Shown piece by piece: positions 1-36,740 of a stretch of 36,740 nucleotides of DNA. Where the stretch lies: contig JAUVCN010000017.1 in assembly GCA_030595715.1 (NCBI GenBank), forward strand, positions 1-36,740, read 5' to 3'. Numbering within the stretch: the stretch's first letter is position 1; each line of letters begins with the position of its first letter. The position numbers were made by a program, and so were the translations under genes. The notes under the pieces are model-generated. The model searched no databases. It was not told the DNA's origin and saw only the letters and a list, made by a program, of their open reading frames with translations. Source of the stretch: Thermoplasmatales archaeon (GTDB lineage: Archaea; Thermoplasmatota; Penumbrarchaeia; Penumbrarchaeales; Penumbrarchaeaceae).

Positions 1-61
1 GAAAACTTATCGTAACGGATATCAATATTGACATATTGTTTTTCAATCCCATTTGAAAGGG

Positions 62-70
62 TTAAATATA
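62..70 (+). promoter_or_regulatory. Archaeal TATA box for a plus-strand RNA
   Basis: The sequence TTAAATATA matches an archaeal TATA box and follows a purine-rich AAAGGG stretch that could act as BRE. Its centre is about 25 bases before position 91, where a strong base-paired region begins. That spacing is what archaeal promoters show, so transcription probably starts at about 91. No protein-coding frame starts there. Confidence 0.45.
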
Positions 71-90
71 AGAACAGTATAGGTAAGTTT

Positions 91-216
91 GACGGAGTGA
101 CACCAACTTTTTAGTTGAAATTATTCAATCCTCTCTTCCTAATCCCACTCCGTCCTGGTTGAAGGGCTTTCTCGTACGCGAGTCCGTTGCCCTTCAGCCA
201 CTTATCAATATTTTTT
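91..216 (+). ncRNA. Candidate structured small RNA of about 125 nt
   Basis: No gene is recognisable here, but the plus strand folds compactly. GACGGAGTG (91-99) pairs perfectly with CACTCCGTC (146-154). Between them CAACT (104-108) and AGTTG (113-117) form a small TTTT-loop hairpin. TGGTTGAAGGGC (156-167) then pairs with GCCCTTCAGCCA (189-200) over 12 base pairs including one G-U, with an inner CTCG/CGAG stem. A run of six T (211-216) follows, as in an intrinsic terminator, and a TATA box lies about 25 bases before 91. It does not match tRNA, 5S rRNA or SRP RNA as I know them. It could instead be the 3' region of a transcript from the left. The RNA call is inference from folding and punctuation. 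Confidence 0.45.
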
Positions 217-220
217 CCAA

Positions 221-1573
221 CTATAGTCTTGTTCCTTCCGGAGCTTTTGCTATCGCCCCTGATCCCATCTTCATTCCTGTCTCTTTCCTTGCCCTATCAA
301 TGATATCATAGGCCATTTCAAGGAGTTCAGAATGTGATCTCTTGACACGGGCAATCCCATCCTTTATAGCCTGGGTTCCAACGGCCGCAGCCTCCCTTGG
401 GAATACTTCCCATTCCTCCATGTTCGGAATGATATACTCCCTTGTCAATCCCTTATCCTCTGCAACCTTTGCCAGCTCCCGGGCTGCTGAAATACACATT
501 GCATCGGTAATTGTTGTCGCTCTAACGTCAAGTGCTCCTCTGAAAATACCAGGGAATCCGAGTGAATTATTTATCTGATTGGGGAAATCCGACCTTCCCG
601 TCGCTATCACATAGGCACCGGCCTCGATAGCATCCCAGGGCCATATCTCCGGTTCCGGATTTGCGGCTGCGAACACTATGGGTTTGTCTGCCATTTTCCG
701 TATCATATCCTTGGTTATGGTTCCAGGGACCGGCCTTGAGGCTCCCAGGATGACATCAGATGCCTTGGTGCATGTTTCAAATGTGCATTCCCTTGAAACT
801 CCCGAATATTTCACACATGCCCTGTACTTCTCGGGATTCGAGTTCTTGATCTGATCGATATCATCTCTTTCCTCCGACAGGACACCTTTTGAATCACACA
901 TGATTATATTTTTGTGTTTGACCCCGACCTGGGTCAAGATATCTGCAATCCTCAGATTCGCAGCTCCTGCCCCTATCATTGTTATCTGCATTTCCCCGGG
1001 TTTCTTGCCAACAAGTTTTGCGGCATTGATGAATCCAGCAACCTCCACAGTGGCCGTTCCCTGCTGATCATCGTGCCAGACAGGAATATCCATCTCCTTC
1101 CTCAGTCTGTCAAGGACCTCGAAGCATTGAGGTGTCTGAATATCTTCCAGATTCACCCCACCAAGTGACGGTTGAAGTATCTTGACAGTCCGTACGATCT
1201 CTTCGACATCGTTGGTATCTATACAGAGAGGGAACGCATCCACTCCTCCCAGATATTTGAAAAGAAGTGATTTACCCTCCATTACAGGCATTGCAGCTTC
1301 AGGGCCGATATTTCCAAGTCCCAGGACCCTGGAACCATCAGAGACAATAGCTATAGTATTACCCCGGTTAGTATGCTCCCAGACCCTGGATGGGTCTTTA
1401 TGGATCTCCATGCATGGTTGAGCAACACCGGGAGTATACCATATCGCAAAATCTGAGAAATCCCTTACCGGGGCCTTCAATGATATTTCGATCTTCCCTT
1501 TGTAGAAGGGATGAAGTACGGTTGCATACTTTGCCGGCAACTTTGCCTTTTCAATTCTCTTGTCTTCTGTCAT
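221..1573 (-). CDS. NAD(P)-dependent malic enzyme (oxaloacetate-decarboxylating)
   Basis: Oxidatively decarboxylates L-malate to pyruvate and CO2 with NAD(P)+ in the cytoplasm. The 450-residue protein has the bacterial/archaeal single-domain malic enzyme layout. The catalytic tyrosine lies in WYTPGVAQP (Tyr46), the catalytic lysine in PVMEGKSLLFKYLGG (Lys101), a metal-site motif in WHDDQQGTA (about 167-174), and the dinucleotide fold in IGAGAANLRIA (about 200-210). I chose ATG 1573 over an in-frame start 14 codons upstream because AGGGGTGA sits at SD distance before it. That SD overlaps the stop codon of the upstream LarA-type gene, so the two are translationally coupled. Family assignment is firm; NAD versus NADP preference is not readable. 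Confidence 0.95.
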   Translation of the reverse strand: MTEDKRIEKAKLPAKYATVLHPFYKGKIEISLKAPVRDFSDFAIWYTPGVAQPCMEIHKDPSRVWEHTNRGNTIAIVSDGSRVLGLGNIGPEAAMPVMEGKSLLFKYLGGVDAFPLCIDTNDVEEIVRTVKILQPSLGGVNLEDIQTPQCFEVLDRLRKEMDIPVWHDDQQGTATVEVAGFINAAKLVGKKPGEMQITMIGAGAANLRIADILTQVGVKHKNIIMCDSKGVLSEERDDIDQIKNSNPEKYRACVKYSGVSRECTFETCTKASDVILGASRPVPGTITKDMIRKMADKPIVFAAANPEPEIWPWDAIEAGAYVIATGRSDFPNQINNSLGFPGIFRGALDVRATTITDAMCISAARELAKVAEDKGLTREYIIPNMEEWEVFPREAAAVGTQAIKDGIARVKRSHSELLEMAYDIIDRARKETGMKMGSGAIAKAPEGTRL

Positions 1574-1580
1574 ATGAATG

Positions 1581-2834
1581 TCACCCCTGTGGTTTAGGAA
1601 CCGTAACTGTTCCATCAGGTATTATCAAGACCGTGGGATCCTCTCCCGATATCGATATCGCCTCTTTAAAGGCATCCTCTACCGTTTCAAATCCTTTTAT
1701 GAATCCTTTTGATAGAATCTCTGGATCGACCCTCGATACCATGTAAATATTCGAATGTGATGATAACGCCGCGATCTTTGCTGCTTTGTGATATCCCAGC
1801 TTGTATCCCATCTCTATCGATCTAAGGACCGATGCCTCATTATCACTACTGGTCAGAAGATCCCAGAACGTGGAATTTCCTATGCCTTCCCTGCAGGCGG
1901 CAACTAGGATCAATGTTCCACCTTCTTTCAGGGCTATCTTCCCGTTCTCTATTGCCTTTTGAGCCTGATACAGGGTCCTATCCATTGGCGGCTGTGCAAA
2001 AGATATGACAATGTCCGCCTTCCCTTCCACATCAATGCAGAATTGCTTCTCTGCAATTGAAACACCATCGACAAAAGCACTGAAAATATCACCGATAACA
2101 ACATTCGTCAGGATCTTCCCGGGTCCCTGGACCAATTGGAATGTTAGATGTTTCCTTTCGCGCAGGAACATCTCGACAGCTTCTTCCATGTCCTCATGAA
2201 CAGGATTTCCTTTCAATCCGGAAGTCTTCGAACATGGGTGCAATGCATGGGAATGGTTCTTCTCCACCGTATTGAACCAGGCCATTCCTGGAAGAAGTGA
2301 TTTCCTTCCACCCGTGTATCCTGCAAAGTAGTGAGGTTCAACTGAGTTTATTATCAGGAGCATACCATGGTCGAATATTTCGGAATCGAACCTTACATCG
2401 GTTCCTCTTGAAGTGATGCCAACGGTTTTGTGTTCGTTTTCCCTATCTGCTCTATGGATATGCACCTTTTCCGATAATGAACCATATGTGTCACCTAAAA
2501 TTGCCTTCAGGTCGTCTTCTGATGGTTCAAGATGAGTTCCTGTTGCAATATGTACTTTCGATATCCTTGATCCGATATCGGGGTATCTCCTTAACAATTC
2601 CTGGAACACCAGATGTGTTGGTGTTGGTCTGTTCCGATCATTGATTATCAATCCGATATCATTTTTCTCGAATTCAGAGGAACCATTTCTATTGATATAT
2701 TCATCCAGTGCATCCTTCAATATCCTATCAGGTTCCCTGTCATCATCTGAGAGGTTCGCATCATCTAGAAATACCGCATTACCGAAAATACCGAGATCGA
2801 TGCTCTTTCCGTCATATTCCAGTCCTTGTACCAT
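1581..2834 (-). CDS. larA: LarA-family nickel-dependent 2-hydroxyacid racemase/epimerase
   Basis: Nickel-pincer (NPN) enzymes of this superfamily racemise lactate or related 2-hydroxyacids such as malate or phenyllactate by hydride transfer. Length (417 aa) is normal. Key LarA residues are present: the histidine of GTH (His101), the segment PHYFAGYTGGRK with His168 and the cofactor-attaching Lys178, and His194 exactly 16 residues after that lysine, as in lactate racemase (His174, Lys184, His200). NDRNRPTP near residue 65 is the family's N-terminal signature. It is the first gene of an operon with malic enzyme, so malate is an attractive substrate (inference). No larB, larC or larE cofactor genes are in the window. 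The start has no SD; a TATA box about 30 bases upstream implies a nearly leaderless message. Confidence 0.88.
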   Translation of the reverse strand: MVQGLEYDGKSIDLGIFGNAVFLDDANLSDDDREPDRILKDALDEYINRNGSSEFEKNDIGLIINDRNRPTPTHLVFQELLRRYPDIGSRISKVHIATGTHLEPSEDDLKAILGDTYGSLSEKVHIHRADRENEHKTVGITSRGTDVRFDSEIFDHGMLLIINSVEPHYFAGYTGGRKSLLPGMAWFNTVEKNHSHALHPCSKTSGLKGNPVHEDMEEAVEMFLRERKHLTFQLVQGPGKILTNVVIGDIFSAFVDGVSIAEKQFCIDVEGKADIVISFAQPPMDRTLYQAQKAIENGKIALKEGGTLILVAACREGIGNSTFWDLLTSSDNEASVLRSIEMGYKLGYHKAAKIAALSSHSNIYMVSRVDPEILSKGFIKGFETVEDAFKEAISISGEDPTVLIIPDGTVTVPKPQG

Positions 2835-2864
2835 GGGGATCGTTACTGGTGAATGGATAATGTG

Positions 2865-2872
2865 TATATAAA
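2865..2872 (-). promoter_or_regulatory. TATA box of the racemase-malic enzyme operon
   Basis: Read on the minus strand this is TTTATATA within an A/T-rich stretch. Its centre is about 34 bases before the ATG at 2834, so transcription should start about ten bases ahead of the codon, giving a short leader without a Shine-Dalgarno site. Confidence 0.5.
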
Positions 2873-2953
2873 TTTAAAAAGTGTCAAGTCGTTCTTTGCA
2901 GACCGGTTTGAGCTTTTTCGATATTATTAAATCTCCTTTATTGGATTTTGGTT

Positions 2954-2985
2954 TTCAATAATAATTATAGTCGTTCAATAATAAT
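2954..2985. repeat. Direct repeat TTCAATAATAAT x2 in the 2835-3197 intergenic gap
   Basis: Two identical 12-base copies (2954-2965 and 2974-2985), 20 bases apart, lie in the gap between the racemase promoter and the end of the surface-protein gene. Two helical turns of spacing would suit a regulator, but A/T-rich repeats also arise by chance. Apart from this, the promoter at 2865-2872 and the terminator at 3142-3173, I see nothing in the gap. Confidence 0.3.
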
Positions 2986-3141
2986 CAAAGAAACTGTACA
3001 AACTCGTAACTTCCTCTCGTCAATTGGGTATTGAAATGGAAGTTCGAGACCCAGTTGAATTAAACCGATGATTTTATTTTTCATTCAACGGGCTTTGTTT
3101 TTGTACAACAATCTTACATTAATCAGGAAAAACAAAGAAAA

Positions 3142-3173
3142 TAAAAAAAAAGGCACCTCCGAAGGGAGGTGCC
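3142..3173 (-). terminator. Intrinsic terminator of the large surface-protein gene
   Basis: GGCACCTCC (3152-3160) and GGAGGTGCC (3165-3173) form a perfect 9-bp stem with a 4-base loop. On the minus strand the stem is followed directly by a run of nine T (complement of 3143-3151). It begins 25 bases after the stop codon of the minus-strand gene ending at 3198. Confidence 0.75.
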
Positions 3174-3197
3174 GAACTGTCGCGATATTCATTCGAT

Positions 3198-6100
3198 TCA
3201 CTGTGGAGGTTGATCAAAACCTTCCTGTGCCGGAGGCAATGCCGCTACATCCGGACCGGACTCGGCACCACCTGGAAGTGCTGGGCCTGCAGGGGCCATG
3301 GCAGCTCCACCAAATATTGGCGTCATCTCTACGATCTTCTGTAGCAATGTCTTCGGTCTTCTCTCTGCTCTTCTCCTGTGAAGGTCTTCTCTCCAACCGT
3401 GCATATTCTTCTCTATCCGAATGTTCAGGATGAAAAGAGCGATTATCACGATAGCAGAGATAATTGCCACAGCTATGAAGATCAATGCCCACGTATCAAT
3501 GGCGGACTTTCCATCATCCTCTGCTGGATGACTGAGACCATCAAAGATATCAGTATTTGCCGCAACTTCTTCAGCATTGGAGAAACCATCCTCATCGAAG
3601 TCCATCGTCCCGTCAAGAGGATTGAATGGATCCAACTGAAGGATATTCTCCCACTCATTGGAGATACCATCGAGATCACTGTCCTCATTGAAAATTTCGA
3701 AACGACTGAACTCTATCTCGGAATATGACTTCCCATCATACGCCCTCACCGATAGATTGTGGTTATCATTCGTAAAGATGCGGGTATTGATCAATGCGGT
3801 CCATGCATCAACATCAAGAGCTGCCTTCTTCCAGATACCACCATCAATGCGGAATTCGACAAAGTCCACATAACCGGACTCATCAAACACAGTGCCGGAT
3901 ACCTCAACCTTATCCGATAGAACATCGTCAAAGGTCGTGGTGATGGTCACCTCTGGTGCAGGGGAAGGTTTCTCAGGTTCTGGGGTCTTCACATTTACGA
4001 CGAATTCGAGGACTTCAGAGTAATCGCGCCCATCATAAGCTCGTATGAACACTTCATACTCGGCGGTCCTTAGATCGCGGATATCCATTAGATACTGCCA
4101 GACATATGCACCATCAGCAATACCCCAATCATCCTCGTAAAGGAAGCCACCCTTTTCCACAACACCAACTTCAACCCATCTGAGGTCCTTCTCTATGTCA
4201 TTGGCCGTTCCACGGATGTAGAACATGTCATCGATGACCATACTTTCGAACACATTACTGACAACGACCTTGGGCATATCGTTGATCGATCTGATCCTGA
4301 CATTGAACGTCGAAAACACGGATGATTCACCATCTGTAGCTTCCACGGTCACAGGAACAACACCATAGAAGTCCATGGCAACATCCACCTGAAGATGATT
4401 GTCGTTATCAAGAACGATCTCCACCTCATCCTCGGATGGATAGAACATCACAGATAGCTCGCTCATCGGACTGTCGATGTCAGATAGATACATGTCAATG
4501 AAATCTACGGTTCCCGAGTAAGATGTATCCTCATCAAGAACAACATCAGGTACAACCGAGATCAAAGGAGGATCGTTCACAGGTGCGATGGTTATCGGAA
4601 CGGTCTCGTATGTCTGGCCATAGATGTCATTGGGATCGTCAGAGGTGAAAACCCTGAGATAATACATTCCATATTCCATATTATAATCAGGATTCGAACC
4701 TATGATCACAATGAAATTGTCCGGGTCCTCCGTGTACTCGGGTGGAAGGATCGTCAGGGACAATTCTCCATTGGCTCCCCGGTATATCTTGAAACCATCG
4801 TCATTTGAGGTCTCGAGTGTCGCCTCGTTCATCTCACCGTCAAGTAGCTGGAATCCAAGATAGATCCTCTCATCCTCAATATCCATGTAGTAGGGAACTC
4901 CATCGGCAGCCATAAGGAACGATACCTTGCCCATGGCAACATCCCTGCCAGTGGGTGCATTGTATTCGATAAGGATAGGATCTATACCCTCCTCTCCTGT
5001 GATCTCGGGAAGTTCCATATCCATATAAGGAAGGTCATTCACCGGATCGATCGTTATGGTGAACGGATCTGTCATAATGTCCTTTCCACCATCGTCCATT
5101 GCGGAGATCACTACCTGGACATCTCCAAACCAGTTCTCGTCTATTGACGTGTCTATTCCTAGATAGACCTCACCAGCCCTTGTCTCCGGACGGTATATGA
5201 AAAGTTCCACATGGGATCCCATGTCATTGGAATTGACCCTGTAATCAAGTGTTGACACATCCTGGTCCATATCTTCGAAGAACTGGGTGATCTCAAGCCA
5301 CATTGGATCGATAATACCTTCCTCGACGGAAGGAACGATCACTTCTTTCACAGTGGGCCTGTAATTTGGTTTTGACCCGAGTATCTGCAGATTGTCGAGC
5401 TCGATGATCCCCTGTGAATCTGCGGTCAGATTTATAGGGATCAATGACCAGCCGATCTCATCTGAGGGGACAAGGGAGTTCAACTCATCAAGTGTGGTTC
5501 CGGTCGTTGGATTGTAGTAGACAAGAGCGGTATAATCATACCTGATCTTGATATTGTCAATAACGATCTTGCCGGCTGATTCGGCTCCTAACCTGATGGG
5601 AACATACGTGAACTCGTTTCCATAATCATCGACCTCATCAGGGAGGTGGGTCGCAAGGTATGTGTTGATCGCATTGTTGAATGCGGGTGTACCCCCCACG
5701 GAGATGGGTTCATACAGTTCGCCAACATGGGTATACTCGTTTACACCATCGTCACCGAAGTCCAGCCATGGATCATAAGATGCAAGATCATAGCTGATGA
5801 TCAACTTGGGATAGAGATGACCGTAGTTGTTGGCATAATAACTGCACAATGGATTGTAGAGATATCCCCCGTAATAGAACTGGTAATTGTTCTGCTGCCT
5901 CGCTCCGGAATAGCTTCCTGCATCATTGATGTATACGAAATCATCGTCCACCCCACCGTCGTATGGCATGGTTCCGTAAGGAGTGTCATACATAGCGAGC
6001 ATTATGCCGTTGTTCTCGGTGGTCCCATCGATCCAATCGGATGCAAGATCGGATAGATCATAAACAGGCATGAATTCATCCTTGTAGTATGAGTTCGAGA

Positions 6101-7199
6101 AGAATTCATCCAGTGTATATTCATCGATCACGGTCGGATCATAACCTGGATAGAGGTCATAATAATATTCATCAATGGTATCCTCTTCAAGGTCGGGTAA
6201 TCTCTCTTGATTGTAATAGTAATCATAATACGAATAATAATAATTCATATCATCGTCGGTGAGCTGTGGTTCAAGGGCCTCGAACACTCCGTATGTCCTT
6301 TCACCGCCATAATACCTTGCCGAGTTCGATGTCCAGGTGTAACCGTAACTCCCGGCATACCCGGCATAGTTCCTCACAGGATAATTGAGTTCATACTTCA
6401 GTATATTTGCTCCCTGGGGCACTGAAAATGCGGGATCGTCAAGCTCCCATGTCATATGCACAGTTGAGTCCGGTTGTCCGCCTTTATAGGTATTTCCATA
6501 GCTGGAATATTGATAACCCGGATAAGAATAACGGAATTGACTTGCATAGTTGTAGTTCTCCCAGTAGCTGGTCGGATAATAATATGAATATCCATATTCG
6601 TATTTGTACCCCCATGAATATTCATATCCATAATAGTAATAATAGGAGTTCGCAATATCCAGATTGTCATCTTCGAAATATCCTTCCTGGACAACCGGGA
6701 TCAACGGATGCTCCAGATCCATGTTCACATCTGTCACGACCGCCCTGCTCGGGAGCTTCACGTAATACATGTCACCCTCCGGTACCGGGAACGCATCATG
6801 GGAGGTCCTGGATTCCCAAAGATCATTGATCATATTTGACTGGTTTCCCCATTGACCAACTGACCAACCGTCGAACCTGTATTCATCCCTGCCGTTGTCG
6901 CCCAGATCAAGAGCGACCCCTTCAGGGTAAACATCGTTCAGGTCGCTTCCGGTTATCTCGAAAGACAGACCATCATATGTGGCATTGTTGTGAACGAATA
7001 TGCTACCTTCATTATTGAAAAGCATACCTTCTTGTTCGGTTATCTCGAGACTCGCTTCTGTTATGTTCACATAATCTTCAGGCGATCCAACGCTGAACTC
7101 GTTGGACTCTATCCCTTTTTCTTGTAAGGATAATACTCCGTTGACAAGAGCCATGCCCAAGAATATGGCAACTATACCTAATATCAGGACCTTCTTCAT
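3198..7199 (-). CDS. Giant tyrosine-rich membrane-anchored surface protein
   Basis: A 1333-residue exported protein, probably part of the cell envelope. Residues 1-25 are a signal peptide. Residues about 150-470 resemble a DNRLRE-type beta-sandwich (DLASDWIDGTTENNG at 381-395, YPKLIISYDL near 463-472), interrupted by Tyr-rich tracts at about 186-240 and 319-350. Similar DxGDxGxxEY motifs occur near 98-107 and 480-489. Then come cadherin/Ig-like repeats (NDLP, NDPP and NDMP linkers), a C-terminal Ig-like domain, and an Asp-rich calcium-binding thrombospondin-type-3-like segment (about 1171-1225). One membrane helix follows (about 1236-1259), then a basic, Ala/Pro/Gly-rich cytoplasmic tail. The start has a strong SD (AAAGGAGG), and the gene has its own promoter and terminator. 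The function (S-layer, adhesion or carbohydrate binding) is unknown. Confidence 0.85.
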   Translation of the reverse strand: MKKVLILGIVAIFLGMALVNGVLSLQEKGIESNEFSVGSPEDYVNITEASLEITEQEGMLFNNEGSIFVHNNATYDGLSFEITGSDLNDVYPEGVALDLGDNGRDEYRFDGWSVGQWGNQSNMINDLWESRTSHDAFPVPEGDMYYVKLPSRAVVTDVNMDLEHPLIPVVQEGYFEDDNLDIANSYYYYYGYEYSWGYKYEYGYSYYYPTSYWENYNYASQFRYSYPGYQYSSYGNTYKGGQPDSTVHMTWELDDPAFSVPQGANILKYELNYPVRNYAGYAGSYGYTWTSNSARYYGGERTYGVFEALEPQLTDDDMNYYYSYYDYYYNQERLPDLEEDTIDEYYYDLYPGYDPTVIDEYTLDEFFSNSYYKDEFMPVYDLSDLASDWIDGTTENNGIMLAMYDTPYGTMPYDGGVDDDFVYINDAGSYSGARQQNNYQFYYGGYLYNPLCSYYANNYGHLYPKLIISYDLASYDPWLDFGDDGVNEYTHVGELYEPISVGGTPAFNNAINTYLATHLPDEVDDYGNEFTYVPIRLGAESAGKIVIDNIKIRYDYTALVYYNPTTGTTLDELNSLVPSDEIGWSLIPINLTADSQGIIELDNLQILGSKPNYRPTVKEVIVPSVEEGIIDPMWLEITQFFEDMDQDVSTLDYRVNSNDMGSHVELFIYRPETRAGEVYLGIDTSIDENWFGDVQVVISAMDDGGKDIMTDPFTITIDPVNDLPYMDMELPEITGEEGIDPILIEYNAPTGRDVAMGKVSFLMAADGVPYYMDIEDERIYLGFQLLDGEMNEATLETSNDDGFKIYRGANGELSLTILPPEYTEDPDNFIVIIGSNPDYNMEYGMYYLRVFTSDDPNDIYGQTYETVPITIAPVNDPPLISVVPDVVLDEDTSYSGTVDFIDMYLSDIDSPMSELSVMFYPSEDEVEIVLDNDNHLQVDVAMDFYGVVPVTVEATDGESSVFSTFNVRIRSINDMPKVVVSNVFESMVIDDMFYIRGTANDIEKDLRWVEVGVVEKGGFLYEDDWGIADGAYVWQYLMDIRDLRTAEYEVFIRAYDGRDYSEVLEFVVNVKTPEPEKPSPAPEVTITTTFDDVLSDKVEVSGTVFDESGYVDFVEFRIDGGIWKKAALDVDAWTALINTRIFTNDNHNLSVRAYDGKSYSEIEFSRFEIFNEDSDLDGISNEWENILQLDPFNPLDGTMDFDEDGFSNAEEVAANTDIFDGLSHPAEDDGKSAIDTWALIFIAVAIISAIVIIALFILNIRIEKNMHGWREDLHRRRAERRPKTLLQKIVEMTPIFGGAAMAPAGPALPGGAESGPDVAALPPAQEGFDQPPQ

Positions 7200-7270
7200 G
7201 TTATTCCTCCTTTGGAACCATATCTGTATAGGAAAACAAAGTCTGAAACCAGTCTCTAAAACCCATACTT

Positions 7271-7282
7271 TATTTAAATAAT
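7271..7282 (-). promoter_or_regulatory. Probable TATA box of the surface-protein gene
   Basis: On the minus strand the sequence reads ATTATTTAAATA followed by AAG. Transcription about 25 bases on, near 7250, would leave a leader of about 50 bases ending in the strong SD AAAGGAGG before the ATG at 7199. Confidence 0.4.
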
Positions 7283-7344
7283 TATTCCTACCGCATTTTC
7301 ATACTATTAATACATGTGGGTGGATCCTTTATTTGTACAAAACA

Positions 7345-7770
7345 TCACTGGCCCCCCCCTTCATACACAATATTGTAGATGACAATGGAAAAGATGATGA
7401 ACAGAAAAGAAACTATGATACCGACAATCAGCAGTTTACACCAAGAGGGCAGACCCTCTTTGAATCCTTTTGATCCGAAAACTATCGGGATCGGTCCAAG
7501 AAAAATAACCCCCCCTCCCTCGATCGATCTCTCCTGGCCACCACGATCATCTATTCGCTTGATCGAGAGCCTTGCAAATAAAATCATCACACTCCCGATC
7601 AAGATCAAAACGAACGATAGTGCTGGGACGATCCCTTTGAACACAAATACAGGAATGATCAGGATCAGGTATACCTCGATGGAACCTATGATAAAAGATC
7701 CTATTATCCCGATCGAACCCAAGACCAGCAGGACCAGACCCGAAATGCCTGCGATCTTCTCGTTTCCCAT
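7345..7770 (-). CDS. DUF131-family membrane protein
   Basis: A 141-residue integral membrane protein. Hydrophobic segments lie at about 9-30, 32-45, 47-66 and 109-135. The soluble loop carries GGGVIFLGPIPIVFGS, the hallmark of the archaeal DUF131 family of unknown function. It is divergent from the SelB-like gene that follows. No clear SD precedes the ATG. Family recognition is good; no function can be assigned. Confidence 0.75.
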   Translation of the reverse strand: MGNEKIAGISGLVLLVLGSIGIIGSFIIGSIEVYLILIIPVFVFKGIVPALSFVLILIGSVMILFARLSIKRIDDRGGQERSIEGGGVIFLGPIPIVFGSKGFKEGLPSWCKLLIVGIIVSFLFIIFSIVIYNIVYEGGGQ

Positions 7771-7830
7771 ATCTCATGATGTCCCTATGATTACTTCCAT
7801 TTTTCCCGTATCAGAGGAAAGATATTTGTG

Positions 7831-8811
7831 ATGGTCCCAAATATGGGTCCCATGGACCACACGACGATCACCATCATAGGACCTTCCGATTGGACATCAT
7901 CGTTCGGAAAGGAGACCTCGAACACATCGTTCGGTATCAGGGCCCTGAAAAAGGATGATCATATCATCTCGGTGCTGAACCCATCCAAATATCCCGAGAA
8001 GCTCTGGTCACTACTTTTCACACTTTCGCTCACTGACAGGGTCCTTCTGAACGTACAGAAGATCGACAAGGACCTTGGTGAGACGATGATCGCCATCGAT
8101 CTTGCGGGGATCAGGAATGGCATGCTGCATATCGGCGAAATGGTGGACCGAGCCCGGTTCGCAGCTTTGATAGAAGGCACGGTAATAGCGGGATGGGAAG
8201 AAATGGACCCCGATCCTTCCCTTCTCCGAGAGAAGCTCTTCGACCTCAAGAACGAATGGCCGATGGAAATTCCACTGGTGGTCATAGATCAGGCTTTCCC
8301 TGTGAAAGGGGTCGGAACGGTCGCTCTGGGTTTTGTCACTGGTGGATCCATCTCGAAACATCAAGAACTGTTCACATTCCCGGGAAACAAGAGGATCCAG
8401 ATCAGGTCCATACAGATCCATGACAAGGACCATAATGAAGCTCCTGCAGGTGCAAGGGTCGGACTTGCCCTGAAGAACATCGATCATGAGGATCTTCCCA
8501 GAGGATGTGTCCTGTCCACCAAGGATGGTGGTCTGGTGAAGGTCGATTCCGTCAAGATAAGGTTCACATTGTCACCATACTGGAAGGATCCGATCGAGAA
8601 GGGAATGAAGCTTCATCTCTGGTCATCGCTTCAGTTCCTTCCGGTCACCATCGGAGAGATCATCGAAGAGAGGGAGATCGATGGGAAGAAAAACATCACC
8701 CTCGAAGCGGTCCCTGAATCACAGATATGGATCGGACCGTCGTCCAGATTTGGTCTTGCCTTCCTTGACAGCAAAAGCTTCAGATTATTTGCAGTGGGAG
8801 AAACTATTTAG
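7831..8811 (+). CDS. SelB/EF-Tu-like protein with degenerate GTPase domain
   Basis: Residues about 149-230 (counting from GTG 7828) are a clear EF-Tu domain 2 of the SelB type: IDQAFPVKGVGTVALGF, then FPGNKRIQIRSIQIHDKD, AGARVGLALKNI and DLPRGCVLS. A further beta-barrel region follows to residue 327. The N-terminal 110 residues occupy the place of the G domain, starting TITIIGPSDW, but have no GxxxxGK[ST] P-loop, no DxxG and no good NKxD. It is probably a pseudo-GTPase relative of archaeal SelB, not a working selenocysteine factor. The start is uncertain among GTG 7828, ATG 7831 and ATG 7852; GAGGAAA upstream favours the first two. It may act in translation, judging by its relatives. Confidence 0.72.
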   Translation: MVPNMGPMDHTTITIIGPSDWTSSFGKETSNTSFGIRALKKDDHIISVLNPSKYPEKLWSLLFTLSLTDRVLLNVQKIDKDLGETMIAIDLAGIRNGMLHIGEMVDRARFAALIEGTVIAGWEEMDPDPSLLREKLFDLKNEWPMEIPLVVIDQAFPVKGVGTVALGFVTGGSISKHQELFTFPGNKRIQIRSIQIHDKDHNEAPAGARVGLALKNIDHEDLPRGCVLSTKDGGLVKVDSVKIRFTLSPYWKDPIEKGMKLHLWSSLQFLPVTIGEIIEEREIDGKKNITLEAVPESQIWIGPSSRFGLAFLDSKSFRLFAVGETI

Positions 8812-8853
8812 CGGTCCCCATCACTCCTGATAAAAAGGACGGGGGCTTCTGAT

Positions 8854-10047
8854 TTGGAGATAGGTCTTGTTGGTAAACCGAATGTTGGAAAGTCCACTTT
8901 CTTTGAGGCTTCCACGCTGGCCGGAGTTGAGATCGCCAATTATCCATTTACAACGATCAAAGCGAACAAGGGAATGGGTTATCTGAGAAGTCCTGACCCG
9001 GGAAAGGATCTTGGTGTAACAAGCCAGCCAAAGAACTCCATCGTACTCGGGGATACAAGACTCGTTCCCGTGGAATTACTTGATGTGGCAGGCCTCGTTC
9101 CCGACGCTCATACAGGGAAAGGGTTGGGGAACCAGTTCCTCGATGATCTCAGACAGGCCAAGGCATTGATACATGTGATCGATGTTTCCGGGTCCACCGA
9201 TGAGGAGGGAAATCCCATCGATGTCGGGGATCACGATCCAACCAATGATATCGATTTCCTCGTGTCGGAGATAGACCATTGGTTCCATTCCATTATAATC
9301 AAGGACTGGACCAAGTTATCGAGGCAATGTGAGTCATCTCACACACCTATAGACAGGATACTGGCCGAAAAGGTAACAGGATTGGGCATCAACATCCACC
9401 ATATTGCAGATGCGATGCATCACCTCGAACTGGATGAGAAACCAACTCGCTGGTCAGAGAATGAGATAATGGAACTTGCCAAGGCCCTGAGGAAATTCTC
9501 GAAACCAATGATCATCGCAGCGAACAAAGCCGACAAGGCCACCGATGAGCAGATAGAGGCATTGAAAGAGGCTGCCGGGGAATATCTGGTAATACCAACC
9601 TGTTCCGAGGCAGAGATGGCACTCCGGAAAGCTGACAAGGCCGGGCTCATAGAATACATACCTGGCAGTTCAACCTTCGAGATCAAACAAAAGGACAGAC
9701 TAAGCGTCCCCCAGATCAAGGCATTGGATAGGATACAGGGTGTACTGGACAGGTTTGGTTCCACCAATGTCCAGAAGGTTCTGGAACGAGCTGCATACGA
9801 GCTGCTGGAATTGATCGTGGTCTACCCCGTTGAAGATGAACATCATTATACTGACCATGATGGAAGGATACTGCCGGACGCTCATCTTCTACGGAAAGGA
9901 TCTACCGCCAAGGACCTAGCTTATGTGGTCCATACCGACCTTGGTGATCATTTTATCAGGGCCATCGACTGCCGCACCCAGAGAGCGATAGGAGCGGATC
10001 ACGAGCTATGCGATGGCGATGTTGTAAAGATCCATTCCAATGCTTGA
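8854..10047 (+). CDS. OBG-type GTPase/ATPase, YchF-related, with TGS domain
   Basis: A 397-residue P-loop NTPase of the OBG family. G1 is GKPNVGKST (residues 7-15), the switch region PFTTIKAN is at 31-38, G3 is DVAG (77-80) and G4 is NKAD (224-227). The C-terminal roughly 80 residues form a TGS-like domain ([10 protein letters not shown] through [10 protein letters not shown]). The family associates with ribosomes. The start is TTG at 8854, fixed by the conserved first motif beginning at residue 3; AAGGACGGGGG is upstream. It lies 42 bases after the SelB-like gene and 14 before polB, so the three are probably cotranscribed. The exact subfamily (YchF versus archaeal Ygr210-like) is less certain than the family. 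Confidence 0.9.
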
Positions 10048-10061
10048 CAAGGTGATCATAT

Positions 10062-12569
10062 TTGAAAGAACAGGTCCTTGTGATCAGCGGCCATTACATA
10101 AGGAAAGGAGATGGCGTCAGGATCGAGCTCTTCTGCCGCGGCATGGATGGAACATCATACACGCTTTTAAAGGATGATATCAGACCTTATTTCTATATTG
10201 TTGAGCCGAAGGATGAGGTCAGGGATAGTTTGGGATCGGACCCCGAGGTCCTTGATGTCGAGGACAGGGTCCTCTGGACCGCCGGACGGGATATGAACAC
10301 AGTGAAGGTCACGATCCGATTCCCTTTCGATGTTCCAAAATACAGGAAGAAATGGGGTGAAAAGGGATACCAGATCCTTGCGGCCGACATTCCTTTCATC
10401 TACAGGGTGTTCTATGATCTTGATCTTGGAAGTTATCTCGAAATGGAAGGAGAACAGATAGAGGATGACCGATACTCCACTGACAAGGTCGTGAAGGTAT
10501 CACATCTCAGGTCTATCGAACCATTCCCTATCAAGTTGAAGGTTCTCTCCTTCGACATAGAGAACTCGATCAGGTCCGGCGAACTATATATGGTCGGTCA
10601 TTCAACGGCCTGGTTGCATCTCGATGATGTATCGGATATCAATTCCGATCATATCGTACCCGGAGATGACGTGGAAGATATGATGGTGAGGGAGGACCTT
10701 GTCATCCAGGGGCTTGAGGACATCATATTATCCGAGGATCCGGATGTGATAACCGGTTACAACATCGATGGATATGATATCCCGCATTTGATGAAAAGAG
10801 CATCGACCATTTCATTGGAAGGCATCAGAATGGGGCGGGACGGTTCCTTCGTCGATAATCAAGGATTCAGGTCATGGAGGGCGAAGGGCAGGATAATAGT
10901 CGATGCCTGGTGGGAAGCAAAGAAGGCCTTCAGACCCAAGAAGGAATCACTGGAAGCCGTTTCTCGGCTACTCTTCAATGAAGGTAAAGATGACATCGAT
11001 ACATCCATTATCGAGCAAGAATGGGCAAATAGAAAGGACGAAGTGATCAGATACTGCGAACGGGACGCTGAACTTGCTCTTCGCGTTCTCGATCGAACAA
11101 TGTCGATCAAGAAGGCCATGGCCCTTTCATATGTTGCCCAACTACCTCTCTACGATGTCCTGTCGGGGTCCACATCCAACCTTATCGATTCCATCCTGAT
11201 AAGAGAGGCTGACAGGAAGGATATCGGCATACCATTGACGAGAAGGGAAAAGAAGACATCCAAGATAGAAGGTGCCTACGTCCATTCCATCGATCCCGGT
11301 CTGTATCACTGGGTGATAGTCCTCGATTTCAGATCGATGTATCCTTCTCTGATGATCGAGAACAATATCTGTTTCACAACACTTACAGGAGTGGAAGATG
11401 GAAATATCCCATCACCCATCCCCGGAGTATTCTTCAAACCCGCAGAGAAAAGAAAAGGGCTTATCCCGGTCATTCTGAAAAAACTGATGGATGACAGGAT
11501 CTCGGCCAAGAGGTCCATGAAGGAAGCGATCGACCCTTCGGACAAGGAGTTCTACAACGGATTGCAGGAGGCTTTGAAGGTCCTCATGAACTCGTTCTAC
11601 GGTGTCTTTGCCTCATATTTTTACAGGTTCACCGACAGGTCCATCGGATCTTCCATCACTGCCTATGCCAGAGAAAATATCAAGTCCATCATCTCAACGT
11701 TGGAACAAGAGGGCATGGATGTGATCTACTCCGATACCGATTCGGTTTTCGTCAGATCGCCCTTTGATGACCTCGATGGCACCATGAAGGCCGGAAACGA
11801 ACTTTCAACTAGGTTCACTGATGGAGCGAGGGTACTGGAGTTCGAGAAGGTGTTCTCATCTTTCTTCACCCATGGCAAGAAGAAGAGATACGTGGGTAAG
11901 GTCGTATGGCCGAAGGAGGACCTTGTTGTCAGAGGATACGAAATGAGAAGGACGGACTCCTTTGACGTACAGGGTGAAGCCCTTTCAAAGATATTCGAGA
12001 TGATCCTGTCAGGAAAAATAGATGCTGCTCTTGACTTTGCAAAGGAGGTTGTCGGTTCGATCAGGAACGGGGAGGTTCCCCTCGATAAACTGGTAATATC
12101 TCGATCGGTGCAGGAAGTGGAGGAACATAAGATCAGGGAGAAGTACAAGAATCCGGACTCCATGGCAAATATCCAGGCCCTCAGAAAAGCAAGAAAGCTG
12201 GGGATCGAACTTGTCCCCGGAATGAAGGTCTCATGGATCGTTGTCAATGCTAAGGCAAAACCCCAACATGTGGAACCTTACACAGACAGCAAGGATTTCG
12301 ATTTCGAACCTGACCATCAATATTATGCAGAAAGATTGGCCTCGACACTTTCCAGGGTGACAGAGGTATTCGGCCTGGAGGAAATGGAACTCCTTAAAGG
12401 TGTTTCCCAATCATCCCTGTTCGATGATTTCAATGAAGAACCCAAGCAGTCAGGCGATGATAAGGAGATCGGCCAGAGACCCTCCGTTGCGAATGAAGAT
12501 CATCATATCGAGCATAAGGAAAAAGATGATAAGGAGCAAGGTCCGATAACCCTCGATAACTGGATGTGA
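10062..12569 (+). CDS. polB: Family B replicative DNA polymerase
   Basis: An 835-residue proofreading DNA polymerase. Exonuclease motifs are SFDIE (Asp165, Glu167), GYNIDGYD (about 232-239) and YCERD (331-335). Polymerase motifs are LDFRSMYPS (421-429, Asp422), KVLMNSFYG (506-514) and YSDTDS (556-561), and the thumb-region KKRYVGK is present. All catalytic residues are intact. The C-terminal tail is acidic and low in complexity, with QSSLFDDF (783-790) resembling a PCNA-binding PIP box and a final TLDNWM resembling a second, degenerate one (inference). The start is TTG 10062, with AGGTGAT at ideal SD distance. The gene is 14 bases after the YchF-like gene and 7 bases before the FtsZ-like gene, indicating an operon. 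Confidence 0.97.
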   Translation: MKEQVLVISGHYIRKGDGVRIELFCRGMDGTSYTLLKDDIRPYFYIVEPKDEVRDSLGSDPEVLDVEDRVLWTAGRDMNTVKVTIRFPFDVPKYRKKWGEKGYQILAADIPFIYRVFYDLDLGSYLEMEGEQIEDDRYSTDKVVKVSHLRSIEPFPIKLKVLSFDIENSIRSGELYMVGHSTAWLHLDDVSDINSDHIVPGDDVEDMMVREDLVIQGLEDIILSEDPDVITGYNIDGYDIPHLMKRASTISLEGIRMGRDGSFVDNQGFRSWRAKGRIIVDAWWEAKKAFRPKKESLEAVSRLLFNEGKDDIDTSIIEQEWANRKDEVIRYCERDAELALRVLDRTMSIKKAMALSYVAQLPLYDVLSGSTSNLIDSILIREADRKDIGIPLTRREKKTSKIEGAYVHSIDPGLYHWVIVLDFRSMYPSLMIENNICFTTLTGVEDGNIPSPIPGVFFKPAEKRKGLIPVILKKLMDDRISAKRSMKEAIDPSDKEFYNGLQEALKVLMNSFYGVFASYFYRFTDRSIGSSITAYARENIKSIISTLEQEGMDVIYSDTDSVFVRSPFDDLDGTMKAGNELSTRFTDGARVLEFEKVFSSFFTHGKKKRYVGKVVWPKEDLVVRGYEMRRTDSFDVQGEALSKIFEMILSGKIDAALDFAKEVVGSIRNGEVPLDKLVISRSVQEVEEHKIREKYKNPDSMANIQALRKARKLGIELVPGMKVSWIVVNAKAKPQHVEPYTDSKDFDFEPDHQYYAERLASTLSRVTEVFGLEEMELLKGVSQSSLFDDFNEEPKQSGDDKEIGQRPSVANEDHHIEHKEKDDKEQGPITLDNWM

Positions 12570-12576
12570 TCTTTTC

Positions 12577-13554
12577 ATGAGGGACCTTTTCATCGCTTCA
12601 CTTGACGATCGGTCGGATAGATTGTTGAAACGATTGTCCTCATTGCTTACAGGGTGCAGGTATCCTCTTAAGGTCAGATATTCTGACGATGACCATTGGG
12701 AAACCATCACCGATATCGACCATGACACCCTAGATCATGATCTATATTCCATGGAACGTATGAAAGAGGGAGAAATTCTCTTCTCTTCTCTTGGGGGTGT
12801 AGGGAAGAACCCCAATCACAGGACCTCGGCACATCAACTGAAGAATTCTGAGGTCCAGGTCCTTGATGAACTTGGTGATCACATCGGAAGAGGGGACATG
12901 GTCCTGATCTTCATGGACATGGACAGGAAGATGGGGCATGTCTCGGCCCAATATCTCTCGGAGATGTCCATTTCACAGGGTGCATTCTCGATCGGATTCA
13001 TAATAAAAACAGGGTACTTCAAGGATATCAAGGAGATAGAGGACCTGAATCGGGAATTGATATCGCTTTCCGGTTCATTCAATGGCCTTACAGCGATACC
13101 ACCTGTCGTTACAAGGGAAGGAAGGAATGTGGACATCGCCCATATGATCCGCCATCTCACCGATATGGCATTCACCCCGGGTGTTGTCAATCTCGATCAA
13201 GCTGACCTTATGCTCACATCAAAGGGGGGAGCTCTACTTATCATGACATGGGGAGCCGCGATACCGGGGGGGAACAAGGCCACCACATCCGTCAAGGATG
13301 CTCTTACAAGGCCATTATGCGATCTTGACCTTAGGTCTGTTAGAAAAGCACTTGTCAATGTGGTGGGAAGCGGTGATCTTACACTGGAAGATTCTCTTGT
13401 GGCTTCCGAGGCTCTCAGGAAAAAGATCAGATCGAATGCCAACATCATATGGGGAGTGAACATTGTTGAGGGAATGGAGGAGGACATGGAGGTCTTCCTG
13501 ATACTGGCAACGACCCCTATGGAACTCCTTCTTCACTGGTATAGCAAGAACTGA
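12577..13554 (+). CDS. FtsZ-like tubulin-superfamily protein lacking the GTP-binding signature
   Basis: The C-terminal half resembles FtsZ closely: VVNLDQAD (203-210) matches the T7 catalytic loop with its Asn and two Asp, followed by SKGGALLIMTWG, NKATTSVKDALTRPL, ALVNVVGSGDLTLED and ANIIWGVNI. The N-terminal half keeps the shape but not the chemistry. GDMVLIFMDMDRKMGHVSAQ aligns with the FtsZ segment that should contain GGGTGTG, and the first glycine-rich loop is also missing. It therefore probably does not bind GTP as FtsZ does, though it might cap or modulate a true FtsZ or CetZ filament (inference). It starts 7 bases after polB and meets the minus-strand TPR gene tail to tail, 3 bases apart. 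Superfamily call is good; function unknown. Confidence 0.75.
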   Translation: MRDLFIASLDDRSDRLLKRLSSLLTGCRYPLKVRYSDDDHWETITDIDHDTLDHDLYSMERMKEGEILFSSLGGVGKNPNHRTSAHQLKNSEVQVLDELGDHIGRGDMVLIFMDMDRKMGHVSAQYLSEMSISQGAFSIGFIIKTGYFKDIKEIEDLNRELISLSGSFNGLTAIPPVVTREGRNVDIAHMIRHLTDMAFTPGVVNLDQADLMLTSKGGALLIMTWGAAIPGGNKATTSVKDALTRPLCDLDLRSVRKALVNVVGSGDLTLEDSLVASEALRKKIRSNANIIWGVNIVEGMEEDMEVFLILATTPMELLLHWYSKN

Positions 13555-13557
13555 AAC

Positions 13558-14331
13558 TCATTTCAGTGTTCCCATCCTACCACAATCGGGACACTCGAAT
13601 CGATATGGTCTTTCTTCACTGTATATCGGTATCTCCTCACCGCATCGACATTGGATGGAACCTACAGGCCCATCTTCATCGTCCCCCCACGATTCCACCT
13701 CATCGATGTCCTCATCATCTCCCCAATCCTCGGACTCATCTCCCCCATCATCATCATCGAAAAGATCGTCGTCGAGTAAGGATCCGCCTCTGCGCCTTGG
13801 CGGAAGGTCGGGTTCCTCTTCGGGTAGAGGTTCTTTATCGGAAGTTTCCTCATCTTCAACATGATCGGTGAAATCTGCCTTGAACACAGGTTTTACCGAT
13901 GGGTCCTCTTTGAACAGCGCCGGACCTTCCTGATAGATCTCCTGTACCGTTTCCTCCATTTCCGATATCATCTTGTCCAGGCATCTTGTGAAACGGGTCC
14001 GGACCCTTTCCTGGGACGGGTCCAGATCAAGGGATTTGTAGAAACATGCCAGGGCAGGTCTGGACCTGTCATTGTCCATAAGTATGCAACCCTTGGAATA
14101 CCACACTTTCGGTGCATTGTCATCGATGGAGAGCGCCTCATCTATCTCCTTGATGGATTCCTCGATCCGTCCCAATTTGGAAAGGATCACACTTCTTGAT
14201 GTGTGGCTTTCAGCATCATCAGGTTCAAGTTCTACCATGTCCACTGCTACTGCAAGTGCAAGGTCAAGATCACCATCCGCTATGGCTGAATCAAGCTCTT
14301 TCTTCAGACGTTCCTTTTTCGAGACAACCAT
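13558..14331 (-). CDS. TPR-repeat protein with acidic linker and C-terminal zinc ribbon
   Basis: The 257-residue product starts with about three tetratricopeptide-like helical hairpins (residues 1-125, for example LALAVAVDMVELEPDD, ESIKEIDEALSIDD, PALACFYKSLDLDPSQ). A very acidic, disordered linker follows, with a small basic patch PPRRRGG. It ends in a zinc ribbon with CRCGEE and CPDCG cysteine pairs. Such a layout suggests an adaptor that recognises a partner protein or nucleic acid, but no specific role can be assigned. ATG 14331 was chosen over an in-frame start 45 codons upstream because AAGGTGATCAT gives a perfect SD; the longer form would also have an odd cysteine-rich leader. Confidence 0.8.
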   Translation of the reverse strand: MVVSKKERLKKELDSAIADGDLDLALAVAVDMVELEPDDAESHTSRSVILSKLGRIEESIKEIDEALSIDDNAPKVWYSKGCILMDNDRSRPALACFYKSLDLDPSQERVRTRFTRCLDKMISEMEETVQEIYQEGPALFKEDPSVKPVFKADFTDHVEDEETSDKEPLPEEEPDLPPRRRGGSLLDDDLFDDDDGGDESEDWGDDEDIDEVESWGDDEDGPVGSIQCRCGEEIPIYSEERPYRFECPDCGRMGTLK

Positions 14332-14417
14332 ATGATCACCTTCGGGAATAGCTAAACTGGCGCAACAGCCAATTCTTCTCATTGGATATAATCCTGTGCA
14401 TTTCGGATCATCTCGTA

Positions 14418-15182
14418 TTATCTGTTCTTGATCGCTGTAAGGACCAGCAGGATATATGACCCCCACCCAAGGACCTTGCCGGTCAAGTATAGATCGCCAT
14501 CAAGGAGCTTCTGCGATCCATTGCCGAATTCATCGACGAGTTGTGATGAACCATTGCTTATATTCTCGAGTTCGAGATCACTGCCATCTTCAAGGATCCT
14601 TTCTACGGTCGATGAGAACAATTCATCGGCTTCATTGAACGAGGCTATGGCCTCTTCCATATCGTTTTCACACCCCTCACCCCCTGGCCATGGAAAAAGC
14701 TGGTCAATGGACTTCAGATCACCCACATCCTTTCCAAGGGACAGGTCCCTGATGATCTCCCACATGAAGGATCCGTTCCTGGTGGAATAGAGAGCGGGTC
14801 TTGATAACTGTGAAAGGACAAGCTGGATGAGATTGGCATGGTCCCGGTCCAATGCTCTTCTGATCACATATTTCCCGGTGGTATGGAGATGGATCCTTGT
14901 ATCCTCTCCGATGAGCCCCATCCCATACCCCAATCGATCGGACCACTTTGCCTTCTGAAAAGGTCCCGATCTGAATAAATGCCCGGTGAGGTAACTGTCC
15001 AATATCACCGATAACGATGAATGAGGGTCCATCATCCTTCCCTCGGATGTGAATCTGGTATATTCCGAGCAGGGTGTGACCTCTTTGGCCATTGCAGGTT
15101 CCCTTCCTACCGGATCCGGGCGCTCCTGCACGCGGACCATCTTCCAACCATCCATGTTTTCACTACCATCCTGATAATCCAT
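14418..15182 (-). CDS. Conserved-looking hypothetical protein with C-terminal hydrophobic segment
   Basis: I do not recognise this 254-residue protein. Its central region (about 50-130) looks like a compact, selected domain with stretches such as SLSVILDSYLTGHLFRSG, WSDRLGYGMGLIG and TTGKYVIRRALD. The C-terminal third is acidic and helical, and a hydrophobic segment (VLGWGSYILLVLTAI) near the end could be a tail anchor. It lies 35 bases downstream of the GPN GTPase gene on the same strand and probably shares its transcript. No SD precedes the ATG at 15182, so an internal start (for example at the paired Met near residue 50) is possible. Confidence 0.6.
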   Translation of the reverse strand: MDYQDGSENMDGWKMVRVQERPDPVGREPAMAKEVTPCSEYTRFTSEGRMMDPHSSLSVILDSYLTGHLFRSGPFQKAKWSDRLGYGMGLIGEDTRIHLHTTGKYVIRRALDRDHANLIQLVLSQLSRPALYSTRNGSFMWEIIRDLSLGKDVGDLKSIDQLFPWPGGEGCENDMEEAIASFNEADELFSSTVERILEDGSDLELENISNGSSQLVDEFGNGSQKLLDGDLYLTGKVLGWGSYILLVLTAIKNR

Positions 15183-15217
15183 GGACCGTTAATATCTGTT
15201 ATCCCTTGAATATGAGA

Positions 15218-16027
15218 TCACAGTGGCATGCTCTCGTCAAGATCGCCATCACTTACGGGTAGGTCATCACCTGCCCCATAGGTCAGTTGGACCACCTCGT
15301 ATATCCTGTCTATCCCGGTCCCATTCGCAGAAGATACAGGGAAAAGTTTAGATGCCACACCCAGGTCCTCAAGCGTCCTGTTGATGCCAACTGCGAGTTC
15401 GGTGGACAGGGAGGGGGACGCTCTGGTCTCCTCCAGCAGATCGTTCATAAGGATATCCGGATAGTTCTGCCATCTGTTTATCCTCTCGATCATCTCAGGG
15501 TCCATCATGTCAGCCTTGGAAAGTACTTCGAGTGAAGGTATCTGGAACCTCAAACGTGAAAGTGATGAGAGCATCAGCTGACTGACGAACCCGGAAGGTG
15601 TTCTGGCGTTGAATGGATCGATAAGGTACAGCAGATATGATTGTGGAACCAGGGAGCTGACGATCTCCTTTGCAGCTTCCCTGAATGTGAACAGTTCCAT
15701 CTGGCCGGGAGTATCGAATAGAATATACTTCTCATCCGTGAGATCAAGAGATGATTTGATCCTTGATTTGTATATTGCAAGCATGTCCGCGGCAACGATC
15801 TGTGCACCGTTGGGGCCAAGTTTGTACTCCTCCATCACATCTGCCAGGGTTATCCAATCCCTCACATCCACATCAGGTTCATACGGGATCAGGTCCGAAC
15901 CCGGATCGAGGTTCACTATCTGATTGGGCAGACCGCCCTGGTCCATCCAATTTGCCATAGCCGCTACCAGTGTGGATTTTCCACATCCAGCGGTTCCGAG
16001 CACGAATATACCAACAGTATCTTGCAT
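15218..16027 (-). CDS. GPN-loop GTPase
   Basis: A 269-residue GTPase of the GPN family, dimeric enzymes that use an inserted Gly-Pro-Asn loop; eukaryotic relatives help assemble RNA polymerase II. Visible motifs are G1 GTAGCGKST (11-19), the GPN loop GPNGA (71-75), G3 DTPGQ (105-109) and G4 SKAD (170-173). It starts 3 bases after the stop of the ubiquitin-like gene. Its SD, AGGAGGA, is formed by the two terminal glycine codons of that gene, so translation is coupled. The role in archaea is not established. Confidence 0.93.
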   Translation of the reverse strand: MQDTVGIFVLGTAGCGKSTLVAAMANWMDQGGLPNQIVNLDPGSDLIPYEPDVDVRDWITLADVMEEYKLGPNGAQIVAADMLAIYKSRIKSSLDLTDEKYILFDTPGQMELFTFREAAKEIVSSLVPQSYLLYLIDPFNARTPSGFVSQLMLSSLSRLRFQIPSLEVLSKADMMDPEMIERINRWQNYPDILMNDLLEETRASPSLSTELAVGINRTLEDLGVASKLFPVSSANGTGIDRIYEVVQLTYGAGDDLPVSDGDLDESMPL

Positions 16028-16030
16028 TAT

Positions 16031-16255
16031 CTATCCTCCTGATGCTACAGAGATGACCTTGAGCTCGCTGTTTCGGACCATGTCTACTGTCTGATCAATG
16101 GGGATGGGTCTCCCATCCTGAAGGACTATCACCCCATCGATGGGTTCGTTCAGCTTCCTTAAAAGATCGATTATTGTCGAACTCATCGGGAGTGATATGT
16201 TCTCGGTCCTTCCGCTTCTGGCGATATCTGCCCTGATCGTCACAAATTCCACCAT
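16031..16255 (-). CDS. Ubiquitin-like small sulfur carrier (ThiS/MoaD/SAMP type)
   Basis: A 74-residue beta-grasp protein ending in Ser-Gly-Gly, the di-glycine tail needed for adenylation and then thiocarboxylate formation or conjugation to lysines. Supporting motifs include DLLRKLNEPIDGVIVLQDGRPIP and the final VRNSELKVISVASGG, laid out as in ThiS/MoaD. It could supply sulfur for tRNA thiolation, molybdopterin or thiamine, or act as a protein modifier; no E1-like enzyme is in the window to decide. ATG 16255 is preferred over 16273 because GGGGAAGGA lies just before it. Its GGA GGA codons double as the SD of the GPN gene. Confidence 0.82.
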   Translation of the reverse strand: MVEFVTIRADIARSGRTENISLPMSSTIIDLLRKLNEPIDGVIVLQDGRPIPIDQTVDMVRNSELKVISVASGG

Positions 16256-16331
16256 GTGTCCTTCCCCGGTCATCTTCTATGCTGACCTGATGAAAGACCT
16301 AATTTAATACTTTCCCCATTTCAGATCAATA

Positions 16332-16994
16332 TCACTCTTTTACCAGATAAGTGATCAGATTGCCAGATAGGTCATCCCTTCTGGAAAGAAGTGAGACCAT
16401 GAAAGAAGTAATAAGGATGCCCAGTCCGACACCCATTGGGAAGCCGGCCAGGATCCTGGTGGGATTCGTGCTCTCATATGAAAGACCCCAGGGAAGCAAT
16501 GACATCGTTGACATTGCCTGAATACCACCATCCAGAGCTGTGGGGGTCAGGAGGAGGATTATGGAAGCGGTGAAAAGGACCGCCGGATGCTTCCGGAAGA
16601 AACCTTTTCTCGACCCCTTTGGCAGTATTGAAGTGAACACCAGCGAAGGATGATCATGGGCTACTGCCCTTGTTAGCAGAAGTGCTCCGAGGAACACACC
16701 GATGAAGATCGCCACATCCCTGGTGCAAACAGGCATCTGATTGCCGTTGATGATCAATGTCCGATCCATGATCTGATGACAGTTCAGGTCTCCGAAAGTG
16801 TATATCGCTTTTGGGAACAGGTCCATATCCTTCCACCTATCCTGATGATCTATCCAATTGGCATTTGCATCAAGGTCAGTGACCGTCCCTTCGGGAACCG
16901 AAAGTGGCGCAAGGAACAGGGATATTACCAGCATGAGGGCAAGAAATGCGATAAATACCGGGACCCTGTGGACGAATCGGCTTGTCAGGACCAT
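16332..16994 (-). CDS. DUF2085-family membrane protein
   Basis: A 220-residue multi-pass membrane protein. The segment FGDLNCHQIMDRTLIINGNQ followed by MPVCTRDVAIFIGVFLGALL matches the DUF2085 signature (CHQ, then PVC near the next membrane helix). Hydrophobic helices lie at about 12-31, 94-112, 136-152, 181-202. The function of this family is unknown; the paired cysteines facing one side could bind metal or be redox active (inference). It stands between the ubiquitin-like gene and the acyl-CoA dehydrogenase on the same strand. Confidence 0.72.
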   Translation of the reverse strand: MVLTSRFVHRVPVFIAFLALMLVISLFLAPLSVPEGTVTDLDANANWIDHQDRWKDMDLFPKAIYTFGDLNCHQIMDRTLIINGNQMPVCTRDVAIFIGVFLGALLLTRAVAHDHPSLVFTSILPKGSRKGFFRKHPAVLFTASIILLLTPTALDGGIQAMSTMSLLPWGLSYESTNPTRILAGFPMGVGLGILITSFMVSLLSRRDDLSGNLITYLVKE

Positions 16995-17040
16995 GACCGA
17001 GGAACACGGACCCCTGATATATCCCTGATGGTCATTCTAA

Positions 17041-18180
17041 TTATAATCCGAGCTTTTTGGCTATGACCATTCGTTGGACCTCGGATGTGCCTTCGCCTAT
17101 GGTGTATAATTTCACATCCCTGAAGTACCTCTCCACCGGGTACTCCTTGGTGAAACCATATCCTCCGTGTATCTGGATGGCTTCTGTTGCGGCCTTCACT
17201 GCGGTCTCGGAAGCGAACAGTTTGGCCATGGATGCTTCTTTTCCGAACGATAATCCCCTGTCCTCCATGTCAGCCGCTCTGTAAACCAGTAATCTTGCAG
17301 CTTCGATCTCGGTAGCCATGTTGGCTATCTTCCACTGTATTGCCTGGAACTTGGATATGGGTTTTCCGAACTGTTCCCTCTGCTTGGAATAATCTATGCA
17401 TTCATCAAGAGCAGCCTGGGCAAGGCCAACGGCCAGTGCCCCAATAGCTGTTCTTCCACGGTCGAGGATGCCCATGGCTCCGATGAATCCCTTACCTTCC
17501 TCACCAAGCAAGTTCTCTTTTGGGATCCTGCAGTCCTCGAAATGGAGCTGCGACGTAATGGACCCCCTCAATCCGATCTTGTCCTCATCTCCTCCGTATA
17601 TCAGACCTTCCGTTCCTTTTTCCACGATGAATGCACTGATACCTTTTACTCCCTTGGACTTGTCAGTTTTCGCCATAACCACAATGTATTCAGCCACTCT
17701 ACCGCTTGTTATGAACTGTTTGGAACCATTGATGACCCATTCATCTCCGTCAAGGACGGCCGAGGTCTGAAGTGAACCTGCATCGCTGCCTGCATTGGGT
17801 TCGGTCAATGCCCAGGCAGCTATCCCGACCCCATCCAGTACCATGGGTAGATATTTCCTTCTCTGTTCTTCTGATCCCATCTCATATACATGTCCCACAC
17901 CGAGAGTATTATGGGCTTCCATGGTAAGACCAGTTGAACCGCAAACCTTTCCGATCTCTTCCAGTGCGATCATGTAACTGACTGTATCTATCCGGGAACC
18001 TCCATATTCCGGAGGGATGGTCATTCCCATCAGTCCGAGAGCCCCCATCTTCTTCAAGATGTCCTTCGGGAATATCTCTTTCTCATCTATCTCCTTCGCC
18101 ATCGGTCTGATCTCTTTGTCAGCGAACTCTCTCACCATGTTCTTGATCATCTTCTGTTCCGGGGTATAACTGAAATCCAT
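17041..18180 (-). CDS. Acyl-CoA dehydrogenase
   Basis: FAD-dependent oxidation of an acyl-CoA to the 2-enoyl-CoA. The 379-residue protein has the usual three-domain form: AWALTEPNAGSDAG in the middle domain near residue 120, the FAD/dimer region DRGRTAIGALAVGLAQAALD, EATQIHGGYGF-like AIQIHGGYGFTKEYPVERYFRD, and the C-terminal catalytic base in TIGEGTSEVQR (Glu363), as in short-chain and butyryl-CoA dehydrogenases. ATG 18180 was preferred over a GTG two codons upstream because GAGGTG is at better distance. It is divergent from the CoA-transferase operon and so probably part of the same pathway. No electron-transfer flavoprotein genes are present; chain-length specificity cannot be read. Confidence 0.95.
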   Translation of the reverse strand: MDFSYTPEQKMIKNMVREFADKEIRPMAKEIDEKEIFPKDILKKMGALGLMGMTIPPEYGGSRIDTVSYMIALEEIGKVCGSTGLTMEAHNTLGVGHVYEMGSEEQRRKYLPMVLDGVGIAAWALTEPNAGSDAGSLQTSAVLDGDEWVINGSKQFITSGRVAEYIVVMAKTDKSKGVKGISAFIVEKGTEGLIYGGDEDKIGLRGSITSQLHFEDCRIPKENLLGEEGKGFIGAMGILDRGRTAIGALAVGLAQAALDECIDYSKQREQFGKPISKFQAIQWKIANMATEIEAARLLVYRAADMEDRGLSFGKEASMAKLFASETAVKAATEAIQIHGGYGFTKEYPVERYFRDVKLYTIGEGTSEVQRMVIAKKLGL

Positions 18181-18200
18181 TCTCACACCTCAAATCAATA

Positions 18201-18224
18201 TCCCTGTCATGGGAACATCAGGGA
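18201..18224. promoter_or_regulatory. Inverted repeat TCCCTG-N12-CAGGGA upstream of acyl-CoA dehydrogenase
   Basis: TCCCTG (18201-18206) and CAGGGA (18219-18224) form a 6-bp inverted repeat 21 bases upstream of the dehydrogenase start, in the divergent region shared with the CoA-transferase genes. Half-site centres are 18 bases apart, close to two helical turns. It may be an operator or a leader hairpin; it could be chance. Confidence 0.3.
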
Positions 18225-18325
18225 ATGAACTCGGAACGATAATTTGAGTAGTAATAACTTTCCATTATAGACCGGCATGATCATCGTGAACCGGGGAGAA
18301 TGGAATATCATCGTTCCTGGTACAT

Positions 18326-18340
18326 TCGAAATATTATATA
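18326..18340 (+). promoter_or_regulatory. BRE/TATA promoter of the CoA-transferase operon
   Basis: TTCGAAAT followed by ATTATATA (18333-18340) is a good BRE plus TATA pair. Transcription would start near 18360, giving a very short leader before the ATG at 18373, with GGGGTAGGG as possible SD. Confidence 0.55.
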
Positions 18341-18372
18341 CCGGGTTTTGCGATAAGGGGTAGGGTTCTCAA

Positions 18373-19344
18373 ATGCTTAGAAAAGGACAGGGAGAGCTTT
18401 TATCCTCCTGCACGGTCGATGAGATCAGAGACTGGAACCGTAAACACAAGCTCAGAGGGCTTGTGGACAAGGTAACTACAGTGAGTTCCGCGGTGGAAAA
18501 ATATGTCAAGGATGGGACCTACCTCGCCATTGGTGGGTTCGGACATATCCGAATATCCATGCCCTTGATCTACGAGATCGTAAGGCAGAGGGTCAAGCAT
18601 CTCAGGGTCTCAGGACATACAGCTGTTCACGATCTCGATGTTCTCATAGCTGGAGATTGTGTGGATGCCGTAGATGTTGCATATGCATTCGCATATGAGA
18701 CACGAGGGCTGTCAAAGAACGGCAGGAGAGCGGTGGAGTCCGGAAGGATCAAATGTGTAGAATGGACGAACGCCTCACTCTCATGGAGGATCAAAGCGGC
18801 GGCCATGGGGCTTCCATTCCTTCCGGCAAGGAACCTGCTCGGTTCCGACACGTTCGAATATAGTGCCGCAAAGGAAATGGAATGTCCGTTCACAGGTCAG
18901 AAACTCGTTGCACTTCCGGCCCTCATGCCGGATGTTTCCATCATCCATGTTCACTATGCTGATAAGTATGGCAACTGTTCCATACGTGGCACGACAGTGA
19001 AAGATGATGACCTGGCCAAAGCTTCCAAGAGGGTCATTGTAACTGCGGAAAGGATCGTGCCCGACACCTTTTTCAGGGACAATCCAGAAAGAACGACAAT
19101 TCCCTATTTTTGTGTGGATGCCGTTATCGAGGCTCCACATGGAAGCCATCCGGGAAACATGCCGCATGAATACTACTTTGACGAGAGCCACATCAGGGGA
19201 TATCTCAAGGCTGGGGCGAATGAGGGATCGTTGCAGGAATATTTGGATAAATGGGTCTATTCGGTCAAGGACTTCGACGAATATCTGGACCTGGTGGGTT
19301 CCAAAAAGCTGAAGGAACTCAGACAGCTGGAGGAATTAAGATGA
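18373..19344 (+). CDS. gctA: CoA-transferase subunit A (glutaconate CoA-transferase type)
   Basis: Subunit A of a family I CoA-transferase, which moves CoA between acyl groups. The 323-residue protein contains the family features DGTYLAIGGFGHIRISMPL near 47-65, the segment LPFLPARNLLGSD (about 143-155), PDVSIIHVHYADKYGN near 190-205 and VDAVIEAPHGSHPG near 247-260. A helical N-terminal extension of about 25 residues precedes the fold. The catalytic glutamate is in the partner subunit. Its stop overlaps the next gene as ATGA. The family also includes hydrolases (IpdAB) of steroid ring degradation, but the intact glutamate in subunit B favours a true transferase. Substrate unknown. Confidence 0.88.
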   Translation: MLRKGQGELLSSCTVDEIRDWNRKHKLRGLVDKVTTVSSAVEKYVKDGTYLAIGGFGHIRISMPLIYEIVRQRVKHLRVSGHTAVHDLDVLIAGDCVDAVDVAYAFAYETRGLSKNGRRAVESGRIKCVEWTNASLSWRIKAAAMGLPFLPARNLLGSDTFEYSAAKEMECPFTGQKLVALPALMPDVSIIHVHYADKYGNCSIRGTTVKDDDLAKASKRVIVTAERIVPDTFFRDNPERTTIPYFCVDAVIEAPHGSHPGNMPHEYYFDESHIRGYLKAGANEGSLQEYLDKWVYSVKDFDEYLDLVGSKKLKELRQLEELR

Positions 19345-20105
19345 CATCATATACTTCTATAGAACTCATGGCAGCGGTAGCTTCCCATCAACTGGAAGAT
19401 GGTAAAATTGTGGGGGTTGGTACTGGTCTACCCATGATCGCGGGCCTTCTCGCCCAGAAAACACATGCCCCCAATCTCATAATATTCTTCGAGGCCGGCA
19501 GTATTGCCCCCCAGGTCCCCACCCTTCCGATCTCGGTCGGCGATTCCAGATGTGCCCACAAGGCCGTGGCTGCCACAGGTCTTGCAGGGATCATGGAGAC
19601 CGGGCAAAGAGGAATGATAGATTATGCATTCCTTGGAGGGGCAGAGGTGGATATGTATGGAAACATCAACTCCACGGTAATAGGGGATCATGATTCCCCC
19701 AAGGTCAGACTTCCCGGCAGTGGAGGAGCAAACGACTTTGGTTCATTGTCATGGAGAACGATCATCATCGCCAGACATGACAAAGCAAAATTACCCGAAA
19801 AGGTAAGCTTCATCACCACTCCCGGTTATATTGAAGGACCGGGTGCCAGAGAAAAAGCTGGGCTCCCAAAAGGCACCGGGCCTTACAAGGTAATAACCAA
19901 CCTTGCTCTCATGGGATTCGATGAGGAGACCTGCAGGATGAAGCTCATCAGCGTCCACCCGGGGGTTACAGTTGATCAGGTCAAGGAGAACACTGGGTTC
20001 GACCTGATAATTCCAGAGGATGTCTCGATATCTTCAGCGCCCACTGAAGAGGAGTTGTCTGCCCTCAGGCAGATCGACCCGGATGGGATAATCATCGGAA
20101 AGTAG
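19341..20105 (+). CDS. gctB: CoA-transferase subunit B (glutaconate CoA-transferase type)
   Basis: The 254-residue partner of the preceding gene. VGVGTGLPMIAGLLAQ (25-40) and FFEAGSIAP (49-57) align with glutaconate CoA-transferase GctB, placing the catalytic glutamate at Glu51. Further family blocks are AFLGGAEVDMYGNINSTVIG, LPGSGGANDFGS and TPGYIEGPGAREKAGLPKG. ATG 19341 has GGAGGAATTAAG as SD and overlaps the upstream stop by four bases (ATGA), so both subunits are made together. With an intact glutamate the enzyme should form the glutamyl-CoA intermediate. Confidence 0.9.
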   Translation: MTSYTSIELMAAVASHQLEDGKIVGVGTGLPMIAGLLAQKTHAPNLIIFFEAGSIAPQVPTLPISVGDSRCAHKAVAATGLAGIMETGQRGMIDYAFLGGAEVDMYGNINSTVIGDHDSPKVRLPGSGGANDFGSLSWRTIIIARHDKAKLPEKVSFITTPGYIEGPGAREKAGLPKGTGPYKVITNLALMGFDEETCRMKLISVHPGVTVDQVKENTGFDLIIPEDVSISSAPTEEELSALRQIDPDGIIIGK

Positions 20106-20137
20106 ATCGAACCTGGTCCGATACAATACCTTACAAG

Positions 20138-20181
20138 TCCTTTGTGGAAAGGATTTTTAATCAGTATCCTGTTTAAAGGAT
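20138..20181 (+). promoter_or_regulatory. Promoter of the thiolase operon flanked by two inverted repeats
   Basis: The TATA-like ATTTTTAATC (20153-20162) sits between two related inverted repeats: TCCTTT-gtgg-AAAGGA (20138-20153) and ATCCT-gtttaa-AGGAT (20166-20181). Both share a TCCT...AAAGGAT core. A dimeric regulator bound at either site would cover the TATA/start region. Transcription would begin around 20182. Operator function is inference. Confidence 0.4.
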
Positions 20182-20186
20182 GTGAT

Positions 20187-20306
20187 TTGAAGGGGTTACT
20201 TGAGAATATACCTCAATATCGACTCCATCCGTTGGAGGATGATAGAGGGGGGGCCCTTTTGGATCCTCAAGTTATGTATTTGATCTCGATTTGGAGAGAG
20301 AGGTGA
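20187..20306 (+). CDS. Possible 39-residue leader or small protein
   Basis: A TTG-started frame with AAGGATGTGA at SD distance, the same start style as the polB gene. It runs 40 codons and ends with a TGA inside the SD (GAGAGAGGTGA) of the following thiolase, which is typical of translational coupling. The peptide begins LKGLLENIPQYRLHP (Met at the start if initiated at TTG) and matches no family I know. It begins just after the predicted transcription start. It may be a real small protein or a translated leader; without homologues this stays tentative. Confidence 0.35.
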   Translation: MKGLLENIPQYRLHPLEDDRGGALLDPQVMYLISIWRER

Positions 20307-20310
20307 ACAA

Positions 20311-21561
20311 ATGAGCAGAAGAGTGTGCGTGATCGGTATAGGTCACACTGATTTCAATTCCATAACCCCCGATGTGGAGTGGAAGGAACTCATGTACGAA
20401 TCCTGTCAGAAAGCCTACGTTGATGCAGGGGTGGACCCACGAAAGGACATTGACAGTTTCATCACATGTGCAGAAGATTATCTGGAGGGTTTCAGCATCT
20501 TCGACGAGTTCGTTCCGGACCAGATCGGTGCTGTGCTCAGACCATGTTGTACGGTCTGCGGTGATGGACTTTACGGGCTCGGTACTGCGTATATGCAGAT
20601 CAAAACAGGATTGATGGATGTCGTATCCGTGGAATCCCACAGCAAGATATCAGACCTTCTTACATTGGGTGATATCCTGCTCCATGCTTTCGATCCGGTC
20701 TTTGAAAGACCGGTAACAGGGCCAGTGGAGAGACCCAGATATGGAGGGTCACCGGAATATACGAAAGAAGACCCCAAGCCGCTCGTGGGAAGCACCAAGG
20801 AAAAACAGAGGGTGCACCCATATTTTCTGGCAGGGATGGAGATGCAGGACTATCTCAGGACCTCCGGTACAACGGAGGAAGAGTGTGCAGAGGTCGTAGT
20901 CAAGAACAAAATGAACGCTTTCTTCAACCCACTTGCAGATTACGAGGCAAAGATATCCATTGATAACGTGATGGGGTCAGAGTATCTTTTCTCACCATTG
21001 AAAAGGCTCGATATCAGTCCAAATGTAGATGGAGCCATCACATTCGTTCTGGCTGAAGAAAAGACCGCCAAAGAACTTGGTGTAGATCCCATCTATCTTT
21101 CCGGGTTCGGTTGGTCATCCGAAACACCGTGGCTGTCTACAAGGGGCATGTCCGCAGATTATGCCACCAAATCGTCGCAGATGGCTTACAAGATGGCGGG
21201 TATAACAAACCCGAGAAAACAGTTGGATATCGTTGAAGTGGACGACAGGTTCTCCTACAAGGAGCTGCAACATCTCGAGGCGATCGGCCTTGCCCGCCCC
21301 GGCGAAGCAGGCCAGATGCTTATGGAAGGAGAACTTGCCAAGGATGGTGCAATTCCAACCAATATGTCCGGTGGGTCACTTGGAATAGGGAACTGCTTCG
21401 AAGCAACAGGTATGCAAAAAGCACTTGAGATAATCACTCAACTTAGAGGGCACGCTGCAAAGAGGCAAGTAGCTGACGCCGAAGTAGGCCTGGCCCAGGC
21501 ATGGCGCGGTATTCCGTCCGGTAGTGGGGCCGTTGCTGTCTTTGAAAGAGGAGGTGCGTAG
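20311..21561 (+). CDS. Thiolase-superfamily protein 1, nucleophile cysteine present
   Basis: A 416-residue thiolase-fold protein of the archaeal/SCP-x type that works with DUF35 proteins. TVCGDGLYGLG aligns with the thiolase CASG box, placing the nucleophile at Cys83, with the usual spacing to IKTG. Other positions depart from classical thiolases: the HDxF histidine is replaced (VEVDDRFSYKEL, about 309-320) and the C-terminal GHP-GATG box reads GNCFEATG. It may catalyse thiolytic cleavage or condensation of an unusual 3-oxoacyl-CoA, or a related acyl transfer. The second thiolase follows with one base between them. SD AGAGAGGTGA. Confidence 0.85.
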   Translation: MSRRVCVIGIGHTDFNSITPDVEWKELMYESCQKAYVDAGVDPRKDIDSFITCAEDYLEGFSIFDEFVPDQIGAVLRPCCTVCGDGLYGLGTAYMQIKTGLMDVVSVESHSKISDLLTLGDILLHAFDPVFERPVTGPVERPRYGGSPEYTKEDPKPLVGSTKEKQRVHPYFLAGMEMQDYLRTSGTTEEECAEVVVKNKMNAFFNPLADYEAKISIDNVMGSEYLFSPLKRLDISPNVDGAITFVLAEEKTAKELGVDPIYLSGFGWSSETPWLSTRGMSADYATKSSQMAYKMAGITNPRKQLDIVEVDDRFSYKELQHLEAIGLARPGEAGQMLMEGELAKDGAIPTNMSGGSLGIGNCFEATGMQKALEIITQLRGHAAKRQVADAEVGLAQAWRGIPSGSGAVAVFERGGA

Positions 21562-21562
21562 T

Positions 21563-22726
21563 ATGAATGATGTCGCAGTAATTGGAGCAGGTATGACCGT
21601 CTTCCAGAGAAGGCTCAAGGAGACGGGAAAGGAACTTTCATACCTTGCGACCAAGATGGCATTGGAAGAAGCCGGGATCACGAAAAAAGACATCGACATG
21701 GTCGTTATGGGAAGTGCCCCTGATGCGTTCGATGGGATACATCAAAAGGGAGAGAACCTCCTCGACGGTGCAGCAGGAGCAGGAAAACCCTATGTCAGGG
21801 TTTTCAACGGTGGAGGAACGGGTGTTTTTGCACCGATAGCGGGATGGTGGCACGTTGCATCCGGTGTTGCCGATATCGCCCTGGTGGTATGTGAGGAAAA
21901 GATGGGAAACTGCTACCCTCATCCACAGACAGCCTTCAGGCATATCTGGGACCCGATCCTTGATAGACCCCTTGCCCCGAACCTTGTCTGGCTTTTCGCC
22001 ATGGAGATGAACAGATACATGACGAAGTACAACATAAAGAAAGAGGACATTGCAAGAGTAGCTGTGAAGAACAAGAGGAACGCTGTCGGACATCCATGCG
22101 CCCAGCTCCCCGATGAGAAGATCACGATCGAGGATGTCCTTAACTCTGAGATGATGGCATGGCCGGTTCAGAGACTTGACATCAGTCCTCCAAGTGATGG
22201 TGCATCGGCCCTCATATTCTGCTCGAAAGATAAGGTCCGTCAGTTCACCGATGATCCCGTCTGGGTAGACGGTGTCGGATGGAACATAGATTCCACGATG
22301 TGGACGAACAGGGACCTCAGCTTCCCACGATATGTTGCCAACGCGGCCAGGATGGCCTACAAGATGGCAGGGATCCATAATCCCAGAAAGGAGATCGACT
22401 TCGCTGAGCCCTACGATCCCTTTGATTACAAGGAACTACACCACATGGAGGGTCTGCTTCTGTGCAATAAGGGCGAAGCACCCATACTGACAAGGGAAGG
22501 TGTGACCGAGAGGGACGGCAATATGCCGATGTGTCCTTCCGGAGGTTTGATGGGAGTAGGTAATCCGATCGCAGCGACCATGGGACAGAAGATCTGCGAG
22601 CTCTACTGGCAGCTCGCCGGAAAGGCCGGCAAGCGCCAGATCCCAACCGACCCCCAGGTTGGTGTCGGACAGGCATGGGGTGACATCATGCAAATGGCCA
22701 CTGTAGCAGTATTGAGGAGGGGATGA
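21563..22726 (+). CDS. Thiolase-superfamily protein 2, catalytic cysteine missing
   Basis: The 387-residue product is a paralogue of the preceding protein (shared layout, GVGWNIDSTMWTNR, AYKMAGIHNPRKEIDFAEPYD, GQAWGD). Where thiolases have the nucleophile, it has NGGGTGVFAP (Gly84 at the Cys position). The HDxF histidine is a tyrosine (EPYDPFDYKEL), and the GHP box is GNPIAATMG. It cannot act as a classical thiolase. It may be a structural partner of protein 1, or a retro-aldolase like the cysteine-less, DUF35-dependent Ltp2 enzymes of steroid side-chain degradation (known family behaviour; application here is inference). ATG 21563 has GAGGAGGTG as SD. Confidence 0.85.
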   Translation: MNDVAVIGAGMTVFQRRLKETGKELSYLATKMALEEAGITKKDIDMVVMGSAPDAFDGIHQKGENLLDGAAGAGKPYVRVFNGGGTGVFAPIAGWWHVASGVADIALVVCEEKMGNCYPHPQTAFRHIWDPILDRPLAPNLVWLFAMEMNRYMTKYNIKKEDIARVAVKNKRNAVGHPCAQLPDEKITIEDVLNSEMMAWPVQRLDISPPSDGASALIFCSKDKVRQFTDDPVWVDGVGWNIDSTMWTNRDLSFPRYVANAARMAYKMAGIHNPRKEIDFAEPYDPFDYKELHHMEGLLLCNKGEAPILTREGVTERDGNMPMCPSGGLMGVGNPIAATMGQKICELYWQLAGKAGKRQIPTDPQVGVGQAWGDIMQMATVAVLRRG

Positions 22727-22728
22727 TC

Positions 22729-23265
22729 ATGGCAAAGAAGATCGAAGGATCCCCTGGCTATGCACCAGGAACACGTGTCTCAACGAAAGACATAGTTCAG
22801 AAGAAGATCTCATATTCCTGGTGGGAGCCAGAGGTTCAGTACAGCTGGAGCATGGGTCAGGCCATGAGCAAGTTCATCATGGGTCTGAAGGATGGAAAGA
22901 TACTCGGAAGGACATGTATAAAATGCGACCGGGTCCTCGTACCTCCCAGAATGTTCTGTGAGTATTGCTACGGTCCCACGGATAATTGGATAGAATTGAA
23001 GGACACGGGTTCGATCGAGACATATTCTATCTCCTATCTTGACTCCGATGCAAGAAGGATCAAGGACCCTATCCTGATCGGGGTCATCTCCATAGACGGA
23101 GCCTCTCCGCAACACGGATTCATGCATTATTTCGGGGAGATGACAAAGGAAGAGATCCATATCGGAATGAAGGTAAAGGCCGTCTGGAAAGCTCCCAAGG
23201 ACAGGGAGGGGGCTATCACTGACATCAAGTACTTCAAACCCCTCAAAGGAGGTGGAAAGAAATGA
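22729..23265 (+). CDS. DUF35 zinc-ribbon/OB-fold acyl-CoA-binding protein 1
   Basis: A 178-residue protein with the DUF35 architecture: helical N-terminus, rubredoxin-like zinc ribbon with CIKC and CEYC pairs (Cys63, 66, 77, 80), and an OB-fold. DUF35 proteins dock on thiolases or aldolases and help bind or channel CoA substrates. The N-terminus carries about 35 extra residues ahead of the ribbon helices. ATG 22729 is preferred over ATG 22723 because GGAGGGG would be too close to the latter. Its end overlaps the next DUF35 gene by four bases. Confidence 0.85.
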   Translation: MAKKIEGSPGYAPGTRVSTKDIVQKKISYSWWEPEVQYSWSMGQAMSKFIMGLKDGKILGRTCIKCDRVLVPPRMFCEYCYGPTDNWIELKDTGSIETYSISYLDSDARRIKDPILIGVISIDGASPQHGFMHYFGEMTKEEIHIGMKVKAVWKAPKDREGAITDIKYFKPLKGGGKK

Positions 23266-23741
23266 CATTCCTGGAGAAACAGACGGACCCCACAACTCCA
23301 ATGCATTGGAACGGTGACATGCAGGCTGATTACTTCTACTCGAACGGAGTGGCGGGTGACAAGTTCTTCAAGCATCTGATGAAGAAGGATACATTCCTTG
23401 CATCCGAGTGCCCGAAATGTGGCGTGATCTTCATCCCCCCCAGGCTCTACTGCGAGGATTGCTTCTGCGATATCCCGGATGAGAACTGGATGGAGGTCAA
23501 GTCACAGGGGATCATCAGGGCTAACACAACTGCAATGATAGACGCTCACGGCGATCCTCTTGAAGAACCTGTTATAATGGCACTGATCGATATTGACGAG
23601 ACCGATGGGGCCATGCTGGGTAGGGTCAAGACAGAAATACTGGACATGGACCTCTGCGGGCTCACGGTCAAAGCGGTCCTTCGACCCAAAAATGAGAGAG
23701 AGGGAACAATGAAGGATATCCTCTACTACGAACCCTACTAG
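23262..23741 (+). CDS. DUF35 zinc-ribbon/OB-fold acyl-CoA-binding protein 2
   Basis: A 159-residue second DUF35 protein, with zinc cysteines Cys50, 53, 64 and 67 (CPKC, CEDC) followed by the OB-fold. It is diverged from its neighbour, as expected if each DUF35 pairs with a different thiolase-like protein or the four form one hetero-oligomer. It overlaps the previous gene (ATGA), has AAAGGAGGTGG as SD, and is the last gene before a terminator hairpin. Confidence 0.85.
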   Translation: MTFLEKQTDPTTPMHWNGDMQADYFYSNGVAGDKFFKHLMKKDTFLASECPKCGVIFIPPRLYCEDCFCDIPDENWMEVKSQGIIRANTTAMIDAHGDPLEEPVIMALIDIDETDGAMLGRVKTEILDMDLCGLTVKAVLRPKNEREGTMKDILYYEPY

Positions 23742-23747
23742 GAACAT

Positions 23748-23770
23748 ATGCCCTGATCACAGGGCATTTT
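23748..23770 (+). terminator. Terminator-like hairpin after the thiolase/DUF35 operon
   Basis: ATGCCCTG (23748-23755) and CAGGGCAT (23760-23767) form a perfect 8-bp stem with loop ATCA, followed by a short T run. It begins 6 bases after the last DUF35 stop codon. Confidence 0.55.
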
Positions 23771-23773
23771 GGT

Positions 23774-24208
23774 ATGAAAAATCATGTAAGCGGTTTGAAA
23801 TATATTTTCATACCCCCGCAAAGCAGTGTATGTTAGTGACGCTCTGTTTTGCTGGGTGTCGAAGTCTCGATCTGGAAATTCCTGATCTTATCACAACAAT
23901 ATCAAATTTCCAGGCCCGCTGAATGAGATGTTACATTGACGGCCTAATTCAGCTGGGACTTGAACTTCCGCATTATGATCCAATTGACGAGATCTTTAAA
24001 TTGCTGGTTATTAATAAATCAATATCGGATTTCAAGACCCGCTCAATGAGATAATCATTGACGATTTAATTGAGCTGGGTGTCGAAGTTGCGCATCAATG
24101 TAAAATTGACGAGAGCAATTTACAACCTCCTTTGAAGAAGGAGGAAGTTACAAGGATCTAATAATCGATGAAAGAGACTTACGAAAAAAACCGCTTACAA
24201 TTTTCATC
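23774..24208. repeat. Long-range inverted repeat enclosing the structured region
   Basis: TGTAAGCGGTTT (23785-23796) is the exact reverse complement of AAACCGCTTACA (24188-24199). Just outside, ATGAAAA (23774-23780) matches TTTTCAT (24202-24208). It could be a closing stem of a large RNA, a kissing interaction, or the terminal inverted repeats of a small non-autonomous mobile element. I see no obvious target-site duplication next to it. Confidence 0.5.
23815..24079 (+). repeat. Three diverged tandem copies of a bulged stem-loop
   Basis: Copies begin at 23815, 23915 and 24038 (spacings 100 and 123). Each has CCCGC on the left and GC-T-GGG on the right, with the T bulged. The adjoining stem is AAAGCAG/CTGTTTT in copy 1 (one G-U), TGAAT/ATTCA in copy 2 and TCAAT/ATTGA in copy 3, so three columns change on both sides together. 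Copies 2 and 3 are also similar downstream, through a GCAT....AATTGACGAGA block. In one frame copies 2 and 3 encode similar peptides (IDGLIQLGLEL versus IDDLIELGVEV) but interrupted by stops and a one-base indel, so a decayed protein repeat is the main alternative. Confidence 0.65.
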
Positions 24209-24216
24209 CTATATTG

Positions 24217-24245
24217 TGAGCCTTTGGCTCATGAGGTTTTTTTTT
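24217..24245 (+). terminator. Intrinsic terminator at the 3' end of the structured RNA
   Basis: TGAGCC-TTT-GGCTCA (24217-24231) is a perfect 6-bp hairpin followed after five bases by nine T (24237-24245). It precedes the promoter of the acyl-CoA ligase gene, so it would separate the upstream transcript from that gene. Confidence 0.65.
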
Positions 24246-24273
24246 ATTTCAGATCGTAGAATTTATGGAACAA

Positions 24274-24288
24274 AGTATATGGTATAGT
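24274..24288 (+). promoter_or_regulatory. Probable promoter of the acyl-CoA ligase gene
   Basis: AGTATATGGTATAG contains a TATA-like element about 50 bases before the ATG at 24328. A start near 24302 would leave a short leader holding the SD AGGAGAT. Confidence 0.4.
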
Positions 24289-24327
24289 TTTCCCTAGGCT
24301 TATCTCCAAGCACAGGAGATACTGCCA

Positions 24328-25923
24328 ATGAAGAACAGGAAATATACTCTTTCAGATTTTCTAAGATTTGCTGCCGAGACCAATCCCGACAGGATCGCCA
24401 TGTTCTACGAAGAGAGGGTAATGACATACAGCCAACTGGATGCATTGGCATCTAAGTTCGCTAGCGGCCTCCTGAAGATGGGGATCAAAAAAGGAGACCG
24501 GGTCGGCCTCTACATGCCCAACTACCCAGAATGGGTAATTGCATTCTTCGGTATCGCAAGGATGGGTGGCATCATAGTTCCCATGAACACCAGATACAAG
24601 ACCAAGGAAGTGGATTTCATAATGAACAATTCAGAGGCTACCGGCCTTATTATGACCTCTGATTTCCTAGGGATCGATTACGTCGATGTCCTTGATGGTC
24701 TAAGAGGCAAAGTTCCGAACCTGAAGAATATCATCGTGTTTGGAGAGAAGATGGGTGAAGGAATGGACACCTTCAACTCGGTTCTTGAACTTGGTAAAGA
24801 CTTCGAGACAGATGAAAAGCTCAAAGAGATCGAGAGTTCCATCCAGCAAGATGATGTGGTTTTCATTCTATACACCTCGGGAACCACCGGAGAGCCAAAA
24901 GGAGCCATGCTGACAAATCTAAACATCTCCAAGAACGCAGAACAGGTTGCGGATGTAATGGGACAGGAGGTCAAGGATGTGGCATTGATCGTGGTTCCGT
25001 TCTTCCATTGTTTCGGCTGTGTGATAGGGATATCAGCCAGTGTTTCAGCTTCCAGTGGAATGGTCCCGATGCCAGCCTACAACGCGGAAGAGGCACTTAT
25101 GTACGCTGATATGTTCGATATCTCCATAGTCCATGGGGTTCCAACGATGTTCATAGGATACCTGGAAGCTCTCAAGAAAAGGGATTATCGCCTCGGAAGT
25201 GTCAGGACCGGTGTGATGGCCGGGGCCCCTTGTCCCGTTGAGATCATGAAAGGAGCATCGGAGAAGATGGGTGCCAATATAGTGATCGCTTACGGTCTAA
25301 CGGAAGCTTCCCCCGTTATCACCATGACCAGTCTCAATGATAGTATCAAGGACCGCGTGGAAACGGTCGGGAGAGCACTTCCGGATCAGGAGGTAAGGAT
25401 AGTTGACGATAACAACCAGCCCGTTCCCGCAGGTGAGACCGGTGAACTCGTGTCCAGGGGTTACAACGTGATGCCTGGTTATTTCAAAAAGGATAAAGAG
25501 ACCAAAGAGGCAATAGACGAAGACAAATGGCTTCACTCGGGAGATCTTGCCACCATGGATGAAAGAGGGTACATCAGGATCGTCGGGCGAAAGAAGGATA
25601 TGTACATCTGCGGTGGTTTCAACGTCTACCCCAGAGAGATCGAGGAATTTCTCTTCAAGCTCAATGCCGTCGAGAACGTGGCGGTCCTCGGTGTTCCTGA
25701 CAAGAAGTTCGGCGAGGTCGGAATGGCGGTCATCAAGGTCGCAAATGGAGAAGAAAGGGTAACCAAGGAAGAGATCATCAACTACTGCAAGGTAAATCTG
25801 GCCAATTTCAAGGTTCCCAGATACATCTGGTTCATCGATGAATATCCAATGACCCAATCCGGAAAGATCCAGAAGTTCAAGCTCAGAGATATGGCATTGG
25901 AGAAATTCGATATAAAAAGCTAG
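24328..25923 (+). CDS. AMP-forming acyl-CoA synthetase (acyl-CoA ligase)
   Basis: Activates a carboxylic acid to its CoA thioester through an acyl-adenylate, consuming ATP. The 531-residue protein has all ANL-family motifs: YTSGTTGEPKGAML (182-195), YGLTEASP (about 321-328), the HSGDLATMDERGYIRIVGR hinge region and GGFNVYPREIEE, plus the C-terminal catalytic lysine in QSGKIQKFKLR. It is full length. Sequence style is that of medium/long-chain fatty-acid or aryl-CoA ligases; the substrate is not predictable. It has its own promoter and lies between the thiolase/DUF35 operon and the 2-oxoacid oxidoreductase operon. Confidence 0.95.
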   Translation: MKNRKYTLSDFLRFAAETNPDRIAMFYEERVMTYSQLDALASKFASGLLKMGIKKGDRVGLYMPNYPEWVIAFFGIARMGGIIVPMNTRYKTKEVDFIMNNSEATGLIMTSDFLGIDYVDVLDGLRGKVPNLKNIIVFGEKMGEGMDTFNSVLELGKDFETDEKLKEIESSIQQDDVVFILYTSGTTGEPKGAMLTNLNISKNAEQVADVMGQEVKDVALIVVPFFHCFGCVIGISASVSASSGMVPMPAYNAEEALMYADMFDISIVHGVPTMFIGYLEALKKRDYRLGSVRTGVMAGAPCPVEIMKGASEKMGANIVIAYGLTEASPVITMTSLNDSIKDRVETVGRALPDQEVRIVDDNNQPVPAGETGELVSRGYNVMPGYFKKDKETKEAIDEDKWLHSGDLATMDERGYIRIVGRKKDMYICGGFNVYPREIEEFLFKLNAVENVAVLGVPDKKFGEVGMAVIKVANGEERVTKEEIINYCKVNLANFKVPRYIWFIDEYPMTQSGKIQKFKLRDMALEKFDIKS

Positions 25924-26015
25924 ATATGTCAACATTGCTAATAAATCCTTGTTTGGCCCATACCATAAGGTTTTATTATGACCGTAGTATAAGGAATACC
26001 CCGGCATTTCGTCGG

Positions 26016-26041
26016 AGTGTCACTTTTATAGTGTTCACTAT
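26016..26041 (+). promoter_or_regulatory. TATA box flanked by twin palindromes before the 2-oxoacid oxidoreductase operon
   Basis: AGTG-t-CACT (26016-26024) and AGTG-tt-CACT (26030-26039, extending to ATAGTGTTCACTAT at 26028-26041) sit on either side of, and overlapping, the TATA-like TTTTATA (26024-26030). The arrangement is what is expected for a repressor that blocks TBP. Transcription would begin near 26052. Confidence 0.5.
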
Positions 26042-26047
26042 CAGTAT

Positions 26048-26071
26048 GTTCCTGTAAGTTTGAACAGGAAC
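26048..26071 (+). promoter_or_regulatory. Leader hairpin GTTCCTG-N10-CAGGAAC
   Basis: GTTCCTG (26048-26054) pairs perfectly with CAGGAAC (26065-26071). It lies at or just after the predicted transcription start of the oxidoreductase operon, so it may be a 5'-end hairpin or another operator. The rest of the gap 25924-26117 shows no gene. Confidence 0.4.
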
Positions 26072-26117
26072 TTTCGAGAAGAGGGAAATCCCCCACAGAT
26101 CCCAACGGAGGAATGAA

Positions 26118-26678
26118 ATGATAGAGATAAGATTCCATGGAAGAGGTGGCCAGGGTGCGGTCGTTGCATCCAAGCTCCTAGCCGAAGCAGCTTTCAATGA
26201 GGGAAAGGACGTTCAAGCCTTCCCCTATTTTGGTGTGGAGAGAAGAGGTGCGCCGGTCACGGCCTTCACGAAGATAGACAACAAACATATCAGGGACAAG
26301 TCGATGATCTACGAACCCGATCATGTGATCGTCATGGAAGCATCACTCCTTCAGGCCGTCGATGTCAAAGCAGGATATAGCGAGAAGGGGATCATCCTTG
26401 TCAACTCCGAATCCGAACCTGAAATTATCAGGGAACAGCTGGGAGTGAAGAAGGTCGCTGTTGTGAATGCAACCAAGATAGCACTCGACAACAAGCTGGG
26501 TTCCAAGTTCCAACCGATAGTCAATACCGGAATGGTAGGTGCTTTCTCCAGAGCATCCGGTATTGTTGGGATAGAAGCGGTTGATGCCGCTATCATGGCA
26601 CTGCCAAGATATCCCGAGAGGAATGCGAAAGCTGCAAGGGAAGCATACGATTCAGTAGTGGTCCTTGGAGGTGATTGA
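26118..26678 (+). CDS. porG: 2-oxoacid:ferredoxin oxidoreductase gamma subunit
   Basis: Gamma subunit of a pyruvate/2-oxoisovalerate-type ferredoxin oxidoreductase, which converts a 2-oxoacid and CoA to acyl-CoA, CO2 and reduced ferredoxin. The 186-residue protein has [20 protein letters not shown] (6-25) and [15 protein letters not shown] (36-50), the signature of this domain. First gene of a gamma-delta-alpha-beta operon, the usual archaeal order. SD GGAGG; the delta gene follows after one base. Whether the enzyme prefers pyruvate, branched or aromatic 2-oxoacids is not visible. Confidence 0.93.
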
Positions 26679-26679
26679 G

Positions 26680-26949
26680 ATGCCCATGACAATTGATGAG
26701 ATACCACCAACCCCGATGAACACGCAGGATTCCAGGGTTGTCAAGACCGGGGGGTGGAGGGCATTCAAACCTATCTGCGACAATTCGAAGTGTATCAAAT
26801 GCTGGACATGCTGGAAGTTCTGCCCTGATGTTGCAATAGCAATAGGGGAAGAGGGACCCATCTACGACTACGATCACTGCAAGGGATGCGGCATATGCGC
26901 CAACGAATGCCCTGTGAAGTGCATCGAGATGATACCGGAGAACAAGTAG
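26680..26949 (+). CDS. porD: 2-oxoacid:ferredoxin oxidoreductase delta subunit (2[4Fe-4S] ferredoxin-like)
   Basis: An 89-residue electron-transfer subunit with two [4Fe-4S] motifs: CIKCWTCWKFCPD and CKGCGICANECPVKC. It passes electrons from the TPP-bearing alpha/beta core to external ferredoxin. ATG 26680 was chosen because GGAGGTG is at SD distance, overlapping the end of the gamma gene. The first half (about 25 residues) is a typical extension before the cluster domain. Confidence 0.93.
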   Translation: MPMTIDEIPPTPMNTQDSRVVKTGGWRAFKPICDNSKCIKCWTCWKFCPDVAIAIGEEGPIYDYDHCKGCGICANECPVKCIEMIPENK

Positions 26950-26961
26950 GAGGTGACAGAG

Positions 26962-28164
26962 ATGGTCAAAAAACTTTTCACTGGAAACAAGGCAACTGCA
27001 TACGGTGCCATGCTTGCAAGGGCACAGGTGGTTGCTGCCTATCCGATCACACCCCAGACAACAATAGTCGAGAGGATCGCCGACCTGGTGGCAGAGGGTA
27101 AGATGAAAGCAAAATATGTCATGGTCGAATCCGAGCATTCAGCCATGGCCGCAAGCATCGCTGCCTCCAACACGGGAGCAAGGGCATTCACAGCGACATC
27201 ATCCCATGGACTCGCTCTCATGCATGAGGTCCTGATGTGGGCTGCAGGTGCGAGGACACCTGTGGTCTTGGTGAACGTCAACAGGGCAATGGGTCCGCCA
27301 TGGTCCGTATATGCGGACCATCAGGATGCAATGTCCGAGAGGGATTCCGGAGTTATCCAATTCTGGGCGGAGAACAATCAGGAGATCATGGATTCCGTTA
27401 TCATGGCCTACAAGGTCGCAGAGAACAAGGACGTCTTGCTCCCGGCCATGGTCAATCAGGACGCTTTCTTCCTGTCCCACACATCCGAACCCGTAGATGT
27501 TCCGGACCAGGAGATTGTGGACCAGTATTTACCTCCCTTCGAGACCACTGTGAAGCTCGATGTGGATGATCCGAAGGGATTCGGATCATTCATCATGCCC
27601 CCGCAGTACATGGAATTCAGGGGCCATATGGCCAGGTCCATGGACAAAGCCCGTGAGGTCATAAAAAAGGCGGATAAGGAATGGGAAGAGCTCACCGGCA
27701 GGTCATACGGCGGAATGATGGACATGTACAAGTGCGAGGATGCAGAGTTCATACTATTCGGTGCCGGAACCATGATGTCAACCGCAAAGGATGTCGTAGA
27801 TACTCTCAGGAAAGAGGGGAGAAAGGTCGGGATCGCAAGGCTCAGGGTGTTCAGACCATTCCCGGTGGATGAGATCAGATATCTGGCAGACAGGGCACAT
27901 GCCATCGGTGTGCTGGATCGGACCTTCACTTTCGGATACGGCGGACCATTGTTCAACGAGACCAACTCACAGATGTACAATCACGGCAAGAGTCCAAAGA
28001 CCAAGAACTACATTGTCGGCGTTGGTGGAAGGGACGTTCGCCAGAAGCATTTCCGGGCGATCTTCGACGATCTGGAGAAGGTTGCAAAGGAAGGATATGG
28101 CAAAGAAGGGGAGGTCCACTGGTGGGGCCTTCTTGATGGAACTACCCCCGAGGAGGAACTTTGA
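26962..28164 (+). CDS. porA: 2-oxoacid:ferredoxin oxidoreductase alpha subunit
   Basis: A 400-residue alpha subunit. VVAAYPITPQTTIVERIADL near residue 22 is the conserved substrate/TPP-proximal motif, followed by ESEHSAMAASIAASNTGARAFTATSSHGL (quoted here in part only as a landmark) and the PVVLVNVNRAMGPPW region. The C-terminal domain II (FILFGAGTMMSTAKDVVDTL, RLRVFRPFP) is complete. ATG 26962 is supported by the SD AGGAGGTGA; an upstream GTG overlaps that SD and is unlikely. It sits 12 bases after the delta gene. Confidence 0.93.
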   Translation: MVKKLFTGNKATAYGAMLARAQVVAAYPITPQTTIVERIADLVAEGKMKAKYVMVESEHSAMAASIAASNTGARAFTATSSHGLALMHEVLMWAAGARTPVVLVNVNRAMGPPWSVYADHQDAMSERDSGVIQFWAENNQEIMDSVIMAYKVAENKDVLLPAMVNQDAFFLSHTSEPVDVPDQEIVDQYLPPFETTVKLDVDDPKGFGSFIMPPQYMEFRGHMARSMDKAREVIKKADKEWEELTGRSYGGMMDMYKCEDAEFILFGAGTMMSTAKDVVDTLRKEGRKVGIARLRVFRPFPVDEIRYLADRAHAIGVLDRTFTFGYGGPLFNETNSQMYNHGKSPKTKNYIVGVGGRDVRQKHFRAIFDDLEKVAKEGYGKEGEVHWWGLLDGTTPEEEL

Positions 28165-28177
28165 GGAGGTGAATGAT

Positions 28178-29086
28178 ATGGCAAAACTTACTATCCCCGA
28201 AGATGAACTTATGAGACCAGGGCATATGGGTTGTCTTGGATGCGGTGCAACACAGGCAATGAGGTTCGTCCTCAAAGCTGCAGGAAGGAAGACAATTCTA
28301 TCGATCCCTGCCTGCTGCTGGGCTGTCATGCCAGGAGTATGGCCAAACACATGTCTCGAGGTCCCGGAGCTCTACACTCCGTTCGAGACCACGGGCGCAT
28401 CCATCTCCGGCATCAAGGCTGCACTTGAAGTGCTTGGAAAGGATGATGTCAACGTCATCGGCTTTGCAGGCGATGGAGGAACTGCGGATATCGGCCTTCA
28501 GGCACTCTCGGGAGTTGCTGACAGGAACGACGATGTCCTGTACATCATGTATGACAACGAGGCATACATGAACACCGGCATCCAGAGATCCGGTTCTACA
28601 CCGATCGGTGCATGGACGACCACGACCCCGGTAGGAACTACCCAGGCATGGGAAAAATCACCCAAGAAGTCGGTTGCAGACATCATGATAGCCCACAGGA
28701 TCCCCTATGTCGCAACCGCCTCTGCTGCATACCCGGAGGACCTTATCAGAAAAGTGAACAAGGCCCTTTCCATAAAGGGAACCAAGTTCATCCAGATCTT
28801 CGCACCCTGCCCGACCGGATGGAAGATGGACCCCGGTCTGACGGTCAAGATCGGAAAAGAAGCGATCTCTTCAAGGGCATTTTCTCTGTATGAGGTAGAA
28901 GGTGGAGCGATCAAGATAAATATGAAACCCAAAAAGACCCCGCTCAAGGAATACCTCTTCAAGCAGGGTAGGTTCAAGCACATGCCAGATTACCTTATCA
29001 ATGAACTTGAATCGGACCTTGATTCGAAATGGGAGGAACTTCTGTTCAAGGAAGAATGCTCCCAGAAAATGCTGAAGAAGAAGTGA
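28178..29086 (+). CDS. porB: 2-oxoacid:ferredoxin oxidoreductase beta subunit (TPP-binding)
   Basis: A 302-residue thiamine-diphosphate subunit. GHMGCLGCGATQAMR and SIPACCWAVMPG carry cysteines for the proximal [4Fe-4S] cluster. GFAGDGGTADIGLQAL with the later DNEAYMNTGIQRSGSTP is the TPP/Mg motif (GDG...N..YMNTG), and TPVGTTQAWEK follows as in pyruvate and 2-oxoisovalerate oxidoreductases. ATG 28178 has GAGGAGGTG as SD, just after the alpha gene. Complete length. Confidence 0.93.
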   Translation: MAKLTIPEDELMRPGHMGCLGCGATQAMRFVLKAAGRKTILSIPACCWAVMPGVWPNTCLEVPELYTPFETTGASISGIKAALEVLGKDDVNVIGFAGDGGTADIGLQALSGVADRNDDVLYIMYDNEAYMNTGIQRSGSTPIGAWTTTTPVGTTQAWEKSPKKSVADIMIAHRIPYVATASAAYPEDLIRKVNKALSIKGTKFIQIFAPCPTGWKMDPGLTVKIGKEAISSRAFSLYEVEGGAIKINMKPKKTPLKEYLFKQGRFKHMPDYLINELESDLDSKWEELLFKEECSQKMLKKK

Positions 29087-29115
29087 AAGGTTCAATATTA
29101 CCTTTATTCAAAGGG
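29086..29115 (+). promoter_or_regulatory. Two mutually exclusive hairpins between the porB and iorA genes
   Basis: ACCTTT (29100-29105) can pair either with AAAGGT upstream (29086-29091) or with AAAGG downstream (29110-29114), the latter containing part of the iorA SD (AAGGGAG). Forming one prevents the other, which could set the ratio of the two enzymes. The stems are short and A/T-rich, so this is tentative. Confidence 0.25.
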
Positions 29116-29124
29116 AGTGATAGC

Positions 29125-31029
29125 ATGCATCCATTGCTAGAGGATAAGCCAGGCAAGAAGATACTCGTTCTCGGGAACGAGGCGATAACAAGAGCCGCCA
29201 TAGAAGCGGGTGTAACAGTTGCAGCGACCTACCCCGGAACACCTTCTTCCGAGATAGGCAACACCCTCCACAAGATCGCAAAGGAAGCGGGAATGTATTT
29301 CGAATTTTCCACCAACGAGAAGGTTGCGTTCGAGACCGCTGCTGCTGCAGCCGTTGCCGGGGTCAGAGCATTCAGTTTCATGAAGCATGTCGGCCTGAAC
29401 GTTGCTGCCGATGCCTTCATGACACTGGCCTACACGGGTGTTCGAGGAGGATTTGTGATCCTTACCGCCGATGATCCTGGTTGTCATTCATCACAGAACG
29501 AGCAGGATAACAGATATTTCGCTAAAATGAGCGGTGTTCCAATGGTCGAACCCTCCTCACCGGAGGAAGCCAGAAAGATGATGCACTATGCCTACGAGAT
29601 CTCCGAGAAGTTCGAAGAACCCGTCCTTTTCAGAACGACCACGAGGATGAACCATGTGAGAGGGGTAATAGAGCTCGGAGAGATCAGACCGCCATCCGAG
29701 AGGGTCCATTTCGAAAAGGACCCGGGCAGGTTCGTTACAATACCTTCCAATGCCAGGAAGAGACACCTGGTTCTCTTGGACCTCATCCCCAGGATGAGGG
29801 ATGAGGCCGAGGTCTCCCCCTTTAACAGGGTCGTCGTTCCGGAGAAGATGAACACGACCGGTGATATCAGGCTCGGCCTGATCACATCAGGAGTATCGTT
29901 CAATTATGTGATGGAGGTCCTGAACAACATCGACCTCGGTGTCCAGGTCAGAGTATTGAAACTCGGAATGACCGCCCCTCTACCCGAGGACCTGATCTCC
30001 GAGTTCTGCCTGGAGAACGACCTTGTTCTGACCATAGAGGAAGGAGAGGCCTATCTCGAGGAGTTCACCAAGACCATACTGAAGGAGAGGAACATCCCGA
30101 CCCAGGTCCTTGGAAAGAGGGACGGCCACTTCCCGATACCAAATGAATACAACCCCGACATCGTTCTGAAAGGTATCACATCGGCCCTTGATTCCATTGG
30201 AAGGAAGGTCGATGTTCCGGAGACCGAGAAGGTGGACTGGGATGGGTCCATTCCGGAACCTCCAAGACCTCCTGTTCTCTGCCCTGGTTGCCCTCACAGA
30301 GGAACCTATTTCGCCTTGAAGAGGGCGACAAAGGGAAAAGCTGTCTACCCGACCGATATCGGTTGCTATACACTGGGTATCATGCCTCCCCAATCCGTTG
30401 GTGATGTGCTGATATGCATGGGCAGTTCAGCAGGGTCCGCCGGCGGCCTATCGAGGGTCGTGGATGAACCTGTCATCGCATTCATGGGAGATTCCACTTT
30501 CTTCCATACGGGAATACCTCCCCTTGTAAACGCAGTTCATAACGGTCATGATTTCGTTCTCAACATCATGGACAATTCGACAACGGCAATGACCGGACAT
30601 CAACCTCATCCCGGACTACCCATAGATGGCCTCGGAGATCCTGCAATTGCAATATCCATCGAGAAGGTCTGCAAGGGACTCGGGGTTCAATTCGTCAAGA
30701 CAGTGAACCCCCTTAACATCAAAGAGACACAGAAGGCATTCGAAGAGGCAATGGCCTTCAAAGGTACCTCGGTCGTCATCACGAAGTCTCCGTGTGCACT
30801 CCTGTTGGACCGTAATCTGAGGAAGGCAGGAAAGAAAAGAGTGAAATACACTGTCGACCAGGAGAAATGCAGGAAATGCGATGTCTGCACCAAGACCTTT
30901 GCCTGCCCGGCCTTCTACAAGATCGGAGACGATCACTACATAGACCCCGACCAATGTTTCTCCTGCGGAGTATGTGAACAGGTATGTCCCTTTGGTGCTA
31001 TGGGACCCATCCCGGAAGGAGGTGAGTAA
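29125..31029 (+). CDS. iorA: Indolepyruvate:ferredoxin oxidoreductase alpha subunit
   Basis: A 634-residue subunit that oxidises aryl pyruvates (from Trp, Phe, Tyr) to aryl-acetyl-CoA and reduced ferredoxin, or arylacetate-related acids in relatives. The N-terminal half has AATYPGTPSSEIGNTLH (pyrimidine domain). The middle has CPGCPHRGTYF and the TPP motif FMGDSTFFHTGIPPL...DNSTTAMTGHQPHPG. The C-terminus carries two ferredoxin motifs, CRKCDVCTKTFACP and CFSCGVCEQVCP. ATG 29125 has AAGGGAGTGA as SD. It follows porB by 38 bases with no clear terminator, so both oxidoreductases likely share one transcript. Confidence 0.95.
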   Translation: MHPLLEDKPGKKILVLGNEAITRAAIEAGVTVAATYPGTPSSEIGNTLHKIAKEAGMYFEFSTNEKVAFETAAAAAVAGVRAFSFMKHVGLNVAADAFMTLAYTGVRGGFVILTADDPGCHSSQNEQDNRYFAKMSGVPMVEPSSPEEARKMMHYAYEISEKFEEPVLFRTTTRMNHVRGVIELGEIRPPSERVHFEKDPGRFVTIPSNARKRHLVLLDLIPRMRDEAEVSPFNRVVVPEKMNTTGDIRLGLITSGVSFNYVMEVLNNIDLGVQVRVLKLGMTAPLPEDLISEFCLENDLVLTIEEGEAYLEEFTKTILKERNIPTQVLGKRDGHFPIPNEYNPDIVLKGITSALDSIGRKVDVPETEKVDWDGSIPEPPRPPVLCPGCPHRGTYFALKRATKGKAVYPTDIGCYTLGIMPPQSVGDVLICMGSSAGSAGGLSRVVDEPVIAFMGDSTFFHTGIPPLVNAVHNGHDFVLNIMDNSTTAMTGHQPHPGLPIDGLGDPAIAISIEKVCKGLGVQFVKTVNPLNIKETQKAFEEAMAFKGTSVVITKSPCALLLDRNLRKAGKKRVKYTVDQEKCRKCDVCTKTFACPAFYKIGDDHYIDPDQCFSCGVCEQVCPFGAMGPIPEGGE

Positions 31030-31030
31030 A

Positions 31031-31642
31031 ATGGTCCATTTGAATCAGAATGCCTGCACTATCCAGATCGTCGGAGTCGGCGGTCAGGGAGCTCTCACCG
31101 TATCGAAGATCATCGGGGCGGCAGCTATCGAAAAAGATCAGCAGATCGTCGTTTCCGAGATCCATGGAATGGCCCAGAGAGGCGGGGTCGTCCAGACGAC
31201 CATCAGATTGGGAGATACCATCTCACCCCTGCCGTTCTCATCCGACATCACAGTTCTTGTAGGTTTCGAACCGCTTGAAGCATACAGGGCAAAGCAGGAA
31301 ATAACATCCGAAACGGTCGTCCTTGTATCGACCGACCCTATCAGACCGATCTCGGTATCCTCCATGGGACAGACATATCCGGAGATAGACAGTATCCTTG
31401 AAGAGATCGGCAAACATACGGATTGTCTTTTCTCCCTGTCATCAAAGGAGAAAGCATTGGAGGCGGGAGATGAAAGGGTCAAGAACGTCGTCATGCTCGG
31501 TGCCCTCGTAGGAACCGAAACCCTCCCATTCACATACGATGAGATGAAAAGAGCTGTCGAAGCATCGGTACCGCCAAAGGCCCTTGAAGCAAACCTTAAG
31601 GCCTTTGACCTAGGTTACAACGAGGTCCATGACAAGAAGTAA
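31031..31642 (+). CDS. iorB: Indolepyruvate:ferredoxin oxidoreductase beta subunit
   Basis: A 203-residue partner of IorA with the gamma-type fold: IVGVGGQGALTVSKIIGAAA (12-31) and EIHGMAQRGGVVQTTIRLG (about 46-64). It starts one base after the iorA stop, with GGAGGTGAG as SD. The end overlaps the possible start of the HgdB-like gene. Length is normal for the family. Confidence 0.95.
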   Translation: MVHLNQNACTIQIVGVGGQGALTVSKIIGAAAIEKDQQIVVSEIHGMAQRGGVVQTTIRLGDTISPLPFSSDITVLVGFEPLEAYRAKQEITSETVVLVSTDPIRPISVSSMGQTYPEIDSILEEIGKHTDCLFSLSSKEKALEAGDERVKNVVMLGALVGTETLPFTYDEMKRAVEASVPPKALEANLKAFDLGYNEVHDKK

Positions 31643-32621
31643 TATGGACCGGGTCGGAATCACCACCACGGTCCCCCTGGAACCTTTCCTCGCTTCCGGC
31701 AAACAGGCAGTGGACCTGAACAATTCCTTCATCGGCAGCGCCAGCCCCAACGAACTCGTTGAAGAAGCCCAGGTAAAAGGGTATCCCAGGAACATATGTA
31801 CTTGGATCAAGGGTCTGGACACTGCTTCTTCACTTGTCGATGGGGTCGTTGGGGTAGTAAGAGGAGATTGTTCCAACACAGAATCACTACTGGAAACCCT
31901 TCATCGGGAAGGGATGCCGGTCCACCCATTTTCATATCCGTTCAACAGGGATCGAAAGGACCTTGTAGCGGAGATCGAGGAGCTATGCGGTTTTCTCGGC
32001 ACCACTATCGACGAATCATCTGAAATGGCAGATGAGACCAGGTCCATGCGTGATCTGGCACTTGAGGTTGATGAGATAGGTTGGAAGACCGGGAGCATCA
32101 GTGCCCAGGATGTCCACATTTCCCTCGTGTCCTCGTCCGATCTTGGTGGTGACCCATCCCTGTGGGAAAGATCTGTTCGATCACTGATCGAGAACTCGTC
32201 CGGAAAGGAAGGAATGATTAGAGGTCCCCGACTTGGCTTCATAGGGGTTCCTCCCATCATATCGAACCTGTTCCCCAGGATCGAAGGACTTGGTGCAAAA
32301 GTTGTGTTCTTCGAGACCCAGAGACAGTTCGCCATGCCGAAAAGGACCGGGAACTGGATCGATGATTATCTTGAATACACCTATCCGTATGATATCGGCG
32401 GAAGGGTCGACGATATCAAGAGGGAATGCGGAAGACGGAAGATAGACGGGATCGTCCATTATGTTCAGTCCTTCTGTCACAGACAGATAGATGATATTAT
32501 TTTCAGGAAGGAGCTGGGATTGCCCATATTGACACTTGAAGGAAATCTGCCAGGTCCGCTTGATGAAAGGAACCTGATCAGATTGGAAGCATTCCTCGAT
32601 GTGCTGGAGGGAGGCTTATGA
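31629..32621 (+). CDS. 2-hydroxyacyl-CoA dehydratase (HgdB/BcrC/FldC) family protein, single subunit
   Basis: A 330-residue iron-sulfur protein of the family that includes 2-hydroxyglutaryl-CoA dehydratase and benzoyl-CoA reductase subunits and the double-cubane cluster proteins. Family cysteines appear in RNICTW (Cys57), RGDCSN (Cys81) and QSFCHRQID (Cys283); Cys120 and Cys267 are additional. The C-terminal LEGNLPGPLDERNLIRLEAF matches the conserved EGDxPGxxDERxxxRLEAF block. Dehydratases need two different subunits; only one is here, so it may be a homodimer as in methanogen MJ0007-like or DCCP proteins. ATG 31629 overlaps iorB by 14 bases; ATG 31644 is an alternative. The activator gene follows with ATGA overlap. 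Confidence 0.85.
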   Translation: MTRSNMDRVGITTTVPLEPFLASGKQAVDLNNSFIGSASPNELVEEAQVKGYPRNICTWIKGLDTASSLVDGVVGVVRGDCSNTESLLETLHREGMPVHPFSYPFNRDRKDLVAEIEELCGFLGTTIDESSEMADETRSMRDLALEVDEIGWKTGSISAQDVHISLVSSSDLGGDPSLWERSVRSLIENSSGKEGMIRGPRLGFIGVPPIISNLFPRIEGLGAKVVFFETQRQFAMPKRTGNWIDDYLEYTYPYDIGGRVDDIKRECGRRKIDGIVHYVQSFCHRQIDDIIFRKELGLPILTLEGNLPGPLDERNLIRLEAFLDVLEGGL

Positions 32622-33388
32622 GGGATGTCAATGAAATGGTCACATACCTTCGTGATGGTGAAGGGCGACTTGGTCTTGATATCGGCTCCAGGTCAACAAA
32701 GATGTTCTTCCTCTCCGGTGATACTGAAAAGTACCTTATCTGCGACACCCCCATGTTCCTGAGATCCATCAAGGATGCCAGGGTCAATACCGATCTCGAT
32801 ATCGTCACAACAGGATATGGGAGGCATCGGATAGAGGACGCTCGCTCCATTCCAGAGATCAGGGCCCATACCAACGGGATCTTGAGATCGATCGAGATCG
32901 ATCGTTGTACCATCCTGGATATCGGAGGTCAGGACTTCAAGATCATCCGTGTAGAGAACAGGGGTATCAGGGATTTCATAATGAACGACAAGTGTGCTGC
33001 CGGGACCGGAAGGTTCCTCGAGAAGATGGCAGAGATGCTTTCAGTCGACCTCGATGAACTTGGTGAGCATCAGGGTACCAGGAAGATACTGGAATCGACC
33101 TGTTCCGTATTCACCGAAACGGAGATCATATCCCTTATGATGGAAGGCGTTCCTGTTGATGAACTTGCATCCGGAGTGATACACTCCGTTTACGAGAGGG
33201 TCAGACCATACCTGAAGATGTTCCCCATCGATACTGTCGTTTTCACCGGAGGTGTGTCGAAAATGGAGGGATTGGTACGAACGATATCAGAGGACCTCGG
33301 CATCGAGGTCAAGGTCCCCGAGAGGTCCCAGTTCATGGGAGCAAAAGGCTGCTTTCACTCGAGGAAGCCGGCTGTCTGCAAAGATTGA
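32618..33388 (+). CDS. ATP-dependent activator (HgdC/BcrD-type ASKHA ATPase) of the HgdB-like protein
   Basis: A 256-residue ATPase of the acetate kinase/Hsp70/actin fold that, as a dimer with one bridging [4Fe-4S] cluster, injects electrons at very low potential into its partner. GLDIGSRSTK (19-28) and LDIGGQD are phosphate loops, NDKCAAGTGRFLE and STCSVFTETEI carry the two cluster cysteines, and TGGVSK binds adenosine. It overlaps the HgdB-like gene (ATGA), so the two form a system. The electron donor would be ferredoxin, which the oxidoreductases directly upstream reduce. Confidence 0.92.
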   Translation: MRDVNEMVTYLRDGEGRLGLDIGSRSTKMFFLSGDTEKYLICDTPMFLRSIKDARVNTDLDIVTTGYGRHRIEDARSIPEIRAHTNGILRSIEIDRCTILDIGGQDFKIIRVENRGIRDFIMNDKCAAGTGRFLEKMAEMLSVDLDELGEHQGTRKILESTCSVFTETEIISLMMEGVPVDELASGVIHSVYERVRPYLKMFPIDTVVFTGGVSKMEGLVRTISEDLGIEVKVPERSQFMGAKGCFHSRKPAVCKD

Positions 33389-33425
33389 AATAATTTCTTA
33401 ACCATCCATTGCCGAGGTTGGGAAA

Positions 33426-33941
33426 ATGAATTACAGGTTGATGTCGGTCATAGCAATAGCATTATTGTCCATCATATTCATGGGTCAGGCCCAGGCAATT
33501 GACGAAACGACAGTGGATCTAACTATATCACCGGGTGAAAAGGATGGAGCGTACCTTCCGGTCCTTGAGTCGGACACCATCGATGTGAAGGTCACATCCG
33601 ATGTTCCGGTTGATGTATACATCGTTACATACTCCAATATCGAAGATGCCATTTTAAGTAATGATTTCGAATATGAGAAGAAATGGTCAGACCAGACATA
33701 TCTCAATGTCAATTACGAGGTGGAGGACCAAGAAGAGCTCTATTACATCCTGATCCACAACACCGATGACTCCGATACCGCCTATGTCGAGCTGGAGTAC
33801 AAATTGTACCAGGAGATCGCAGGAGAGATCGTTGAAGATGCGGTCGCGGATGCATGTTGCGGATCCACCGTGATCCTTGGAATAGCAGGTCTTTTCGTAC
33901 TTCTCGCACTTGCACTCTTTGTGAAATCGAAAAAGAACTGA
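33426..33941 (+). CDS. Small exported membrane-anchored protein, unknown function
   Basis: A 171-residue protein with a signal peptide (1-24, ending GQAQA). A beta-rich extracellular domain with acidic stretches follows (about 25-135), then ADACCGS just before a single membrane helix (147-167) and a short KSKKN tail. I recognise no family. It starts 37 bases after the activator gene and could be cotranscribed, but its location outside the membrane gives no obvious link to that system. A short ATCCAT/ATGGAT hairpin (33946-33960) follows it. Confidence 0.7.
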   Translation: MNYRLMSVIAIALLSIIFMGQAQAIDETTVDLTISPGEKDGAYLPVLESDTIDVKVTSDVPVDVYIVTYSNIEDAILSNDFEYEKKWSDQTYLNVNYEVEDQEELYYILIHNTDDSDTAYVELEYKLYQEIAGEIVEDAVADACCGSTVILGIAGLFVLLALALFVKSKKN

Positions 33942-34108
33942 TCGTATCCATCAAATGGATGATCTCTTTCATTATATGCAGAAAAGCATTGAGCTATAGC
34001 ATATCGCTATCAGTTGGTAACCATGGAGATATCATTTCAGGACATAAAGCCGGATGTTGGTAATGATAAGAAGATTAAAATAGGTTTAAAAATCCCATAC
34101 AAGACATG

Positions 34109-34117
34109 TTAAATATA
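34109..34117 (+). promoter_or_regulatory. TATA-like element before a candidate small RNA
   Basis: TTAAATATA lies about 25 bases before the hairpin beginning at 34140. A second A/T-rich element (TTTAAAAA, 34085-34092) would start transcription near 34112 instead. Region 33961-34108 shows nothing else that I can interpret. Confidence 0.3.
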
Positions 34118-34137
34118 CCATGAGCCAGATACACCGA

Positions 34138-34241
34138 TGCTGGTAGACCCATGTCCAAGGGTCCGCCAGACTAATAGAGGTTCTAGGTTAAGAGCCCGGA
34201 CCGTCCACCGGGGTTCGGTCCGGGTCAGCCAGTTTTTCTTC
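34138..34241 (+). ncRNA. Candidate small RNA of about 100 nt
   Basis: CTGG-ta-GACCC (34140-34150) pairs with GGGTC-cg-CCAG (34159-34169) across a symmetric internal loop. TAGA-ggt-TCTA follows, then CCCGGACCG (34195-34203) with CGGTCCGGG (34216-34224), then TTTTTCTTCTTTT. A TATA-like element lies upstream. The 3' part is antisense to the end of the GNAT gene. It does not fold as a tRNA. Evidence is only folding and punctuation; the last stem may simply be a shared terminator. Confidence 0.35.
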
Positions 34242-34736
34242 TTTTACTATCGAGTAGAATATCATTTCATGGTCTTTCTTGAATATCCTGAAACCGATGG
34301 ACCTCAAGATCTCGATTGAAGATAGGTTGTTTTCGGAACACTCGGCGATCACCCTTTTCACCGTTCCTGTTCTGAAAGCATTATCCACCAGTGCTCTTAC
34401 CCCTTCCCTTGCATATCCGATCTTTCTGTATGATGGTGCAATAGAGTATCCGATCTCCACTGTACCGCTTTCATCAGGGGTTCCCTTGAACCCCACATCA
34501 CCAATGATCATGCTGCTGGACTTGACCTGTAACAACCAGACATTCCACCCGATGGAAAAAGGATCATCCAGCAGATCATTCAGAAAATGAGGGAGAGCTT
34601 CCTTCAGGTCTCGGAGAGGCCATCCTTCGGCGGTTTTCATCTTATGGATATCGCCTCTATAGATCTTCATGAGATCCTCTCTCGTGCAGGCACGTAGCAG
34701 AAGACGTTCGGTCTCGATCTGAAGTGGGTATTCCAT
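34188..34736 (-). CDS. GNAT-family N-acetyltransferase (RimJ/RimL type)
   Basis: A 182-residue acetyltransferase using acetyl-CoA, of the group that modifies protein N-termini or small amines. It begins TERLLLRACTREDL (9-22), the standard start of the RimJ/RimL branch, and has VEIGYSIAPSYRKIGYAREGVRALVDNAF (landmarks EIGYSIAP and RKIGYAREG near 95-115), the acetyl-CoA pyrophosphate loop. Here the usual Q/RxxGxG/A reads RKIGYA. ENNLSSIEILRSIGFR follows as expected. No SD is present; a TATA-like GATTAAATATC about 35 bases upstream suggests a leaderless message. Target unknown. Confidence 0.88.
   Translation of the reverse strand: MEYPLQIETERLLLRACTREDLMKIYRGDIHKMKTAEGWPLRDLKEALPHFLNDLLDDPFSIGWNVWLLQVKSSSMIIGDVGFKGTPDESGTVEIGYSIAPSYRKIGYAREGVRALVDNAFRTGTVKRVIAECSENNLSSIEILRSIGFRIFKKDHEMIFYSIVKEEKLADPDRTPVDGPGS
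34195..34245 (+). terminator. Strong GC-rich hairpin with T-rich tail
   Basis: CCCGGACCG/CGGTCCGGG is a perfect 9-bp stem (34195-34203, 34216-34224) with a T-rich tail from 34233 on the plus strand. It lies inside the last codons of the minus-strand GNAT gene and would stop plus-strand transcripts before they run through it. Confidence 0.5.
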
Positions 34737-34773
34737 GTTATCGATATATTGTAGGTCTTGATATTTAATCCAT

Positions 34774-35082
34774 TCAGATATTCCCTGAAATAACGGGTTC
34801 GTCCATCACCAACTCGAACTCTGTCTCTTCTTCGTCGGATATCTCTTCGCCCTCATCACTTTTGATCTTGAGGACCAGAAGTGGAATGGAGACAGCGATC
34901 ATTATCGATACAGGTATGATGAAAAGGGCTATAGCAGTAGGGAATGGAATGAGACCCGCAGGAACGGACCCTCCCACAATTATCAACAGTAACATCAGCG
35001 ATCCTGCCAGCGCCATGATGGAAATGATCGTCGCTTTCTGGAATTTCTTGTACTTCCATATCGTATCATCTTCGAATCTCAT
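34774..35082 (-). CDS. Small two-helix membrane protein, unknown function
   Basis: A 102-residue protein with a short cytosolic-looking start (MRFEDDTIWKYKKFQK), two hydrophobic helices (about 17-41 and 46-72) and a strongly acidic tail (EGEEISDEEETEFELVMDE). I recognise no family. It is upstream of the GNAT gene on the same strand and divergent from the next anchored protein. Confidence 0.6.
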   Translation of the reverse strand: MRFEDDTIWKYKKFQKATIISIMALAGSLMLLLIIVGGSVPAGLIPFPTAIALFIIPVSIMIAVSIPLLVLKIKSDEGEEISDEEETEFELVMDEPVISGNI

Positions 35083-35203
35083 GCTCCTCGATGGAAACCT
35101 TTCTTTGTGTTATTTCAACTTTATCGGTTCATGAGTTGAAATATTGCCACACTGGCAAATATTATGAATCACCTGGTTGATGACCCGGATAGGAGAGTAC
35201 GAG

Positions 35204-35746
35204 ATGAAAAGAAGATATTATCTTTTAATCCCGATCATGATGATCGTTCTCTTCTTCTCAGGATTCACATTATCATATTTCTTTTTGAATTGCCCCTCCG
35301 GACTCTGTGATGATGATGTGATGGGTCAGAACGATATGAAGGAAATGATCAGGGGTAGAATTGAAAATGGTGACATTATCCCTTCTATTGCAGATTCGTC
35401 ATATGAAGGATGGGAGATGAAACTATCAGATACCGGATGGTCACAATATGGAATATCCGGACAGGGATCATTCCAGGTAAACACCGTGTGGGTCCTCGAT
35501 GTTTTCTGTCCCGGAAAGGTTGATAAGTGGACCTCACCCACCTCTCCGATCAGTGAGGAACGGACCCTTTCATTCTCGATTCACGTTCATCCCAAGTTCA
35601 GGACCCTCCAAACGGAGATCTTCAATGATTTTGTTAATGGTACAGCAGGAGATCATAAAAGCCCCAATTATGAGATATTCCTTGAGTATGGAACCTTCAC
35701 TTTTATTTACGCTTCATTTTTTATAAATGGGAAGATAGATTATTGA
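35204..35746 (+). CDS. Exported or N-terminally anchored protein, unknown function
   Basis: The 180-residue product begins MKRRYYLLIPIMMIVLFF, a signal anchor up to about residue 27, then a CPSGLC cysteine pair and a globular exterior part with DTGWSQYGISGQGSFQ and a beta-rich C-terminus. No known family. ATG 35204 was chosen over 35177 because GGAGAG is at SD distance. Confidence 0.65.
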   Translation: MKRRYYLLIPIMMIVLFFSGFTLSYFFLNCPSGLCDDDVMGQNDMKEMIRGRIENGDIIPSIADSSYEGWEMKLSDTGWSQYGISGQGSFQVNTVWVLDVFCPGKVDKWTSPTSPISEERTLSFSIHVHPKFRTLQTEIFNDFVNGTAGDHKSPNYEIFLEYGTFTFIYASFFINGKIDY

Positions 35747-35790
35747 GAGATATGTTTATTATTAAATAATGTGATAATAATGTAAAGGAT

Positions 35791-36000
35791 ATGACCAAGT
35801 GTCCAAATTGTAATAAGAGAATGAAATTGATCTCTACCGAAAGGACCTTGCCAGATCCTGATTTTGTAAATATGGATGATCAACAGATGGTGGATTTCTT
35901 CTGGGAGGAGATCACAGGTGATTACAGGAACTATGGTGTCACCGAGAAAGTATATGAGTGTAATAAATGCGATAAAAGGTTCGTATCGAAGAAGAAATGA
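35791..36000 (+). CDS. Small zinc-ribbon protein
   Basis: A 69-residue protein with CPNCNKR at the start and CNKCDKR near the end, a four-cysteine zinc ribbon, separated by an acidic insert of about 45 residues. Ends in a basic KKK tail. Such proteins can bind nucleic acid or partner proteins; nothing specific can be said. AAAGGAT serves as SD. Confidence 0.65.
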   Translation: MTKCPNCNKRMKLISTERTLPDPDFVNMDDQQMVDFFWEEITGDYRNYGVTEKVYECNKCDKRFVSKKK

Positions 36001-36103
36001 AGCTCGCTGCCCAACATCGCCTAGTTATTGTAAATTGGAATTAAGATCGATATATGCCGGATACTATCCGGAATTGAATGGTACACAAAAAGGATGAGGT
36101 GAA

Positions 36104-36382
36104 ATGACGTCAAAATATAGATCGAAGAAAGAAAAAATGAAGTTGTTTCTGAATATATCGATCATTTCATTGATCTTGCTATCATTAATATCGGTTGGAC
36201 TAATAGTAAGCTTTGATCTTGTTAATCGTGATGTGATGAATGATGGAAAAAAGGAATCACCAGCTGCAAACTGTTTTCTCTGTTCTTCCTGTATGATCAC
36301 ATTTTTCCTTGTAATGATCAATATCATCCTTCTATTTATTTTCACAATTAGAAAGGGTGCCTTAGATAAGAAAGATTCATAG
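36104..36382 (+). CDS. Small two-helix membrane protein, unknown function
   Basis: A 92-residue protein with a basic N-terminus (KYRSKKEKMK), hydrophobic helices at about 14-37 and 62-82, and a CFLCSSC cysteine cluster at the entry of the second helix that might bind metal or form disulfides. No recognised family. GAGGTGAA is at SD distance. It lies in the AT-rich terminal cluster of small genes. Confidence 0.6.
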   Translation: MTSKYRSKKEKMKLFLNISIISLILLSLISVGLIVSFDLVNRDVMNDGKKESPAANCFLCSSCMITFFLVMINIILLFIFTIRKGALDKKDS

Positions 36383-36461
36383 ATCAATATCACCATTCAT
36401 CTTTTCAGTAGACATTAAAAGAGGAGGTCCGAAACTGTCTGGAAAAGGCAATTCAACGATA

Positions 36462-36507
36462 GTGAATATTCACATATGGTAAGTACAGATAAAGAAATTA
36501 TTTAAAT
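36462..36507 (+). promoter_or_regulatory. Palindrome GTGAATATTCAC and TATA box before the last gene
   Basis: A perfect 12-bp palindrome (36462-36473) lies 24 bases ahead of TTATTTAAAT (36498-36507), a good TATA candidate. Transcription near 36530 would precede the ATG at 36538 by few bases. Confidence 0.4.
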
Positions 36508-36537
36508 GCAAAATGGATATGAGTGGATGGGAGAATA

Positions 36538-36740
36538 ATGGATATTGCACAATTAATTGCCATAGCAATAGTATTTATTATAATCTTAATACCATTATTA
36601 TTGGTGATATTAGCAATATTATTCATGGTCCTTACCATTGCATTGATGATAATCTTGATGGTTCGTCTTTTCAGTAGTGAAGATCCTGTCCCTGAAGAAT
36701 ATGGTAATGCTCAAACCGATCGCGGTCCAAAGATCTTTGG
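36538..36740 (+). CDS. Partial small membrane protein, runs off the window
   Basis: From ATG 36538 an open frame continues to the window edge (67 complete codons). It begins MDIAQLIAIAIVFIIILIP and has a hydrophobic stretch of about 45 residues, enough for two membrane helices, followed by RLFSSEDPVPEEYGNAQ, a polar region. The true end lies outside the window. No family recognised. Confidence 0.55.
   Translation, partial: MDIAQLIAIAIVFIIILIPLLLVILAILFMVLTIALMIILMVRLFSSEDPVPEEYGNAQTDRGPKIF

Follow-up and report, generated by a model that had tools for sequence, protein, structure and literature searches.

The region at positions 23771-24245 of the window (the whole stretch of DNA that was analysed, 36,740 nt) is most probably one array of non-coding, non-autonomous, structure-dependent mobile elements. 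Judged from sequence comparison, the element family appears to be new and lineage-restricted, with transcription terminators and its own loops as its targets. An initial annotation had taken the region for a possible undescribed structured RNA. It was right in that no known family fits: with Rfam 15 at gathering and permissive thresholds, the window and nine loci gave no convincing family match. However, the region is not a one-off RNA gene: the element was inserted here and occurs in dozens of copies dispersed over the genome.

Nested cassettes and their fold

The region consists of three nested copies of a three-hairpin cassette (A-B-C) of about 140 nt, arranged as A0-B0-C0(A1-B1-C1(A2-B2-C2)) and followed by a terminator-like tail, D, which belongs to the outermost copy (unit 0). 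Its neighbours are a gene for a ChsH2-type zinc-ribbon/OB-fold protein (23262-23741) and an AMP-binding gene of the acyl-CoA ligase type (24328-25923). The features are given below, together with the matches to the covariance model R1.

23748-23770, plus strand: upstream gene's terminator hairpin with its T-tract (ATGCCCTGATCACAGGGCATTTT), into which the element was inserted; element-free at the orthologous place in G004 and G001
23771-23814, plus strand: unit 0 hairpin A0 (GGTATGAAAA .. TTTTCATACC); fold and A-helix covariation
23815-23856, plus strand: unit 0 hairpin B0, with bulged T; fold and covariation
23857-23872, plus strand: unit 0 hairpin C0, 5' half (TGTCGAAGTCTCGATC), split by unit 1; partner at 24155-24184
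23873-23912, plus strand: unit 1 hairpin A1; fold
23914-23957, plus strand: unit 1 hairpin B1; fold and covariation
23959-23992, plus strand: unit 1 hairpin C1, 5' half, split by unit 2 after GACGAGA
23993-24037, plus strand: unit 2 hairpin A2; R1 match at 23993-24128, 97 bits
24038-24079, plus strand: unit 2 hairpin B2; same R1 match (23993-24128)
24080-24125, plus strand: unit 2 hairpin C2; same R1 match (23993-24128)
24126-24144, plus strand: small extra hairpin CCTCCTTTGAAGAAGGAGG closing the nested units; fold; also in C6, C47, C114 and C168
24143-24154, plus strand: C1 3' half (GGAAGTTACAAG)
24155-24184, plus strand: C0 3' half (..GAGACTTACGA)
24185-24245, plus strand: D tail AAAAAACC .. 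ATTTTCATCC .. GTGAGCCTTTGGCTCATGAGGTTTTTTTTT, intrinsic-terminator-like end of the long form; kept in 13 long-form copies from six genomes
3001-3137, minus strand: second A-B-C element of the window, un-nested, directly after another gene's terminator; R1 match, 129.8 bits

The hairpins, the three diverged copies of the bulged-T design CCCGC / GC-T-GGG (23815-23856, 23914-23957 and 24038-24079) and the intrinsic terminator ending at 24245 were all present as the initial annotation had described them. Their placement was read differently: instead of lying nearly end to end, the copies are nested. The loop of hairpin C0 contains unit 1 and hairpin C1 contains unit 2; each interrupted C hairpin regains the canonical 25-nt interval once its insert is removed. 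The point at which unit 1 enters C0 recurs in C166/L025, and that at which unit 2 enters C1 recurs in C114, C168, C33 and C117. From filled and empty paralogous sites, the internal insertion points were located in the A loop after TTGA, in the B 3' arm at the bulge, and at two places in the C loop, one following TCGATC and the other immediately 5' of the 3' arm (GACGAGA). L009 and L011 form such an empty/filled pair in G000, the window's own genome (3.07 Mb, 95.6% complete), with flanks otherwise nearly identical. All of these points are unpaired (loops or bulges), and the outer hairpins stay intact around the insert; the pattern would reflect either the site choice of the enzyme or what selection allows. 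Several arrays stop abruptly within the 5' half of hairpin B.

The plus strand of 23771-24245 folded at -149.8 kcal/mol compared with -107.5 kcal/mol in dinucleotide shuffles (z -7.4; 0 of 100 as good), and the minus strand gave a z of -5.4 against shuffles. When all three C stems were forced, the fold lay at most 5 kcal/mol above the minimum. The compensatory changes reported in the initial annotation held in larger sets of copies. In an alignment of 16 cassettes of G000, made without structure from hand-picked clean copies at other loci plus window 3001-3137, 24 of 33 stem pairs had changed on both sides; 95.2% of cells were paired, a value equalled by none of 500 shuffles, and sliding the 3' partner reduced the paired cells to 32-50%. 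The initial annotation was right that pairing matters. Among 48 distinct copies, both-side changes were found in 26 of 33 pairs and 93.6% of cells paired, in an alignment that was fitted to the covariance model and is thus biased towards it. One-sided changes were scarce in the 16-copy set (9 vs 106 cells) and low in the 48-copy set too. Because G-U exceeded A-C mismatches in the stems, by 62 to 24 in own-genome copies and by 37 to 16 in relatives, the excess points to the strand read in the initial annotation as the one that would fold, with the caveat of the model-fitted alignment. The cassettes are repeated, structure-conserving and lineage-restricted.

Including tail D, a terminator-like hairpin plus U-run, the long form (A-B-C-D) measures about 190 nt. 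Its 13 copies from six genomes were aligned over 199 columns (inserts removed) with A, B, C and D helices, and it is present in six of the eight family genomes, in four genera, with the C interval fixed at 25 nt. The long-form loci of different genomes have no flanking genes in common and are non-orthologous, and on this ground the idea of one RNA gene kept at the same locus in all of them was rejected. The long form is probably the older, complete version of the element. Its 5' arm has two possible partners, the A 3' arm and a similar stretch of the tail, and in the window the A0 5' arm and loop could likewise pair with the D tail; the arm-tail pairing, at 81% of cells compared with 79.5% in shuffles, was no better supported. 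Long forms of G001, G002 and G005 (L074, L078, L080, L085, L089, L091) have two extra hairpins between B and C, and those of G005 and G001 have in common a GGAAACCGAAG..GGCT..TGTTTTC hairpin.

Copies, empty sites and terminator targets

BLAST gave 56 matches to the region in G000, and R1 gave 78 matches at E up to 1, in about 30 loci. Because the identity of units across loci runs from one identical pair, with others at 91-93%, down to a median of 51%, the family includes both old and recent copies. Since repeats break assemblies, and 14 of the 30 listed G000 loci lie less than 500 bp from a contig end, the true copy number in G000 probably exceeds the count. In the covariance-model search of related archaea, which the initial annotation had put forward as a check, R1 matched all seven other family genomes (2 to 7 matches each), and no match was found in 49 genomes outside the family. 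Among 390 genomes of the phylum (Thermoplasmatota), the long-form model R2 matched exactly the eight family genomes and none of the 382 others. When 84,980 species were scanned for the C-hairpin pattern, the archaeal 25-nt interval occurred only in Thermoplasmatota MAGs, which include M17C-73-04, CSMAG_240, SW_4_56 and Zod_Metabat.266. The bacterial matches to this pattern had an interval of 24 or 26 nt and two matches on viral contigs had a wrong interval; both were taken as chance.

Mobility and target were demonstrated by comparing orthologous sites. The gene pair flanking the element at 23771-24245 is conserved in G001 and G004, with synteny also kept in G002, and the sites in G001 and G004 are element-free. 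In G004 the intergenic sequence is ATGCCCTGATCTCAGGGCATTTCTATTTTTTCTATTCCAGATCG; the window has a terminator hairpin equal to that of G004, then the element, then ATTTCAGATCG. Because G004 carries the terminator without the element, the window element was inserted into the T-tract of the upstream gene's terminator. The initial annotation had offered a leader for the acyl-CoA ligase gene as one possibility; because the orthologous gene pairs of G001 and G004 lack the element, this candidate was rejected.

Further sites were located by a concatenated query of flanking proteins. The orthologous sites of the 3001-3137 element were empty in G004 and G002, and empty sites at other loci were found in G001, G002, G004 and G006. 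The L023 terminator is occupied by a type-1 array in G000 and by a long-form element in G001, but has no element in G006; the L014 terminator is occupied by an array in G000 and by an element of opposite orientation in G006, but has none in G001. By this comparison, related elements reached the same terminators independently in different genomes. Many insertions lie in T-tracts that immediately follow intrinsic terminators, most of them in the orientation of the gene that ends there. A strong GC hairpin (score at least 14) stood directly before 16 of 38 left edges compared with 1.3% of random window positions, a control that includes coding sequence and so overstates the enrichment; the empty sites are the direct evidence. 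A minority of arrays (e.g. C176 and C21) had no recognisable upstream terminator.

Several other arrangements were observed in these genomes. L031 and L166 (C32 and C158 of G000) have the same gene end with different arrays behind it, which may reflect variation between strains or an artefact of assembly at the repeat. A second hairpin repeat of genus g2 (TTTTTTAATTTAAGCTTAAAC..CTCTTAAATTAAAAAA) was seen at L137, L139, L158, L079, L086 and L092 (G001/G004/G006), likewise at terminator T-tracts and apparently nested. At L090 and L081 (G007 and G003), hairpin arrays lie directly 3' of a tRNA gene, and repeated copies of the tRNA 3' end (AAATCCCGACACCTGCA) make stems with element sequence. Possible small RNA genes stand upstream of several elements (L022, L024, L027, L078, L145, L160, L167), also in relatives; they have in common a motif like CAATCCTCTCTTC near a long-range stem and gave no Rfam match at gathering score.

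Known systems and candidate enzymes

In our best reading, the nearest known relatives in kind would be REPINs and mitochondrial double-hairpin elements, while the choice of target resembles that of group IIC introns. REPINs (REP-BIME), which are mobilised by RAYT (Y1) transposases, are likewise short intergenic non-coding hairpins with many copies, compensatory stem changes, mosaic clusters and a presumed mobilisation in trans as single-stranded DNA (PMC3116915). However, the elements described here consist of three different hairpins whose bulges are fixed, not of two inverted REPs; they are nested in each other and target terminators. A search of five family genomes (G000-G004) for Y1_Tnp (PF01797) found nothing, and an IS200/IS605-type Y1 transposase was rejected as the driver on this basis. 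With no cognate Y1 (RAYT) in those genomes and no inverted-REP doublet, the elements (three different hairpins A, B and C) are not REPINs by definition. Fungal mitochondrial double-hairpin elements and GC clusters are also gene-free mobile hairpins with constrained structure that form clusters (PMC4478555 and Paquin 2000, cited therein), whereas the present elements are archaeal-chromosomal and longer, with a terminator target and specific nested sites.

Intrinsic terminators and attC hairpins are the insertion sites of group IIC introns, and the likeness lies in insertion just after intrinsic terminators or into bulged hairpins (PMC4424553). In contrast, the elements have no intron domain, reverse transcriptase or Rfam match and are much smaller; a group II intron by sequence was rejected, as the window and nine loci gave no Rfam group II match even at permissive E-values. 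The bulged stems had also suggested attC-like sites, which were not supported since the AAC/GTT ends vary. IS91/ISCR HUH rolling-circle transposons and their possible non-autonomous derivatives resemble the elements in their hairpin-bearing ends (PMC13393415), and the IS91-like transposon of the archaeal family also occupies the T-tracts of terminators and has a hairpin plus T7AT at its end. However, A-B-C elements have no shared end sequence, and the transposase was undetected in most element-bearing relatives. Compared with a classical MITE (DDE), the region has a perfect 12-bp inverted repeat (23785-23796 / 24188-24199) that is able to close it as a whole; this repeat is not conserved in other long forms, and the T-runs at the insertion sites mask any target-site duplication.

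In G000, an IS91-type HUH transposase (Zn_Tnp_IS91 + Y2_Tnp) is intact and single-copy (C129:18986-20215, minus strand; L199), less than 80 nt from an element array, an adjacency noticed after the fact. The right end of its transposon is a terminator-like hairpin plus TTTTTTTAT (T7AT), and the left end follows TTTTTTTAT, which is thus found on both sides. In G006, the left end, at a contig end, lies in a host terminator T-tract, and the orthologous G000 terminator carries an A-B-C array. A fragment of the Y2 transposase was found in G004; it was not detected in G001, G002, G003, G005 and G007, all of them element-bearing, and the MAGs are incomplete. The left ends of transposon and elements are unlike, and the right ends are alike only in their hairpin plus T-run design. 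Because it has its target in common with the elements, the IS91-type HUH (Y2) transposase may be put forward as the best candidate driver, as a tentative lead only.

Alternative explanations and meaning

For the mobile elements, we infer that the folded hairpins are recognised by an enzyme acting in trans, most probably where replication or transcription leaves the DNA single-stranded, and that the element is joined next to a hairpin and T-tract. Selection for the fold would then give compensatory changes, possibly reinforced by fold-back copying between the arms. It is conceivable, though doubtful, that they represent a genome parasite of a new class, in which the mobile unit is folded RNA or a folded single strand and enters terminator hairpins and the loops of its own kind by means of an enzyme new to such a role; ever larger nested structured RNAs would be built in this way, with every outer stem preserved.

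The long form might instead be a functional stand-alone RNA family, with transcripts that fold and end at their own terminator and with dispersal as a secondary event. Its conservation in six genomes and four genera with terminator and fixed 25-nt C interval, the better fold of the sense than the antisense strand, and a 5' arm-tail alternative pairing that could be a switch are consistent with this. However, the long-form loci are not orthologous, sister loci are empty, the tail-5' arm pairing is at shuffle level, and there is no fixed promoter context since each copy has a different host terminator upstream. We consider a stand-alone RNA rather unlikely, though conceivable for the long form (A-B-C-D, with its terminator). 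Group IIC introns or SINEs offer a model for another route, in which U-ended transcripts are copied into the T-tracts of terminators. Such RNA-mediated retroposition, with a reverse transcriptase acting in trans, would agree with the U-run at the end of the long form, with the abrupt array ends in the hairpin B 5' half, as truncated copies would show, and with a target choice and orientation as in group IIC introns (PMC4424553). Nevertheless, RVT_1 is absent from G000, the genome with the largest expansion, the group II-type reverse transcriptases of G001 and G003 are on contigs without element matches, and no group II intron domain was found; a group II reverse transcriptase was rejected as the driver, and retroposition seems improbable.

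The compensatory changes could also be purely mutational, if each arm serves as the template for repairing its partner during fold-back template switching (quasi-palindrome correction) and the stems have no function. Typical RNA families would generally have more one-sided intermediates than the very few counted in the 16-copy set. Against such correction, not only the stems but also the bulges, the loop motifs (TTGACG, bulged T, bulged A) and the 25-nt C interval have been preserved, and inserts avoid the stems; we regard it as quite improbable. The decayed protein repeat that the initial annotation had allowed for, on account of similar peptides from two units, is refuted for practical purposes: the IDxLIxLGxE frame is not conserved and is closed by a stop within 25 residues in 18 of 34 copies, the length of open frames does not exceed that in shuffles (38 vs 36 codons), and both arms change together.

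The preferred reading, an array of mobile elements, carries a warning, in that covariation among paralogous copies of one genome can mark a mobile element and not an RNA gene. With one family, empty sites and repeated strikes on the same terminators, the elements would provide a clean comparative system for finding the mobilising enzyme. Furthermore, archaeal mobile hairpin elements aimed at terminators would link transcription ends to transposition, and they would show large structured non-coding sequences growing by nested insertion.
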